DNA of 64,000 nt from assembly GCA_019856515.1 (NCBI GenBank), contig CP082230.1, positions 2,728,001 through 2,792,000 of the forward strand, written 5' to 3'. The notes below the pieces were generated by a model. That model worked only from the letters and a program-made list of their open reading frames with translations. It did not search any database and was not told where the DNA came from. Numbering within the stretch: position 1 is the stretch's first letter; each line of letters opens with the position of its first letter. The stretch comes from Prolixibacteraceae bacterium (GTDB taxonomy: Bacteria; Bacteroidota; Bacteroidia; Bacteroidales; Prolixibacteraceae). The translations under genes were made by a program, and so were the position numbers. Shown here piece after piece: positions 1 through 64,000 of the stretch.

Positions 1-198
1 ATTGTGGAAGGTGGGCCTGCAACCCTAAAGTCTTTAATTGATCAAGAACTATGGGATGAAGCTAGAGTATTCCTAGGACACGGATTCTTCCAATCAGGTG
101 TCAAAGCCCCTGGATTTCCTGGTAAAATGATTAGTCGTGATTATCTTGATAACTCTAGTTTAATTGTATTCCGTAGAGAAGAGATAAAACCATTATAA
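1..198 (+). CDS. ribD: RibD C-terminal reductase domain (partial)
   Basis: This is the last 65 codons of a gene that begins before the window; the frame is open from base 1. The visible residues VEGGPATL, LWDEARVF and GVKAPGF fit the C-terminal end of the riboflavin reductase domain of RibD, where the EGG motif helps bind NADPH. RibD is a cytoplasmic bifunctional deaminase/reductase that acts on the pyrimidine intermediate of riboflavin synthesis. The deaminase half lies outside the window, so a stand-alone reductase cannot be excluded. The gene is convergent with the glycosyltransferase gene that follows, and a hairpin lies between them. Confidence 0.8.
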   Translation: MVEGGPATLKSLIDQELWDEARVFLGHGFFQSGVKAPGFPGKMISRDYLDNSSLIVFRREEIKPL

Positions 199-211
199 GA
201 AGGGTGTATAG

Positions 212-261
212 GTTTCAAATATAGGAGAAAACATAGCTGTATTTCTCCCTATATTTGAAAC
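212..261. terminator. Hairpin between convergent genes
   Basis: A stem of about 19 bp (arms 212-230 and 242-261, with one bulged G) and an 11-nt loop lie between the 3' ends of ribD and the glycosyltransferase gene. There is no strong T run on either strand, so a role as a bidirectional terminator is inferred from position. Confidence 0.5.
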
Positions 262-349
262 TATTACAATTTTATCGTACGATTTAATTGGTATGACTGC
301 CTCCAAAGTGTTTCTGTTATACCAACCTCATTTAAATATGTAGCAGCTA

Positions 350-1075
350 TTACTTATAGTTTCGAAAAAAACTATTAAACTTCATCTTTATCACACCAAA
401 AAAAGCTTCACTAAAAATACCTCCACTCATCTTTGATGTCCCCTCTTGTCGGTCGGTGAAGATAATCGGTACTTCCTGAACCTCAAAGCCATATTTCCAT
501 GATGTGAACTTCAACTCAATCTGAAATCCATAGCCTTTCATTTTGATCTTATCAAGTGGTATCTTCTCTAAAACACCTCGGCGATAACACTTGAAACCTG
601 CGGTGGCATCCATCACTTGCATTCTTGTTGCCAAACGAACATACATGGATGCTCCATAGGACATCAGTACCCTGCCCAATGGCCAATTGATAACATTGAT
701 TCCAGAGATATAGCGTGATCCAATAGCTAGATCCGCTCCATCTACACACTTTTGGCGTAGGCGAATCAGATCATCTGGATTGTGTGAGAAATCTGCATCC
801 ATCTCGTATATAAATTCATACTCATGAGCCAATGCCCATCTAAAACCGTGAATATATGCAGTGCCTAGACCTTGTTTCCCTGATCGGTGTTCGATAAATA
901 CGCGGTCCTGAAACTCACGAGATAAGGTCTCTACAATGTCTCCAGTCCCGTCTGGAGAACCATCGTCGATAACCAAAATATGAAAGTCATGATCTAAGTT
1001 CATCACATAACGAATCATCTTTTCGATATTCTCTTTCTCATTATAAGTGGGAATGATAACGATGGAATCTTTCAC
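350..1075 (-). CDS. Polyprenol-phosphate mannosyltransferase-like GT2 glycosyltransferase
   Basis: A 241-residue family 2 glycosyltransferase of the DPM1 type, which transfers mannose (or a related sugar) from a nucleotide sugar to a polyprenyl phosphate at the inner face of the membrane. The N-terminus IIPTYNEKENI (7-17), the nucleotide-binding DDGSPDGT (37-44) and the metal-binding MDADFSHNP (92-100) are the standard marks of this family. The protein ends after the catalytic domain and lacks the C-terminal membrane helices of longer members, so it is the short DPM1-like form. The exact sugar cannot be read from the sequence. It is a single gene on the minus strand, divergent from nothing and downstream of the pnp terminator. 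Confidence 0.88.
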   Translation of the reverse strand: MKDSIVIIPTYNEKENIEKMIRYVMNLDHDFHILVIDDGSPDGTGDIVETLSREFQDRVFIEHRSGKQGLGTAYIHGFRWALAHEYEFIYEMDADFSHNPDDLIRLRQKCVDGADLAIGSRYISGINVINWPLGRVLMSYGASMYVRLATRMQVMDATAGFKCYRRGVLEKIPLDKIKMKGYGFQIELKFTSWKYGFEVQEVPIIFTDRQEGTSKMSGGIFSEAFFGVIKMKFNSFFRNYK

Positions 1076-1204
1076 GTGTTATTAAGTTTATGATGTTCTA
1101 CTACCTTGAATTATTATAGATAAGATTACGAAACTTTTATCAGAAAAAAAAGGTTATGACAGTGATTTCTTCGATTTTAAAATACTGTTAACTTAAATGG
1201 AATA

Positions 1205-1241
1205 AAAAAAGCCCACCTCCAAATGGAGAGTGGGCTTTTAT
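1205..1241 (-). terminator. Rho-independent terminator of pnp
   Basis: Arms AAAAGCCCAC (1207-1216) and its complement (1230-1239) enclose a loop with a smaller inner stem. On the minus strand the stem is followed by a T-rich run, 45 nt past the pnp stop codon. A short TTCG tandem repeat (1242-1256) sits between stop and stem. Confidence 0.85.
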
Positions 1242-1285
1242 CGTTCGTTCGTTCGTAAAAGTAGTCTTTATCTAAAAGGTTCTAC

Positions 1286-3517
1286 TTAATTATTATTTGG
1301 GCGACGATTGCCACCATTCTCTCTGCGATCACCACCTTCACGGCGATTACCACCTTCACGGCGGTTGCCACCTTCTCTACTACGTGGTGGACGCTCTACA
1401 TAACCTTCTGGTTTTGGGAGCAACACCTTACGAGAAAGCTTTAACTTACCAGTTTTGCTGTCAACATCAACCAGTTTTACTTCGATTTCATCTCCCTCTT
1501 TCATCAAACCGTCCATGTTCTCATGACGAGACCAGTCGATTTCTGAAATATGAAGAAGTCCATCTTTTCCTGGAATAATCTCAACGAATGCACCGAATGC
1601 AACAATAGATTTTACTTTTCCTTTGTAAACTTCGCCTACTTCAGGAATAGCAACAATAGCTTTAATACGAGCTAGTGCAGCCTCAATAGTATCTTTGTTA
1701 GTCGCCGAAATCTCTACAATACCTTGACCATCTTTCTCTTCAATAGAGATCACAGATTGTGTATCCTCTTGAATTTGTTGGATAATCTTTCCACCAGGTC
1801 CAATGATCGCACCAATCATATCTTTTGGTACAGCCATCTTCACAATACGTGGAACAAAAGGCTTATAATCATCACGAACTTCAGGAATTACTTCCTCTAC
1901 TTTGTCCATAATGTGTAAACGACCTTGACGTGCTTGCTCTAATGCTTGCTCTAGAATTTCGTATGGAAGTCCGTCTACTTTGATATCCATCTGTGTAGCC
2001 GTAATACCATCACGAGTTCCTGTCACTTTGAAATCCATATCTCCTAAGTGATCTTCATCACCTAAAATATCAGATAACACAGCAAATTTCTCATTGTCTG
2101 TAATCAAGCCCATTGCAATACCAGTTACAGGCTTCTTAATTTGAACACCTGCATCCATTAGTGCCATAGTACCTGCACAAACTGTTGCCATCGATGATGA
2201 ACCGTTCGACTCCAATACATCTGAAATCACACGAATCACATAAGGATAATCTGCTGGGATCATTCCTTTTAGTGCACGATAAGCTAGATTTCCATGTCCG
2301 ATCTCACGACGTGAGATTCCTCTTGGAGTACGAGCTTCTCCTGTACAGAAAGGTGGGAAGTTGTAGTGTAACAAGAATCGTTCTCTACTTTGTAGGGTCG
2401 CATTGTCAATGATCTTCTCATCTGACTTAGTTCCTAGTGTTACAGATGTAAGAGACTGTGTCTCTCCACGTGTAAATACTGCTGAACCATGGACGCGAGG
2501 TAAGTAATCTACCTCTCCCCAAATAGGACGAATCTCTGTTGTCTCTCTACCATCTAAACGCTGGCCTTCATCAAGTACACAGCGACGTACCGCATCCTTT
2601 TGTACATCATGATAGTATTGATTGATAAGGAAAGAGTTAATCTCACTCTCTTCTTTTCCTTCGCTATATGCTGTAACAAATGCTTCTTTTACCTCAGAGA
2701 ATAGTTGGCTACGCTTATGCTTGTCTGCAAGCCCCATGGCTGCAATCTCATAACATTTGTCGTAACACATCTCTTTGATTGACGCTTCCAAAGCTTCGTC
2801 TGACTCCTCATGACAATACTCTCGCTTCTCTACACCAAGCTCTTTTGCAAGCTCTTCTTGTGCAGTACACTGTGCGCGAATGGCATCGTGAGCGACTTTG
2901 ATAGCATCTAGCATCTCCTGCTCAGACACTTCGTCCATCTCTCCTTCTACCATCATGATGTTGTCGTAAGTTGCACCCACCATAATATCTAGATCTGCCT
3001 CTTGCAACTGATCATAGGTTGGATTAATCACATAACCTCCTGCGATACGTGCAACACGTGCTTCAGAGATGTAAGTTTCAAATGGAACATTTGAAACTGC
3101 TAATGCTGCAGATGCTGCCAAGCCAGCTAGGGCATCAGGCATATCTCCTTCTCCTACAGAGAGAAGAGAGATCATTACTACAGTCTCAGCGTGAAAATCA
3201 CTTGGGAAAAGTGGACGCAAGGCACGGTCTACCAAACGAGAAACTAGGATTTCGTCATCTGACGGACGTCCTTCTCTTTTAGTAAATCCACCAGGAAAAC
3301 GTCCTGCTGCTGAAAATTTCTCACGGTAATCTACCGTAAGTGGCATGAAATCAACATTGTCTTTTGCTTCAGTAGCCGCAACTACTGTGGCCAACAACAT
3401 TGTATCACCCATTCTTACTACAACCGATCCATCAGCTTGCTTAGCCAACTTTCCAGTCTCGATAGAGATGGATCTTCCATCGCCTAGATCGATTGTTTTA
3501 ACTACAGGTTGAATCAT
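1286..3517 (-). CDS. pnp: Polyribonucleotide nucleotidyltransferase (PNPase)
   Basis: A full-length 743-residue PNPase, the phosphorolytic 3'-5' exoribonuclease that degrades mRNA and can add tails. Two RNase PH-like cores are followed by a KH domain containing GAIIGPGGK (about 565-625) and an S1 domain containing [15 protein letters not shown] (about 635-703). The protein ends in an unusual basic tail of repeated REGGNRR-type units (about 715-740), which resembles RGG-like RNA-binding tails. The gene lies directly downstream of rpsO, the classic order, with a hairpin between them, so both read-through and independent transcription are likely. The start at [14 protein letters not shown] fits the family N-terminus. 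Confidence 0.98.
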
Positions 3518-3572
3518 AATTTCAAAAAATTAATAATCGAAAGATAAATGGGTGGGGCCTTTCGAAAACAGA

Positions 3573-3596
3573 AAAGAGAGGGTAAAACCTCTCTTT
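3573..3596 (-). terminator. Hairpin in the rpsO-pnp gap
   Basis: A 9-bp stem (AAAGAGAGG at 3573-3581 with 3588-3596) with a 6-nt loop sits 7 nt past the rpsO stop. On the minus strand a short T run follows. It resembles the leaky terminator or RNase processing hairpin found between rpsO and pnp in other bacteria; that function is inferred. Confidence 0.6.
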
Positions 3597-3602
3597 ATAA
3601 AA

Positions 3603-3872
3603 TTATTTACGCAAGTTAAGTTCTTTGATGATCGCACGGTAACGCTCGATATCTTTACGCTTAAGATAATCAAGCAAGCTACGACGCTTACCTACCAACT
3701 TGATAAGTGCATGTTGTGTAGAGAAATCTTTGCGGTTCACTTTCAAATGTTCTGTTAAGTGTGCAATACGGAATGTAAACAACGCAATTTGTCCTTCTGC
3801 AGAACCTGTGTTTGTTGCTTTCTCTCCGTGTTTAGCAAAAATCTCTTGTTTTTTTTCTGAAGTTAAATACAT
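3603..3872 (-). CDS. rpsO: 30S ribosomal protein S15
   Basis: An 89-residue protein with the exact family length and layout. It contains GSAEGQIALFTFRIAHLTEHLK (shown here by its ends GSAEGQ at 23-28 and LTEHLK at 39-44) and the C-terminal GKRRSLLDYLK segment that contacts 16S rRNA helices. S15 is an early primary binder in the small-subunit platform and in many bacteria regulates its own translation. It is the first gene of the rpsO-pnp unit; the 200 nt upstream carry no gene. Confidence 0.98.
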   Translation of the reverse strand: MYLTSEKKQEIFAKHGEKATNTGSAEGQIALFTFRIAHLTEHLKVNRKDFSTQHALIKLVGKRRSLLDYLKRKDIERYRAIIKELNLRK

Positions 3873-4075
3873 CTTAGAATAATTTAATTAATGATACAAT
3901 ATCCACGCAGCAACATAAATTAATATCGCAACCGCGCAGAATCAACTGAAAATTCGCAACAAAGTTAATATTTTTTGTTGTCCAATCTCCATTATAATAC
4001 GTTTATTTTGAATATTTCTATCGCTTTGTCAATGTTGTGAATTCCAATAGGATAAATACATTATCCAAAACATTT

Positions 4076-5101
4076 TTATTTTCCTCTCTCTAGCGTTTTT
4101 CTAAACTCTGAAACTTGCACTACTGAACCTAAAACAAACAGTTTATCTGCTCGGTCTAATTCGTAATTGTCTTGCGGGTTGAAGATATATTTTCCGCTTT
4201 TCTGTTTTACCCCCACAATATTGATTCCAGAGACATCAATTCTTTTCAACTCGTCGATAGTGCGCCCCTCAAACATGCGACACATATAGTCACATCCAAT
4301 CTCTTCCAAGGCCACATCCTTATTGCTTTGAAGTAGTACATATTCCATAAACTCCACGACATCAGGTTGCATAACCAACTTTGACATACGTTGTCCACCC
4401 ATGCGTTCAGGCATGATCACATTGTTTGCCCCAGCTCTCTTTAGCTTCATATCCGAGCCTCTTTCCGATGCACGGCTAATGATCTTTAGATTGGGATTCA
4501 TCTCTCTGGCCGTAAGCACCACAAAAACATTGTCTGCATCATTAGGTGTGGTGGCAATCAAAGCTTTTGCTCTATCTATACCCGCAGCAATCAAAATCTC
4601 TTCATGGGTGGCATCTCCCTTTATGTATAACATGTTGGGAGACTCTTTGATCCGATCGATAACATTGTCTCGTTTCTCTATGATGACAAAATCTTGCTCG
4701 TGGTCCTGAAGCTCCAAGCATGCTTGCTCTCCATTGCGGCCAAAACCACAAACAATGACATGATCGGTTAGTTTATGTATACGTTTATTCACTCTGTTAT
4801 TTTTTATGTATTCAAACAGTTCGCCTTCTACAATAAAGGTCACGACTGCCGTACCTAAGTAGGCCAAATTACCGAGCGACATCAATATCAATGCCGAAGT
4901 GAAAAGTCGTCCCACCTCTGAGAGTGGCTTGATCTCCCCAAATCCTACGGTAGAGACGGTGATGATGGTCATATACAGCGCATCAATAAAGCTGTACTCT
5001 TCAAGAACCATATAACCAACAATACCAAAAGTCAGAATTAATACAAAAATAGAGATTCCTATTCTGAGTGTCTTTGTTGATTTATGTTTAAACTGATTCA
5101 T
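4076..5101 (-). CDS. Two-helix potassium channel with RCK (TrkA-N/TrkA-C) domain
   Basis: A 341-residue inner-membrane channel subunit. A first membrane helix (about 13-33) is followed by the pore loop with selectivity filter TVGFGE (51-56), a variant of TVGYGD, and a second helix (about 66-92). The cytoplasmic part begins with the Rossmann signature VIVCGFGRNG (115-124) of an RCK/TrkA-N domain and ends in a TrkA-C-type ligand domain. This is the MthK/Kch architecture, in which a ligand such as Ca2+ or a nucleotide gates K+ flow. The ligand cannot be told from the sequence. The DUF2851 gene lies 51 nt upstream on the same strand, so the two may be co-transcribed. Confidence 0.92.
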   Translation of the reverse strand: MNQFKHKSTKTLRIGISIFVLILTFGIVGYMVLEEYSFIDALYMTIITVSTVGFGEIKPLSEVGRLFTSALILMSLGNLAYLGTAVVTFIVEGELFEYIKNNRVNKRIHKLTDHVIVCGFGRNGEQACLELQDHEQDFVIIEKRDNVIDRIKESPNMLYIKGDATHEEILIAAGIDRAKALIATTPNDADNVFVVLTAREMNPNLKIISRASERGSDMKLKRAGANNVIMPERMGGQRMSKLVMQPDVVEFMEYVLLQSNKDVALEEIGCDYMCRMFEGRTIDELKRIDVSGINIVGVKQKSGKYIFNPQDNYELDRADKLFVLGSVVQVSEFRKTLERGK

Positions 5102-5152
5102 TAAGCGATATAACTAATTTTCCTTTTTACCAAATGTACCACAATTTCAGAA

Positions 5153-6433
5153 TTAATGCTTTAAATTATTCAATAAAACATGTCCAATGTCACATTCTAA
5201 ACATTTATCTCTCATACAGTATTGATGGTGTAAGGCAATGAGTGCTTGCGAGTCCATAGCATGAACTAGTTTGAATCCTCGTTGTTGCCACATCTTCGTG
5301 ATGTAGTTCTTCTCATATGGAATTGTCTGAAGCCAATGTAACCCCTTCTCTTTCCAATCTTCTCGGTTGAGCTTCTCCCCATAAACCATCAAAAAAGGAA
5401 TGATAGTATTGATAATAATATTGTAGATCGCCGTTTTGCTTAACCTCTTTTTCTTAAACGTACTGCTCCCCTTGAACTGGTAATGGGTGTGCCAATACTC
5501 CGACGGCGTTACATCAAAAAGTGCTACCACCTCTTGGATGTTCTCTTTTTCTACGGTCTGAGATAGGAGATGAGTGCTCTGTGCTATCAACGAAACAAAT
5601 TGTGCAATACGTATCGTTGGGAAATTTGTTGGACGCGTCCGCATAAACTTCCAAATACCTCTATCTAGCGGTATCAAACCATACTTGTTCTTCAAAAACT
5701 GATACTCCGAAATTAATCGGCTTACCCATGGATCTCTGCTCTTCTCTGGAAGTAACCCCGATTGTCCGAAATATAGTGCCTCCAAACGATCTATACCATC
5801 TCTCTCTTTCGATAATATAGTGAGTGGTATCGATCGTGCCAACTGCTCCATTGGGTCGCTATTGATTCGGAATCCAAAACTGCGTGCCAACAGATAGTAA
5901 AACACATGTCGCCAATCGTTCAAACTCCATTGTAATAACGACTTCATCTCATCCGCTTTTCGCTCCAAACGATCCACCGCCAATCGTTGAAGAATAAAGT
6001 GGTAGTGAAGCATCGGAATTTCACCTGCCATTACATCACATCGCAACCACTGCTTGCAAGACTCCCACTCCTCTAACTTCTCTGTGAATTCGGATAACAA
6101 AACCAACTCTAGACACGGGATCTCTCCCCCCGTTCTTCGAAATACTTTCCTATCCTCTTCTAATACCACATGCAAAATGACATTATCATACGATGCCTGT
6201 TTATCATGACCATGACTATACCATTCAGAAGATCGGTGATGAATCTCGACATTCCCAACCCAAAGCGTACCATCAATGCGTATTCGTGCTTGAAAAAAAT
6301 CGGGACCAGCATCATGATGAAGATAACCAGGATGAATCACCTCAATCAACTTTCCGTCACTACTCGTCAGATTATCCAATCTATACAGCCTGTGTTGCCA
6401 AGCCTGTTGTATATGTAATTCGGTTAATTTCAT
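5153..6433 (-). CDS. DUF2851 family protein
   Basis: A Bacteroidota-typical DUF2851 protein of unknown function, about 426 residues from the chosen start. The family pattern is clear near the N-terminus: PGYLHHDAGPDFFQARI followed by WVGNVEIHHRSSEW and NVILHVVLE, which recalls a nuclease-like fold but has no demonstrated activity. The C-terminus has a Cys-rich cluster, CMRDKCLECDIG, that could bind metal. The open frame extends 10 codons upstream to a TTG at 6463, but the ATG at 6431-6433 (MKLTELHIQQAW) matches the family start and is preferred. It lies just upstream of the K+ channel gene. Confidence 0.8.
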   Translation of the reverse strand: MKLTELHIQQAWQHRLYRLDNLTSSDGKLIEVIHPGYLHHDAGPDFFQARIRIDGTLWVGNVEIHHRSSEWYSHGHDKQASYDNVILHVVLEEDRKVFRRTGGEIPCLELVLLSEFTEKLEEWESCKQWLRCDVMAGEIPMLHYHFILQRLAVDRLERKADEMKSLLQWSLNDWRHVFYYLLARSFGFRINSDPMEQLARSIPLTILSKERDGIDRLEALYFGQSGLLPEKSRDPWVSRLISEYQFLKNKYGLIPLDRGIWKFMRTRPTNFPTIRIAQFVSLIAQSTHLLSQTVEKENIQEVVALFDVTPSEYWHTHYQFKGSSTFKKKRLSKTAIYNIIINTIIPFLMVYGEKLNREDWKEKGLHWLQTIPYEKNYITKMWQQRGFKLVHAMDSQALIALHHQYCMRDKCLECDIGHVLLNNLKH

Positions 6434-6749
6434 CTCAATATATATAGAATCAAAGCCCAACAATCAGCCCCTTACTCATGATAAATATCCTTCACCCTCT
6501 GCATACAAAATCCATCCCCTTCTCCTCTTTTTTTGATAGAAGAGGCTACTAGAAATTATTGTACCGTAGACCTCTCCTTAAGAGACATTAAAAATAGTGC
6601 AGTTCAGGATCTTAGTAAAGACCTTATCTCTATTATACAATTCATCGATCGCAAAGTTTAAATTGCCTATGTTTTTATTTACTCATCACACAAAACAGAA
6701 GTCATCCTCCTGCATCAATCGTACTTCCTTGCTACCTTCTCCTCACCTA

Positions 6750-6945
6750 GTCCGTCCCTAATATATCCCTAATCCGTCCTTAATATATCCTTAATCCGTC
6801 CTTTGTCCATGCTTTAGCCATGGTTCGTCCATGGTTCGTCCATCGATTTCGGGGTTTTTGATGGCTGAACCATGGATCAATGATGGACAAATCATGGACA
6901 AAGGACGGATTAAGGATATATTAAGGACGGATGAGAGACGGATTA
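6750..6945. repeat. Very long imperfect inverted repeat with 40-bp perfect arms
   Basis: Bases 6772-6811 and 6893-6932 are perfect 40-bp inverted arms, flanked on both sides by further partial pairing. The left arm is itself a tandem repeat of a 22-bp unit (TCCGTCCYTAATATATCCYT with two As, 2.3 copies). The inner part repeats the word GGTTCGTCCAT. No reading frame crosses it. As RNA it would form a hairpin of about 90 bp. Origin and role are unknown. Confidence 0.85.
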
Positions 6946-7026
6946 TCTAGGGTGGATGTATAGGGTATTCCATAGGGAAGTATAAGGTTATCTCTGTTTT
7001 TCATCAACTCTAGACAGAGTTAGACA

Positions 7027-7083
7027 ACGGTGTAAAGACGGTGTGACGGTGTTTAATTTTACACCGTCCACCGTTTACATCGT
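7027..7083. repeat. Inverted repeat built from ACGGTGT words
   Basis: The left arm (7027-7052) repeats ACGGTGT three times and pairs, with small bulges, with 7061-7083. It is the second of three stacked hairpins in the gene-free stretch between 6434 and 7422; nothing else was recognised in the rest of that stretch. Confidence 0.7.
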
Positions 7084-7145
7084 CGGTCTTAATAGCTGAA
7101 CATCCAACCCAACCCAATACTATCCATTCCATTGTAATGGGTTTT

Positions 7146-7262
7146 GCTTAGTTTGTGCCAATTCATTGGCACGCCTTGCGCCTTGCTACTGTATCCCTGT
7201 TTTTGATAAAACACTATGGATGGGGCATCCCTCTCGTGCCAATGAATTGGCACAAACTAAGC
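7146..7262. repeat. 27-bp perfect inverted repeat
   Basis: Bases 7146-7172 and 7236-7262 are perfect 27-bp complements separated by 63 nt. Each arm contains an internal palindrome, GTGCCAATTCATTGGCAC or its complement. It could be a mobile-element end pair or a structured RNA, but no coding sequence lies between the arms. Confidence 0.85.
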
Positions 7263-7422
7263 ACTATTGGATGTTGAATGGATAGATAGCAGTGTGTTGA
7301 CGTTGGGGGGATGTGGTTTGCGTGTTGATAGGGTTAAGGTCGTGAGCATAATGCACCTTATTCGAGCTTGATTTATGTGTCAATATTCACAAGTTCAAAT
7401 GTTACTGATTCTCTTTTTTGTT

Positions 7423-8523
7423 TTAGAAGATGGCTTTGTGGTATTGGGTTGTTTTACTCCACTGAAGGTTGGAGTAGAATTCCAGGTAGAAGGTATTTGG
7501 GTCAACAGGAATATAGCAATTGATCCCATGGCTGTTTTTTAGTGATAGTGTTTCTTGAAAATATTCTGTGTGGTCATGAAAGAGGATAAAAGAAGATAGT
7601 GCTGTTTGCATTTGATTTGCTGCTTTGGTTCCATAGTTTTTATCTATCATATCCATCAGATCATAGCAGTCGGCTTCTTTATGAAATTTCTGCACATTTG
7701 TTGCTTTGACTTTTGTATTAGGTCGAGAGGAAATGACCTTTTGCATGACAAGTTGAACCATTGGGATATGGTTTAGGTTGTACAGAGCAATGCTTGCGGA
7801 TTGCATCCTCCCTTCTTTTTGTTTGTAATGGTCAATATAGGTTTTACACACCTCTTTTAGTCTGTCTTCAATAGTAAGCTGTGTATTAAGAAGAACTGGC
7901 AGTATCTTTTGGTAGGGCATTCCTGTGGTTAATATATCCGTTGGAGAAGCAATAAGATAATCGGAGGTGTTTTGTAGTTCAGAAGCCACTTCTACACTTC
8001 CCATCAAACAGGCATCGAAAAGGATATATTTAAATTTTGTTGGCAATGCCGTTGCGAGATCATGGATCTCCATCGTAGATTGCTTGTCCACACCAAATGA
8101 TTTGGTTTTGGGTTTTGGGGCAGGAAACCAAGAGGTGCCATGTGACCATAAGATCAATCCATACTGCTGGGATGGATATCTCTCGATCACCTCTTTGAGT
8201 ACCTGATGGAGGGTATGGCTATCCGCCGAGTTTTGATCGGGATATTGTTTAACCACCTGTCGGTGGATAGCCGTACCATTCTTTTTGTTGAGCTCCATAA
8301 GGTAGGAGCTTTTATCCCCCTTATCCATAAAAACAATCACCTTCTGATCCTCCTTTATGCCTTCTACCATATCATATACATTCAACAGCGCATTGCCTTT
8401 GAGGTCATTATCTGCTGCCATATAGATCACTAATGTCTCGCTGGATTGTGGTTCTAAACTATCTGTTTGTTTGCAACTAAATAATATTGAAGCAAGGAAT
8501 ATATATAGATGGAGATAATTCAT
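7423..8523 (-). CDS. Clostripain-family (C11) cysteine protease lipoprotein
   Basis: A 366-residue C11 peptidase, a family that cleaves after Arg or Lys and includes clostripain and the Bacteroides protease fragipain. The N-terminus is a lipoprotein signal with Cys17 in LFSC. The predicted catalytic His128 lies in LILWSHGTSW and Cys172 in LFDACLMGSVEVA. The length fits single-chain C11 enzymes with a modest C-terminal region. It is the last of three lipoprotein genes on this strand, 51 nt after the 184-residue lipoprotein gene, and probably sits on the cell envelope. The natural substrate is unknown; its neighbours are candidates. Confidence 0.88.
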   Translation of the reverse strand: MNYLHLYIFLASILFSCKQTDSLEPQSSETLVIYMAADNDLKGNALLNVYDMVEGIKEDQKVIVFMDKGDKSSYLMELNKKNGTAIHRQVVKQYPDQNSADSHTLHQVLKEVIERYPSQQYGLILWSHGTSWFPAPKPKTKSFGVDKQSTMEIHDLATALPTKFKYILFDACLMGSVEVASELQNTSDYLIASPTDILTTGMPYQKILPVLLNTQLTIEDRLKEVCKTYIDHYKQKEGRMQSASIALYNLNHIPMVQLVMQKVISSRPNTKVKATNVQKFHKEADCYDLMDMIDKNYGTKAANQMQTALSSFILFHDHTEYFQETLSLKNSHGINCYIPVDPNTFYLEFYSNLQWSKTTQYHKAIF

Positions 8524-8574
8524 TCAAATAGAATTAGTCTTGGGTGGATAATTGAATAAGAGATAGCAAATTTG

Positions 8575-9129
8575 TTATCGGTCTTCTTTTTTGTAATATA
8601 CTGTAATGTCTGATAGATACACAAATCTAGGATCTTTTAGATTCTGAAACTCAGCAGTCATGTTGATAATGATGGTGTCGTTTCGGTATTCTATAGTTTC
8701 AAAAGAGTCATTATCATTCCATTTAGTTGCAATATCTGTTTTGAAACCTACACTTTTATCAGTATTTTGATAACACTCTTGACTATTGATAGTCCATAAA
8801 TCAAATTCTAGTGATAGCATATGGGGATCGTCATAATCTCTGATTAATACTTTGGGAATTGTATAGGAAAAGTATGTTTTGTCTCCAGAGTTATGTACAT
8901 CAAGCATAAAATTGCAAAAGTCTGATCGAAATCCTAATTGGGCTGATTCTACTTCAACAAGCATGTCCTCATGTTTCCCATTGCGGTTTACATCAATATC
9001 CTCAGAAGACTCCCATTTAACCATTTTATATCTGCCGATCACATGGTTTGGTATATTATTTTGATTCTCATCATTTGAACAAGATGAAAGGGCAATTAGA
9101 GCTAATGCAAAAATAATTAATTTCTTCAT
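8575..9129 (-). CDS. Unknown lipoprotein, 184 residues
   Basis: A small secreted lipoprotein with signal peptide and lipobox LSSC (Cys17). No family was recognised. Residues around DIDVNRNGKHEDML form an EF-hand-like acidic loop of the kind that often binds Ca2+ in Bacteroidota surface proteins; the remainder looks beta-rich, possibly lipocalin-like (a guess). It lies between the large unknown lipoprotein gene (57 nt upstream, with an intervening hairpin) and the C11 protease gene (51 nt downstream). The shared strand, tight spacing and common lipoprotein signals suggest one functional unit. Confidence 0.75.
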   Translation of the reverse strand: MKKLIIFALALIALSSCSNDENQNNIPNHVIGRYKMVKWESSEDIDVNRNGKHEDMLVEVESAQLGFRSDFCNFMLDVHNSGDKTYFSYTIPKVLIRDYDDPHMLSLEFDLWTINSQECYQNTDKSVGFKTDIATKWNDNDSFETIEYRNDTIIINMTAEFQNLKDPRFVYLSDITVYYKKEDR

Positions 9130-9146
9130 GGTGTAAGTTTTTATAA

Positions 9147-9177
9147 AGTCCGATTGAGGCTTAATATCAATCGGACT
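9147..9177 (-). terminator. Intergenic hairpin between two lipoprotein genes
   Basis: An 11-bp perfect stem (9147-9157 with 9167-9177) and a 9-nt loop lie 10 nt past the stop of the large lipoprotein gene. The following T run on the minus strand is weak, so it may attenuate or process the transcript rather than end it. Confidence 0.55.
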
Positions 9178-9186
9178 ATTTTAAAT

Positions 9187-11120
9187 TTAGTCTTCATACA
9201 TAGAAGGATCTTTCTTGCAGATGGGAGGTTCTTCTCCTGGTGCTACAAGTACCATTGGTCTTCTATTAGGGGAGCACATTCCATTGTTTGGATTAGCAAT
9301 CGGAGATCCTGGATTGATGAATCCTGGAGGTAGAATAACTTTTGGTTGGTTTGTGTTAGAAGGTGAATGTGAGGTGCTTTTAGGCGGTCCTGATTTGGTG
9401 ATGGGTTTGTAATTCGTTGGCATTGGAAAAACTGCAAGTTTAACAATGCGTCCATATGGGATGTGTTTAATAGGATAGTATTTCTTCCCATCAAGATTCT
9501 TGGGCTTAGCTTTGGGGTCCATTAAGATAATTTCGTCTTCGAATTTAAGGTGTTCACTACCAACAAGATCTGTAGAGTCTGTTACTGTAAATTTGAGTTG
9601 AGTTGAAATCTGTTTTTGATATTGATGTGAATATGCCGCATTTAGATTTAGATTTACCGAAGGTTTGGTGCCTGTGGCAGTACTTGCTCCCCCTACGGTC
9701 GTACTTGCCCCACCTGAAATGTCTAATTTATTAGTTGTAGTAAAAGTTGTGGTGGTTGTAACTTCTTTCTCTATACCAGTGTCGAGTTCAAAGATATTGA
9801 TAAGTACACTTTTAGACTCGGTAAAAGGATCCCAATATTGGAGTCTAGATAAAATATCGAACTTAATCCATTTCGGTTTAATCCATTCAGGTCTAACTGT
9901 GTAGTATTCTCGACTTCTTCTGCCAAAATTTGGTGTAAGCCGATCAATATGAACATGTGAAATGTCAAATGCTTCTCTGATATTGACTGGCATGATTCTT
10001 TTTGATTCGATATCAACTTTATCTCCTTTGACTTTTCCAATATCAAATTTAAAGGTATATATCGAACCGTCCCACAACATTTTGTAAAGATCTTGTCCTC
10101 GATGTTTTTCTTTTCGTACTACTATTCGGTCATTACTACCAATATCAGTCTTTGTCATGCCGTTAATTGAAGGGTCATATGGTTCTACCTCTGATTTTGA
10201 GAGATATTCTAAGCCATTATAGGTGATTTGCATCGCATAGATACGTTCACGAATCTTATTATTTAAATTGTCATGATTAAAACTTCTATGGTTTTTATCT
10301 AAATTATAATAGATGTACTCTCTTTGACAAAGGTTATTGTCATTCTCGTTATATGCTTTTATTATACGAGGATCTATCTCACTTTCTTCTACATATAAGT
10401 ATTTTCCATATGTGGTCCAATGTTTGTTCGCCATATTTGTTGGTTCAATCCATGCTCTTGATTTTGTTTTTGTATTATAGTATGCTGGATTGAATTGATC
10501 ATACTTAAAGCTATAGATCGCTTGAGAGGATTTTGTTGCAGGAGTTTTCACCTCCATTCTTTCACTATTCTTTACGATCAGGAGTGGAAACATTGGTATC
10601 TCATTAGAAGGAATATAACTAACCGAATCTCCATTGCTCAGAACGGTGTTGTTAGGATTACCAAGATCTGTGACAATTCCAATGTATTGGTCGGATATAT
10701 CCCATTTTTCTGCGTTCATACCTCCGAATGATTCTAAGTTAGGAAATAGAATATTGATTAGTGGAGCACTTTTTTCGATTTGATCCAGTGAGTTTACATC
10801 TTCTGCATATACATCCAAAGCTTGTTTGAAGGTGATCCCCTCTTTTACTTCTTGATTCTTTACTTTACCATAAAGAATATCATAGTCACAATCGAATTGT
10901 TTCAGTGCTTCTTTTTGGATGAAGCTTCTTACTGCTTCATCGTTGTACACTGCTTTTGAAAGAATCTGAGCGAATTTGGTTTGTGCTTCGCTATGTGAAA
11001 TAGTAGGTAAGATTTCAAAGGCACTTGCATCTACCGTATTACTTGTTGCATCCAAGGCTTCTTGTTGGCATGACATCATACCCCCCCTAATACAATAAGT
11101 GAAAAGATTAGTTTTTTCAT
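9187..11120 (-). CDS. Large unknown lipoprotein, frameshifted in its signal peptide
   Basis: A protein of about 640 residues with no recognised family. The ATG at 11118-11120 starts a perfect lipoprotein signal, MKKLIFSLIVLGG, but a run of seven G then shifts the frame and a TGA follows at once. With eight (or five) G the signal would run straight into MMSCQQEALD and the whole downstream frame. Without that change the frame is open upstream to 11172 but lacks a signal. The body ends in a segment of alternating Thr/Ser and hydrophobic residues (about 465-540) and a Pro/Ser/Asn-rich tail. The alternating segment loosely recalls membrane-inserting hairpins of aerolysin-type toxins; this is speculative. 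It heads the lipoprotein/C11 protease cluster. Confidence 0.7.
11081..11087 (-). repeat. G7 homopolymer tract in a signal-peptide codon stretch
   Basis: Seven C on the plus strand (G7 on the coding strand) lie 31 nt after the start codon of the large lipoprotein gene. The tract is one base short of putting the signal peptide in frame with the mature protein, the arrangement expected of a slipped-strand on/off switch. A base-calling error is the main alternative. Confidence 0.7.
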
Positions 11121-11410
11121 TATAAATAATGTTAAATTTTAAGTTAGTGCAATGATAGTAATTAAAGATCATATATACAAGAAGGTAATGTGTTTTTTAT
11201 TAGAGTGTTACATGTATTATGTTTAGTGTAAATGATTTAAACTTGTGGATAATAAGAATGTTTTTTTGTTTCTGAGAAATTATCCTCAATATCTAGTGCA
11301 ACAACCTTCTAGTTTATGTCAGTATCTATCATCATAAATTAGATCAGTTTATTGGTCAAATGAACTAACTCATTTGTTTCGAGCTCATGTTACAATATGC
11401 ACTTTCAGTG

Positions 11411-11555
11411 CATTGTTGCATCAAAAATAGATGGATTATATTGAATAACTCGACCTGTTAATATCGGTAGTGGAGATCTCTTTTGATGATGTAAATCGAT
11501 CATTTCTGATGACACTATAATAATTATGACAATATAGAATCTATTCCAGTAGGCG
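11411..11555. repeat. Degenerate dispersed repeat, copy A
   Basis: This stretch resembles 54964-55105 over about 140 nt, sharing words such as AGATGGATTATA, CTGTTAATATCG/CTTGTTAATATCG and ACATCTCTTTT-like blocks. No frame is conserved. It is probably a relic of a mobile element. The remainder of the gap 11173-11623 shows nothing recognisable. Confidence 0.6.
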
Positions 11556-11623
11556 TTTGATGATACAAATTGATAGATATGTGTTTCATATCACTTATCC
11601 ATATATTTTGGCTGAAAAGAAAG

Positions 11624-11660
11624 ATTCCCATAATGAAGATGGTTGTTTCATTATGGGAAT
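11624..11660 (-). terminator. Terminator of the SNF2 helicase gene
   Basis: A perfect 14-bp stem (ATTCCCATAATGAA at 11624-11637 with 11647-11660) lies 14 nt past the helicase stop and is followed on the minus strand by TCTTTCTTTT. Confidence 0.85.
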
Positions 11661-11674
11661 TGATTAATTATGTT

Positions 11675-14600
11675 TTAGGACAATAGTGATTTTAGTTCAT
11701 TAAGATCTAATGTGGAAGAGGTGTCAGTACCTTCTAAGATTTGATCGGCTAAATTGCGTTTTGTGTCGTGCAGTGCAATGATCTTCTCTTCGATGGTTCC
11801 TTTAGTGATCAGTCGATAGACTGTTACTGGTTTTTCTTGGCCCATACGATGAGCTCTGTCGGTGGCTTGATCTTCGATGGCTGGATTCCACCATGGGTCC
11901 ATATGGATAACATAGTCTGCTGCGGTTAAGTTGAGTCCGAGTCCTCCTGCTTTAAGACTGATAAGGAATATCTTTGGTGTTCCTTCTTGGAAGGTCTTGA
12001 TTTGTTTGGCTCTTTTGGCTTTGGTGGTGCTACCATCCAAATAGCAATATTCGTAGCCAAGCTCCTTTATTTTCGCTTCAATCATTTTCAGGTATCCTGT
12101 AAATTGACTAAAAACAAGTACTTTATGATCTCCATCGAGGATGGTGTATATCAACTCTTCGAAGGCTTTTAGTTTTGAGCTATCGAGCTTTGTATTTTGG
12201 TCGACCAGTGTACTAGATAGACATGCTTGGCGTAGTTTGGTGATCTCGGATAGTATTTGGAATCGAGCTTTCCCATCATCGGCATTTTCGATGTTCTGTT
12301 GTGCAACAATTCTACTGGCTTCGTAATACTCTTTTTCTTCTTTGGACAGTTCAATTTCACGTATGATCTCTGTTTTTTCAGGCAACTCGGTCAACACTTC
12401 TTCTTTGGTTCTTCGAAGAAGGAATGGTTTGAAGAGTTGCTTTAGGAGTTCTTTGTTTTGGGAGGCATGCTCTCCTGTAATGTATTTTAGTTGGAAAGAT
12501 TTATAGTTGCCTAATAGTCCTGGAATTAGGAACTGGAATAGGTTCCACAGTTCTCCTAGATGGTTTTGAACAGGTGTACCTGTTGCAGCAATTTTAAATC
12601 TAGCCTCTAGGTTCATCACCGATTTAGAGCGTGATGTTTGGTTATTTTTAATGGCATGGGCTTCGTCTAGTGCCACCACATTCCATTTGTTTTCTTCTAG
12701 TAGTGTTGTGTTGGATTGTAACACCCCATAGCTAACAATCAATACATCCCCTTTGGTAAGTGTTTTTACAAACTCTGCTCTGTTCTTCAAAGGAAGTAGT
12801 TTGCAGTTTAAAGATGGGGCAAAACGCGCAATCTCCTTCTCCCAATTGATGGTAACAGCTGAAGGAGCAACCACTACAGATGGACCATTGGTTTTGTATT
12901 TATCTAATAGCGCCAGTATTTGGATCGTTTTACCTAGCCCCATATCGTCAGCTAGACATGCACCTAAACCCAGTTCGTAGAGCTTGCACATCCATTGGTA
13001 CCCTTCATCTTGATAGTCTCTCAGTTCGGCTTTATAGTCTTTAGAAACCGTAAATTTCTTCTTGTCAACCTTTTGTATTTGTTCTCTTCTCTTTTGCCAT
13101 TGTGATGGTATTTCGATTTGGTCGTTTTGGAACCAATCGTCGAACAGCTCCATTAGCATAGGATGGATACGAATGGGTTGATCCTCTTGTAGAGGTATTT
13201 CACCAAAAGAGGCGATCTGTTGGATCTTCTTTTGTAAAGATTCACTTACAGAGATATAGCTTTGGTCGTCAAGTTGGATGTAGCGATTATGACCATTGTT
13301 AGAGCGTTTAAGTAGTTCGACTAACGACATTACATTGTCGTTATTTGTCTGCCAATTGGCATTAAACTCAAACCATCCGTTAGTGGTCACTATTTGCATA
13401 TTTAGATCCTTCTCTGTAATAGGATTCGCAAGTTTAAACGTTTCTCCTTCAGGCCATAATATGGTCCATCGGTTAAATTGGTCTTTAATGAATGATAGTA
13501 GTTCCAAAGAGTCTATTGGATCATTAGAAATAATTAATAGTTCATCTTTATCTAGTTGGAAGTTAGATGATTTAAATGTATTAATAATTTCTTTTTTTAG
13601 TTTTGACTCTTTCTGTTTATCTGTTCTCACAAGAAAGGATCTTGTTTCCCCTTCGATAATCATCTCTTGTGTTTTATCATTCAATTTACTATTATATTGT
13701 TGAGCTTCGTGATGTTTGATACGGAATTCAGCTTTAAGCTGTTCACCTAATGGTTTCATTTGGATGATGGGTTGAGCGATACTCTCTTGAATAGTTATCG
13801 TTGAATCCGAGGGGTCTCCATCGATAAAAAGTTTTGTGGACAGCCCTTTTAGGCTCTCTTGGAATTGAGGCCATTGTTCGAATGGTATCGTAATTAAATC
13901 ATCACATTCAGTGAGGATCTTAGAAAATCTTATCTCAGTACCCGTTGCTTTGGTCACCGTAAATTGAGTATCTATTGTCTCTTTATAGGAGTAGGGTTTT
14001 TTGACTCTTTGGTTTGCCCTGATATGATATTCTTCTTCCTTTTTTTCAATTTCTACAATAAAAGGACGCTCAAGTATTTCAACACGATTTTTGTAGTTGT
14101 TGTCAGTATATACATGAGGATGCTTTTTCAATTCATAAAGTATGGATGCAATCCATACGTGATCATCATTAAAGTCACAATTTTCATATAGTCGGGCTAT
14201 CTGTATATCCAAAGGGGTGGCAGAAGAGGGAGGAGATGTATGTAGAAGTGGCGTTGGGATGTAATGACCTTTAGTTAAACCATTCTTGTTGAAAGATCTT
14301 TCGTAGGCACTAAGAATCATGTCTTCATCGTAATCATCTGTATCTATTGTCCACATGATACAAGATTGGTTATGTTTCTCTTCCTCTTTTTTAAGAGTTC
14401 GAATTAATGTTAATGCCTTACTCCACGTCTCTTTTTTGGGAACAAAGTTGTAGGAGTAAAAGTGCTTACGATCTTTAAAATTGATGGAAGGTAGCTTCAC
14501 TAATTTAGATATTTTATTCGTGCTACTCTCTTCTAGTTCAAAAACAATCCGCTGTGTAAAGCTGTATGAAATGTATTTTATAAACTCTACTCTATGTTTT

Positions 14601-15808
14601 AGATATATGGATTCAAAGAATTTCTCTTTGCCAAGCCATTTGGCTACCCATAGTCCAATAATTGTAGGGAGCGAGATGAACTCATCTTGTCCATGAATTA
14701 ATCTTTTCCATTTTAAATCCCCATCTGCTTCTTTCCCTTGGTATTCATGAACATAGAGCTTTAGAAGTTTATATGATATAATATAGTCGTTAGTGAGTTC
14801 TAAAGAAGAGTCTTTGTAGTACTTGATACCATCATTGGCTAAGGTTAAGAGTGACTTTATAGATTTGTCATCATTATTTTTGACTAAAATAAGAGCGATA
14901 AATATACCTCTATATCCAGGGACAAATAACTTCTTTGATTTTTGGTTCATGTGAATGTTTGTCCACAAGTTGATTGTGTCGATAGGAATGGTTTCTAGAC
15001 TGTTCAGGTCGTCGAACCAAGGTAGTTTATAATCATTGAATGATGAGGGGTATTTTGACTTAATACCTTCTATCTCCTGTTTGTTTCCGATTAATATTTT
15101 TTCACCTATTGTAAAGTCTAGGAGTTGATTCTTTAGGTTTGTTAAGCTAGGATAATTTTCGACTATCTTAAAAAGAATTTCATGTTGAATATTGTCGATG
15201 GATATGGATAAAAGAGTTTCATGTAAAGACCTACTAATTTTATTTTGTTGTGCAGAAATAGTGGAATATAAAGCTCTAATAAATTCAGTATTCTGATATA
15301 TATCAGAGTGAGATATGACCTTTCTGATTGCAGATCGCTTCTCATTATCCTCGATAGTTGTTTTTATACCAGTCTTTTCCGAGATGTTATACAGTAATTC
15401 TTGTGCAAAGAAATTTGCTACAGTGTCTACATCGCACAACTTTAAGAGGGAACTAATTTTATTTATATATGAGATGGAAGTGTCGTCTTCTAATTTCTTA
15501 ATGAGAATAGAACCAAGCTTTTGATCACTAAATATCTTTTTACCATATTTCTTTTGCCAATCGAAAGTCGTGAATACTAGTGTGTCTCCTTTTTTTAGTG
15601 TGAGTAAGTTGTTAGAGGTTAATTCCGATATATATTTTTCTACTTGTAGGAGTGAATATCTCTTTTCCCCTTCTTTTTGAAGATTGAGATTCCAAAGAAC
15701 TCGTGTGAAGAAGAATAAGTTACTCTCTTTCATTAATTCCATTAAATGGAAGGTGATGATATATAACTCTTTTGAATAGATGCTATTTGTTTTATCTATA
15801 GATGCCAT
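11675..15808 (-). CDS. SNF2/SWI2-family helicase-like ATPase
   Basis: A 1377-residue cytoplasmic protein with an SNF2 double-stranded-DNA translocase in its C-terminal third. Motif I (LADDMGLGKT) lies near residue 957, the DEAH box (VALDEAHAIKNN) near 1049, and GLNLTAADYVIHMDPWWNP with ATDRAHRMGQ marks the second lobe near 1290-1315. The N-terminal 900 residues are unrecognised and may carry the RapA/HepA-unlike substrate-binding part. Such proteins remodel protein-DNA complexes or free stalled polymerase. It stands alone, with its own terminator, and no methylase or nuclease partner that would mark it as a DISARM-type or restriction component is adjacent. Confidence 0.93.
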   Translation of the reverse strand: MASIDKTNSIYSKELYIITFHLMELMKESNLFFFTRVLWNLNLQKEGEKRYSLLQVEKYISELTSNNLLTLKKGDTLVFTTFDWQKKYGKKIFSDQKLGSILIKKLEDDTSISYINKISSLLKLCDVDTVANFFAQELLYNISEKTGIKTTIEDNEKRSAIRKVISHSDIYQNTEFIRALYSTISAQQNKISRSLHETLLSISIDNIQHEILFKIVENYPSLTNLKNQLLDFTIGEKILIGNKQEIEGIKSKYPSSFNDYKLPWFDDLNSLETIPIDTINLWTNIHMNQKSKKLFVPGYRGIFIALILVKNNDDKSIKSLLTLANDGIKYYKDSSLELTNDYIISYKLLKLYVHEYQGKEADGDLKWKRLIHGQDEFISLPTIIGLWVAKWLGKEKFFESIYLKHRVEFIKYISYSFTQRIVFELEESSTNKISKLVKLPSINFKDRKHFYSYNFVPKKETWSKALTLIRTLKKEEEKHNQSCIMWTIDTDDYDEDMILSAYERSFNKNGLTKGHYIPTPLLHTSPPSSATPLDIQIARLYENCDFNDDHVWIASILYELKKHPHVYTDNNYKNRVEILERPFIVEIEKKEEEYHIRANQRVKKPYSYKETIDTQFTVTKATGTEIRFSKILTECDDLITIPFEQWPQFQESLKGLSTKLFIDGDPSDSTITIQESIAQPIIQMKPLGEQLKAEFRIKHHEAQQYNSKLNDKTQEMIIEGETRSFLVRTDKQKESKLKKEIINTFKSSNFQLDKDELLIISNDPIDSLELLSFIKDQFNRWTILWPEGETFKLANPITEKDLNMQIVTTNGWFEFNANWQTNNDNVMSLVELLKRSNNGHNRYIQLDDQSYISVSESLQKKIQQIASFGEIPLQEDQPIRIHPMLMELFDDWFQNDQIEIPSQWQKRREQIQKVDKKKFTVSKDYKAELRDYQDEGYQWMCKLYELGLGACLADDMGLGKTIQILALLDKYKTNGPSVVVAPSAVTINWEKEIARFAPSLNCKLLPLKNRAEFVKTLTKGDVLIVSYGVLQSNTTLLEENKWNVVALDEAHAIKNNQTSRSKSVMNLEARFKIAATGTPVQNHLGELWNLFQFLIPGLLGNYKSFQLKYITGEHASQNKELLKQLFKPFLLRRTKEEVLTELPEKTEIIREIELSKEEKEYYEASRIVAQQNIENADDGKARFQILSEITKLRQACLSSTLVDQNTKLDSSKLKAFEELIYTILDGDHKVLVFSQFTGYLKMIEAKIKELGYEYCYLDGSTTKAKRAKQIKTFQEGTPKIFLISLKAGGLGLNLTAADYVIHMDPWWNPAIEDQATDRAHRMGQEKPVTVYRLITKGTIEEKIIALHDTKRNLADQILEGTDTSSTLDLNELKSLLS

Positions 15809-15847
15809 GTTCTACATATTTTAGATTCAGAAAGCTAAAATATAATA

Positions 15848-15975
15848 TTATACCAATTGTATCAATAGATGAACTATATCCTTTTGTCCTATTTTGTTTC
15901 TCCTTTGTTAAAAGACATCTCTGTAGGAAAAGGTTATGTTTTTATCTCTTCGCCTTGTGTAAGCAAAATATATTC
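15848..15975. repeat. Dispersed TACCAATT repeat, long copy
   Basis: About 130 nt matching 18771-18895 with scattered differences. It starts with TATACCAATTGTATC and ends near AAAATATA. The plus-strand open frame across it (15802-16071) is not conserved in the other copy and is treated as chance. Confidence 0.6.
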
Positions 15976-16073
15976 ACAAGTCTTTATTGCATATTAATTT
16001 CGTTGGTGTTCAATGCTGAGTTGTCTTGGGAATTATTGCCCCTGATAAGGAAGTGTTGTGATGAGGGTTAGAT

Positions 16074-16112
16074 ACTCCCGAAGTGATCTATAGGATTGAT
16101 CACTTCGGGAGT
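16074..16112 (-). terminator. Terminator of the M16 protease operon
   Basis: A perfect 15-bp stem (ACTCCCGAAGTGATC at 16074-16088 with 16098-16112) with a 9-nt loop, 6 nt past the stop of the downstream M16 gene. Confidence 0.8.
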
Positions 16113-16118
16113 TGTTAT

Positions 16119-17408
16119 TTATGTATTAGGAACTTGTCCTGCAATAATGGTGATCTGTTTGTCTAGATCAAAGTATTTTTGAGCTGTTTCTTGAATCTCT
16201 TCAGGGGTGATGGTTTGAACGGTGTGGATCAGTTTCTTGTAGTGATCCCAGTCAAGACCAAAGCCAATAAGTGACTCTAGTGTGTTTGCTCTTGCAAATG
16301 GTCCATCGACTTCACTCATGATCTTGCTCATCATATAGGAGCGCACCATGTGGAGCTCGGTTTCGGATATCTTCTCCTCTTTCAGTTTTATGATCTCTTT
16401 TTGGATCTCATCGTATGCTGGTTGGCAAACATGTGAGCCGACTTCTGAGAATATAAAAAGGGCTCCACCTGCTTGAAATGAGAGGTAAGATGCACGAATG
16501 CCATAGGTGTATCCTTTGTCTTCTCGGATGTTCATATTAAGTCGAGAACCAAAATATCCTCCAAGGGCAGTGATAAGTACACGTAGTTTAAAGTAGTCGT
16601 CACTGATCTTGTTGGGAAGAGGTATCCCAAGGGCAATGGCATTTTGTGTCGCCCCTTTCTTTTCGATCCATTCGGTTCCAAATATTGGTTGAAAGGGTTG
16701 ACTTTGGTTTTGTGCTATATCATTCTTTTTCCACGAAGCATCGCCTAGTAGATTGTCTAGTTGGTATAGTGCTTTATCGGAAGCTTGCCCACAAACGATA
16801 AGGTTTAGATCGTTAGGACGGTAGTGGTTTTGATGAAATTCGACAAGATCATCTCTCTGTATGTTTTGATATACTTGTATGTCTTCAAAAGGAGCATATG
16901 GGTGTTCAGGCCCCATCAGGTGTCTGAAGAAACGACGTTGTGCCATCACACTTACTTTCTCACTGTCTTCGATGAATTTATGTTGTCGTTTGGTTCGTAG
17001 TATTTCAAACTCCTTTTCGGGAAAAACGGGTTCGTGTATAACCGATTTAAGGTAAGGAAGCATCGCGTCAAGATGTTTGGATAATGTCAAGAAAGACATC
17101 ACGCTAAAATCATAACCAGGAGTGATATGTAGGTAGGCACCATAATAGTCTAACTGTTCTGCTAGATTTTGTGCTGAGAACTCTTGGGTTCCTTCTGTCA
17201 ACATCTTTGCAGTCATGGATGATTGCAAAGGTTTGGATGCTGCTTTCAGTCCAGCATGGAACATAATGTCCAACTTCACCAAATCTTGTTCGCCTGCTCT
17301 TAAATTGTGCCTTATGGTTCCATTGTCTAACTTAAGTGTGTCGACATTAGGAAGATCGATTTGGGTAACAGGATGATGTATGGGTGCTTTTGTTCTAAAA
17401 TCAGACAT
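16119..17408 (-). CDS. M16-family peptidase-like protein, inactive partner
   Basis: A 429-residue M16 (insulinase/processing-peptidase) protein without the HxxEH zinc motif; the matching position has no His pair. It retains the C-terminal NIREDKGYTYGIRA segment, in which Arg and Tyr of M16B partner subunits help bind substrate. It begins 3 nt after the catalytic M16 gene, so the two form a heterodimeric M16B enzyme, as in the YmxG/two-subunit bacterial type. Such enzymes degrade or process peptides. No signal peptide is visible, so it should be cytoplasmic unless exported by another route. Confidence 0.9.
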   Translation of the reverse strand: MSDFRTKAPIHHPVTQIDLPNVDTLKLDNGTIRHNLRAGEQDLVKLDIMFHAGLKAASKPLQSSMTAKMLTEGTQEFSAQNLAEQLDYYGAYLHITPGYDFSVMSFLTLSKHLDAMLPYLKSVIHEPVFPEKEFEILRTKRQHKFIEDSEKVSVMAQRRFFRHLMGPEHPYAPFEDIQVYQNIQRDDLVEFHQNHYRPNDLNLIVCGQASDKALYQLDNLLGDASWKKNDIAQNQSQPFQPIFGTEWIEKKGATQNAIALGIPLPNKISDDYFKLRVLITALGGYFGSRLNMNIREDKGYTYGIRASYLSFQAGGALFIFSEVGSHVCQPAYDEIQKEIIKLKEEKISETELHMVRSYMMSKIMSEVDGPFARANTLESLIGFGLDWDHYKKLIHTVQTITPEEIQETAQKYFDLDKQITIIAGQVPNT

Positions 17409-17411
17409 AAA

Positions 17412-18662
17412 TTACGACTCTTTTTTTGCGTTACTTAAATAGAATATCTCATTGCAGTTGGTGTCTGCAAAAGTTTTTTGTGCAAACTCTTGTAGTTTTT
17501 CTGTGGTGATGGCTCTATATTTATCCACTTGTGTGTTTATCAAGTCCACATCTCCTGCAAGTTCATAAGCAGCCAGCTGCATCGCTTTGTCTAGATAGCT
17601 GCTCTCAGAGTAAAGCAAGTTGGCTTCGAATTTGTTTTTGATCTTCTCTAACTCTTTGGTGTCGATCATGTCCCTCTTTATCTGTTCTAACTCTTCAAAG
17701 ACTGCCTTTTTTGCTTCTTGAAGGTCAACTCCATCGGCTGGTTTTCCAATGATAAGGAATAGTCCAGGATCTTCTTCTCCAGAGATAAATGCATCGATAT
17801 CGATGAACAGTTGTTTCTCTATGACTAACTTCTGATAGAATCGTGAGGAGTTTCCTGATGCAAGTACGTCGGATGTAAAGTCACCACAACGATAGTTGTC
17901 GGTGTTTTTAGCCCCCATATGCCAACTCCATATCAGCATGTCATTAGGAACATCACGATAAACGGTTTGTGTTTTGAACTCTTTTTGCTCTGGTTCGCTA
18001 GGATAGCTACGTTCTTCGACTTCACGATGAGGAATAGGGCCGAACCATTTTTCTGCTAAAGAGACGATGTGATCAAATTCGACATTGCCAGATGCGACCA
18101 GTACTGCGTTGTTTGGGGCATAGTGTTTAAAAAAGAACTCTTTTACGTCTTCTAATGTGGCATCCTCTATATGTTTGATCTCTTTACCGATAGTTGGCCA
18201 TTGGTAAGGATGTTTTTCGTAGGTCTGTTGGCGAATCAAATGCCATATGTCGCCATAGGGTTGGTTGATGTAGTTTTGACGAAACTCTTCGATAACCACT
18301 TGTTGTTGTGTGTCAAAACTTTTTTTAGAGAAGGCTAAGGATAACATTCGATCCGACTCTAACCAGAATCCTGTTTCGATATTCTGTGCAGGAACGGTAA
18401 GGTAGTAGTTGGTGATGTCATTCGATGTGAATGCATTATTATTACCACCGACATTTTGTAGCTCTTGGTCGTAGTCCGGAATATTGATAGAGCCTCCGAA
18501 CATAAGGTGTTCAAAAAAGTGTGCAAACCCCGTTTTATCAGCCGATTCATCTTTCGCTCCTACACGATAAAGAATATTCAGTGCTGCAAATGGGGTTGAC
18601 TTATCTTGGTGTACAATAACTCTAAGTCCATTGTTTAGAGTATGCTTATTATATTTAATCAT
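17412..18662 (-). CDS. M16-family zinc peptidase, catalytic subunit
   Basis: A 416-residue M16B peptidase with the inverted zinc motif HFFEH at 48-52 (in GFAHFFEHLMFGG) and the downstream Glu-containing NAFTSNDITNYY segment. It is the active half of the pair with the gene that begins 3 nt downstream. No signal peptide is visible. A third M16 gene at 36837-38069 also has an intact motif but stands with an O-methyltransferase. Substrates are unknown. Confidence 0.93.
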   Translation of the reverse strand: MIKYNKHTLNNGLRVIVHQDKSTPFAALNILYRVGAKDESADKTGFAHFFEHLMFGGSINIPDYDQELQNVGGNNNAFTSNDITNYYLTVPAQNIETGFWLESDRMLSLAFSKKSFDTQQQVVIEEFRQNYINQPYGDIWHLIRQQTYEKHPYQWPTIGKEIKHIEDATLEDVKEFFFKHYAPNNAVLVASGNVEFDHIVSLAEKWFGPIPHREVEERSYPSEPEQKEFKTQTVYRDVPNDMLIWSWHMGAKNTDNYRCGDFTSDVLASGNSSRFYQKLVIEKQLFIDIDAFISGEEDPGLFLIIGKPADGVDLQEAKKAVFEELEQIKRDMIDTKELEKIKNKFEANLLYSESSYLDKAMQLAAYELAGDVDLINTQVDKYRAITTEKLQEFAQKTFADTNCNEIFYLSNAKKES

Positions 18663-18770
18663 ATATCATTGTTAATGAAGTTGGAGAAGTACGACTTTCT
18701 CTGACTAAAAAAAGAGTCCCATAGAGGTCGTGAAATCTTTCTCTAAGGGACAAATGTAGTGATAATTAAT

Positions 18771-18895
18771 TAATACCAATTAAATCATTAAATGAGCGAT
18801 ATCCTTCTGTTTTATGTCGTTTATATATCATTAAAATATATCCTGAAGGGAAAGTTGATGCTTTCATTCTTGGCTTTCGTTTGAATAAAATATAG
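18771..18895. repeat. Dispersed TAATACCAATT repeat, long copy
   Basis: It begins TAATACCAATTAAATC and is alignable with 15848-15975 over about 125 nt. Its first 31 nt also match, inverted, 36151-36182. On the minus strand a frame of about 38 codons is open (ending near SFNDLIGI), but the other copy has stops, so coding is doubtful. It may be a small non-autonomous element. Confidence 0.6.
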
Positions 18896-18940
18896 ATGGA
18901 ATCCTATACAGATGATAAGAACACGTCATTGATGAAAGGG

Positions 18941-19894
18941 TTAGAACTGATATTTTGAGCTGTTGGTAATCTCTTCTTTTACCATGAGATAATCGGACAT
19001 GAGGGCTTCAAATATCTGTTGTACTGTTCTCTCTTCTTGGATCATTGCAGAGACTTGACCTATCTCTAACTCTCCTTCGTCTAACTCTCCGAGGAACATA
19101 CCTTTTTTTGCTCTTCCTTTCCCTAATGTCTCTTTTAACTCTTCTGACGATGCTCCACCTTGTTCCATCTTATATATGGTCTGAAAGAATTCGTTGTTAA
19201 GCAAACGTACAGGAGCAAGCCCTTTAAGAGATAGTTTGGTGTCTCCTTCTTTGGCATCAAATACCGTTTTTTTGAAGTTGGGATGTGCTGAAGACTCTTT
19301 GGCTACAGCAAACAGTGACCCAATTTGAACACCGTCTGCTCCTAGGTTTTGTGCTGCCATCCACGCCTGTCCAGACCCGATTCCTCCTGCTGCGATAAGT
19401 GGCAAAGAGGTGGCTTTGCGAACTTGAGGGATTAAGGATAGTGTGGTGGTCTCTTCTCGACCATTATGGCCTCCTGCTTCAAATCCTTCCGCAACTATGG
19501 CATCAACACCAGCATCTTCACACTTCTTTGCAAAGAGAGAACTAGAAACTACATGGACAACCGTGATACCATGAGATTTTAATTTTGACGTCCACTTCTT
19601 TGGGCTTCCAGCAGAGGTGAAAACAATCTTCACCTCTTCATCAATAATTAGATCAATAATACGATCTAGTTCGGGGTAGAGAAGAGGAAGATTCACCCCC
19701 CATGGTTTATTCGTCGCCTTTTTCATCTTATGGATATGCTCTTGGAGCACTTCAGGATGCATTGAACCAGTGCCCAATAACCCTAGTCCACCTTGATTAG
19801 AGACTGCGGAAGCTAATTTCCATCCAGAACACCATACCATACCACCTTGGATGATAGGATATTTTATATTGAAAAGTTTACATATTGTATTCAT
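18941..19894 (-). CDS. Nitronate monooxygenase-family flavoprotein (NMO/FabK-like)
   Basis: A 317-residue TIM-barrel FMN oxidoreductase. PIIQGGMVW near the N-terminus, AEGFEAGGHNG (around 138-148) and IAAGGIGSG with GADGVQIGSLFA are the FMN-binding signatures of the 2-nitropropane dioxygenase superfamily. Members oxidise nitronates or, in FabK, reduce enoyl-ACP using NAD(P)H; the sequence does not decide between them with certainty. It is a single minus-strand gene, divergent from the first SusC gene, with a perfect CRP-like palindrome 152 nt upstream of its start. Confidence 0.85.
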   Translation of the reverse strand: MNTICKLFNIKYPIIQGGMVWCSGWKLASAVSNQGGLGLLGTGSMHPEVLQEHIHKMKKATNKPWGVNLPLLYPELDRIIDLIIDEEVKIVFTSAGSPKKWTSKLKSHGITVVHVVSSSLFAKKCEDAGVDAIVAEGFEAGGHNGREETTTLSLIPQVRKATSLPLIAAGGIGSGQAWMAAQNLGADGVQIGSLFAVAKESSAHPNFKKTVFDAKEGDTKLSLKGLAPVRLLNNEFFQTIYKMEQGGASSEELKETLGKGRAKKGMFLGELDEGELEIGQVSAMIQEERTVQQIFEALMSDYLMVKEEITNSSKYQF

Positions 19895-20045
19895 AAATAT
19901 AAGGAACTAATAATTGTTAAGTAAAAGTTAATATTGAGATTCAGTGTCTTTTTGTAAACTCACTATTAACTAGTTCAAATATACATAACAATAGAAGAGA
20001 ATAAAAAGTTCTTTATGTCTGTTTTTATGTTAAAAATTGTTTGTC

Positions 20046-20061
20046 TGTGACAAAAATCACA
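20046..20061. promoter_or_regulatory. CRP/FNR-like palindrome
   Basis: TGTGACAAAAATCACA is a perfect TGTGA-N6-TCACA dyad, the consensus of the CRP/FNR superfamily. It lies in the divergent gap between the flavoprotein and the first SusC gene, just upstream of a promoter-like sequence. Bacteroidota have CRP-superfamily regulators of carbohydrate use, but their sites need not match this consensus. Confidence 0.45.
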
Positions 20062-20068
20062 TGTTGGG

Positions 20069-20101
20069 TTTGGTTTTGTTTACAAAATTATCATATATTG
20101 C
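20069..20101 (+). promoter_or_regulatory. Candidate Bacteroidota promoter
   Basis: TTTG (20069-20072), a 21-nt spacer and TATATTGC (20094-20101) approximate the Bacteroidota sigma-ABfr pattern TTTG-N19-21-TAnnTTTG. It would drive the first SusC/SusD operon with a very long leader; a start nearer the conserved hairpin is equally possible. Confidence 0.35.
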
Positions 20102-20281
20102 GAAAGTAATGTTAAGAATTGATGCTTTGAGTTCTTTTTAGGTATTGATCTGAAAAGAAAAATCTTACACATAATAAATCTAATAACTTTAACATCTTAT
20201 TAAGTTTTCCTTAAGATATTAAACGAAGATCTAGATTCCATAAATTACATAATAAGTAAATTCAGGTTCTATTATACAAGA

Positions 20282-20307
20282 AAACCCAGGTTGGCAGACC
20301 TGGGCTT
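20282..20307 (+). promoter_or_regulatory. Conserved hairpin upstream of SusC operon 1
   Basis: Stem CCCAGGT/ACCTGGG (20285-20291, 20298-20304) with loop TGGCAG, about 313 nt before the SusC start. The same stem and almost the same loop occur 300 nt before the second SusC gene, preceded by a similar AT-rich stretch. It is likely the 5' end region of a structured leader RNA. Confidence 0.65.
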
Positions 20308-20588
20308 ATAGTACAATTGAAAATATATCGGCATTTTCTAATTGTGAGTTGCAAGATAGTTTTTTCCTCACAATTCTTCAAGTGTTTTATACGCTTGTCT
20401 TATATTTCTCCGTACTATTTTTCTTCCAATAGCAATCTATTTGATATTTAAGAGGAGGTGGTATATTTTTTTACTCACCTCATAGATGTTTGATGTTAGG
20501 GAACAAATAGTAAATAAAAACAGTACCCCTCCTCTTTCTTATTTATGCTGTGATTAGTCTCTCGTCTTTATCGACGAGCTAATATATC

Positions 20589-20624
20589 TATCTATGTATA
20601 AATCAAATATGATACATCTATGAA
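20589..20624 (+). promoter_or_regulatory. 36-nt block shared by both SusC translation starts
   Basis: Identical to 26482-26517. It contains ATGTAT and ATACAT as a 6-bp inverted repeat immediately before the start codon and runs into the ATGAA of the gene, so it may control ribosome access. No G-rich Shine-Dalgarno sequence is present. Confidence 0.7.
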
Positions 20625-23600
20625 ACGAGTATTGTTGATGTTAGTAGTCCTTTGTACTTTAGGCCTACTTCAGTTAAGTGCACAGTCGCGAGTCCTTATA
20701 GGAGAGGTGACCTCTGCAGGAGATGGAACCACTATACCTGGTGTTTCCGTTGTAATAAAGAACACGTCTATTGGGACGGTTACAGATTTTGATGGCCGCT
20801 TTAAGATAAAGGTGCCTTTATCTGCTAAAACGTTAGTACTATCTTTTATTGGATTAGAAACAAAAGAAGTAGAGATCGGAGATAAGCTGTCCTTTAAAAT
20901 CCAATTGAAATCAGAAGCCGTTGATGTTGATGAAGTGATAGTTGTGGCTTATGGTACTGCCAAGAAAGCGAGTTTTACTGGTTCTGCGGGAGTATTAACT
21001 GCAGAAAAGTTGGAAACACGTCCACTGACTAGTGTAAGTCAAGCGTTAGAAGGTTCTACGACAGGTGTTCAGGTGTCAACTGCATCAGGTCAGCCTGGTT
21101 CAGCTCCTGCGATTAGAATTCGTGGTTTTGGATCATTAAATGGTAATTCTAATCCACTGTATGTGGTGGATGGCGTTCCTTATAGCGGTACACTGTCTGA
21201 TATCAATCCTGAAGATATCGCATCCATGACTATTCTTAAAGATGCGTCTTCAGCTGCTTTGTATGGTTCTCGAGCAGCTAATGGTGTTGTATTAATAAAT
21301 ACAAAAAAAGGGAAAAAAGGAGGTAAGACAATCGTAAATGTAAAAGCCCTTTATGGTGTGGTTTCTCGTGCTATTCCACAGTATGAAAAAGTAGGAGCAA
21401 GAGACTACTATCAATTGTCTACGGAAGCCTATAAGAATTCATTGCAATATGGGAAATCACAAGATGCTGCGACGGCTTTAAGTAATGCTGTAAATGGTAT
21501 TTATGGTCAGTTGAAGTACAATCCTTTTAATGTGGCAAATGATGAGATCATGATGGACAATGGTGTTGTGAATCCAGATGCAAGAGTGGTTGCACCTAAT
21601 TTGGACTGGTTTAAGCCATTGGAGCAAACAGGGAAACGTCAGAATTACTCAGCCAATATTTCTTCTAGTGGAGAGAAAGGGTCTCATTTTCTATCTGTAG
21701 GTTATTTGGATGAAGAAGGGTATATTGTTAGTACTGGTTATCAGCGATTTAATTCTCGTTTATCTTCAGAGTTTAATGTAAATGATTGGTTGAAAATTAG
21801 CAACAATGTTTCTTTTACAACAAGTAAGTCACAGTATAGTGTAGGAACAGGTAATACTAGTTATAATAACCCATTTAGTTTCGCGAGAGGAATGGGATCT
21901 ATTTACCCAGTATATATGGTAGAACCAGGTACTGGTAAATATATTTTAGATCAGGATGGGAATAAGCAATATGATCTAGGTGGTGGATATGCAGAGCACA
22001 ATATTAATGCTAGACCATCTGCATCGAGCCCTGGTCGTCATGTGGTTGCAGAGATGGAGTATAATAACCAAGAGGTGAAAACCAACACGATCAGTGATCG
22101 CTTTAATGTAGATATTAAGTTGATGAAAGGTTTGATATTTACTACTAATGTTGGTATTGATATTCGAAACTATAAATATCAATATTTTGAAAATACAATA
22201 GTAGGTGATGGAGCTCCATCTGGTCGTTTTGCCGATAATCGCTATATCAGTACTACTATCAATGCTAATCAGCTTTTGAAATATGAAAAAGAACTAGATT
22301 CTGGTCACTCTTTTAATGTACTGTTAGGTCATGAGAGCTATAGTTATGATTACGAACGTATTTCAACAAGTAAGAAACAGGTGATTACACAAGGAATCTA
22401 TGAGATGGCTCAGTTTGTTACACCAACGAATCTTAATGGTTATACAGATAAGAAGCGTATCGAGAGTTATTTAGGTCGTTTTGAGTATGACTATAACGAT
22501 CGTTACTATCTTTCAGGTTCTTATCGTTATGATGGTTCTTCTATCTTTAATAAAGAGAACCGTTGGGGAGGTTTCTACTCTGTTGGTGCATCTTGGAGAA
22601 TCAAAGAGGAGAACTTTATGCAGGATGTTTCTTGGATAGATAATCTAAAACTCCGAGCTTCCATTGGTGAGGTTGGAAATGATCGATTGTATTTTGCAGG
22701 AACAACCACAACAGATTATTATGCTTATCAAGCACTTTATGGAACAAATCCCAACGGAACGAGTCCTGGTTTGATCTGGAGTAGTGTGGGTAACGAGGAC
22801 CTTAAATGGGAGGTGAATACTAGTTATGATTTTGCATTAGAGTTTGGTTTGTTTGATGGATTTGTCGATGGTTCGATTGAGTATTATCGTAAGGATTCGA
22901 AGAGCCTACTTTACTCGATGCCTTTAGCTCCTTCTCAAGGTTTTATGAATCAGAATAGAAATATTGCATCATTAACCAATAGTGGAGTTGAGGTTGGATT
23001 GAACTTCAAATGGATTAAGAAGCGTAATGTAGAGTGGTCAACTGATTTCCAAATATCAACGATTAAAAACGAAATTACTGATATTCCTGATCCTGCAATT
23101 ACTGGATCAAAACGCTGGGATGTAGGTAGATCTATCTATGATTTCTATACTTATGACTATTATGGTGTAAACCCAGATAATGGAGAAGCACTTTATTATA
23201 AGTATAAAGATACAGAAGATGGAGGACGTGTAAGAGAATTAGATGCAGATGGTAATCCAGTGCTTGTTTCAGATTATTCTGCTGCTGGCAAAGGATATGT
23301 TGGTGCTTCTTCAATCCCTGATTTTTATGGTTCTTTTACTTCAAATTTAAAAGTACACAATTTTACGCTTTCTGTATTGGCAACTTATTCTGTCGGTGGA
23401 AAGACTCTCGATTACAATTATGCAGGATTGATGAGTTCTCAAGATCTAGGATCTGGTATGCATGTGGATCATTTGAATGCGTGGCAAAAGCCTGGTGACA
23501 TTACTGACATTCCTCGTTTGCAAGTTGATAATCCAAATCTTTCTCCAACATCATCACGTTGGTTGACCGACGCTTCTTATTTAGCATTAAAGAATATAAC

Positions 23601-23796
23601 ATTGAGTTATACATTCAATAAGTCTCTACTTAAATCTACAGGGCTGAATAAAGTTCGTATTTATGCTACAGGAGAGAACCTTTTCTTATGGTCTAAGCGT
23701 ACGGGTATGGATCCTCAAGAGTCATTTGCAGGAACTACAAGTAACACGTTTATTCCTTCTAGAGTCATGTCTATTGGACTAGACGTATCATTTTAA
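20620..23796 (+). CDS. SusC/RagA-type TonB-dependent outer-membrane transporter 1
   Basis: A 1058-residue SusC-like transporter. A Sec signal ending in LQLSAQS precedes a carboxypeptidase-D-like domain (about 24-105, with GTVTDFDGRFKIKVP). The TonB-box region and plug follow (about 110-235), with the family marks IRIRGFGSLNG, PLYVVDGVP and ILKDASSAALYGSRAANG. The rest is the 22-strand barrel, ending in Phe as outer-membrane proteins do. It imports oligosaccharides or peptides with the SusD lid encoded just downstream. No glycosidase, protease or hybrid regulator gene is adjacent, so the ligand is unknown. Confidence 0.97.
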   Translation: MKRVLLMLVVLCTLGLLQLSAQSRVLIGEVTSAGDGTTIPGVSVVIKNTSIGTVTDFDGRFKIKVPLSAKTLVLSFIGLETKEVEIGDKLSFKIQLKSEAVDVDEVIVVAYGTAKKASFTGSAGVLTAEKLETRPLTSVSQALEGSTTGVQVSTASGQPGSAPAIRIRGFGSLNGNSNPLYVVDGVPYSGTLSDINPEDIASMTILKDASSAALYGSRAANGVVLINTKKGKKGGKTIVNVKALYGVVSRAIPQYEKVGARDYYQLSTEAYKNSLQYGKSQDAATALSNAVNGIYGQLKYNPFNVANDEIMMDNGVVNPDARVVAPNLDWFKPLEQTGKRQNYSANISSSGEKGSHFLSVGYLDEEGYIVSTGYQRFNSRLSSEFNVNDWLKISNNVSFTTSKSQYSVGTGNTSYNNPFSFARGMGSIYPVYMVEPGTGKYILDQDGNKQYDLGGGYAEHNINARPSASSPGRHVVAEMEYNNQEVKTNTISDRFNVDIKLMKGLIFTTNVGIDIRNYKYQYFENTIVGDGAPSGRFADNRYISTTINANQLLKYEKELDSGHSFNVLLGHESYSYDYERISTSKKQVITQGIYEMAQFVTPTNLNGYTDKKRIESYLGRFEYDYNDRYYLSGSYRYDGSSIFNKENRWGGFYSVGASWRIKEENFMQDVSWIDNLKLRASIGEVGNDRLYFAGTTTTDYYAYQALYGTNPNGTSPGLIWSSVGNEDLKWEVNTSYDFALEFGLFDGFVDGSIEYYRKDSKSLLYSMPLAPSQGFMNQNRNIASLTNSGVEVGLNFKWIKKRNVEWSTDFQISTIKNEITDIPDPAITGSKRWDVGRSIYDFYTYDYYGVNPDNGEALYYKYKDTEDGGRVRELDADGNPVLVSDYSAAGKGYVGASSIPDFYGSFTSNLKVHNFTLSVLATYSVGGKTLDYNYAGLMSSQDLGSGMHVDHLNAWQKPGDITDIPRLQVDNPNLSPTSSRWLTDASYLALKNITLSYTFNKSLLKSTGLNKVRIYATGENLFLWSKRTGMDPQESFAGTTSNTFIPSRVMSIGLDVSF

Positions 23797-23823
23797 TGTT
23801 GAATAGATATAAAATTGAATAAG

Positions 23824-25443
23824 ATGAAAAAGCTTATATATATATTCTTAGTTGCATTTACCTTCGCTTGTAGTGAGGATTTCCTAGAGGTCACTCCTAC
23901 TGATTCGGTTGGTAAAGCAGATGTAATAAGTTCTCCTGCAAATATGAGAACCGCACTTAATGGGGTGCATCGTTTGATGTATCAACAATCTCCGATTGAG
24001 AAAGCTTCTAATAGAGCTGGAGAGGGGTATATTATGCCATTGTTAGAGTTTGGTGCTAGCGATATGTTACACTCTTCTGGAGGTAATGGGTGGTTTAGAT
24101 CTCGGTTGAAGTGGTTGACACATATTAACCCTGATTTTACTGATGCCAGATATCCTTGGATCCACTATTATCATTTGGTAGCCAACGTGAACAATATCAT
24201 CAATGCAGGTGAGGCAATGACTAAGACTGATGATTTAAAAAATGTGTTAGGGCAGGCATATGCTTATCGTGCCTATTCATATTTTAGGTTGGTACAGTTG
24301 TATGCTAATAGTTATACTTGGGGTAACCCTTCATCAGATCCTGGTTTACCAATTGTGTTAGAGACTAAAGCTCCATATCTAGGAACCAAGAGAGAGACTG
24401 TGGAGAAAGTATATGAATTGATAACTTCGGATATCGAGAAGTCTGTGTCTCTATTAAATGAAGCTCCAGATTCGGGCGATTTGTCTAATATCTCACTTTC
24501 TGTAGCACAAGGAATAGCTGCTCGTGTATATTTGACCAAAGGAAATTGGACGAAAGCAGCGGAGTATGCAAAATTTGCAGAGGCTGGACATTCCCTGATG
24601 ACAGAATCTGATTATTTGAAAGGTTTTAATAGTTACACACTTCCAGAGATGATGTGGTCAGGACATATCGTAAGTGACCAAACGACCTATTATTATGCTT
24701 GGTTCTATTATATTGGAACAAATTTTAATGGAACACAGAATAGAACGAATCCGAAAATAATTAACCGTGAGCTTTTTACAGAGATATCTGATACAGATTT
24801 TCGTAAAAAGCAATGGTTAGAAGATGCACCAGATAGCTATAAAGGAGCATTAAAGGATCCAAATTATGCTCCATTAATCCCTGATGATGCTACGGATGAG
24901 GAGAAAAAAGTATTAGAGGATGCTGCTAAAGCATCTTTTGAAGCAGATAGGAAAGTCATTATGACGAAATATGGTATTACAAGTCGACATTACACGACAC
25001 CTTATATGTCGGTGAAATTCTTAAATAAGAATCCGGGTTCAATTGACTCAGATGATGTAATGTATATGAGAGTCTCGGAAATGTATTTGATCGAAGCGGA
25101 AGCACTATGTCGTGGTGGTCAAGATGATGCTGCAGCTACTGCGCTGTATAATTTAGTCTCTTCAAGAGATGCAGCTTATGTGAAAAGTACCAAAACAGGA
25201 GATGCTTTGTTGCAAGAAATTCTTGTTCAAAGACGTATAGAACTATGGGGTGAAGGACATCGATGGTTAGATATGTTAAGAAATGATGAGGCTTTAGATC
25301 TTGAAGGATCAGGTGCAAGTTCAACGCTATATTCTGATGGATATAAGCAAGATAAACCATCAACTAACTCTAAGTGGTTATTTAAAATACCAAGTGAGGA
25401 AGTAAATGCAAATCCTAATATTAACGATGCGGACCAGAACTAA
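23824..25443 (+). CDS. SusD/RagB-type surface lipoprotein 1
   Basis: A 539-residue SusD-like nutrient-binding lipoprotein with lipobox FTFAC (Cys16). The N-terminal SEDFLEVTPTDSVG and the C-terminal LVQRRIELWGEGHRWLDMLR are the hallmarks of the RagB/SusD family, which is made of TPR-like helices and forms a lid on SusC. The frame extends to a TTG nine bases upstream, but the ATG giving MKKLIYIF fits a signal peptide and is preferred. It starts 27 nt after SusC 1 in the same operon. A terminator follows. Confidence 0.95.
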   Translation: MKKLIYIFLVAFTFACSEDFLEVTPTDSVGKADVISSPANMRTALNGVHRLMYQQSPIEKASNRAGEGYIMPLLEFGASDMLHSSGGNGWFRSRLKWLTHINPDFTDARYPWIHYYHLVANVNNIINAGEAMTKTDDLKNVLGQAYAYRAYSYFRLVQLYANSYTWGNPSSDPGLPIVLETKAPYLGTKRETVEKVYELITSDIEKSVSLLNEAPDSGDLSNISLSVAQGIAARVYLTKGNWTKAAEYAKFAEAGHSLMTESDYLKGFNSYTLPEMMWSGHIVSDQTTYYYAWFYYIGTNFNGTQNRTNPKIINRELFTEISDTDFRKKQWLEDAPDSYKGALKDPNYAPLIPDDATDEEKKVLEDAAKASFEADRKVIMTKYGITSRHYTTPYMSVKFLNKNPGSIDSDDVMYMRVSEMYLIEAEALCRGGQDDAAATALYNLVSSRDAAYVKSTKTGDALLQEILVQRRIELWGEGHRWLDMLRNDEALDLEGSGASSTLYSDGYKQDKPSTNSKWLFKIPSEEVNANPNINDADQN

Positions 25444-25483
25444 TAAAGTGTAATATTGTAAATAGTCATAAATTTTATACTAT

Positions 25484-25516
25484 AAGGGGTTACTTCATAG
25501 GAGGTAACCCTTTTTG
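25484..25516 (+). terminator. Terminator of SusCD operon 1
   Basis: Stem GGGTTAC/GTAACCC (25487-25493, 25504-25510) followed at once by five T. Confidence 0.85.
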
Positions 25517-26189
25517 TTGTTTGTAATCATTATAAACTATTATGATTTGAACTGTATTACTAGGTAGGTTCTGATGATTTATTTCGGAGCATATACTTCT
25601 TGAATTGCTTCTCTGTCTTTTGTGATTGAAAAGCTCATTAAATCTACTGTCTCGGAGACGAGTCTAAGTTTAAGTTGTGTTTATTTTAGTGCTCATATAC
25701 AGTGGTTTAATGTGTTGTGGTGACCTTTGTGTAGTGTAAGTGAATGATAAGTTAATTAAGTATTGTTTGTTATAATAAACTAATAAGTAATGTTTGAGAT
25801 TGATAGTATAGTGCTGTGTCTTGATTATAATTCATAATAAAATGAGTCGAAGTTAAAACAGATATACTACTTGTTTTGTTTAGTAATGATTGTTAATTTT
25901 GAGATCTGCAATATTAATAAAAGTCTATGTATGTTTAAAGTCAGCTAAAAGTGTGAATTTTTATGGCTAACTTGGCATTAGAATTTTAATTAATAAGTAA
26001 AGTTATTTATAACTAAGTACATCATTCTATTTAGTTTATGTTATTATATTTGCTTGATACTTATGTTTAAGTGATTAAAAATGAGTGATATATATATGGT
26101 GTCACGTATCGTAAGATATCATAAATTACGTCATTGGAAGTACTTATCATTTATTGTTGTAAGTAGATATAGATTTTGGTAATATAAGA
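25517..26189. other. Gene-free AT-rich gap before SusCD operon 2
   Basis: No open frame or repeat was recognised. TATATTTG at 26045-26052 matches the TAnnTTTG promoter word but lacks a TTTG at the right distance. The gap ends at the conserved leader hairpin. Confidence 0.5.
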
Positions 26190-26213
26190 AACCCAGGTTG
26201 GCGGACCTGGGTT
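26190..26213 (+). promoter_or_regulatory. Conserved hairpin upstream of SusC operon 2
   Basis: Stem AACCCAGGT/ACCTGGGTT (9 bp) with loop TGGCGG, 300 nt before the second SusC start. It matches the hairpin at 20282-20307 in stem, loop, distance and the AAGAA that precedes it. Confidence 0.65.
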
Positions 26214-26481
26214 AAAGAGAGAAGTAGTAAGAATAAAACTTCCCGTGTCTTAGTATATTATACGGTAATTTACAACTAATATATTCTTCTACAAAATTTT
26301 CAATTCGAAAATTTATTCTCTTGGTATTACACATTGCATATGTCTAATGAGGAGAGGTTATGTATACTGTGAATTTCGTAAGTTAAATGATTTCATAGAC
26401 ATTTTTTTTCATTTATAATTAATGATTCTCTCCTTTTAATTTTTGAAATTAATTCTCCAATTTGAGATGGGGAATCAATTA

Positions 26482-26517
26482 TATCTATGTATAAATCAAA
26501 TATGATACATCTATGAA
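26482..26517 (+). promoter_or_regulatory. 36-nt block over the start of SusC 2
   Basis: Exact copy of 20589-20624, ending in the ATGAA of the gene. The 270 nt between hairpin and block differ between operons, though both have purine-rich and pyrimidine-rich stretches that can pair (AGGAGAG near 26352 with CTCTCCT near 26430). Confidence 0.7.
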
Positions 26518-29500
26518 TCGAGTATTATTACTAATGCTATGTCTATTTATAGGCATAAGCACTTCTTGGGCACAGTCTCGGGTTTTAACGGGTGTGGTGT
26601 CTTCAGCAGAAGATGGTTCTTCTATACCAGGTGCTTCTGTTGTTGTTGATGGAACTACGGTTGGAACTGTTACAGATTTTGATGGTAATTTTCAACTGAA
26701 AGTTCCTGAAGGAGCTAAGAAAATTAAGATCTCTTATGTAGGGATGAAATCACAATTGCTAGAGATTGGAGATAAGAGAGCTTTCAAAGTAAAATTGAAA
26801 GTTGATGCAGTAGTTACTGAAGATGTCGTTGTTACTGCAATGGGTATTAAGAAATCTGCGAAATCCTTGACTTATGCTGTTTCTGAAGTTGGAGGAGATG
26901 AGGTTGCATTAAAATCAGAACCTGATGCGATTAAAGGACTTCAAGGAAAAGTGGCAGGTGTTCAGATTTCAGGATCTCAGTCTATTGCTGGTAGCCCAAC
27001 GAGAATTGTTATTCGTGGTAACTCTTCATTTACTGGGAATAATCAACCATTGATTGTTGTTGATGGAATTCCATTCTCAAATGATCAAGATACAGGACAG
27101 AGAGATGCTTCTCCTGTTGGCTTAGGTGTATTGGCTTCAATTGACCCGAATAATATCAAGTCTCAGACTGTTCTAAAAGGTGCAGCAGCATCGGCACTGT
27201 ATGGTTCAAGAGCATCAAATGGGGTAATTATTATTACCACTAAATCAGGAGCATCAAGATCAGGCCAGAAATTCGTAACTACAGTAAGTTCTTCTTATAG
27301 TGTTGAAAAGATTGCGTCTCTTCCTGATTTTCAAAATACATATGGTAATGGTGCTGATTTCAAAGCAGCAAATTATTGGGGGTCTTGGGGTGCGAGATTT
27401 AGTGATGTAGATAAACTTGCTTTTTCAGATGCATGGGCTAAAGCATATCCAGATAAATATACTACTGAAATGCCGTATGAACCACAACCAAATAATGTGG
27501 AAAATATGTTAAGAAACGGTAGTCTATGGGATAACTCAGTGAATATCACTGGTGGTGGTGAAAAGACATCTATGTCTTTGACTATTTCTGATTCGAGACA
27601 AAGTTCTTATATTCCTGAAAGTCACTTTAATAGAACGTCTATATCTTTAGGTGTGAATGCGCAATTAGCAAAGAAATTTAAAGTTAGTACAAATTTCCAG
27701 TATGCATATATGGATAAACGAAGTCCATTTGAGGGAAATACTGGTGCATTTCGTTACTTTCTTTATACAGGACGTTCATGGGATACATCTTTACCGTATG
27801 AGGGACCTAATGGGGAGAATTTATATTTTAAGACAACAGATAACCCACAATGGTCATTCAGGCATAACTATGGACAAGAAGATCAGCACCGTATAGTCGC
27901 AAGCGTAAAGCCTCAATGGGATATCACAGATTATCTGACATTGTCCTACCAATTTAGTGTCAATCAGTTGATCCGTCGTACTAAAAATGTTACTGAAGTT
28001 TCTAGTAATGTATTAGATGATAAATTGGGTGATCTTGATATGTATGACCGATTTAATAGAGAAATGGAAGGAACAGCTATGCTGAACTTTCGTAAGAATA
28101 TCACTGATAAATTTAGTCTGCGAGTAACCTTAGGACAGGTTTTTAATGTTCGAAACTTTAATAGATTAAGAGCATATGGTAGTCCCTATATTATTCCCGG
28201 TATTTATCAATTAAATAATATAAAAGACACAACGGGTAAAAGTCGTGAAACAGAACAGAGATTGGCTTCTGTATTTGGAGAAGTGTCAATAGGGTATAAT
28301 AATTACTTAACATTGTCAGCGACTAGTCGTATGGACTGGTCTTCAACTTTACCAAAAGATAATAACAACTACTTATATCCATCATTATCAGCTTCTTATG
28401 TGTTTAGTGATGCATTGGGGTTGAAGAGTTCATTGTTTAATTCTGGTTTAATTCGTGCATCTTGGGCAAAAGTTGGTAGTGATGCTGGTGTATATGATAT
28501 TAATCAGACTTACAACGTGAACTATGGTAATAATGGTAACGTTGGAGGTATTAGATATACTGGATTTCCATTTAATGGAACGAGTATGATGGCTCCTAAT
28601 TACTCTGTTTCTGATACAAATTTAAAACCTGAGTTTACTTCTGAATTTGAAATAGGAACTAACCTAGAGTTCTTCAATAGTCGAATTGTACTTGATGCGG
28701 CATATTATAGCAGGTCATCAACAGATCAAATTATGAATGTATCAATTCCTGATGAATCAGGTTATTATTCATATTTGACGAATGTTGGTGAAATGACCAA
28801 TAAAGGAGTGGAATTATCACTTGATTTGACGCCAATTAAGAGCAAAGACTTTTCATGGAGTATCTTTACCGTATTTAGTAAAAATACCAATGAAGTCGTG
28901 AAGCTTATTGATGGACTAACAGAAACAAACACTCGTAACTTGTATTCTAACGGGATTCACTCATATATTAAAGAAGGTCTACCATATGGTGTATTTAAAG
29001 GTTATGGAGCAGCTAGAGATGATCAAGGAAATATTTTGATTGATCAAAAAACTGGTTTGATGATTAAATCAAAAGAGGAGTCTATCTTAGGTGATCCTAA
29101 TCCAGATTACCTTGTTGGTATTACCAATACATTTAGATATAAGAGGTTGAGCTTACGTGCTGTGGTTAATGCAACATGTGGTGGAGAGATGTATACTACT
29201 GTAGTTCCTCAGTTATTAGGACGAGGTGTGACAAAAGATACTGAAGATAGAGAACGAAATCATGTGATTCCAGGTGTTATAGGTGATACAAATACAGGAA
29301 AGCCAATTTTAGATATGAATGGTAATACGATTCCTAATAGAATTCAGGTTACTTCGAATTCATACTATTTTGATACAGGAGGAATGGGTTCAGGTGCTTT
29401 TGATGAATTTAAGGTATACGATGCAACAGTATATCGTTTATCTGAGCTTTCTTTGTCATATAATATTCCTGATGCATGGGTGAAAGCTCTTGGTTTCAAT

Positions 29501-29677
29501 TCAGCTACTTTTGGTGTTTTGGCGAACAATCTATTGTATTTTGCACCAGGCTTCCCCGAACATTCGAACTTTGATCCAGAAGTAAACTCATTCGCTTCAG
29601 GAAATACACAAGGAATGTCATTTAATACTGCACCGTCTTTGAGAAGATTTTCATTTAATTTAAAATTCTCATTCTAA
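26513..29677 (+). CDS. SusC/RagA-type TonB-dependent outer-membrane transporter 2
   Basis: A 1054-residue SusC-like transporter with signal peptide ending in STSWAQS, a carboxypeptidase-D-like domain (GTVTDFDGNFQLKVPEG) and a plug with RIVIRGNSSFTGNNQP, LIVVDGIPF and VLKGAAASALYGSRASNGVI. It is a paralogue of the first SusC: the N-terminal third is alike, but the barrel has diverged, so it should take a different ligand. It shares the leader hairpin and start block with copy 1. The stop is 10 nt before the SusD 2 start codon. Confidence 0.97.
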   Translation: MNRVLLLMLCLFIGISTSWAQSRVLTGVVSSAEDGSSIPGASVVVDGTTVGTVTDFDGNFQLKVPEGAKKIKISYVGMKSQLLEIGDKRAFKVKLKVDAVVTEDVVVTAMGIKKSAKSLTYAVSEVGGDEVALKSEPDAIKGLQGKVAGVQISGSQSIAGSPTRIVIRGNSSFTGNNQPLIVVDGIPFSNDQDTGQRDASPVGLGVLASIDPNNIKSQTVLKGAAASALYGSRASNGVIIITTKSGASRSGQKFVTTVSSSYSVEKIASLPDFQNTYGNGADFKAANYWGSWGARFSDVDKLAFSDAWAKAYPDKYTTEMPYEPQPNNVENMLRNGSLWDNSVNITGGGEKTSMSLTISDSRQSSYIPESHFNRTSISLGVNAQLAKKFKVSTNFQYAYMDKRSPFEGNTGAFRYFLYTGRSWDTSLPYEGPNGENLYFKTTDNPQWSFRHNYGQEDQHRIVASVKPQWDITDYLTLSYQFSVNQLIRRTKNVTEVSSNVLDDKLGDLDMYDRFNREMEGTAMLNFRKNITDKFSLRVTLGQVFNVRNFNRLRAYGSPYIIPGIYQLNNIKDTTGKSRETEQRLASVFGEVSIGYNNYLTLSATSRMDWSSTLPKDNNNYLYPSLSASYVFSDALGLKSSLFNSGLIRASWAKVGSDAGVYDINQTYNVNYGNNGNVGGIRYTGFPFNGTSMMAPNYSVSDTNLKPEFTSEFEIGTNLEFFNSRIVLDAAYYSRSSTDQIMNVSIPDESGYYSYLTNVGEMTNKGVELSLDLTPIKSKDFSWSIFTVFSKNTNEVVKLIDGLTETNTRNLYSNGIHSYIKEGLPYGVFKGYGAARDDQGNILIDQKTGLMIKSKEESILGDPNPDYLVGITNTFRYKRLSLRAVVNATCGGEMYTTVVPQLLGRGVTKDTEDRERNHVIPGVIGDTNTGKPILDMNGNTIPNRIQVTSNSYYFDTGGMGSGAFDEFKVYDATVYRLSELSLSYNIPDAWVKALGFNSATFGVLANNLLYFAPGFPEHSNFDPEVNSFASGNTQGMSFNTAPSLRRFSFNLKFSF

Positions 29678-29687
29678 ATTGATTAAG

Positions 29688-31319
29688 ATGAAAAAAAGAT
29701 ATATCATAATGTTATTGACACTTCTACCATTGGTGGGGTGTCAAGATTGGCTTGATGTAAATACTGATCCCAATAAGCCAACTGATCCAAAAATAGAACT
29801 TTTATTACCTACTGTCGAAGTAAATCTATTTAATTCTACTGCAGGATATATGTCTGCGTCTATAGGGGGAGCAACGGGAACACTTGCCCATCATATGGTT
29901 AATAAGAGTATTAATGGTTATAATGTAGAGACAACTTCTCACTGTATTACACAGCCATGGTCATCTCTTTTTATGACTGAATTTAGTACATTAAATATCA
30001 TATTGGATAATGCAGAGTCGAACAATCAACTGCAATATAAAGGTGTTGCACAAACTTTAAAAGCTGTAACTTCGATCCTTGCCGTGGATATGTGGGGTGA
30101 TGTTCCTTTTGCAGAAGCGGGTTTAGCACCTAAAATAATGTATCCTAAATATGATAAGCAAAAAGAGATCTATGTATCATGTTTTAGCTTGTTAGATGAT
30201 GCTAAGAAGAATCTATTGGATAAGAAGACGGCAATTGTTCCTTCACTTGCACAGGGGGATGTGATATATGGTGGAGATGTTGATAAGTGGGTTAAATTTA
30301 TTAATTCATGGAAACTTCGTATGATCAATCAAATTAAAGGAACTGAATTGTTTGATACATATAAAGGTCAGTTAGATGCTTTGATTACTGAGAATAATTT
30401 TATTGATTCAGATAGTCAGTTCGAGTTAGTTTATGGTAAATCAATTACTCCCGAGAACAGAAACCCTATGTATGCTGCTGAATATGATGATGCAGAAGAT
30501 ACTGATTACTTTATTAGTCATTGGTTTTATCAAAGTATGCAAGGGGACAAAGGTTTTATCGGTTTTCTTGAGGGTATCACAGATCCAAGAGTTCCTTATT
30601 ATTTCTATAGACAATTTAAAGATAAAGGAAAAGAGGTTCCTTATTCAGTTGAGATGTATAAATTCCATACTTTCCAATTTGGTTATAAAGGAGAATATGA
30701 GTCTACCAATTTTAAGGGATTTACAACTTTAGGTGTTTATGTTTGTGGTGGAAAATACGATGATGGGACACTGAAAATGGCTAATAGTAAAGATAAAGAT
30801 TTAGATGGTTCAGGTGTTGTTCCTACAAGAATTTTTAATGAACATGATGTAGACTTTATTTTGGCAGAATTAGCTTTAAGTGGAAAAGCGACGGTCGATG
30901 CTAAAAGTTATTTAGAGAAGGGGATTAAGTCTGCTTTTAGTTACTGTAATAAGATGGCAGCATATGATGCGGATGTTCCATTAATAAAAGCGGATGTTTC
31001 AGATAAGTATGTAAAAGATATCTCAGATAAATATGTTGCAGCTTCTGATCAAGTAAAATTAGAAGTAGTTATGACAGAGAAATGGATTGCAGACTTTGGT
31101 AATAGTAACGAGTCGTATTGTGATCATAGAAGAACGGGATTTCCAAAGGTTTGGGATCCAGAATCAGATAGTTCAAAGGATACGTATGCGACCCATAAAT
31201 ATCCAAATGTATTACCATATTCGAACCGTAGTGTGATAAGCAATATCACAATCAAAGATAAAGGGTATGGCGCTCGTGATCTTTCACAAACATATTTATT
31301 CTGGAGTTTAAAAAAGTAA
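29688..31319 (+). CDS. SusD/RagB-like surface lipoprotein 2
   Basis: A 543-residue lipoprotein with lipobox LVGC (Cys18) and the N-terminal DWLDVNTDPNKPTDP motif, characteristic of the SusD-like branch often paired with peptide- or unknown-ligand SusC proteins (SusD-like_2). The C-terminus, FPKVWDPESD then LPYSNR, also fits that branch. The frame extends nine bases upstream to a TTG; the ATG at 29688 gives the signal peptide MKKRYIIMLL. It lies between SusC 2 and an accessory lipoprotein gene 6 nt downstream. Confidence 0.92.
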   Translation: MKKRYIIMLLTLLPLVGCQDWLDVNTDPNKPTDPKIELLLPTVEVNLFNSTAGYMSASIGGATGTLAHHMVNKSINGYNVETTSHCITQPWSSLFMTEFSTLNIILDNAESNNQLQYKGVAQTLKAVTSILAVDMWGDVPFAEAGLAPKIMYPKYDKQKEIYVSCFSLLDDAKKNLLDKKTAIVPSLAQGDVIYGGDVDKWVKFINSWKLRMINQIKGTELFDTYKGQLDALITENNFIDSDSQFELVYGKSITPENRNPMYAAEYDDAEDTDYFISHWFYQSMQGDKGFIGFLEGITDPRVPYYFYRQFKDKGKEVPYSVEMYKFHTFQFGYKGEYESTNFKGFTTLGVYVCGGKYDDGTLKMANSKDKDLDGSGVVPTRIFNEHDVDFILAELALSGKATVDAKSYLEKGIKSAFSYCNKMAAYDADVPLIKADVSDKYVKDISDKYVAASDQVKLEVVMTEKWIADFGNSNESYCDHRRTGFPKVWDPESDSSKDTYATHKYPNVLPYSNRSVISNITIKDKGYGARDLSQTYLFWSLKK

Positions 31320-31325
31320 TATAAT

Positions 31326-32333
31326 ATGAAAAAGATAATATTATCTCTGCTAGTAATTTTCTCTCTTTTCTCATGTGAAAGGGAGATTATAAATGATATT
31401 GACACAGAGCAGTATGCTACTTTCCCAAATTTCAAATTGCCTGAAGGTAAGACAACTGATATTGTTCTATCAAAATTGGATGATACAGTATTTGAATTAG
31501 ATGTAAACCTCATTAGCCGTTTTTCGGATTCATTTGAATCTTTAGATGTTGTAGCTGAGCTTAAAACAATGAAAGGTGCTGTACTAACTGAGGTGGTTAC
31601 AAGTTTAAAAACAATGCCAGGTAAGGTATCTTTCACATATAGTGATTTACAGGCTGCATTTGGAAGTGCTGTTGACAAAAAGAATCTTGCTGGTTCAACA
31701 CTAGTTGTGTATGCTGATAACATGAGATTTTCTTCGGGAACTATTGTTACTCGTTTTACAGAATATAAGATAATCGAGCAACAAGAAAAAGAGGATAAAG
31801 ATGGGAATAAGTTGCTTGATAAGGACGGAAAGCCTATTTTGAAAGATGTTGAAGTAATCAAAAGAATTGACAATTATTCGAATGATGTGATAGATTATGT
31901 GATCTTCAATCCAACAATTAGTTATTCAATTTTAGGTGATGTGAATGAAATAGAATCTGGAGATTACACTTTAGTTGGTTCTTATTTTGATGAAGGAACT
32001 AGTGCATGGGTTGATACTGATCCAGCAGAAGTGAAGATTGCAAAAGAGGGTAGAAAGATGACAATTACTGGTCGATATTTAGGAGGTATTGGCACATTAG
32101 TCGTACAGAAACATTTTGGAGCTTCTTTACCTATCGAAGGAGAATTGGTACTATATGATTTGGGACCTGTTTTTATTTATACATCATCTACAAGTGGGAA
32201 ATATAACCTGTATAGTCGTACTATTGTTGATTCAGAATATACGATGGATGGTAAATTTACTGGAGGTAAATTTACTTACACTTCTACCAATAAATATTTT
32301 GAAAAGCTAAAGTATACTTTTACAAAAAAATAA
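31326..32333 (+). CDS. SusE/F-position accessory lipoprotein
   Basis: A 335-residue lipoprotein (lipobox LFSC, Cys17) that starts 6 nt after SusD 2, so it is the third gene of that operon. No family was recognised with confidence. The pattern is a beta-rich N-terminal half, a charged loop with the repeat-like KEDKDGNKLLDKDGKP, and a C-terminal half with SGDYTLVGSYFD and LYDLGPVFIYTS. By position it should sit at the cell surface and help bind the operon's ligand, as SusE/SusF do, but sequence similarity to those is not evident. A terminator follows. Confidence 0.7.
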   Translation: MKKIILSLLVIFSLFSCEREIINDIDTEQYATFPNFKLPEGKTTDIVLSKLDDTVFELDVNLISRFSDSFESLDVVAELKTMKGAVLTEVVTSLKTMPGKVSFTYSDLQAAFGSAVDKKNLAGSTLVVYADNMRFSSGTIVTRFTEYKIIEQQEKEDKDGNKLLDKDGKPILKDVEVIKRIDNYSNDVIDYVIFNPTISYSILGDVNEIESGDYTLVGSYFDEGTSAWVDTDPAEVKIAKEGRKMTITGRYLGGIGTLVVQKHFGASLPIEGELVLYDLGPVFIYTSSTSGKYNLYSRTIVDSEYTMDGKFTGGKFTYTSTNKYFEKLKYTFTKK

Positions 32334-32407
32334 AGTGTTATTTTAAATTAGATAAGTCCTAAATAAGAGTTATGGAATTATTTAGTGATAAAATATAAAC
32401 ACTATAA

Positions 32408-32446
32408 GTAGCCTGCAAGTTCAAACTTGTGGGCTACATCTTTTTT
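32408..32446 (+). terminator. Terminator of SusCD operon 2
   Basis: A 13-bp stem with two non-Watson-Crick positions (GTAGCC at 32408-32413 pairing to 32432-32437) followed by a run of T (32441-32446). Confidence 0.85.
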
Positions 32447-32485
32447 ACTCACTTCTTTATTCCCCACATTCATCTGATGTAAATA

Positions 32486-32778
32486 CTAAGGTCTAAGCAT
32501 ATTATGTGAGAGATATGGTCTCATTTTATTATATGTTTCGATACTACTCTTTACAAGTCTTGCGGATACATTCCGGTTTCGTGCATGTTTTTCAAGTTCG
32601 AACTCATTCTTGATGATCCCATTTACTCTTTCTGGAATAGCATTCTCCTAAGGAGAATATGATTCACTCATACTTACTATCACCTTGTGTTTCTTTAGCA
32701 TTTTTTGATATTAATCACAGTAGTACTGGATTCCTAAATCAGATTGATGTATGAGTTCTGGATATGCAACAAAATATA
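32486..32778 (-). pseudogene. Relic of an IS3-family transposase (OrfB C-terminus)
   Basis: The minus strand reads HQSDLGIQYYCD, a stop, then KKHKVIVSMSESYSP, a stop, then ENAIPERVNGIIKNEFELEK. These are the second Asp and the Glu regions of an IS3-type DDE integrase. In-frame TAA (32711-32713) and TAG (32648-32650) and the missing N-terminal part show it is dead. It differs clearly from the adjacent IS3 copy, which begins exactly where the relic ends, so one element has inserted into another. Confidence 0.85.
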
Positions 32779-32854
32779 GGACATTTAATTAAGCTAAGTA
32801 CTCGCAATGATGTGTTTTATGCTATTTCTATATGATTAATTAAAGACAAAACAC

Positions 32855-33774
32855 TTATTTACAGATATTTAAATATTCTAAATAATCAGAGTTAATAACA
32901 TAAACTAAATAGGTTGATGTACTTACGTTTACATAGTTTATTTTTCCGAATTCAATAGGCGTCAGATACTCTAGTGTTGCATGTCTTCTCGGTCTATTAT
33001 ACCACACTTCAATAAATTCCACAATGTCCACTTTTGCCTGAAAATGTGAGTAATAGTATTTATGATCTATCATTTCAGATTTGATTATTTTAAAGAAACT
33101 TTCGGCTACCGCATTATCCCAGCAATTACCTTTACGGCTCATGCTTTGAATTATTCCATTCTTAACTAACTTTTCTCTAAACTCCTTCGCTGTATATTGT
33201 ACGCCTCTATCAGAGTGAAATATCATACCTGGCCTACTTTCACGATTTGTGTTAGCCATTTGCCAAGCTTTAATAATGGTGCATTCTGTAGTCATATTAC
33301 TGGACAGAGACCAACCTATTACTTTACGATCAAAAAGATCAATAACAGTAGTCAAATAAAGCCATCCTTGATCAGTTGGTATATAGGTAATATCGGAAAC
33401 CCAAACTTCCGATGGTCTAATTGGGTTAAAAGCTCTATTCAAATGGTTCTCGGATATCGAATTGGAATGATTTGAATCTGTCGTTTGGACTTTATATTTC
33501 TTATTTACAATGCTTTTGATAGACTCCTTCTTCATTATTCGCGCTACTCTATTTCTAGAGGTAACGACACCTAGGGCTTTTAATTCCGTCGCAATCTTGT
33601 GACTACCATAGCGAGCCTTTGATTCAGTATATATTTTACGTATACGAACCGTATCCTCTTCTAAAGCAACAGTTCTTGGGCTACCATCCCTTGATAACCC
33701 CAGCTATAAAAACCACTTCGGCTTACTTTTAAAATACCACACATATCCTCGACAGTAAATTCAGTCCTATACTT
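32855..33774 (-). pseudogene. IS3 OrfB integrase, frameshifted
   Basis: The rve-type catalytic domain is complete in one 226-residue frame: first Asp in WVSDITYI, second in IFHSDRGVQY, Glu in WDNAVAESFF. The N-terminal helix-turn-helix part (KYRTEFTVEDMCGILKVSRS) lies in another frame. They join near the four C at 33698-33701, where a change of two bases in one or one in the other direction would restore FYSWLSRDGSPRTVA-type sequence. Either a real mutation or a homopolymer error explains it. Confidence 0.8.
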
Positions 33775-33776
33775 TT

Positions 33777-34082
33777 TTATAAACTTAAATTTGTATTGTC
33801 GCTCTTGGAGAATATGCTCACTGCCTTTTTTAATATATCACATTCTATTTGTGTCTGGCGTATCTCTGCTTTTAGTTTTGCGATTTCTTCTTGTTCTACA
33901 GTCCGAACAGGATTACCATTTTCTTGAAAACTATTGCATTCATACTTCTTGTGCTCGCGAACCATTGTTACTTCAAGATCCATATCAGCGGCTACTGATT
34001 GTGCTGTTTTGCCACTAAAACACAAATTGACAACCATAATTTTAAATTCTTTGTCGTAACGTTTTCTTGTTTGCTTTCTCAT
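33777..34082 (-). CDS. IS3 OrfA, helix-turn-helix protein
   Basis: A 101-residue OrfA with the start MRKQTRKRYDKEFKIMVVNL, typical of the HTH_Tnp_1 family, and a C-terminal coiled-coil segment EIAKLKAEIRQTQIECDILKKA that in this family becomes part of the OrfAB transposase through frameshifting. It binds the IS ends. The AAAAAAG heptamer here lies just after the OrfA stop codon, so a standard minus-one frameshift cannot use it. Confidence 0.88.
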   Translation of the reverse strand: MRKQTRKRYDKEFKIMVVNLCFSGKTAQSVAADMDLEVTMVREHKKYECNSFQENGNPVRTVEQEEIAKLKAEIRQTQIECDILKKAVSIFSKSDNTNLSL

Positions 34083-34328
34083 AATCTAAAGATAAGGAGC
34101 TTAATTAAATGTCCGATCAAATGTAGTACATCCAATCCAAATATGAACGAGTGACCTTCTAATAGGTCTTCATTTTATGAACAAGCCCTTTCTTGTGTAT
34201 AGACTTAAGATATTCTACATTCATCTATTTTAGGTTATATAACATATCTTGTGATGGCGAGAAAGCAAACTAGTCTTATAGTTTTGTGTTGATAAGAAAT
34301 AATAGAACCATCCATTTGAAATTACTTT

Positions 34329-36092
34329 ATGCATTTGATTGACCGTATCTATCTATGGCAGAAGAAACATCTGTCGCCAAGAACTTTTCTATACCTTTTA
34401 AGTATTACAATTGGTATTGCTGCAGGATTGGCTGCTGTTGTTATTAAGACTTCTGTGGAGATGATGCATCATTTTGTCCTTTTTGCTTTTCCTACTGCGT
34501 TCCAAGAGTATCTTCGTTTTATCTTACCATCGATAGGACTTCTATTGGTAATTTTGTTTATTCGGTATATAAATAGAAAGCCTGTAGGTCACGGTATCCC
34601 TAGTGTACTATTTGCTATATCCCAAAGAGAAGGAAAGATCGATAGACATAACATGTACTCTTCTATTGTGACCAGTGCATTGACTGTAGGTTTTGGTGGT
34701 TCTGTTGGATTGGAGGGGCCCACGGTTGCTACAGGAGCAGCTATTGGTTCGAACCTAGCATCTAGTTTTCGGTTGACTTATAAACAGATGGTGATAATGC
34801 TTGGGTGTGCATGTGCGGGTGCTATGGCTGCAATCTTCAAAGCTCCAATTACAGCGATTGTTTTTGCTGTAGAGGTGATTATGATTGATCTTACTGCTCT
34901 TTCTCTTATCCCTTTAATCTTATCATCTGCAACAGCGGTATTGGTTTCATATTATTTTTTAGGAATGAAAGCTATCTATTTCGTTCCGATATCTCATGGA
35001 CTTGAATTAACCGATCTCCCATGGTATATTATTCTTGGGGTGGTGATGGGATTATGCACTGCATATTTTAATCGTATTTATCGGATGGTTGGGCATTGGT
35101 TTCAGGATATGGGGAGTATGACCAAGAAATGGTTATTTGGTGGCCTATCATTAGGCCTTATCATTGTATTATTCCCACCATTATTTGGTGAAGGCTATGA
35201 GGCTATTAATGGTTGTTTGAAAGGAGATTTTAGTTATCTGCATGACTATTTTTTAGTTGATATTGTAGCAAAGTGGAGGTATGGGATCTACATAATTATT
35301 TTATGTCTGGTTCTATTTAAGGTGTTTGCTACCTCTTTTACTTTTGGAGCCGGAGGAGTTGGTGGAATATTTGCACCTACACTGTTTATGGGAGCTCATG
35401 CAGGTATTTTATTTGGAATGATAGTTCAGGCATTGTGGTACCCTGAGATGGATCTAACAACTTATGCGCTGTTAGGTATGGCAGGTATGATTGCAGGAAC
35501 TTTGCACGGACCTTTGACAGGCGTTTTTCTAATTGCAGAGATTACTGGAGGCTATACATTGCTTGTTCCTTTGATGATTGTATCAGTCATCTCTTATATG
35601 GTTACCAAGCTATTCTTTAAAAATTCTGTTTATACATATCAGTTGGCAAATAGGAATGAATTGATGACTCATGATAGAAATCAAAATGCTCTTTCCATGA
35701 TGAGGATCTATGATATTTTAGAGACTGATTTCTTTGTTTTAGATGATAGTTCTAAATTAGGAGACTTGGTGAAAGGCGTCGAAGAGAGTCATCGAAACCT
35801 TTTCCCCATTGTTGATAAGTCAGGGAAACTTGTAGGGATGGTTAAGATGGATGATATTAGACATCTTATATTTAAACCTGAGAAATATGAAACTATCACA
35901 TTAAAAGAGCTAATGTATTATCCTGATTTTGTTTGTGAGCCAACATTGCCAATGCGTCAAATTGTAGACATGTTTAATAGTTCTGGTCGTTACAATATGG
36001 CTGTTATTGATAAAGATGGAAAATATCTTGGTTTTATTTCTAGAGCTAATGTATTCTCGGTATATCAGAAAATGTTGAATAAGATCATGTAG
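34329..36092 (+). CDS. ClC-family chloride transporter with CBS domains
   Basis: A 587-residue inner-membrane ClC protein. The anion-selectivity motifs are GHGIP (87-91, a variant of GSGIP), GGSVGLEGPTV (123-133, a variant of GREGP that keeps the gating Glu129) and GAGGVGGIFAPT (340-351). Retention of Glu129 fits a Cl-/H+ exchanger or channel with proton-linked gating. Residues about 462-585 form two CBS domains that usually sense adenine nucleotides. It is a single gene, convergent with the O-methyltransferase gene. Confidence 0.95.
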   Translation: MHLIDRIYLWQKKHLSPRTFLYLLSITIGIAAGLAAVVIKTSVEMMHHFVLFAFPTAFQEYLRFILPSIGLLLVILFIRYINRKPVGHGIPSVLFAISQREGKIDRHNMYSSIVTSALTVGFGGSVGLEGPTVATGAAIGSNLASSFRLTYKQMVIMLGCACAGAMAAIFKAPITAIVFAVEVIMIDLTALSLIPLILSSATAVLVSYYFLGMKAIYFVPISHGLELTDLPWYIILGVVMGLCTAYFNRIYRMVGHWFQDMGSMTKKWLFGGLSLGLIIVLFPPLFGEGYEAINGCLKGDFSYLHDYFLVDIVAKWRYGIYIIILCLVLFKVFATSFTFGAGGVGGIFAPTLFMGAHAGILFGMIVQALWYPEMDLTTYALLGMAGMIAGTLHGPLTGVFLIAEITGGYTLLVPLMIVSVISYMVTKLFFKNSVYTYQLANRNELMTHDRNQNALSMMRIYDILETDFFVLDDSSKLGDLVKGVEESHRNLFPIVDKSGKLVGMVKMDDIRHLIFKPEKYETITLKELMYYPDFVCEPTLPMRQIVDMFNSSGRYNMAVIDKDGKYLGFISRANVFSVYQKMLNKIM

Positions 36093-36150
36093 TAAAAGTA
36101 GAAGGGGAGTAGATTGAAAAGTACTCCCTGCTAAATATATTCGCATGCTC

Positions 36151-36182
36151 TATGGCTCATTTCATAATTCAATTGGTATTAT
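36151..36182. repeat. Short copy of the TAATACCAATT repeat
   Basis: In reverse orientation it reads TAATACCAATTGAATTATG and on to GAAATGAGCCATA, matching the first 31 nt of 18771-18895 and the fragment at 41801-41826. It overlaps the last bases of the O-methyltransferase gene. Confidence 0.6.
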
Positions 36183-36820
36183 CTCTTTCGTAACATTGTT
36201 ATCCCATCTCTAAGAGGTAGAATCGTAGTCTCTACCCTTGGGTCATTCTTTACGTAGTCATTAAAAGCTAGAATACCTTTGGTTTGTAAATCATTCTTCG
36301 AAATTGGCTCTACTACTTTTCCATCCCATAGGGTATTGTCTGCAAGAATGACTCCTCCGGGTCTTACTTTATCAATAACCAATTCATAATGCTCAACATA
36401 TCGTCGCTTATCTGCATCCATAAAGACTAAATCAAATGTTTCGTCTAGGTCAGGTATGATCGTTTCAGCATTTCCAATGTGTTGAATGATCGATTCCGAA
36501 AGGCCTGAAAGTTCAAAGTAACCATAAGCAAATTCTTCCAGTTCATCATTTATTTCTACGGTATGCAACTTTCCCTCGGCTTGAAGTCCTTTAGCCAAAC
36601 AAATAGCAGAGTACCCTGTAAATGTTCCAAGCTCTAATATGCGATTAGGCTGGATTAGTTTACTTAGGAAAGTGAGGATACTTCCTTGTAGGTGCCCCGA
36701 ACACATTCGTGAATATAATACATTCGCATGGGTATCTCTATCTAGTTTTGCTAAGATAGGATCTTCATTATCTATATGTCCTAAAATATATTGCTCTAAA
36801 TCTAGTGATGTATTATTCAT
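36179..36820 (-). CDS. Class I SAM-dependent O-methyltransferase
   Basis: A 213-residue methyltransferase of the caffeoyl-CoA/catechol O-methyltransferase-like family. Visible motifs are ILELGTFTGYSAICLA (SAM motif I), LHTVEIND, DLVFMDADKRRY (metal and SAM binding) and GGVILADNTLWDGKV. It should transfer a methyl group to a hydroxyl of a small aromatic compound or of a modified tRNA base (some bacterial members act as TrmR). The substrate is not evident. It starts 16 nt after the M16 gene, so they form an operon. Confidence 0.92.
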   Translation of the reverse strand: MNNTSLDLEQYILGHIDNEDPILAKLDRDTHANVLYSRMCSGHLQGSILTFLSKLIQPNRILELGTFTGYSAICLAKGLQAEGKLHTVEINDELEEFAYGYFELSGLSESIIQHIGNAETIIPDLDETFDLVFMDADKRRYVEHYELVIDKVRPGGVILADNTLWDGKVVEPISKNDLQTKGILAFNDYVKNDPRVETTILPLRDGITMLRKR

Positions 36821-36836
36821 TATTTCACTTCTAAAA

Positions 36837-38069
36837 TTATGACTCTTTGGATTGGTATGTAAGAATCGACATTTGATCTTCTATAAGACTCTGATTTGCT
36901 ACCTCAATAAGTTGTTCCGCAGTAATGCTTTGAATCTTTTGATGAATTTGCTCTAAAGAGGATAGTTGATTAAAAAACATAAAGCTTTTGGCCGCAGATA
37001 ACATAACTTCCTCACTATTTTCTTGTGAAACTGATATCTGTCCAAATAGCTGCTTTTTTGCTTTAGACAACTGAAGAGATCCCAATTTAGTATCTCTTAA
37101 TTTTTTCATCTCCTTAAAGATGAGATTTTGTGCTTTTTGAGCATTCTCAGGATCTGTTCCATAATAGATGGAGAGTAAACCTGTGTCAGAATAAGAGGTA
37201 AGTGTTGACTCAATATTGTAGGCCATACCATGCCTTTCTCTGATGGCAAGGTTCAAACGACTATTCATAGATGTCCCACCCATAATGTTGTTGAGAAGGA
37301 CCATTGAAGTACGATCTTTATTTCCCATTTCATGGGCAACAGTTCCAATCACCGTATGGTTTTGATAGGTCTCTTTATCAAGGATAAGTTGTTGGGGTTT
37401 AAAATCTGTGAAATGACTACGAGTGTGTTTACGCCTATTTTCAGGGATATCTTCAAAATAGAATTGTATTCGTCTCTTAAGTCGCTCAAATGGAATATTA
37501 CCAACGAAACACAATACTATTTCATCGGTGTTATAATTGTTACTCATGAAACGCTCAATGTCATTCTTATCATAGGTCATGATTTTCTCTGGCGTTCCTA
37601 ATATTTGTCTTCCAATAGGATGTCCTTTAAAGATGAGATCTTCGAAATCATCATATATTAGTTCAGAAGGACTGTCCAAATATGAATTGATCTCCTCGAT
37701 AATAACCTCTTTCTCTTTATCTATCTCGTGCTTAGGAAAAGTACTATTCTTGAGAATATCACTTAGTAATTCAATGGCTCTAGTATAGTCATCTTTTAAG
37801 AATGTCGCATAGATAGCCGTCTCTTCCTTCGTTGTGTAGGCGTTTAGATCTCCTCCAACATCTTCAAGACGACTAAGAATATGATATGCTTTTCTTTTTT
37901 TTGTTCCCTTAAATATGACATGTTCAATAAAATGGGCCATACCTATTTCGTCATCTGTCTCATCTCTTGATCCTGTATTGAGGACAACTCCGAAATGAGC
38001 AACCGTCGATTGAGAAGGTATATGTAGTAAACGTATGCCGTTGGCTAATGTAAAAGCGTTATATTGCAT
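36837..38069 (-). CDS. M16-family zinc peptidase
   Basis: A 410-residue M16B peptidase with the zinc motif HFIEH at 46-50 (MAHFIEHVIFKGTKKR) and the downstream NAYTTKEETAIYA segment with the third ligand. It resembles the YmxG/PqqL-like bacterial processing-peptidase type. The next gene, 16 nt on, encodes an O-methyltransferase; this pairing is common in Bacteroidota genomes but its meaning is unknown. No signal peptide is seen. Confidence 0.93.
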   Translation of the reverse strand: MQYNAFTLANGIRLLHIPSQSTVAHFGVVLNTGSRDETDDEIGMAHFIEHVIFKGTKKRKAYHILSRLEDVGGDLNAYTTKEETAIYATFLKDDYTRAIELLSDILKNSTFPKHEIDKEKEVIIEEINSYLDSPSELIYDDFEDLIFKGHPIGRQILGTPEKIMTYDKNDIERFMSNNYNTDEIVLCFVGNIPFERLKRRIQFYFEDIPENRRKHTRSHFTDFKPQQLILDKETYQNHTVIGTVAHEMGNKDRTSMVLLNNIMGGTSMNSRLNLAIRERHGMAYNIESTLTSYSDTGLLSIYYGTDPENAQKAQNLIFKEMKKLRDTKLGSLQLSKAKKQLFGQISVSQENSEEVMLSAAKSFMFFNQLSSLEQIHQKIQSITAEQLIEVANQSLIEDQMSILTYQSKES

Positions 38070-38369
38070 TTATTATGATTTTATCGAACTGCAAAAGTAG
38101 GATTTAATATTGTTACAATTAGCACTTTGAACTCCTTTTTTCATGATCGTGTGACTAAGATCTACATTCGAGGTAAAATGAAGGCTCTCCCTTTTCTATT
38201 TATCTACTCGTTATATGTTTGTTTTACTTAGTGCAACTCTTTGGTTATGTTTGTGTTATCTCACTAGATTGTCGCGATAAACACGAATTATACATCCAAT
38301 AATGAATCCCAACTTGGTTCACTATGGTTTTCCCCTTACTTGACAGTTGCTTTCCCCTGCTTTAATACC

Positions 38370-38540
38370 GTCTTAAAACGGGTTTTATACGGTTCGAATA
38401 CGGTGATGATTCATAGTTTGTTCAATATTCCTTCGAAGTTCCTTCAAAGATTTGGCCTTTTTATCGAATCAACTTCGAAGGAACTTCGAGCGATACTTGA
38501 ATCATCACCGTATTCGAACCGTTTGTATTCCGTATTAAAC
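38370..38540. repeat. Long intergenic inverted repeat
   Basis: Perfect 25-bp arms at 38389-38413 and 38498-38522, with a second inner pair (CGAAGTTCCTTC region at 38433-38445 against 38472-38488) and partial outer pairing. The style matches 6750-6945: short words repeated in tandem within each arm, no frame conserved and no coding. The sequences themselves are unrelated. The gap 38070-38606 holds nothing else recognisable. Confidence 0.8.
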
Positions 38541-38606
38541 CCCTCTGATCTCACTGTTTAATTACTGTTTGGTTAGGGTCTAACTTAAGGGTAAGTCTGT
38601 TTAATA

Positions 38607-40184
38607 CCTTGAATCCGCACGTGTATTATATTAATTTTAAGTAAACATCAGTAAGACAATGCATAGTAAGGCTTTTATATGTTCAGAAAAAATCACCTAT
38701 TTAGGTGAATGATCAAAGATTTTAATTCAAAGGTGACTCCATTTGGTGGGATATATTTAATTCATGATTTGCTAATTTCAAACGGCATTATTCAATTTAT
38801 TAATGAGCAATTAGTAGACCGAGGTCCAAAGTGTATCTATAAGTTCTCTGATTTGTTATTACCACGCATATATACTACTTTTTGTGGAGGTAGTGCTACG
38901 GAAGATATTAACTATCTTCGGGATAATACATTGAATAACTTGAGATCAATTTCTATCCCTTCTGCTGATACCATTCTAAGAGGAGATGTGGAGCTTTCTA
39001 CTCCATGTGAGATTATCGAAGGAAAGACTACAATTAAAGGCCAAAAGATAAATGTTAACACACTAATGAATAAATTCTTGTTGGCTAGTGCTATTAAGTT
39101 TAAACAGTTAGATCCTAATGCTTCTGATCTTATCTATGATTTTGATCACCAGTTTATTCCCACTAAAAAGAGTGATGCAGAATATAGCTATAAGAAGACA
39201 GAAGGATACTTTCCAGGAGTCGCAACCATAGGTAACATTCCTGTATATATTGAAGGACGAAATGGAAATTGTCATGTTAAAACGGCTCAATTAGAGACCC
39301 ATAAACGAGCATTAGAGTTGTTGGCATCCAAAGGTGTAAAATTACGATATGCAAGAATGGACTGTGGTTCATATATCAAAGAGGTTACAGACTACTTTCA
39401 TCAAGAGGGTATTCTATTTTCGATTAGAGCCTCTCACTCTAACGTATTACTATCAAAAGCATCAAAAACAGATAATTGGTCTTGTTGTGAGATAAATAAT
39501 CAAGCATATGAAGTCAATAGCTTCAAATATGAATTTGGTCAATATACACATAGAATCATCGCATACCGAAAACCCAATAAGTCCAATCAAATGTCATTGA
39601 TAACCAATGATGCGAAGAGTTATCAGTTTATAGTAACCAATGATTGGGATATTACAGAAGAACAAGCTATTATATTCTATAATCAACGAGGAGCTAGCGA
39701 GAAGGTTTTTGACATTCAGAACAATGATTTTAATTGGAAATCAATGCCTCACAGCAACTTAGAAGAGAACACTGTTTACTTGATAATAATGGCTGTAGCA
39801 CACATTCTATATCGATACATAATATCAAAGTTTGCTGATTTAGTCGACGGGTTAAAGACAACAAGTAGACTCAAAGCATTTATATTTCGCTTTGTTACGG
39901 TGGCAGCTAAGATTACCAAAAGTGGGCGAAGAGTGATTGTTCATTTAGCAACAAACAATAAGAAACTAATTAAATCTACAAAGGCTGGATAGAATGATAA
40001 ACGGAACTGGTATTGGCTCTCCCTCATTAGCCTTAAGACATAAGTGGGTAAGGGAGGTTGTGTCTAACAAAGGTCTAAATTCATAGATGTAGCACGTAGT
40101 ATCTCCAAATGCAGGCTTAAAATCAGGATATTACCCCATAATAAAGATTTGAGGTATGCAAGAAAAACATCTGCGTATTTTAGG
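38607..40184 (+). mobile_element. IS1380-like insertion sequence, ends inferred
   Basis: The transposase gene is flanked by imperfect inverted ends: 38607 onward (CCTTGAATCCGCACGTGTATT) and the complement of the stretch ending at 40184 agree at 15 of 21 positions. The 1578-bp size fits the family. No clear target duplication was found, so the boundaries are tentative. Confidence 0.5.
38709..39992 (+). CDS. IS1380-family transposase
   Basis: A 427-residue DDE transposase. The N-terminus (FGGIYLIHDLL), the DFDHQFIPTKKSDAEYSYKKTEGYFPG segment (first Asp region; D143-type position), ARMDCGSYIKEVTDYF (second Asp) and the C-terminal YNQRGASEKVFDIQNNDFNWKSMP (Glu region) are the pattern of IS1380-family enzymes. 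The frame is intact, so the copy may be active. No related copy is present in the window. Confidence 0.88.
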   Translation: MIKDFNSKVTPFGGIYLIHDLLISNGIIQFINEQLVDRGPKCIYKFSDLLLPRIYTTFCGGSATEDINYLRDNTLNNLRSISIPSADTILRGDVELSTPCEIIEGKTTIKGQKINVNTLMNKFLLASAIKFKQLDPNASDLIYDFDHQFIPTKKSDAEYSYKKTEGYFPGVATIGNIPVYIEGRNGNCHVKTAQLETHKRALELLASKGVKLRYARMDCGSYIKEVTDYFHQEGILFSIRASHSNVLLSKASKTDNWSCCEINNQAYEVNSFKYEFGQYTHRIIAYRKPNKSNQMSLITNDAKSYQFIVTNDWDITEEQAIIFYNQRGASEKVFDIQNNDFNWKSMPHSNLEENTVYLIIMAVAHILYRYIISKFADLVDGLKTTSRLKAFIFRFVTVAAKITKSGRRVIVHLATNNKKLIKSTKAG

Positions 40185-40284
40185 TTAAGAACTAAATTTG
40201 CTAAAACACCATGTCTATTAATTATGTTATATCTATTTTTATCCTCTTGAAATCAAAGAATAAACCATACTATTTACAAAATCT

Positions 40285-41442
40285 ATGACATCTATATTCA
40301 TTATATTATATCTCATTGTTATCCCAATTATGATCGCATTTCTTCAACGGAGATCTAAGACGATTCGTAAAATTGGAGCCATACCACTTCTTTATCTTTT
40401 GGGTATTGGACTACATCAAATAGTACCATTTGATCAATGGATATCCCCAACAAAACTATACGATATAGAAGAGACCTTCTCTTCTGTTATGTTACTCTTG
40501 GCAATCCCCTTGCTCCTATTTTCAATCAATATTAAACAGGAGATAAAAAAGAACAAGCATATTGTATCATCTATTACAATTGCTCTGGTCTCTTTAATAT
40601 TCGCCACAGTCACGGCCTTCTTCATTTTTAAAAATAGAATCCCAGAGGCATACAATATATCCGGTATGCTCACAGGGCTATACTCTGGTGGCTCTCCGAA
40701 TCTAGCAGCCATCAAAAATGCACTTCAAGTATCTCCGCAGAAGCTAGTTCTTATTGTTAGTTATGATTTTGCCATAGGGGTAGGAGTTATCCTATTCTTC
40801 ATCACCATTGCAAAACATCTCTTTAGAAGATTCTTACCTCATAATAGAATAACTGAATCTCACCATAATTCATCACTTCAGATCGAAGACGAAACCAACA
40901 TATTCGATCAACACAAATGGAAAGGGATGGCAAAAGGACTTCTCATCTCTTTTATTATTGTTGCTGCAAGTGTACTATTAGGCAAGTATTTCTCTGAGAC
41001 AGCAGGTCCAATCATTACAATCTTAACAGCAACAACATTAGCAATCCTATTAGGACAAATCCCTGCAATTAATCGATTAAAGGGAACCTTCTCTCTAGGG
41101 TTGATGTTTATTCTTATCTTCTCTTTTACAATAGCAAATATGGCTGATTTTAGCTCCATACAAGAGATTAAGAACCCGGCTCTATTTCTAATGATGCTTT
41201 GGGTTATGGCATGCAATCTTATCACACATTTTACTCTTGCCTATCTATTCAAAAAAGATGCAGACAAAACAATGGTATCCATAATTGCATTCACCTACTC
41301 TCCTGTTATGGTTCCTGTAGTATGTGCAGCCATTAAAAATCGAAGTGTACTAGTCTATGGAATTACTTTTGGGCTTTTAGGATACCTTGTAGGGAATTAT
41401 CTTGGAATATTATTGGCAACTCTTCTTCATCAATTAATGTAG
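40285..41442 (+). CDS. DUF819 family membrane protein
   Basis: A 385-residue integral membrane protein with about ten hydrophobic segments. The motif MLTGLYSGGSPNLAAIKNAL and the second-half segment IIAFTYSPVMVPVVCAAIKNR fit DUF819 (YjcL-like) proteins, which resemble transporters with two inverted halves; no substrate is established. It is a single gene downstream of the IS1380-like element. Nothing in its surroundings hints at the substrate. Confidence 0.85.
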   Translation: MTSIFIILYLIVIPIMIAFLQRRSKTIRKIGAIPLLYLLGIGLHQIVPFDQWISPTKLYDIEETFSSVMLLLAIPLLLFSINIKQEIKKNKHIVSSITIALVSLIFATVTAFFIFKNRIPEAYNISGMLTGLYSGGSPNLAAIKNALQVSPQKLVLIVSYDFAIGVGVILFFITIAKHLFRRFLPHNRITESHHNSSLQIEDETNIFDQHKWKGMAKGLLISFIIVAASVLLGKYFSETAGPIITILTATTLAILLGQIPAINRLKGTFSLGLMFILIFSFTIANMADFSSIQEIKNPALFLMMLWVMACNLITHFTLAYLFKKDADKTMVSIIAFTYSPVMVPVVCAAIKNRSVLVYGITFGLLGYLVGNYLGILLATLLHQLM

Positions 41443-41800
41443 ATTAAAACATCTCGATAATAGATGGACGCTAGAATAAAAAAAGCTTTAATATAGTATC
41501 ACCATACAATATTCATCTATTTAACATTTTTGATGAACGAAGTATCAACGAACTATCCTTGAAGTATCAACAAACTACGGAGGAAACCTATAGTGATCCA
41601 CTGTCCGTTACAGATTTTAGACGCATGTCAATATTTGTGATCCATTACTTACCAACTCTATTTTGTAATGATATACTCCTCATTCAAAATAGAATTGGCT
41701 ATAATGTAAAGATACTAAGATATCTCTTATACCGTTGTATTTTAAAAAGAGCTGTAAAAACTTGCGAAGACATTTTGCTTATACGAGGCAAAAAATTGAA
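41443..41800. other. Gene-free gap after the DUF819 gene
   Basis: A stretch near 41540-41580 repeats the word GAAGTATCAAC(A/G)AACTA twice. The plus-strand frame 41559-41855 has no recognisable content and runs into the SDR gene on the other strand, so it is not called. Confidence 0.4.
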
Positions 41801-41826
41801 GCATAGCTCATTTCATAATTCAATGG
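41801..41826. repeat. Truncated copy of the TAATACCAATT repeat
   Basis: Reverse orientation CCATTGAATTATGAAATGAG followed by CTATGC, matching 36151-36182 except at the outer end. Confidence 0.5.
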
Positions 41827-41829
41827 AGA

Positions 41830-42558
41830 TTAAGCGTCTTGCTTTGTATCTGTAATCACAATCTCTCTTAATGAAACCGCTTGAGGAAGTTCAAAAGTAA
41901 AGAGAATCGTCTTTGCCACATCTTCAGCAGTGATATTCACCGCACCAACATTCTCTTTCCACTCCTTGTATCCATTCACGATATTTGGATCTGTGGTATG
42001 CTCAATCAACTCTGTTTCAACAGCACCTGGAAGAATCGAAAGAACACGTACATTAAATGGAGACATCTCATTTCTCGCTACACGTGTCAAACCAACCACT
42101 CCAAATTTACTTGCGCAATAAGCTGCATGGTTACCAAAAGGTTGAACCCCAGCAATAGATGAGACATTGATAATCGTTCCTGATTTGCGGGCTTTCATAT
42201 CGTTCATCACGATCTGCATTCCATGCATTACCCCCATTACATTGATATCCAACATTTTTTGCCACTCTTGACTATTTTGGATAGTTAAATCGCCCAATAG
42301 CATTACTCCTGCATTGTTCACAAGAAGTTCTGTCTTGCCATAAATACCTTCGGCTTCTCTAACAGCAGCTTCAAATGTCTCCCTATCGGTAACATCAACT
42401 TTGCGACATAGTGTATTAGACAACCCTAATGCCTCCATCTTCTCAACTCTTCTAGCCAATAAAAGCAGAGGGTAACCTGATTTACTAAACATCTCTGCCA
42501 TTGCCATTCCGAAACCAGAGCTTGCTCCTGTAATTACTATTAGTTTTTTGTTAGTCAT
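41830..42558 (-). CDS. SDR-family oxidoreductase 1
   Basis: A 242-residue classical short-chain dehydrogenase. TGASSGFG (10-17) binds the cofactor, NNAG is at 81-84, the catalytic Ser is in NVSSIAG (131-137), and YCASK gives Tyr147 and Lys151. It is close to the YdfG/serine-3-dehydrogenase type that prefers NADP and oxidises or reduces small hydroxy compounds. It is divergent from a TetR regulator, and a palindromic operator candidate lies in the shared gap, so it is probably controlled by that regulator. Confidence 0.92.
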   Translation of the reverse strand: MTNKKLIVITGASSGFGMAMAEMFSKSGYPLLLLARRVEKMEALGLSNTLCRKVDVTDRETFEAAVREAEGIYGKTELLVNNAGVMLLGDLTIQNSQEWQKMLDINVMGVMHGMQIVMNDMKARKSGTIINVSSIAGVQPFGNHAAYCASKFGVVGLTRVARNEMSPFNVRVLSILPGAVETELIEHTTDPNIVNGYKEWKENVGAVNITAEDVAKTILFTFELPQAVSLREIVITDTKQDA

Positions 42559-42720
42559 GATCTTCTGTTTATTTTAAATTACATGATTAAGTAACAATAT
42601 TTTTCTTTAAACAACAAAACTACCTTTAGTAATTTCCCTTTTACATTCTCCTCTAATCATACAAATACAAAAAAAATCTTGTGGATATTCGTAAAGCTCA
42701 ACAAAAAGCAGTAATATTGT

Positions 42721-42734
42721 CGAATATTTATTCG
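42721..42734. promoter_or_regulatory. Candidate TetR operator 1
   Basis: CGAATATTTATTCG: half-sites CGAATA and TATTCG around a 2-nt centre, 17 nt upstream of the TetR start and in the divergent gap with SDR 1. The same half-sites recur twice before SDR 2. Confidence 0.6.
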
Positions 42735-42750
42735 GTAAACTTTTATTATA

Positions 42751-43326
42751 TTGAACGTCAAGGATATTAACAAAGAGAATTCGATCATTGATAAAACATT
42801 AGATATCGTATTTGAGACCGGTTTTGCAGGTTTAAAGATGTCCATACTCGCTAAAAGAGTTGGTATATCTCCATCAACATTATATGTCTATTTCGAAACG
42901 AAAGAAGATCTTATCATTGCGATTGGGATTAAAATCCATCAACAAATAGCTGCAAGACACCGAACGGTTTTTTCTGGAGCCAAAACGGTGAAAGAACAGT
43001 TCTATGCAAAGTGGAAGGATATGCTCGTTTTCATGATTAACAACGAAAGAGAGATTAATTTCTTAGATCAACTTAAGCAGTCACCTTACCAAGACAAAAT
43101 CCCTATTTCTATTTGGGAAAACTCCATTAAGATGAAAACAGCGCTGTTTGATAAAGGCAAGAAATCTGGTGAAATTAAAGATCTTGACAACAAGGTGATT
43201 ATGTTCGTGATTGGTGGAATGGTCAACCAAACAGCAGAGTTAATCAAGTTAGGGATATTCTCGATGAAAGAAGAATCTCTTCAAGAGGCATTCTCTTTAG
43301 TTTGGGACGCACTGAGCAAGAAGTAG
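42751..43326 (+). CDS. TetR-family transcriptional regulator
   Basis: A 191-residue regulator with a TetR N-terminal helix-turn-helix (about 10-57), in which ILAKRVGISPSTLYVYFETKEDLI is the recognition and linker region. The C-terminal helical domain binds an unknown ligand. The start is a TTG; the frame has no ATG between an upstream stop (42736-42738) and the DNA-binding domain, and the TTG gives the usual N-terminal length. It is divergent from SDR 1 and upstream of SDR 2, with matching palindromes before both. Local repression of the dehydrogenases and itself is inferred. Confidence 0.9.
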   Translation: MNVKDINKENSIIDKTLDIVFETGFAGLKMSILAKRVGISPSTLYVYFETKEDLIIAIGIKIHQQIAARHRTVFSGAKTVKEQFYAKWKDMLVFMINNEREINFLDQLKQSPYQDKIPISIWENSIKMKTALFDKGKKSGEIKDLDNKVIMFVIGGMVNQTAELIKLGIFSMKEESLQEAFSLVWDALSKK

Positions 43327-43455
43327 TACTATTCGATGATACTTATATTTTAAAGCATCACGAAAAAAAGAGCTTTACTTAAGTAGTCATCTCATGAATA
43401 TTTAACGACTCGAAAAACATCTATACCTTTCGATAGAGTTTTCATGTCAAATCGA

Positions 43456-43531
43456 CGAATAATTATTCGACAATAGAAACTAGTGATATTTTTTTAATCA
43501 TTCACCGAATAAATATTCTATAATAGAATAT
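43456..43531. promoter_or_regulatory. Candidate TetR operators 2 and 3
   Basis: CGAATAATTATTCG (43456-43469) and CGAATAAATATTCT (43506-43519) carry the half-sites of operator 1. A further dyad, TATTCTATAATAGAATA (43515-43531), overlaps the second. They lie 112 and 62 nt before SDR 2. Confidence 0.55.
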
Positions 43532-43580
43532 CACTTTAAAATAGACTACTGAATATTATTTTATCAAAGAACCAATTGTC

Positions 43581-44507
43581 ATGATACAAACAAGAGACAT
43601 CCCGAGTAATAAAGCATTACGAATGCTATCATGGACTTTCTTACAAAAAGTCAAAACACCTCGATGTCCTTCTACACCAAGACTCGACAATCAAATTGCC
43701 GTTATCACTGGTGGAAGTAGAGGCATTGGATTAGAGACAACACGAGGTTTACTAGCAAGAGGAGCCGAAGTCGTCGTTTTTTCAAGAAAGAGCTTTAACG
43801 CCGATACGATTGTAAGCAGCCATTTAAGTCGTTTACATCATATCAAGCTAGACCTATCAGATATTGAAACAATTCAATATGCTTTAGTTCACTTAAAAGA
43901 GGTCCTTCAAGATAGAAAAATTGATATCCTTATAAACAATGCAGGAGTAGCACTAAGAAAACCTTATACACTATCGAAACAAGGTTATGAGATGACTTTT
44001 GCAATCAACGTATTAGGTCCACATATTCTGTTTCGAGAACTTCATGAGAATGCGTTGTTATCGACCCATGCCCATATTATCAATATTGCGGGAGACATCT
44101 ACTCTATCGCCAAGGGCTGTACAACTAACTTCAAATATGAAGGAAAGAATGGAATGATAGCTTATGCGCGAAGTAAAGTAGGGGTAATGTGGTGGTCCAA
44201 TGAATGTAAGAAAGTATATCCACAATACACTATCAACACCATTCATCCAGGAGTTGTCCCTATGGGTTTGGGTTCCGAAATCGAAGGATGGAGAGGTCGA
44301 CTACTCAATCAAATATTTTTATCTCCTAAGCAAGGGGCACAAATGACGCTAATATGTTGTACCCAACCCGAAATAGAAGACGGTGCTTACTACCATAACA
44401 CATTAGGTAAAGCCAAGGTTCCTAAGGGAGATATCTCTCTCGATAGAATTGCAGCCATCGAATTATGGCAACGAATGGAAGAGATATTTTACGAAATGAA
44501 CGACTAA
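43581..44507 (+). CDS. SDR-family oxidoreductase 2 (retinol-dehydrogenase-like)
   Basis: A 308-residue SDR with an N-terminal extension. TGGSRGIG (43-50) binds the cofactor, NNAG is at 119-122, and YARSK gives Tyr195 and Lys199. The usual catalytic Ser region reads INIAGD (168-172), with no Ser at the expected place, so the active site is altered or shifted to a neighbouring residue. Paired operators upstream suggest control by the TetR protein. The substrate is unknown. Confidence 0.88.
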   Translation: MIQTRDIPSNKALRMLSWTFLQKVKTPRCPSTPRLDNQIAVITGGSRGIGLETTRGLLARGAEVVVFSRKSFNADTIVSSHLSRLHHIKLDLSDIETIQYALVHLKEVLQDRKIDILINNAGVALRKPYTLSKQGYEMTFAINVLGPHILFRELHENALLSTHAHIINIAGDIYSIAKGCTTNFKYEGKNGMIAYARSKVGVMWWSNECKKVYPQYTINTIHPGVVPMGLGSEIEGWRGRLLNQIFLSPKQGAQMTLICCTQPEIEDGAYYHNTLGKAKVPKGDISLDRIAAIELWQRMEEIFYEMND

Positions 44508-44736
44508 TGAATCTTGTTTAAAACACCAACTCTATTTTAACATGAAGAAACTATTATCTACAATTACAGGAAGATCTTACAAGGGAAAGGTCGATCAAAT
44601 TAATAAGAACCAAACATACAATAACCACAGAGAGCAATCAAATCATGAATTTGATATCTACTTGACAATTCTTATGATCTAAACACACATTACCTATTGA
44701 ACAAAACACCAAACAATCACAACAAAATTCAATTGT

Positions 44737-45843
44737 ATGAAACAGATGATCTATTGTATAATATGCTACTCATTTCTTTTCACCTCATGTGGTCCACAAT
44801 TTGGTGGGATTAGATCGAAAAAGAAGAGGCATCCATATGACTACTCTCCAAACTTTAAAGACGGAGCATTTCAAAATACCAATCCTATTGACATGACCAT
44901 GGACTTTAACTTTAGAGATTTTAGAAAAGGTATTGGAAACATGATCTCTCCAGATGAGATCACAAAACCCCAACATGATATTCATACACATCATATTGAT
45001 TCAACGGCATTAGTTCAGAATAAAAATGGACACCATGTTTATTGGCTGGGACACTCGACACTTCTTTTACACTTAGATGATAAATTCATCCTTATAGATC
45101 CTATCTTTAGCGAAGTACCCTCTCCATATTCATGGTTAGGAACCAAAAGGTTTAGTGAGGCTCTTCCTATAAATATAGAGAACTTGCCTCCGATTGATTA
45201 TGTTGTTATCTCACATGACCACTATGACCATCTAGATTATAAGTCGATCAAAAAACTCAAAGACAAAGTAAAACACTTCTACACACCATTAGGAGTAGGG
45301 CAACACCTATTACGTTGGGGGGTAGATGATAATAAGATCACAGAGATGGATTGGTGGGAAGAGGGCAGTTCTGAAGACATGTCATTTACTTGTTTGCCAT
45401 CCCAACACTTCTCTGGTCGCAAATTGAGTACCTCAAACACGACACTATGGGCCTCTTGGAGGATAAAATCACCGACACAAAACATCTTCTTTAGTGGCGA
45501 TGGTGGATATGCTGATCATTTTAAATCCATTGGAAAGAAGTATGGACCATTTGATATCGCTTTTGTGGAGTGTGGACAATATAACAAACAGTGGCCACAG
45601 ACTCACATGTTTCCAGAACAATCAGTTCAAGCAAGTTTAGATGTGAAAGCAAAGAGAGTAATCCCAATTCATTGGGGAGCATTTCGTTTATCCACTCATC
45701 CATGGACTGACCCTGTCACAAGGTTCTCGAAGGAGGCAAAGCGTCGTAAACTAGAATATATTATTCCACATATAGGACAACCCGTCTCCCTAGACCCAAC
45801 AGAGCCATTCGAAATAGAGGAGTGGTGGAAAGAGGTGGAGTAA
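44737..45843 (+). CDS. Metallo-beta-lactamase-fold lipoprotein (UlaG/NAPE-PLD-like)
   Basis: A 368-residue lipoprotein (lipobox FTSC, Cys18) with an MBL-fold hydrolase. The metal motif is HDHYDH (160-165); later ligands fit SQHFSGR, FSGDGGYADHF and PIHWGAF. WLGHSTLLL precedes the fold as in UlaG- and NAPE-PLD-like enzymes, which open lactones or cut phosphodiesters. Envelope location is predicted. It sits 230 nt after SDR 2 and 72 nt before the SDR gene split by the IS4 element. Confidence 0.9.
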   Translation: MKQMIYCIICYSFLFTSCGPQFGGIRSKKKRHPYDYSPNFKDGAFQNTNPIDMTMDFNFRDFRKGIGNMISPDEITKPQHDIHTHHIDSTALVQNKNGHHVYWLGHSTLLLHLDDKFILIDPIFSEVPSPYSWLGTKRFSEALPINIENLPPIDYVVISHDHYDHLDYKSIKKLKDKVKHFYTPLGVGQHLLRWGVDDNKITEMDWWEEGSSEDMSFTCLPSQHFSGRKLSTSNTTLWASWRIKSPTQNIFFSGDGGYADHFKSIGKKYGPFDIAFVECGQYNKQWPQTHMFPEQSVQASLDVKAKRVIPIHWGAFRLSTHPWTDPVTRFSKEAKRRKLEYIIPHIGQPVSLDPTEPFEIEEWWKEVE

Positions 45844-46457
45844 ATAATGAGAACTAATGCCTTTTTGAAATCGCATTGGTATAGGCTAGAAATTATCAAC
45901 AAAAAGAAATAACTTATGAAGACATCTATCGCATTAGTTACTGGAGCCAATAAAGGAATTGGATATGCAACCGTTAAGTCTCTCTTACAAAATGGTCATA
46001 CAGTAATAATGACTTCTCGTAATGAAGAACTCGGGAAAAAAGCATTTGATGAGTTATCTCCATTAGGAAAACTGTATTATCATCAACTGGATATTAGCCA
46101 GCAAGATAGTATTGTAAAGGCATTTGACTTTATCACAAAGACGTTCGGTAGGCTGGACATCTTAATAAACAATGCAGGGATAAATTATGATACTTGGCAA
46201 AATGCTATTAATGCCGATATAGATCAAGTACGCGACACATTAGACACCAATCTTTTTGGAACATGGAAACTAACACAGGTTGCTATTCCACTGATGATCC
46301 AAAACAACTATGGTCGCATTGTTAATGTTTCTAGTGATTCTGCATCTATACTAAGAATGGGAGCAGGAGCTCCTGGATATAGCATCTCAAAGGCAGCGCT
46401 CAATATTCTAACCATCAAGATGTCACGAAACCTTCAGAATTACGATATTTTAATCAA

Positions 46458-48039
46458 CTGATGTTTCCCATGTAGGCTAACATCTTGATTTACAGCATAA
46501 AAAGAAGCATGTTTATTTTGATAATTCATTAATTATCAGTAAATTAATGTTGTTCCAATAACCAAATAAATCATGCTTCAGAATAAAAGTACAAAAGTTT
46601 TTTCAGAGACACAGAGTTTTTTCAGTTCAAGTGATAAAGGAATTAATCGAATTATTAGCCTTTACAAGTTACTCAACTTAAGACAACTGAAATTAGGAAA
46701 TAAAGAGTTGCCTCAGTCTACTTACTTCAAAGGTGACATACTATTAGGCTTACTACTTTTCCCAATTTTCTCTATCCCTAATATTTATAGCTACAGTAAG
46801 CATTATCTATCAGAGATGTTAGAAGCACAAAAGAATACATTCTATCGATTTAAAAATAACAGCCAGATAGATTGGCGTACTATAGTTTCATCATGTAATA
46901 ATAAACTCTTTGGTCAAATAGCCAAAAACTCTCACTCTGATGACTGTAATCAAGCAGAAAGATGCTTAATTATTGACGATACTGATTTTGAGAAGTCTAC
47001 CTACAAAACTGAACATGTTAGTAAAATATGGTCGCATGTAACCCATCGTTATATATTTGGTTTTAAAGGATTATTTCTAGGTTTATGGGATGGCAAAAGC
47101 TATTTTACATTGGACTTCTCTCTACATAAAGAAAGAGGGAAGAATAAAAAGACTCCATTTGGACTCACTGCCAAACAACGTAAAAAACAGTTCTCAAAGA
47201 AACGATCAACAAAGAGTAATGGGTTTAACCGAGAGAAAGAACTCGTTATTGATAAAATAACGATGGCAAAAGAGATGATGGTAAATGCTATTAAACAAGG
47301 AATTACAGTAGACTACATACTTATGGACAGTTGGTTCTTCTGTGATTCAATATTAAAAACTGTGATCTCTAATGGTATGCATCTTGTTGCAATGGCTAAG
47401 ATGTCTAGTGCTAAATATTCTTTCAAAGACAAAGAATATAGCACCAAAGAACTTGCTCTCTTACTTAAACAGCGAAAGAGAGTAAAATGGGTAAAGTCAC
47501 TTAGTCTATATTGTGCAGAAGTCACAGTGAAATATAAAGGTACAGATGTAAAACTATTCTTTTGCAAGAACAGTAAGCGAGGGAAATGGCATTTATTGGT
47601 ATCTTCAAATACAAAGCTGAGCATAGAGAAAGCTTATCAGATATATAGTATTAGATGGAGTATTGAGGTCTTTTTTAAGGAATCAAAGAACTATTTTGGT
47701 TTAGGAAAATCTCAATCGAGTGATTTTGATGCTCAAATAGCAGATCTATCTGTAGCTATTATTGAGTTTAACGTTTTTAGTTTAGCAAAAAGGTTCGAGG
47801 CATATGAGACGCTAGGTGGAATCTTTGCTCATGTAAAAGATCAAGGAATGGAACTTGTAATAGTACAACGAATTTGGGGTTTTATCCTCGAATTGATGAG
47901 AACTCTCGCAGAAATCATCGATAGTGATTTTAATGAATTGATAATCAGTGTACTTAAAAATAAACCCGAAAATAATAAATTCTTTAGGCTCATTGAATCA
48001 ATGGTTTATGAACCTGAATAAAGACATGGGAAACATCAG
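46458..48039 (+). mobile_element. IS4-family insertion sequence, 1582 bp, with target duplication
   Basis: Perfect 16-bp terminal repeats CTGATGTTTCCCATGT (46458-46473 and 48024-48039) are bracketed by the 8-bp duplication TTAATCAA (46450-46457 and 48040-48047). It holds one transposase gene and has inserted in an SDR gene. An 8-bp duplication fits some IS4 subgroups. Confidence 0.95.
46573..48021 (+). CDS. IS4-family DDE transposase
   Basis: A 482-residue transposase. The catalytic Asp residues lie in CLIIDDTDFEKS and DYILMDSWFFC; the Glu lies in YSIRWSIEVFFKESKNYFGL, which carries the IS4 Y-(2)-R-(3)-E-(6)-K signature. The frame is full length and the terminal repeats are perfect, so this copy is likely active. 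Confidence 0.93.
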   Translation: MLQNKSTKVFSETQSFFSSSDKGINRIISLYKLLNLRQLKLGNKELPQSTYFKGDILLGLLLFPIFSIPNIYSYSKHYLSEMLEAQKNTFYRFKNNSQIDWRTIVSSCNNKLFGQIAKNSHSDDCNQAERCLIIDDTDFEKSTYKTEHVSKIWSHVTHRYIFGFKGLFLGLWDGKSYFTLDFSLHKERGKNKKTPFGLTAKQRKKQFSKKRSTKSNGFNREKELVIDKITMAKEMMVNAIKQGITVDYILMDSWFFCDSILKTVISNGMHLVAMAKMSSAKYSFKDKEYSTKELALLLKQRKRVKWVKSLSLYCAEVTVKYKGTDVKLFFCKNSKRGKWHLLVSSNTKLSIEKAYQIYSIRWSIEVFFKESKNYFGLGKSQSSDFDAQIADLSVAIIEFNVFSLAKRFEAYETLGGIFAHVKDQGMELVIVQRIWGFILELMRTLAEIIDSDFNELIISVLKNKPENNKFFRLIESMVYEPE

Positions 48040-48424
48040 TTAATCAATTCAGTATCCCCTGGTTGGGTACAAACAGATATGGGGGGAAAGAGTGCCAGCA
48101 GGACTCCAGTCCAAGGTGCAGAAACCATTGTGTGGGCAGCCCAGTTACCAACGAATGGTCCATCAGGCAAATTCTTTAAAGACAAAGCTGAAACTCCATG
48201 GTAACCCTATAATATTTAAAGGTTGGAGTGTGTGATAGTAAAGAGTAGTAATCGATTACTTTGTCTACAACTACGTTAATATTTTGTTTGCAGTGTAAGC
48301 GGTGGTTCCTTACGCTGCGGCAGCATAGACAAGGTGTCGCTATTTTTCAACATTCATGGATGATGATTACAACTATATCATTCAAAATGGGTATTTTTAG
48401 AGTATAAACTAAAGATACACAACC

Positions 48425-49240
48425 ATGAGAACAAACTTACTCATTTACACACTCCTCCTTGTTTTCTCTTTTCAAGGCTGCAAAGATACCACTCCTTCAT
48501 GTCCATTAAATCATGGTGATTGGGAATATATTCCTCATTTAAGTGATGAATTTAATGGCACAACTATTGACCGATGCAAATGGTATGACTTCAATCCGGG
48601 ATGGAAAGGTCGAAAACCAGGCTTCTTCTCTCCTCAAAATGTAAAGGTCGAAAATGGAGAACTTATTTTAACTTCAAAAACAGAAACTCTAGATGACCTT
48701 CCTGAAGGCTATCACACTTTCACCACAGCTGCTGTACAGAGTAAAAGTCGTATGCTATATGGCTATTACGAGATAAGATGCAAGCCAATGAAATCGCGTT
48801 GCTCGAGTGCCTTCTGGTTCTATGCTGTGGATGGTGATCTATGGACCGAAATTGATGTCTTCGAAATCTGTGGCAAACATCCTCAAAAAAATTACGACAA
48901 AAAATATTTTGCCACCACCCATATCTTAAAATCGCCTGAAACAGGAGATACACTGAAATCGGACCATGTAGAATGGCACTCCAAAAATCCTCTTGCAGAC
49001 AACTATCTTATCAGCGCTTTGGAATGGAGGAAAGATTCTCTTATTTGGTATGTAAACGGAGAGGTTATCCGTAAAAGAGAGAACACAAAGTGGCACCAAC
49101 CCCTTACACTGAACTTCGATAGCGAGACCATGCCTAATTGGTTTGGCATGCCTGATCCTAACGACCCCAAAGGAGAATATAAAATTGACTATATAAGGGT
49201 ATGGAGAGATAAGAATCTCAAAATGAGATACCAATTCTAA
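48425..49240 (+). CDS. GH16-family glycoside hydrolase lipoprotein
   Basis: A 271-residue lipoprotein (lipobox FQGC, Cys19) with a GH16 jelly-roll domain. The catalytic motif EIDVFE gives nucleophile Glu142, Asp144 and acid/base Glu147. The C-terminal PNWFGMPDPNDPKGEYKID and YIRVWRD fit the agarase/porphyranase/carrageenase-like branches of GH16 rather than plant-type enzymes, but the subfamily and the polysaccharide (laminarin, agar, porphyran) cannot be fixed. It is a surface enzyme that stands alone, far from the SusC genes. Confidence 0.9.
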   Translation: MRTNLLIYTLLLVFSFQGCKDTTPSCPLNHGDWEYIPHLSDEFNGTTIDRCKWYDFNPGWKGRKPGFFSPQNVKVENGELILTSKTETLDDLPEGYHTFTTAAVQSKSRMLYGYYEIRCKPMKSRCSSAFWFYAVDGDLWTEIDVFEICGKHPQKNYDKKYFATTHILKSPETGDTLKSDHVEWHSKNPLADNYLISALEWRKDSLIWYVNGEVIRKRENTKWHQPLTLNFDSETMPNWFGMPDPNDPKGEYKIDYIRVWRDKNLKMRYQF

Positions 49241-49563
49241 TTAGCATCTGGCTCCATTCTATCGCATCAATTTAATTACAGGTATGAAAACTTAAGTTCA
49301 TGCCTGTTTATTTTTATGTAAAACACAAAATAAACGTTATCGCATATATTAACACAAACAAATAATCTCTATTTTGCAAAAACTAGCACATTTTCACACT
49401 AGCACATACATCTCTAAGGGAGATATATAACCCCAATAATATCCTCTTTACTATAAAGGTTTTATCAAACTATTGGTAAACCGAATCATAAAGCAATGTG
49501 AAACAGGAACACATGGAGCATCAAAAAATAGTACGATAACCAACATATAAAAGACAAGATATC
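49241..49563. other. Gap between GH16 and YeeE genes
   Basis: No gene, repeat or clear terminator was recognised in these 323 bases. Confidence 0.4.
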
Positions 49564-50580
49564 ATGGGAAAGATACCAGTAATCATTGCGGGCATAATCT
49601 TCGGGTGGTTAATGCAATATGCCTCTGTAAACAAATTTAATTCCATCGCAGGCTGTTCCATATTAAAAAACTACACGGTACCTAAATTAATGCTCTCTGC
49701 CATCGGTATAGGAAGTATTCTTTTTGCCATTTCTATACAGTTGGGGTGGACTACATTCCACATTAAACCTTTAATCACTGGAAGTATCGTTCTAGGTGGT
49801 CTCCTCTTTGGTATAGGGATGGCTATCTTAGGAAGTTGTCCTGGAAGTATCATTGTATCAAGTGCACAGGGGAGTGTAGATGCAATGATTGGACTATTGG
49901 GGGGTCTTTTAGGAGCATTATCATTCAGCTTCATACTGCCACTTATGCCCTCTTTTTTAAACCATTCCTATGGAAACCCCTATTTTGCAATGTATTTCTC
50001 CTCACACGCCTCTTATACAATTGTAATTTCTATTATTGGAATACTAATGCTTATCGCAGCAAACCTCATCCACCGCACAGAAGGTAAAAATCAGAATAGA
50101 AGATGGCTTATATCAGGTATTACCCTTGGTGTAATTAACAATATTCTATTACTAAAGCCTATTTCGAATAGACCTATTGGTGCATCCACAGCCTATACCT
50201 ATATCTCTGGAGTTTTAACCAATACCCAATCCAACAATTATTGGCAATTCACACAGACAACAGGAGATTGGGAACTTCTATTCCTTATCAGTGCTTTTAT
50301 TTCTGTCTTCTCAATCTCTATTTATCAAAAGAGTTTTCGTCTTAAATTAATGGACAAGAGTTGGATCCAATTAAAAGGATCAAGTAAAACAAAAAGAGTT
50401 ATATGGGCATTCATTGGGGGATTTCTCCTCCTATTGGGAGCACGAATGGCAAGAGGATGTACTAGTGGACATATTATTTCAGGAATGATGCAAGGAGCCT
50501 TGAGCAGCACCCTTTTTGGCATCACTATGTTTGCCAGTTTTCTAACAACAGGACATCTTTTTTACAGAAAAAACAGATAA
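49564..50580 (+). CDS. YeeE/YedE-family sulfur-compound transporter
   Basis: A 338-residue inner-membrane protein with about nine helices and the three Cys motifs of the family: SIAGCSIL (Cys31), LGSCPGS, and ARGCTSGHI near the C-terminus. In YeeE/TsuA these Cys residues pass thiosulfate through the membrane; related proteins carry other sulfur or selenium compounds. The long single chain is the full-length YeeE type rather than the split half-size pair. No sulfurtransferase gene is adjacent. Confidence 0.9.
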   Translation: MGKIPVIIAGIIFGWLMQYASVNKFNSIAGCSILKNYTVPKLMLSAIGIGSILFAISIQLGWTTFHIKPLITGSIVLGGLLFGIGMAILGSCPGSIIVSSAQGSVDAMIGLLGGLLGALSFSFILPLMPSFLNHSYGNPYFAMYFSSHASYTIVISIIGILMLIAANLIHRTEGKNQNRRWLISGITLGVINNILLLKPISNRPIGASTAYTYISGVLTNTQSNNYWQFTQTTGDWELLFLISAFISVFSISIYQKSFRLKLMDKSWIQLKGSSKTKRVIWAFIGGFLLLLGARMARGCTSGHIISGMMQGALSSTLFGITMFASFLTTGHLFYRKNR

Positions 50581-50599
50581 AACCGAACCTTCGTCACCA

Positions 50600-50632
50600 A
50601 AGGAAGGAGAGAAAAATTCCATCTCCTTCCTT
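50600..50632 (+). terminator. Hairpin after the YeeE gene
   Basis: A perfect 10-bp stem (AAGGAAGGAG at 50600-50609 with 50623-50632), 20 nt past the stop; the T run is weak. Confidence 0.55.
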
Positions 50633-50740
50633 CACCTATTACTAACAACTAATCTACAATCAGTTACCTTAACATACGTTTTATATTTTTTTAATCTTTG
50701 ACTCGTAATTACAGACTCACTTAGACCTACTTATAGTGTA

Positions 50741-50775
50741 ATATCAATTGAATTGAGAAATGAATTAATTGATAT
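50741..50775. repeat. Palindrome related to the TAATACCAATT repeat
   Basis: ATATCAATTGAATT (50741-50754) pairs with AATTAATTGATAT (50763-50775). The core resembles the TACCAATTGAATTATGAAAT end of the dispersed family, suggesting that these ends may be terminal inverted repeats of a small element. The rest of the gap 50581-50933 holds only a hairpin. Confidence 0.4.
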
Positions 50776-50933
50776 AGTACCAATTTTTTTGATGTACTTA
50801 ATGTTTAAATATTGGTATTCCTTTTTAAAATTAACAAAGATAAATAGAGATGTGTCGTATTATCCCCTCTAGGATGAGTTACGTCAATCTCAAAATCTAT
50901 CATTGACATATTAATTATCTATAAAGTAGTTAC

Positions 50934-51506
50934 ATGGGACGTATTGAAATAAGAGAAGAGACTACCCTTCGGATAATAGAAGGCTTAACAAAGAATATCT
51001 GTGTATTAGACGAAAAGCACGATAGTCACCAAATCAACTTTCAACAGTGGGAGAGGAATAGAGCATTCTTACATGGCATAGCATTGGTTACAATGCAACA
51101 ATATATCCACCAAACGGCAAAAGACTATTTGCAAGCCAGAAATACAAGAGAGAACCTACTAACCACCTTTGCCTATTCAGAAGCAATTCCAACGCATGAA
51201 AATATAAGCTATCCTCAACTGATCCATGCGCTAGCCACCTTCTATACACACCAAGAAGACACCTATGGACGTGGTCATCTTAAAACATTAAATGGAGGCA
51301 CAATCAATACACTGATCCAATCTAACCTTTTAAACACAGAGATCTTCTCTAACGACATCGATGGCTTTCCTAAAGAAAATCTCTTCAATAGAGACACAAC
51401 GATTCTTGATGGTGTTTTAATGATGGATAATAGAGGTAACCTATCCACAATCTTTAAGCAACTGATAGAATGGAAAGAGGAGTTACAAAAACACATACAA
51501 CAATAA
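50934..51506 (+). CDS. Hypothetical protein, 190 residues
   Basis: A soluble, probably alpha-helical protein; no signal peptide, membrane segment or known motif is seen and no family was recognised. His- and Gln-rich stretches (HGIALVTMQQYIHQTAKDYL) and a GRGHLKTLNGG turn stand out. It has a good coding pattern and lies on the same strand as the YeeE gene (353 nt upstream) and an outer-membrane protein gene (129 nt downstream), but the gaps argue against one operon. Function unknown. Confidence 0.65.
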   Translation: MGRIEIREETTLRIIEGLTKNICVLDEKHDSHQINFQQWERNRAFLHGIALVTMQQYIHQTAKDYLQARNTRENLLTTFAYSEAIPTHENISYPQLIHALATFYTHQEDTYGRGHLKTLNGGTINTLIQSNLLNTEIFSNDIDGFPKENLFNRDTTILDGVLMMDNRGNLSTIFKQLIEWKEELQKHIQQ

Positions 51507-51635
51507 AGAACAATCTTTATGTCAAACTTCGATGCAGTGAATCCTCATCTACAAACAATTGAATGGATGAGGATAAACTTATTCATTAGATCGTTTGTTT
51601 AAGTCACAAGACAGAGACAACTAAAGTTATCACTA

Positions 51636-52415
51636 ATGAATAACATTCAATTTAAACTGTTATTATTAGCCATCGGGTTACCATTCTTTTTAAATGCACA
51701 AGAGTCGAATGAACAGTTAGCACGTAAAGCTGCTGACCCAACAGCATTGATATGGCAACTCCAAATAGAAGATTATTGGAAAATTAAGAGTAATGATGGG
51801 CAGAAGAATGCCAATAATCTACGATTACGTGCTGTAATACCATTTAATAAAACAAAGTACTACCCAGAACATCTACTTCGTATTACAACCAATTGGCAAA
51901 TTCAGTACAGTGGTCAACAAAACCTATCTAACACCGAAATATTTGATCTGCTTATTCCAAAGAGGTACAACTGGGGGGCATACAGCTTAGGTCCAATAAT
52001 CCAACTTCCGACCCATGCTCCATACGATGAGACACAATCAATATTGGCATTTGGTATAGCTGTTGGTATCTCAATTAATACTCCTAAAATAGAAAAATGG
52101 CAACTAGATATCCTTATTCGATATCTAGACTCCTTCACAAACGATGCCAATAGAATATCTTCTTTGAAAATCCAACCAAGTTTGACCTATCATATCAACA
52201 ATGGGTACTACTTAGAAACAGAACCTGAAATATCATTAGATTTATATAAACAAGATAATTACATTCCAATAAACATAAGATTTGGAAGAGCATTCTCTTT
52301 AAGGTCACTCAAGATTAATGCATATATCGAACCAGAATATAGTTTGGTAGACTCCAATAATAAGAATACCCAGTGGGGTTTAAGATTTGGCTGGAGGTTT
52401 ATCTTGGACAAATAG
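51636..52415 (+). CDS. Predicted outer-membrane beta-barrel protein
   Basis: A 259-residue protein with a Sec signal ending FLNAQE and no lipobox Cys. The rest has amphipathic strands rich in aromatic residues, for example ALIWQLQIEDYW, HLLRITTNWQIQYS and GLRFGWRFILDK, as expected of a small 10-12-strand barrel. It resembles transporter-like outer-membrane proteins in Bacteroidota that lack known function. It is convergent with the fucosidase gene. Confidence 0.7.
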   Translation: MNNIQFKLLLLAIGLPFFLNAQESNEQLARKAADPTALIWQLQIEDYWKIKSNDGQKNANNLRLRAVIPFNKTKYYPEHLLRITTNWQIQYSGQQNLSNTEIFDLLIPKRYNWGAYSLGPIIQLPTHAPYDETQSILAFGIAVGISINTPKIEKWQLDILIRYLDSFTNDANRISSLKIQPSLTYHINNGYYLETEPEISLDLYKQDNYIPINIRFGRAFSLRSLKINAYIEPEYSLVDSNNKNTQWGLRFGWRFILDK

Positions 52416-52496
52416 AAGATCAAGGATAATACCTCATAGAAGTCTATCCTTGATTCTGTAAATATCTATAATAAAATAGGGTTATCTAAACTCAAC

Positions 52497-54740
52497 TTAT
52501 CTCTCTACAATCACCCCAATCTCAGCAGCAGATATCCATGCTATATTATCAATACTTGACAAACTCGTGAAACGGAAATACCTCGCTTGAGTGCGTGTAA
52601 AAAAGATACGCTGCTTCACTGGATTATTCTCTATATTATCGAATCGATCCCTCTTCACAACAACCCATCGCTTTCCATCCAAACTCACCTCGAACTTATA
52701 TTGAGTACAGATACCACTCTTTGAACCATCTTGACGAGGAGTATAAGTCAGTCCATTTAGGTTCTGAACTTGCCCCATATCTACGGTCATATAGTGAGGA
52801 TGTCCCTTTACATTCTTTCCCCATGGAGTATGCCACATCGTACGAACACTGCCATCAATAGCCTTTGATGCTTCATAATTTGGTTGTGCTTTATCGGATG
52901 CAACCACTTTCCATCCCGAAGCACATAGATCATATCGCTGGCTCACCACCTCGCTCTTTTGCTGGTCCGAATCAATCGTAGCAATCGCTTTCACGACTCC
53001 TCCTTTACACAAAGAGAAAGCTCCTGTATAGAAACTAGAATTTACCGTCGGTTCACTTCCATCCACCGTGTAATAGACCTTAGTATCTTCGCCTCTCACA
53101 TCAATTTTCACCATACCATCTTTATCTCTTGATATCTTTGGTGCATCCAAAATCTCAGGAGCCAAATAAGCTGACACCTCACTCAAAGTAGTCGTTACTC
53201 TCGACGAAGGAATCTCAATACGCAGTTTACGTGTCTCTATCGTTTTAAAAACACAGATACGTTTATACCCCACTGTAGTTCCTTCATACAGTGATTTCCA
53301 TGTGCCATTGTCATCATAAGAGACACTAAATCTCTCAACCCGCTGACCTAAATTGTAAATATCCTCTTGTAACACGAGGCGGTTAAAACGCTTAGGTTGA
53401 TCAAACATCATCTCAACACTCCCTTGCGATCCTTCACTCTGCCAAGCAGTATGCGTATCCCCATCTAGCAAATGCTTCGCTTCATACCCCTTCATTGCTC
53501 CATTCACCTTAATTTCATCATCCGAATCCAACACATTATTTGCAAACGCATCATGAATATACGACCCAAGTTTTGCAAGGTAAGTCGAATCTTTAGCAGG
53601 GATCAATCCCTCTCTATTAGGTGTCACATTTAATAAGAAAACCGAATTACCTCCTACCGAACGATACCATACATCCAACAACTCCAAAGGACTCTTTACA
53701 TATTGATTGTCGTCACGATAAAACCACCCATGACGTATAGAAGTGTTGGTCTCCGCAGGATACCAATGAAGATATTTCGCCCCCTTCAATTTATTTCGAC
53801 TACCCAAATCATTTGCAGTAGCCTTCTTCACAGACATATGCTTATCTGTTGGAACCACACTAAACTCACTATCCCTTGTCTTTCCAGCTTCGTTACCACA
53901 CCAACGAACATCTGGTCCCTTAATTGCGATCACCGCCTTAGGCTGTAACTTACGGATCAAATCATACCAAGCATCATAGTTATACGTTTGACTTGTACCA
54001 GGCTTAGGATTGGCTCCATCAAACCATATCTCCGAAACCTCCCCATAGTTCGAACACACCTCATAAAGCTGTGTTAATAACACAGCATCATAATCTGTGA
54101 CCCCATCATATGTAAAAGTACCTACCGAAGAAACAGGAGTCCCAAAAGCAGGGATCGTCTCCTTACGAGCTGCCGATCCATTACCATACGTACCTCCCTC
54201 TCTTTCGATCTCCGAAAGATCGGCAGGAGAGACATAGATACCTAACTTTAATCCATGTCGATGACATGCATTAGCCACCTCTTTCAATACATCACCATGA
54301 CCGTCTCTCCAAGGACTATGCTTCACAGAATGTGGCGTTGTTGCAGTAGGCCACAAACAGAACCCATCATGATGCTTTGCTGTCAACATCACCATCTTCA
54401 TCCCTGCAGCCTTAATGGACTTCACCCACTGATCCGCATCAAAAGCGGTCGGATTAAAAACTTTCGGATCTTCCTTTCCTGTCCCCCATTCTCTACCAGT
54501 AAAAGTATTCACCCCAAAATGGGCAAAAGCGATAAACTCCAACTGTTGCCAATCATACTGTCTCTGTGATGGCAATACCGAAACCGAAGCCTCCAGCAAC
54601 TCCTTATCACTCAAATTATCCTTTAACTTAATGAAATTTCTAGAAGCTGATCCCTCTTCCTTCGATGGCTGAGTACCACAAGAGACAAGCCCCATAAGAC
54701 ATAAACCTCCCAAAAAGGCTTTAATCAATCGATGTGTCAT
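52497..54740 (-). CDS. GH29 alpha-L-fucosidase lipoprotein with two F5/8 C domains
   Basis: A 747-residue lipoprotein (lipobox LVSC, Cys21). The GH29 catalytic domain spans about 50-390, with HFGVNTFTGREWG, KHHDGFCLWPT and the nucleophile Asp241 in SEIWFDGANP. It is followed by a discoidin (F5/8 C, CBM32-like) domain near 400-550, a chitobiase C-terminal-type segment (VYYTVDGSEPTVNSSFYTG, about 560-620) and a second F5/8 C domain (about 625-745). It removes alpha-linked fucose from glycans at the cell surface; the domain pattern fits the Bacteroidota GH29-B-like type, but linkage preference cannot be read. It is alone, not in a SusCD locus. Confidence 0.95.
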   Translation of the reverse strand: MTHRLIKAFLGGLCLMGLVSCGTQPSKEEGSASRNFIKLKDNLSDKELLEASVSVLPSQRQYDWQQLEFIAFAHFGVNTFTGREWGTGKEDPKVFNPTAFDADQWVKSIKAAGMKMVMLTAKHHDGFCLWPTATTPHSVKHSPWRDGHGDVLKEVANACHRHGLKLGIYVSPADLSEIEREGGTYGNGSAARKETIPAFGTPVSSVGTFTYDGVTDYDAVLLTQLYEVCSNYGEVSEIWFDGANPKPGTSQTYNYDAWYDLIRKLQPKAVIAIKGPDVRWCGNEAGKTRDSEFSVVPTDKHMSVKKATANDLGSRNKLKGAKYLHWYPAETNTSIRHGWFYRDDNQYVKSPLELLDVWYRSVGGNSVFLLNVTPNREGLIPAKDSTYLAKLGSYIHDAFANNVLDSDDEIKVNGAMKGYEAKHLLDGDTHTAWQSEGSQGSVEMMFDQPKRFNRLVLQEDIYNLGQRVERFSVSYDDNGTWKSLYEGTTVGYKRICVFKTIETRKLRIEIPSSRVTTTLSEVSAYLAPEILDAPKISRDKDGMVKIDVRGEDTKVYYTVDGSEPTVNSSFYTGAFSLCKGGVVKAIATIDSDQQKSEVVSQRYDLCASGWKVVASDKAQPNYEASKAIDGSVRTMWHTPWGKNVKGHPHYMTVDMGQVQNLNGLTYTPRQDGSKSGICTQYKFEVSLDGKRWVVVKRDRFDNIENNPVKQRIFFTRTQARYFRFTSLSSIDNIAWISAAEIGVIVER

Positions 54741-54963
54741 ACTGAATATTTATAGTTGTTAGTTTATTACCTCCTAAAAGTAAACACTATCTCCTGATAC
54801 TTAAAAGATTTCCATATGTTTCACAGGATAAATATTATAACTAAAAAGTAATACTATCAAAACATTATTACCCATGAGTTTTATCGTAAGTTGTCTAACC
54901 TCCAACGAATAATTAAGGTAATATCACCATTTATATGCTACTCCTAAAAACAGGCTTTCAACA

Positions 54964-55105
54964 CATCGTTGCAGCAAAAACAGATGGATTATAAATTCCT
55001 CGACTTGTTAATATCGATCTTGGACATCTCTTTTAATGATATCAATGAATCTTATATAATAATGCTTCGTTAGTTACGATAACATAAAGGCTGTTCCATT
55101 AATTC
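54964..55105. repeat. Degenerate dispersed repeat, copy B
   Basis: Matches 11411-11555 over about 140 nt at moderate identity, including ATCGTTGCAGCAAAAACAG and AGATGGATTATA. It marks the left edge of the accessory region around comM. The sequence 54741-54963 shows nothing recognisable. Confidence 0.6.
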
Positions 55106-55146
55106 CTTCTTTTGTTTCGATTTCAGAAAATCAAATACAGACATAA

Positions 55147-55184
55147 TTTACGGCTTGTTGTTTGCAAAAACAGCAAGCCGTAAA
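55147..55184 (-). terminator. Hairpin in the gap left of the three-gene operon
   Basis: A perfect 11-bp stem, TTTACGGCTTG (55147-55157) with 55174-55184, plus a further TTG/CAG-type inner pairing. Function is inferred; it lies past the small minus-strand frame 55232-55414. Confidence 0.55.
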
Positions 55185-55231
55185 GATCATTTTCCTCTTG
55201 CTGAAACACCAACTGAAAAATTGTTTCCATC

Positions 55232-55414
55232 CTAGTCATTTCTTATTGTTTTGATGCAACACAAGAAGTGTTCTCCTAATGTACCATACTTAAAGACAAT
55301 ACGAAGTCTCAGTGGAAGTTCAATTAAGCCATACATGACCTGATAGGCAAGTTTTTGGTAATCTAACTTGCCATAATTTTTTATCACATGCTCTAGCAAC
55401 ATCAATTTTATCAT
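55232..55414 (-). CDS. Short frame, possible mobile-element relic
   Basis: A 60-residue minus-strand frame (MIKLMLLEHVIKNYGKLDYQ at its start; GTLGEHFLCCIKTIRND at its end). The composition looks like genuine protein, but no family was recognised and no ribosome-binding site is evident. It may be the tail of a lost gene, lying next to the degenerate repeat. About 210 nt separate it from the three-gene operon. Confidence 0.3.
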   Translation of the reverse strand: MIKLMLLEHVIKNYGKLDYQKLAYQVMYGLIELPLRLRIVFKYGTLGEHFLCCIKTIRND

Positions 55415-55626
55415 GCGTGAGTGTAATAAAGTTCCATAAGAATTAAATGAATTCTATATTTATTCCCGAGTCCACTCCGAAAACCTCATTTTATTGAAAA
55501 CATGAATCTCACACCCTATATATCTTTGATAATCAACATGTATTTTTATTGAATAAGGAATAAATACGTAATTAATAGTTCTCGGAGTAGCTCATTACCA
55601 AGATTTAGGACAAATAACGGGTAAGA

Positions 55627-56748
55627 TTAAAATTGACTTACATTATCATGGCTAATCTTTGTTGCACTCTCAATTGTTTCAACATTCCATTCACCAATTT
55701 CTAAATCACAAACACATCTAACTACACCTTTATTAAATTTTACTTCTATTAATGTTGGATTAAATTTATCAATAGCCTTTGCAATACTTCTATGCCTCTT
55801 TTTGGGTTTAGCTTTGGATAAAGTTGGAATAGAAGTAATATAAAGTCTGTCAGAATGCCCTAGAAAAGTATTAATCATATCGCTTTTAGGAAGTTTCTTG
55901 TTCTTACTATAAGGACTTAACTTAATAACAGTGTTTTCATCCATTAAAACATCCCAAACTTCTTTATTATAACCTGTGTCAGAACCGTGATGTGGAATTT
56001 TGAAAACATTTGATTTTCCATCAAGGGTTTGGCTATTATTAATAATACACTTCCAACCCTTACGTTTATCTGCATTGACTTCTAAGTCTGATCCAAGAAT
56101 TATTCTTTGGTCATTAATTTTAACAAGTATAGCAACACTCTTATCGTTTGGTGTATGATTAATAATTTTTCTATTATTCACTCCATAATCCGTGATTAGT
56201 GTAGATATTTCCTCATCAAATTCGCTCATTATATAATCGGATGGTGATAATGAAATTACCTTAAAATTGATACCATTACTATTATTGGAAAGCAAAACTC
56301 TGTCTTCTGAAGCCTTCCTCATAGTTCCTTTTCTTGAAGCCAGTATTTTAAGACATGCATTTAGTTCTTCTGTAGAACAAGCAGTCTCTTCATTCTTTGT
56401 TTTATTGTGATCTAACCCAACCAGTTGTAAGAATTTTGTTCTATCACTCGCATGGGCAAAGGATAAAATAGCACTTTCACATTTTTCATATAAATCTGAT
56501 AATCCACGAATATGGTCTTCATGCCAATGTGTACATATAATTAGTTTGACATCTTCCTCTAGATTAACACCACGTTCTTCAAGATACTCTAGTGGTAATG
56601 ATTTCTTTGTATTAGGATTTTTACAAGAATCTATTACAACCCAGGTGTCATTTCCTAGATTTAAAATAATACTTTCGCCATATCCTCCACCAGTTCCAAT
56701 TAGGATGGTTTCTATTGTGTTAGTTTGATTCAATTTACCTATTCCCAA
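55627..56748 (-). CDS. ComEC/Rec2-like metallo-beta-lactamase-fold protein
   Basis: A 373-residue MBL-fold hydrolase without signal or membrane segments. The metal motif is HWHEDH (74-79); later ligands are in IILGSDLEVNADKR and KIPHHGSDTGYN, the latter a hallmark of the ComEC/Rec2 MBL branch whose members include DNA-degrading domains of the competence channel. This protein is cytoplasmic and stand-alone. Its start overlaps the previous gene by 10 nt, making it the third gene of a tight operon with two unrecognised proteins. Nuclease activity is a reasonable guess, not shown. Composition is AT-rich. Confidence 0.85.
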   Translation of the reverse strand: MGIGKLNQTNTIETILIGTGGGYGESIILNLGNDTWVVIDSCKNPNTKKSLPLEYLEERGVNLEEDVKLIICTHWHEDHIRGLSDLYEKCESAILSFAHASDRTKFLQLVGLDHNKTKNEETACSTEELNACLKILASRKGTMRKASEDRVLLSNNSNGINFKVISLSPSDYIMSEFDEEISTLITDYGVNNRKIINHTPNDKSVAILVKINDQRIILGSDLEVNADKRKGWKCIINNSQTLDGKSNVFKIPHHGSDTGYNKEVWDVLMDENTVIKLSPYSKNKKLPKSDMINTFLGHSDRLYITSIPTLSKAKPKKRHRSIAKAIDKFNPTLIEVKFNKGVVRCVCDLEIGEWNVETIESATKISHDNVSQF

Positions 56749-57293
56749 TTAATATTATCATTATAATAAGCTGCCTCGTCAGCTATCCTATTAACATCAT
56801 CTTCAGTAAATGCTACGCTTCGTTTAAATCGCAACAACGATCGTTTTTCTATTTGACCGTTATCAGATGCATAACCAACACTCCAATAAAAAATTGCGCC
56901 TTTATTTAAAAGTTCAATGTCACTAGGTGAAACATCATAAATATCAAATGATGCTATTTCGTATGTCCCCTTAGTTACCTTGTCTTCAAGTTTTGCTGTA
57001 AATTCATCACCATCAATTTGCTCAACAACGCCAATCCAATGCTGTGACTGTTTGAAAAACATGTTCCTCTTAGTGTCTATCATGTCTTCATATTTTGGTA
57101 CAGCTTCAAAATCATCGTCAAACTTAAATTCAATTTCAGTGTTGTTGTTTAAAGACAATTCTTCATTTCGCTTAACAACCTTTGATTTAAGGGCATTCAT
57201 AATTATTGTTTCTTCATAAGAATCAACACCCAATATCGAATTTCGATTCTCCAATACCTTATTGGCCTTGATATTTGTGTCAAATGTTGTCAT
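56739..57293 (-). CDS. Unknown small protein of the three-gene operon
   Basis: A 184-residue soluble protein with no named family recognised. Residues about 85-150 (HWIGVVEQIDGDEFTAKLEDK, then LLNKGAIFYWSVGYASDNG) look like a small beta-barrel followed by a short strand pair. I have a general impression of similar beta-barrel proteins beside nucleases and other accessory genes, but cannot name a family. It overlaps the upstream 222-residue gene by 4 nt (ATGA) and the MBL gene by 10 nt, so the three must be translated together. It could be a regulatory or inhibitory partner of the MBL protein. Confidence 0.7.
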   Translation of the reverse strand: MTTFDTNIKANKVLENRNSILGVDSYEETIIMNALKSKVVKRNEELSLNNNTEIEFKFDDDFEAVPKYEDMIDTKRNMFFKQSQHWIGVVEQIDGDEFTAKLEDKVTKGTYEIASFDIYDVSPSDIELLNKGAIFYWSVGYASDNGQIEKRSLLRFKRSVAFTEDDVNRIADEAAYYNDNINWE

Positions 57294-57958
57294 AACAAAT
57301 TAGTTTTTGTAAGAATATCATCTACTATACTCTTTGCTCTTTCAATAGAATCATTCCAATTAGCTTCAAGCATTTCTACCATTTCAAGGTTTGTGCCAAG
57401 ACTACCCGATTCAACCATATAATGGTCATTTATATTAAAGTTTACGCCATATAAAATCTTAGGTTCGCTAGGTGCGATTTTAACCCTTAAGTGCCCATTT
57501 TTATTATCTTTTCTTTCCTTTTCGAAAATTTCAAGCTGTAATAGTTTTGGGTCATTTAATGAATCTGTCCAATTGTTTAATGGACACAAGATATTACCAA
57601 ACTCATAATATTTTTCCGCATTTGGTAATGCTAAGTCATAAATATGGTTAATCCCTAAAGATTTAATAGGGGTTTCTCTAAGTATTTTGTATACACTAGA
57701 CGCAAGGTCTTTTAGGGGCTCAAAGTATGGTGATTTGGTGGTCGTGAATTCACATCTATGTTTATTTACTTCTATCCCAACCCAATCAAGCTCATATTTA
57801 ACAAGTTCATTATGAATAACACTTACCTTTGCATTTTTAGCTTCTTCTTCCCTGATTAATTCTTTGTTCTTTAACCAATACGGTTGCAGAATTACGGGAT
57901 TAAACTCACCAAGAAAAACAATACTTAATGATTCTTTTTGCAAATATCTATCCATCAC
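57290..57958 (-). CDS. Unknown first protein of the three-gene operon
   Basis: A 222-residue soluble protein, first in the operon. The N-terminal VFLGEFNPVILQPYWLKN followed by a strand-rich domain and a helical C-terminus (VEMLEANWNDSIERAKSIVDD) is a pattern seen in uncharacterised proteins of accessory regions, but I cannot assign a family. It carries no membrane segment, nuclease motif or nucleotide-binding motif. The promoter must lie in the 220 nt before it, divergent from the broken comM copy. A sensor or adaptor role is only inference. Confidence 0.7.
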   Translation of the reverse strand: MMDRYLQKESLSIVFLGEFNPVILQPYWLKNKELIREEEAKNAKVSVIHNELVKYELDWVGIEVNKHRCEFTTTKSPYFEPLKDLASSVYKILRETPIKSLGINHIYDLALPNAEKYYEFGNILCPLNNWTDSLNDPKLLQLEIFEKERKDNKNGHLRVKIAPSEPKILYGVNFNINDHYMVESGSLGTNLEMVEMLEANWNDSIERAKSIVDDILTKTNLL

Positions 57959-58119
57959 ATTTTTTTATTTCTATGTAAATATATTAAAATAACGAATAAT
58001 CAGACTTAATGTTTATATTAATTTTCTCATACAGTGACTGTTCTTAAAAAGAAGAGAAGTCTACTATTTCAAAATCATAGTACCTCTTCATTATTCATAT
58101 CCAATCATTTCCTCCACAC

Positions 58120-58620
58120 CATTTTGAACCAACCCCATCCCCATTTCTTCTATCTGTGAAATAGAAAACCATAGACGATGTTAGTAAAGACCTACGGAAG
58201 TACCTTGCAGGGGATAGATGCCATCACCATTATCATTGAAGTAGAAGTGTCATCCAGTGGCATTCGATTTCATATGGTTGGACTACCCGATAATGCTGTC
58301 AAGGAGAGCCAACAACGTATTGAGGCGGCACTTCGATACCATGGGCTAAAGACTCAGGGGAAGAAGATCGTCATCAATATGGCTCCTGAAGATTTACGTA
58401 AAGAAGGCGCATCATATGATTTGCCTATCGCCATTGGCATTTTAGCCGCCTCAGTGTGGATATTAGCACCTTCGCTAGACAAGTACTATCATTATAGGAG
58501 AACTTACCTATTACCATCCAAGCACGTAAAGAGGGATTCGATGGATTCATTCTACCTCTAGAGAATGCCCACGAAGCAGCAGTCGTCGATAAACTCAATA
58601 TCTACGGAGTAAAAACTTAA
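58120..58620 (+). repeat. Partial duplication of the comM 5' region
   Basis: Bases about 58120-58490 match 59596-59965, including upstream non-coding sequence, and a further stretch (58520-58615) matches 60040-60127. The first 230 bases differ at very few places, the middle at many mostly synonymous positions, and the last 90 hardly at all, so the copies form a mosaic. A metal-dependent hydrolase gene lies between the copies. Confidence 0.88.
58178..58620 (+). pseudogene. Truncated comM copy
   Basis: The first 103 codons match intact comM, including VKTYGSTLQGIDAI and FHMVGLPDNAVKESQQR. Then a deletion of about 40-50 bases in the IIMGELSLDG region shifts the frame; the sequence QARKEGFDGFILPLENAHEA is still readable in another frame and ends at GVKT and a stop. 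The AAA domain is absent, so it cannot work. Confidence 0.88.
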
Positions 58621-58679
58621 AGAGGTAACCCATCGTATATCTACCCACCAAGGACAAGAGTTTGGTGCTTCTTCTACCC

Positions 58680-59522
58680 CTAAAAATAGACTTTCAATTT
58701 GCCATCAAACCACACCATGAACCGAAAGGTTTTATCTCCCAATATCTCCTTCTGTTGGGCTTTGGAATAGGCTTCCAGCTCTTGGTAGTTATTACAGTGT
58801 CCAGAATAGGCATAATCAATATCTCGGGAGTGTATCTGAAACAGTGCCAAAGCAAACCCCAGAGTAAATAGAGTCAAGGTGAACTTATAGGCAGAGAATC
58901 TCACAAAACGTTGGCTCACCAATACCACGATATTAAATAGGATAACCCCTACCACAATCAGAAAGACATCGTAGTTATTCCACCACCAAATATCTCCAGT
59001 ACCACCCGTGTAAGAAGCCATTGGAAAAAAGAAGTTCACTCCTCCCCAAGAGGCTGCTGGAGTGACCATATCCTCTAACAGATGGAGTGTATAAGCAGAG
59101 ACAAAAGCAACAAACAATACGATGTCCTTACGAAAAGCATCGACTAAACTCTTTAGCCTTAAATTTCTACCCTGTGAAGTCCACAGATATTTTAATATTA
59201 CGACTATACCTCCGAACAAAATGGCAGCCATGAAGCTATGCATAAAAGCATGGTGGGAGTACCAAAATTTGGCAGAATATATATCTCTTCCCGAATGGGA
59301 TAGATGAAAGAGCTTGCCCAATATACCATCAAAATGCGACCATAAGCTGATGGCATCCACATCGGGAAGTGCCCCCGCAAAAGCAGCAAAAACCACTATA
59401 AGTAACTTCTTTTTAAAAGAGTTATTAGAAAACGAAGCTGCAACCGTTCCTACGGCAATGCCTGAGAGGGTATGTGTAAGGATATCCATATTGTTCCATT
59501 CGATATAAGTGAGATTCTCCAT
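58680..59522 (-). CDS. YdjM-like membrane-bound metal-dependent hydrolase
   Basis: A protein of about 280 residues with DILTHTLSGIAVG at the N-terminus, FAGALPDVDAIS and FWYSHHAFMHSF, the His/Asp pattern of the YdjM/DUF457 family, and five to six hydrophobic segments. In Escherichia coli YdjM is SOS-induced and inner-membrane; a phospholipase C-like fold has been proposed, but activity is not established. The frame extends to a TTG at 59552; ATG at 59522 is used, and the ATG at 59489 (MDILTH) is equally possible. It lies between the broken and the intact comM. Confidence 0.85.
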   Translation of the reverse strand: MENLTYIEWNNMDILTHTLSGIAVGTVAASFSNNSFKKKLLIVVFAAFAGALPDVDAISLWSHFDGILGKLFHLSHSGRDIYSAKFWYSHHAFMHSFMAAILFGGIVVILKYLWTSQGRNLRLKSLVDAFRKDIVLFVAFVSAYTLHLLEDMVTPAASWGGVNFFFPMASYTGGTGDIWWWNNYDVFLIVVGVILFNIVVLVSQRFVRFSAYKFTLTLFTLGFALALFQIHSRDIDYAYSGHCNNYQELEAYSKAQQKEILGDKTFRFMVWFDGKLKVYF

Positions 59523-59652
59523 TAATGACCTAAGCCAATAAAAGAAATACAAAATTAGTAAATGGAAACATGAGATACATCAATTCCCACACTTCATTTT
59601 GAACTAACCCCATCCCCATTTGTTCTATCTGTGAAATAGAAAACCATAGACG

Positions 59653-61194
59653 ATGTTAGTAAAGACCTACGGAAGTACCTTGCAGGGGATAGATGCCATC
59701 ACCATTACCATTGAAGTAGAAGTGTCATCCAGTGGCATTCGATTTCATATGGTTGGACTACCCGATAATGCTGTCAAGGAGAGCCAACAACGTATTGAGG
59801 CGGCACTTCGATACCATGGGCTAAAGATTCCGGGGAAGAAGATCGTCATCAATATGGCACCTGCGGACCTACGTAAGGAAGGAGCATCATACGACCTACC
59901 AATCGCTATTGGCATTTTAGCTGCCTCAGAGCAGATATTAGCTCCTTCGCTAGACAAATACATCATCATGGGAGAACTCTCCTTAGATGGCTCTATTAAG
60001 CCCATAAAAGGAGTCCTACCGATTGCTATTCAAGCTCGTAAAGAAGGGTTCGATGGATTCATTCTACCTCTAGAGAATGCCCACGAAGCAGCAGTCGTCG
60101 ATAAACTCAATATCTACGGAGTAAAAAACCTTAAAGAGGTGATCGACCTACTCTCTGGAAAGAGTGTGATGGAGCCCACTGTGATAGACACACGAGCCGA
60201 ATTTGAACAGAAGCAACACCTTTTCGACAATGACTTCTCCGACGTCAAAGGACAAGAGAGTGTCAAACGTGCCATGGAGATCGCAGCCGCAGGAGGTCAC
60301 AATATTATTCTTATCGGTGCTCCTGGTGCAGGAAAGACCATGCTAGCCAAACGTATCAGCACCATCCTGCCACCTTTCACTCTTCATGAAGCGCTCGAAG
60401 CCACTAAGATTCACTCCGTAGCTGGATCGTTAGACAAAGAGACCTCTCTGATGACCCAACGCCCTTTCCGTTCTCCACACCACACCATCTCCGATGTGGC
60501 ATTGGTCGGTGGAGGTGCCTACCCTCAACCTGGTGAAATATCTCTATCCCATAATGGCGTTCTCTTCTTAGACGAGTTACCTGAGTTCAAAAGAACCGTA
60601 TTAGAGGTGATGCGACAACCGATGGAAGATCGAAATATCACCATCTCACGAGCCAAGATGACCATAACCTACCCATCCAACTTTATGCTTATCGCCTCCA
60701 TGAACCCATGTCCATGTGGCTACTATAACCACCCAACCAAAATGTGTAACTGCAACCCAGGATCGGTACAGAAATACCTCAACAAAATATCTGGCCCCCT
60801 ACTCGACCGTATCGATATACACTTAGAAGTGGTGCCAGTACCTTTCGAAAAACTTGCAGAGATGAAAGAGGGCGAAAAGAGTAAAGATATCAGAGAGAGA
60901 GTTATTGCAGCTAGAGCCATACAAACCGAACGCTTCAAAGAACTCCCACATGTACACTCTAATGCGCAGATGACCTCGCGAATGCTACGTGAGTTCTGCC
61001 TTCTAGATGCCCAAGGAGGTAAAATACTCAAAGAAGCCATGAACCGCCTCTCCCTTTCTGCCCGAGCCTACGACCGTATCCTTCGTGTCGGAAGAACTAT
61101 CGCCGACCTAGACCAAAGCAAAAAAATATCCGCCACACACATCGCCGAAGCCGTCACCTACCGTAGCCTCGACCGCGACTCATGGGGCCGATAA
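59653..61194 (+). CDS. comM: YifB/ComM-family Mg-chelatase-like AAA ATPase
   Basis: A full-length 513-residue ComM. The N-terminal ChlI-like domain is followed by the AAA core with Walker A GAPGAGKT (222-229) and Walker B VLFLDELPEF (about 308-317), then CPCGYYNHPTKMCNC, the family's Cys-rich loop, and a C-terminal domain with LSARAYDRILRVGRTIADL. In Vibrio and Acinetobacter ComM is a hexameric helicase that drives branch migration when foreign DNA is integrated during transformation. Here it is preceded by a broken copy of its own 5' end. In Acinetobacter comM is a known target of resistance islands. Confidence 0.95.
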   Translation: MLVKTYGSTLQGIDAITITIEVEVSSSGIRFHMVGLPDNAVKESQQRIEAALRYHGLKIPGKKIVINMAPADLRKEGASYDLPIAIGILAASEQILAPSLDKYIIMGELSLDGSIKPIKGVLPIAIQARKEGFDGFILPLENAHEAAVVDKLNIYGVKNLKEVIDLLSGKSVMEPTVIDTRAEFEQKQHLFDNDFSDVKGQESVKRAMEIAAAGGHNIILIGAPGAGKTMLAKRISTILPPFTLHEALEATKIHSVAGSLDKETSLMTQRPFRSPHHTISDVALVGGGAYPQPGEISLSHNGVLFLDELPEFKRTVLEVMRQPMEDRNITISRAKMTITYPSNFMLIASMNPCPCGYYNHPTKMCNCNPGSVQKYLNKISGPLLDRIDIHLEVVPVPFEKLAEMKEGEKSKDIRERVIAARAIQTERFKELPHVHSNAQMTSRMLREFCLLDAQGGKILKEAMNRLSLSARAYDRILRVGRTIADLDQSKKISATHIAEAVTYRSLDRDSWGR

Positions 61195-61239
61195 AAGATG
61201 AAAATTATAAATAACATACCACATCCAAGTGTTTGGATT

Positions 61240-61911
61240 CTATTGCAATATTTTGTCCACAAGAATCCAAACACTTGTCCCCAGCTTATCTACTAATTCA
61301 TCATTATCTGAAGGCATTGCTTTACCTCTTACAATGGCATCGTTTATGCCTGATTGAAATTTATCAAACTTAAAATTACTTTTTCTATAACCACCTAATA
61401 GATCAGCCAAGGCTTTCTCTAAAAACCTCTTCTGCTTATTCACCTTTCTATTCTCATAGAGATCATCTTCATCATAAGCATCTTTATCTGTCAAGTGGAG
61501 TAGCAACCATAATTCAAAGGTTGGATTAGATATTGCCAAGCCATAACCTCTCTCCTCACATTGGCGAATTATCTCTTTCAATTGTGATTCAGAAACATTC
61601 CCTTTATCTCTATCCACAACCATCCACAACTCGTATGGTGCTACCCCATGTTCTTGCCAATAGGTAGACCGCTCCTCGAGAAGTTCGTAGACATATTTTG
61701 GATGACTTTTAGTGTCTGTTTCATCCTCTTTCTCTAATCGTTCAATCTTAACTAAACCTGTCCTTCCAGAATCTTTTAATCCATCAAAATAATCCTCTTC
61801 CGTCTTTCCTTCCCCTACAATTGATATGATATATATATTCTTAGGCTCTACGGTTTCTGATCTTTGCTTCCTCTCTCCAAAAGAAGTTTGAACACGTAGC
61901 CTAGTTCTCAT
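61240..61911 (-). CDS. RloB-family protein (AbiL-like second gene)
   Basis: A 223-residue RloB-type protein. The marks are VGEGKTEEDYF (32-42) and VVDRDKG (98-104), a Glu and Asp-x-Asp arrangement like a TOPRIM-type metal site, then SNPTFELWLLLHL. Genes of this family follow an AAA ATPase in AbiL-like anti-phage systems and were first noted near restriction genes. The stop of the ATPase gene lies 2 nt before this start, so they are co-translated. Nuclease activity is inferred from the motif only. Confidence 0.85.
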   Translation of the reverse strand: MRTRLRVQTSFGERKQRSETVEPKNIYIISIVGEGKTEEDYFDGLKDSGRTGLVKIERLEKEDETDTKSHPKYVYELLEERSTYWQEHGVAPYELWMVVDRDKGNVSESQLKEIIRQCEERGYGLAISNPTFELWLLLHLTDKDAYDEDDLYENRKVNKQKRFLEKALADLLGGYRKSNFKFDKFQSGINDAIVRGKAMPSDNDELVDKLGTSVWILVDKILQ

Positions 61912-61913
61912 AT

Positions 61914-63248
61914 TTAAATATTTAGGTTCTTAAAACTCTTGAAGATAGGGATAGCTCCATATCTCCCTAAAAGGTAATCTTTGTTTATCTTTTTATCATT
62001 TCTCACCTTAAATTCATCTAAAGAAAACAATCTAGATTGGTTACTGTTTTTTTCCACAAACCATATCTCATCTCTTCTAAGTAAATCAAGATCGAGTAGT
62101 AAAGATTCGTGTGTGGTAACCACCAACTGACTTTGATTGTTTTTACTAATATCCAAAAACAGTTCGATGATAGCATAAGTTAACTTGGAATGAAGGCTCC
62201 TGTCTATCTCATCAATTAGAAATACTGAATCAGAACTAGCCAACGATTTTAAGGCGGGAATAAAGTCGAACAGACGCTGTGTTCCGTCCGATTCATCAAT
62301 CATATCAAACACCACGGCCTTTCCTTGATCTGAAAGGTGCTCTAAACCGAGCTTTTTAACTTTGTATTTATTTTGATCCCCACGCTCTAAGGCATAGGAG
62401 ATTTCATTGAACTCAAATATGATAATTTCATTCTCAACAATCTTACTCGACAGTTCATCCTTCATTTTTTTCGGAAGCTCAAAACTATCTAGATCCATCT
62501 CTTCAGAAGTAACCCCATGTATCCCTGTTTGAAAAATAGACAAGAATGAATTAAACGATTGCGCCATCTCATTATCATCTCCAATAAAACTTAAACCTTT
62601 AAATTTCGACTGTGGGAATAGTACGGTAAGCTTGTGATCAAACCACTTATACACGCTTTGGAAATATTTGGCTTCGGAAAGCCCCTCTAAACTCTTTCTA
62701 TTTATCTCATTTAAAAACAGCGTACTGTCCGACTTCGCAAAATCTTCTCTATAAACATCAAACCGAATCTTTGCTTTCCCTTTTAATGAAATCCCAAACT
62801 CAATATGATGCGTCCCTTGATCATCACGAAAACGTTCAAATATCTTCTTTTCTCCTTTGGCACTAATTTCAAGCAACCACTCTTCTATAATAAGATTATC
62901 TTTAAGAATCGCTGCAAACCCGTAGTTATAGCACTTCCCCTCCACCATTATCTCGTATTGGAAAGTAGAAGGTAATAACTCATTTCCATCCTTTAATCGA
63001 TAATGACAATTAATGGGATCCACCTTATCTATACCTGAAAGAATTACCCTTTGTGAGAAATCAATAGCTTTAATAAAATTAGACTTACCAGAAGCATTGG
63101 CGCCATAAAGAATCCCTGTCTTGAGAATTGACAGACTATTCCCTTTATAAAGATGGGATGGTTTACGTCGCTCCTGATTTGCAATCATAGAGAACTCAGA
63201 CACCTCATTAAACGACAGAAAATTCGAAGTATTAAATCGTATTAGCAT
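61914..63248 (-). CDS. AAA/ABC-type ATPase (RloA/AbiLi-like)
   Basis: A 444-residue SMC/ABC-like ATPase. Walker A is GANASGKSN (49-57), the signature-like DESDGTQRLF lies near 318-327, and Walker B is SVFLIDEIDRSLH (about 345-357), with the switch His in VVTTHESLLLD. Together with the RloB gene it forms a two-gene unit resembling AbiL-type abortive-infection systems, in which the ATPase is thought to sense infection or gate a partner nuclease. No restriction genes are adjacent. Confidence 0.9.
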   Translation of the reverse strand: MLIRFNTSNFLSFNEVSEFSMIANQERRKPSHLYKGNSLSILKTGILYGANASGKSNFIKAIDFSQRVILSGIDKVDPINCHYRLKDGNELLPSTFQYEIMVEGKCYNYGFAAILKDNLIIEEWLLEISAKGEKKIFERFRDDQGTHHIEFGISLKGKAKIRFDVYREDFAKSDSTLFLNEINRKSLEGLSEAKYFQSVYKWFDHKLTVLFPQSKFKGLSFIGDDNEMAQSFNSFLSIFQTGIHGVTSEEMDLDSFELPKKMKDELSSKIVENEIIIFEFNEISYALERGDQNKYKVKKLGLEHLSDQGKAVVFDMIDESDGTQRLFDFIPALKSLASSDSVFLIDEIDRSLHSKLTYAIIELFLDISKNNQSQLVVTTHESLLLDLDLLRRDEIWFVEKNSNQSRLFSLDEFKVRNDKKINKDYLLGRYGAIPIFKSFKNLNI

Positions 63249-63498
63249 ATCTTACAGTTATATTACCACATAAAGTAACGAAAAAATCTCATATACTATC
63301 ATATCCTATAACAACCTTTTAAGAAATATGTTGCAATTAAACACTCCTCTTAACTACCAATTCACATCCCCTTATGTTTCATCGCAAAGAGAAAGAAAAT
63401 TAAAGCAACAAGCTTCCTATATTATTATCTAAAAGCATATTTTTGTCTTTGTTATTTATACAATAAAACTAACACTACAGAATCATCAAAGATCAATT

Positions 63499-64000
63499 AT
63501 GAACGAAAATAAAAACAGGTACAGATACAACTGGAGTCTAATAATCATCATATCAATACTTCTCATTCTCGCTCTAGGATCTTATTGGTGTCAATTCTAT
63601 AATTATCCAATATCAAAAGATCCAACAGATTGGGCTAACTTTGGAGGCTATCTTGGCGGAACAACTAGTTTTATTACTGTACTTGTTGCTCTTTGTATTA
63701 ATTATCAAACAATCAAACTAACGAAAAAAAATTCAATCCGAGAATATTAAATTTAATAAAGAACAAGCAAAAGAGCAGTTTGAGTTTAATAAAAAATTGA
63801 ATCAACCTTTAGCATACATTCATCTTATTAGTTCCCAAACGAATATTAAAATAACGATTCAAAATTTAGGAATTGGGCCTTTAATTGTAAAAAACACTAC
63901 GATAGAAACTAAAGATGGTGTCTGTTATTCAGATTTTAAGAAACTCTTACTAGATAGCAACTTTACATTCAAAAGTCTCAAAGAAATTGATGAAGTTTAT
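63499..64000 (+). CDS. Two-helix membrane protein, frameshifted and cut by the window end
   Basis: The start MNENKNRYRYN leads to a membrane helix (about 13-33), then DPTDWANFGGYLGGTTSFITVLVALCI, a second helix, followed by a coiled coil. At the A8 run (63724-63731) the frame shifts to a stop after NSIREY; with seven A it reads on as KIQSENIKFNKEQAKEQFEFNKK and stays open to the window edge. The layout (helix, WxxFGxxxGG, helix, coiled coil) is like membrane proteins annotated as putative phage abortive-infection proteins. It lies beside the AbiL-like pair on the other strand. Function is not established. Confidence 0.6.

Follow-up and report, generated by a model that had tools for sequence, protein, structure and literature searches.

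A mobile three-gene cassette with a ComEC-branch MBL-fold protein as a likely phage-defence system

Between a gene for a 746-aa protein and comM, a Prolixibacteraceae chromosome carries three overlapping genes, here called A, B and C, and the question that they raise is what such a compact operon is for. The window analysed is the whole stretch of 64,000 nucleotides from contig CP082230.1 in which the operon lies. The genes span 55627-57958 on the minus strand, with A overlapping B by 4 nt and B overlapping C by 10 nt, and all three open reading frames were located at the places given in the first-pass annotation, which had called them an operon of three overlapping genes. The AT-rich composition ascribed to the operon is borne out by a GC content of 0.320 compared to 0.366 for the whole window. 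The same annotation suggested that a nuclease-type effector with two partners would fit either a defence module or one linked to competence. The features on which the following discussion is based are collected in Table 1.

Table 1. Features of the cassette and its surroundings, in coordinates of the window
Feature	Position	Strand	Basis and remarks
Gene A, first gene, 222 aa	57290-57958	minus	ORF; GTG start, ATG codon directly after
Gene B, 184 aa	56739-57293	minus	ORF; ATG start
Gene C, 373 aa, MBL fold, ComEC/defence-nuclease branch, PHROG 28593	55627-56748	minus	ORF, TTG start; profiles
HWHEDH, C residues 74-79, metal-binding motif	56512..56529	minus	Sequence
HHGS, C residues 253-256, metal-binding motif	55981..55992	minus	Sequence
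Insertion 1 relative to ComEC-like proteins, approximately residues 109-138, E128 inside	56335..56424	minus	Alignment
Insertion 2 relative to ComEC-like proteins, approximately residues 177-197, variable sequence	56158..56220	minus	Alignment
Segment with no equivalent in sister genome G395	54961..58119	.	DNA alignable up to 54960 and again from 58120; whole cassette inside
Duplicated comM 5' fragment	58178..58561	+	Also in sister genome G395
Long comM ORF	59653-61194		ORF
AbiLii/AbiLi-like pair (RloB + AAA_21), likely defence, far side of comM	61240..63248	minus	PADLOC, Pfam; no counterpart there in G395

The surroundings of the operon were described earlier as containing a broken comM and a degenerate repeat. 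A 5' fragment of comM is present, but a long comM ORF lies beside it, and a 290-aa ORF (58680-59552) is found between the fragment and the full comM. The repeat that was meant may be the direct repeats of comM 5' parts, one pair of 300 nt (58104-58403 and 59579-59878, 95%) and another of 111 nt (58505-58615 and 60017-60127, 94%). A sister genome, the congener G395, has the left neighbour (the 746-aa protein, at 88% identity) together with the comM fragment and comM, but not the cassette. Since the same comM duplication occurs there without the cassette, the comM arrangement is independent of it. The DNA similarity between the two genomes is broken across the operon, which places the cassette within a stretch that lacks a counterpart in the sister genome. 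The AbiL-like pair that had been noticed nearby was recognised by PADLOC (AbiLi 2.4e-84, AbiLii 5.4e-21) and by Pfam (AAA_21, RloB). As neither this pair nor the cassette has a counterpart at this place in the sister genome, the comM region is flanked on either side by genes that are lineage-specific and likely to serve defence. In another Bacteroidota genome (L008), a cassette copy at 4162-6442 lies less than 2 kb from a comM gene at 8030-9583, the product of which is 65% identical to the ComM of the window; this adjacency may be a coincidence or may mark a preferred site.

Queries with A, B or C yielded fifty contigs, the genes of which were rebuilt with HMMs. The set is not de-replicated and contains near-identical prophages (for example L076-L078, L083/L084 and L087/L088); it also omits further copies from the same places, and two E. 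coli loci discussed below (L022 and L023) stand outside it. Within this set, A, B and C are all present in 43 of the 50 contigs, and in every one of the 43 they follow the order A-B-C on one strand. Gene A overlaps B in 39 of these complete copies, while the gap between B and C does not exceed 40 nt in 42. Among the 42 copies that could be aligned in full (L102 was left out on account of a cut C), the lowest pairwise identities are 13% for A, 11% for B and 23% for C. Since the order recurs in all complete copies down to these identities, it is conserved beyond chance. The median identities of 0.21, 0.21 and 0.30, respectively, demonstrate that C is the most slowly diverging of the three proteins. 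The pairwise distances of the three proteins correlate with r 0.93-0.94 over the 42 copies, a value that includes the effect of shared descent and was equalled in none of 2000 permutations.

Seven contigs have an incomplete cassette, and four of these are explained by contig ends (L055, L075 and L103) or by a missed ORF (L101, where B was lost to ORF pruning although the DNA, read by eye, shows the barrel of B). A shorter contig from the same place as L055, L019, has B and a C fragment. The three true exceptions are an A-like gene with other partners (L011), a lone B-like gene (L015) and a distant lone MBL gene (L105). For A, searches at the protein level returned 67 homologues, for B 11, and the C profile had 598 matches (120 of them listed), the proteins of the window being counted in each case. 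The enterobacterial A proteins are related to those of Bacteroidota with an hhalign probability of 98.3% (E 1.8e-14), as obtained from alignments without a common member. Co-occurrence of the three homologues, which the first-pass annotation had proposed to count, is close to absolute, and A, B and C are one cassette whose parts are near-inseparable.

Two of the exceptions deserve a description of their own. On a 3.6-kb contig of a Fibrobacter MAG (L011:484-2136), the A-like gene is followed by genes for 194-aa and 151-aa proteins and no MBL gene is present; this locus may belong to another system that has an A-type component. On a viral contig (L015:8525-11492), the lone B-like protein is encoded between an AAA_23 gene and a metallophosphatase gene that, by reading, are SbcC/Rad50-like and SbcD/Mre11-like, respectively. 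Given these flanking genes, barrels of the B type may have a role in other nuclease complexes.

The distribution of the cassette is sporadic and mobile. A profile of A matched four of 395 genomes of the phylum, source genome included, and one of 61 relatives, which was the source genome itself; none of three congeners matched, one of them being 77% complete. Copies are carried by an Adhaeribacter plasmid and by a conjugative Pantoea plasmid, and in Pedobacter (L009) approximately 3 kb separate a copy from genes of conjugation type (YWFCY/T4SS coupling protein and DUF5712). Among 5426 E. coli genomes, 14, strain ECOR29 being one of them, contain the cassette at an identity of at least 99%, and a more distant copy occurs in strain F5. 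The cassette is thus found on chromosomes and a plasmid of Bacteroidota, on a conjugative plasmid of Pantoea, in prophages of E. coli and in viral contigs of P2-like type.

The position of the cassette within phage genomes is informative. At all four E. coli loci that were opened, three of which (L020, L022 and L023) represent the 14 near-identical genomes, the cassette is opposite in strand to the phage genes and is located between the holin/lysis genes and the gene for antiterminator Q. Over 29 viral contigs, C is directly followed by a Q relative in 11, and A is preceded by a holin relative in five. Five contigs, labelled P2-like from their size, layout and PHROG names, have the cassette between the portal/terminase genes and the replication-nicking gene, a placement made by PHROGs for L087 and L091 and by similarity to L087 for L086, L088 and L089. 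In P2 itself, the portal-to-replication interval houses the exclusion genes of the phage. In one further contig (L092), an integrase gene follows directly after C.

Some copies also adjoin genes of known defence systems. On the Adhaeribacter plasmid, a gene for SngC (5.6e-211, Shango-like) is near the cassette and a TerB-domain gene is found further on. The neighbours include HmaB/HmaC, AbiEi and HEC-05 at L010 and a candidate PDC-S27 gene at L007, and type I specificity and restriction genes are upstream of the cassette in the viral contig L104; the seven neighbour genes considered at these three loci had been preselected for their defence-like look. When ten near neighbours from seven loci were scanned with PADLOC, only one matched, and at several Bacteroidota copies the flanking genes look like housekeeping genes by reading. 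With respect to the defence neighbours that were to be looked for, the copies occupy prophage cargo positions and some, not all, adjoin known defence systems. The E. coli relative of A carries a RefSeq accession, WP_000143147.1, that is named "anti-phage protein" in two of the 14 genomes with near-identical cassettes and "hypothetical protein" in another genome under the same accession. A search by accession found no paper from which the name originates, and the name is treated as a lead and not as a test of function.

Among the three proteins, C is the only one with Pfam matches, the best being Lactamase_B (7e-07). In PADLOC, it is matched by RTasMBL (3.4e-13), the LmuA model (3.7e-11) and, more weakly than by these two, the candidate PDC-M48B, where the similarity is to an MBL (1.5e-7); in PHROGs, it falls into its family with an E-value of 1.3e-44. 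Three NCBIfam models respond below their curated cut-offs: Avs1a (NF041809, 25.5 bits, cut-off 420), the MBL-fold protein of 6A-MBL (NF058524, 26.4 bits for the window C and 28.4 bits for that of E. coli, both falling well short of the cut-off of 220) and ComEC/Rec2 (TIGR00361, 20.7 bits, cut-off 190.05, profile positions 559-649 of 663 only). The name 6A-MBL was not found in the literature searched. Models of GloB, lactonase and RNase Z also responded weakly. As the first-pass annotation had it, C appears to be without a membrane channel, judged from its length and from ComEC models that match only through their C-terminal MBL part.

The two metal-binding motifs that had drawn attention to C are both in place. 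HxHxDH and HHGS are found in all 120 listed of the 598 C homologues, and GxDLE in 115 of them. In 46 C proteins of the contigs, with cut and distant ones included, the counts are 44, 44 and 43 for HxHxDH, HHGS and GxDLE, respectively. The residues H74, D78, H79, D221, H253 and H254 are present in all 42 aligned copies and H76 in 98%. From its sequence, C has a ComEC-type MBL core with complete metal motifs. It shares the HxHxDH, N, GxD and HHGS layout with the MBL domain of ComEC/Rec2, but lacks the rest of ComEC, has DSC where three ComEC-like proteins have DxG, and contains two insertions.

These insertions may be considered in terms of the spacing between conserved residues. The segment H74-L167 is 93 residues long in the window C compared to 67 in three ComEC-like proteins (from L028, L029 and L040, labelled by size, layout and PHROG names), and the segment L167-N201 is 34 residues long compared to 13-18. 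Both are maintained across the family, with 85-100 and 33-39 residues, respectively, in all 42 copies. Within the first insertion, E128 is identical in all 42 copies and faces gaps in the ComEC-like proteins. Four proteins from the phylum that match the RTasMBL profile (L056-L059, assigned to this class by profile alone, three of them lacking the second histidine of HxHxDH) have segments of 87-92 and 54-58 residues, which are longer than in the ComEC-like proteins at the same two places; insertion 2 of C is about 20 residues shorter than theirs. In the available text of PMC12799240, HamM, Avs1a and CanC are described as carrying a pair of insertions which, in predicted structures, seem to obstruct the active site. 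Exposure to their protease partners is reported to turn HamM and CanC into potent nucleases, and cleavage of Avs1a to take place in the course of infection (PMC12799240). Judged by layout relative to ComEC, the insertions of C would be at the same places as those described there for HamM, Avs1a and CanC.

One of the RTasMBL-profile matches has an unusual setting. At L058:1085-6033, an MBL relative with both insertions is encoded after ORFs of 395 aa and 606 aa, which by eye look like SIR2 and HerA proteins, and before a 253-aa ORF. A similar pair of an MBL and a 240-aa protein is found at L059.

The two partner proteins match no Pfam, NCBIfam or PADLOC model. Protein A matches only family 36401 (9.9e-07) among the PHROGs, while B has no PHROG match at E <0.1. 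The predicted structure of A is confident (pLDDT 95.5) and describes a compact alpha/beta protein with no clear known fold. That of B is partly poor (mean pLDDT 71) with a variable, low-confidence N-terminal part, and ends in an OB-like small beta-barrel at approximately residues 82-158, in keeping with the earlier guess of a small beta-barrel. No relative of a protease was recognised by title among the listed structural matches of A or B, a result that does not by itself exclude a protease, and none was recognised among the selected cassette neighbours that were scanned. An identity of A as a TIGR04255 protein was considered and found no support at the sequence level, where hhalign comparison of the profiles gave a probability of 0.1-0.4% against seven TIGR04255 proteins, two of them identical. 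A TIGR04255 protein is encoded elsewhere on the chromosome of the source genome (G000:C1:2051787-2052479, L062; 119.8 bits), and that family is sporadically distributed.

Of the systems described so far, the gated MBL nucleases (HamM of Hachiman, Avs1a of AVAST, and the Lamassu- and DRT-associated MBL proteins) offer the closest parallels. As far as the available text of PMC12799240 describes them, they share with C a ComEC-type MBL core with two insertions and the arrangement as a separate effector gene in a multi-gene cassette. They differ by a protease partner, where the present cassette has A and B, neither of which was recognised as a protease; the likeness is one of layout relative to ComEC. 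The Canu system of the same source (CanABC: a caspase, CanB and an MBL nuclease) likewise has a three-gene prototype with a gated nuclease downstream of its partner. By its description, it is set apart from the present cassette, in which no caspase was recognised and A is a 222-aa protein of no Pfam family. The cassette may work like the gated MBL nucleases: it has the core, its two insertions may gate the active site, and a protease partner was not recognised. Among the papers listed by the literature searches, no publication describing the cassette was found by title or by the start of the abstract; supplements were outside this search and an unpublished status is not claimed. A term search of the available text of PMC13092281 and PMC9519451 gave no occurrence of MBL, lactamase or ECOR29.

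Considering these observations together, it is very probable that the cassette is a defence or exclusion module. A more specific reading, that the three genes make up a mobile system against phages, with C as a latent MBL deoxyribonuclease of the ComEC branch under the control of A and B, is likely. This retains the defence half of the original proposal, a nuclease-type effector with two partners, for which the near-absolute co-occurrence, the prophage cargo sites, the RefSeq name, the matches to defence MBL proteins and the two insertions all argue. Protein C would be a latent MBL-fold DNase, the active site of which may be regulated by the two insertions as in the published gated nucleases. 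Proteins A, compact and alpha/beta, and B, with its flexible part and OB-like barrel, would form the sensing and controlling part that holds C inactive before infection. Upon phage infection, A and B would release or load C, DNA would be degraded and phage growth stopped, and the outcome for the cell would probably be killing or arrest. How C might be opened can be suggested more tentatively: a gated MBL pro-nuclease could be activated without proteolysis if a sensor made of A and B, upon binding phage DNA or a phage protein, shifted both insertions, one of them carrying E128, off the active site. This step is plausible, though rather less than an even bet.

Other readings of the same cassette were weighed. 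If C were a pro-nuclease that is cut as in Hachiman, AVAST and Canu, the protease would be supplied in trans by host or phage, or A or B would be an unrecognised protease. The two insertions reported for HamM, Avs1a and CanC are shared by C, and in the Canu prototype, likewise composed of three genes, the one for the nuclease lies downstream of that for the caspase (PMC12799240). However, A and B match no Pfam, NCBIfam or PADLOC family, no protease was recognised by title among the listed structural matches or among the selected neighbours, and insertion 2 is variable and shorter. Proteolytic opening of this kind is judged unlikely. An equally unlikely arrangement is an abortive system of the toxin-antitoxin type, in which C is the toxin, A and/or B act as antitoxins that disappear upon infection, and a dedicated sensor is dispensed with. 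While the tight coupling of the genes, the copies on plasmids and viral contigs and the variable, low-confidence N-terminal part of B would suit such a system, it does not account well for the conservation of all three genes or for the confident fold predicted for A, and neither A nor B matches a known antitoxin family.

The substrate of C might also be something other than DNA, such as a nucleotide signal or another small ester, in which case the cassette would serve signal removal. The MBL fold is common to many hydrolases and the GloB, lactonase and RNase Z matches fit this suggestion, but the best named matches are defence MBL proteins, which align colinearly with C across most of the domain, and the motifs of C are laid out as in ComEC; signal removal is accordingly judged improbable. 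Least credible of all is a link to natural competence or to ordinary metabolism. It draws on the ComEC-like domain of C and on the comM genes near the cassette in the window and at L008, yet comM is nearby in only these two of the 11 Bacteroidota loci compared, many copies reside on viral contigs and plasmids in a sporadic distribution, and the sister genome has the comM arrangement and no cassette. The competence half of the first-pass proposal, with neighbouring comM as its one link, was consequently set aside.

For the defence reading, some practical points follow. Since the PADLOC and NCBIfam versions used miss A and B, defence annotation with them overlooks the cassette. As copies exist in E. 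coli, the cassette is directly testable in that host. If the non-proteolytic opening of C is true, it would be a second control of this effector family, alongside cutting by a protease. A conserved cassette that joins a two-insertion MBL protein with two partners of no known family suggests that there is another route by which a DNA-destroying enzyme may be kept safe and switched on.
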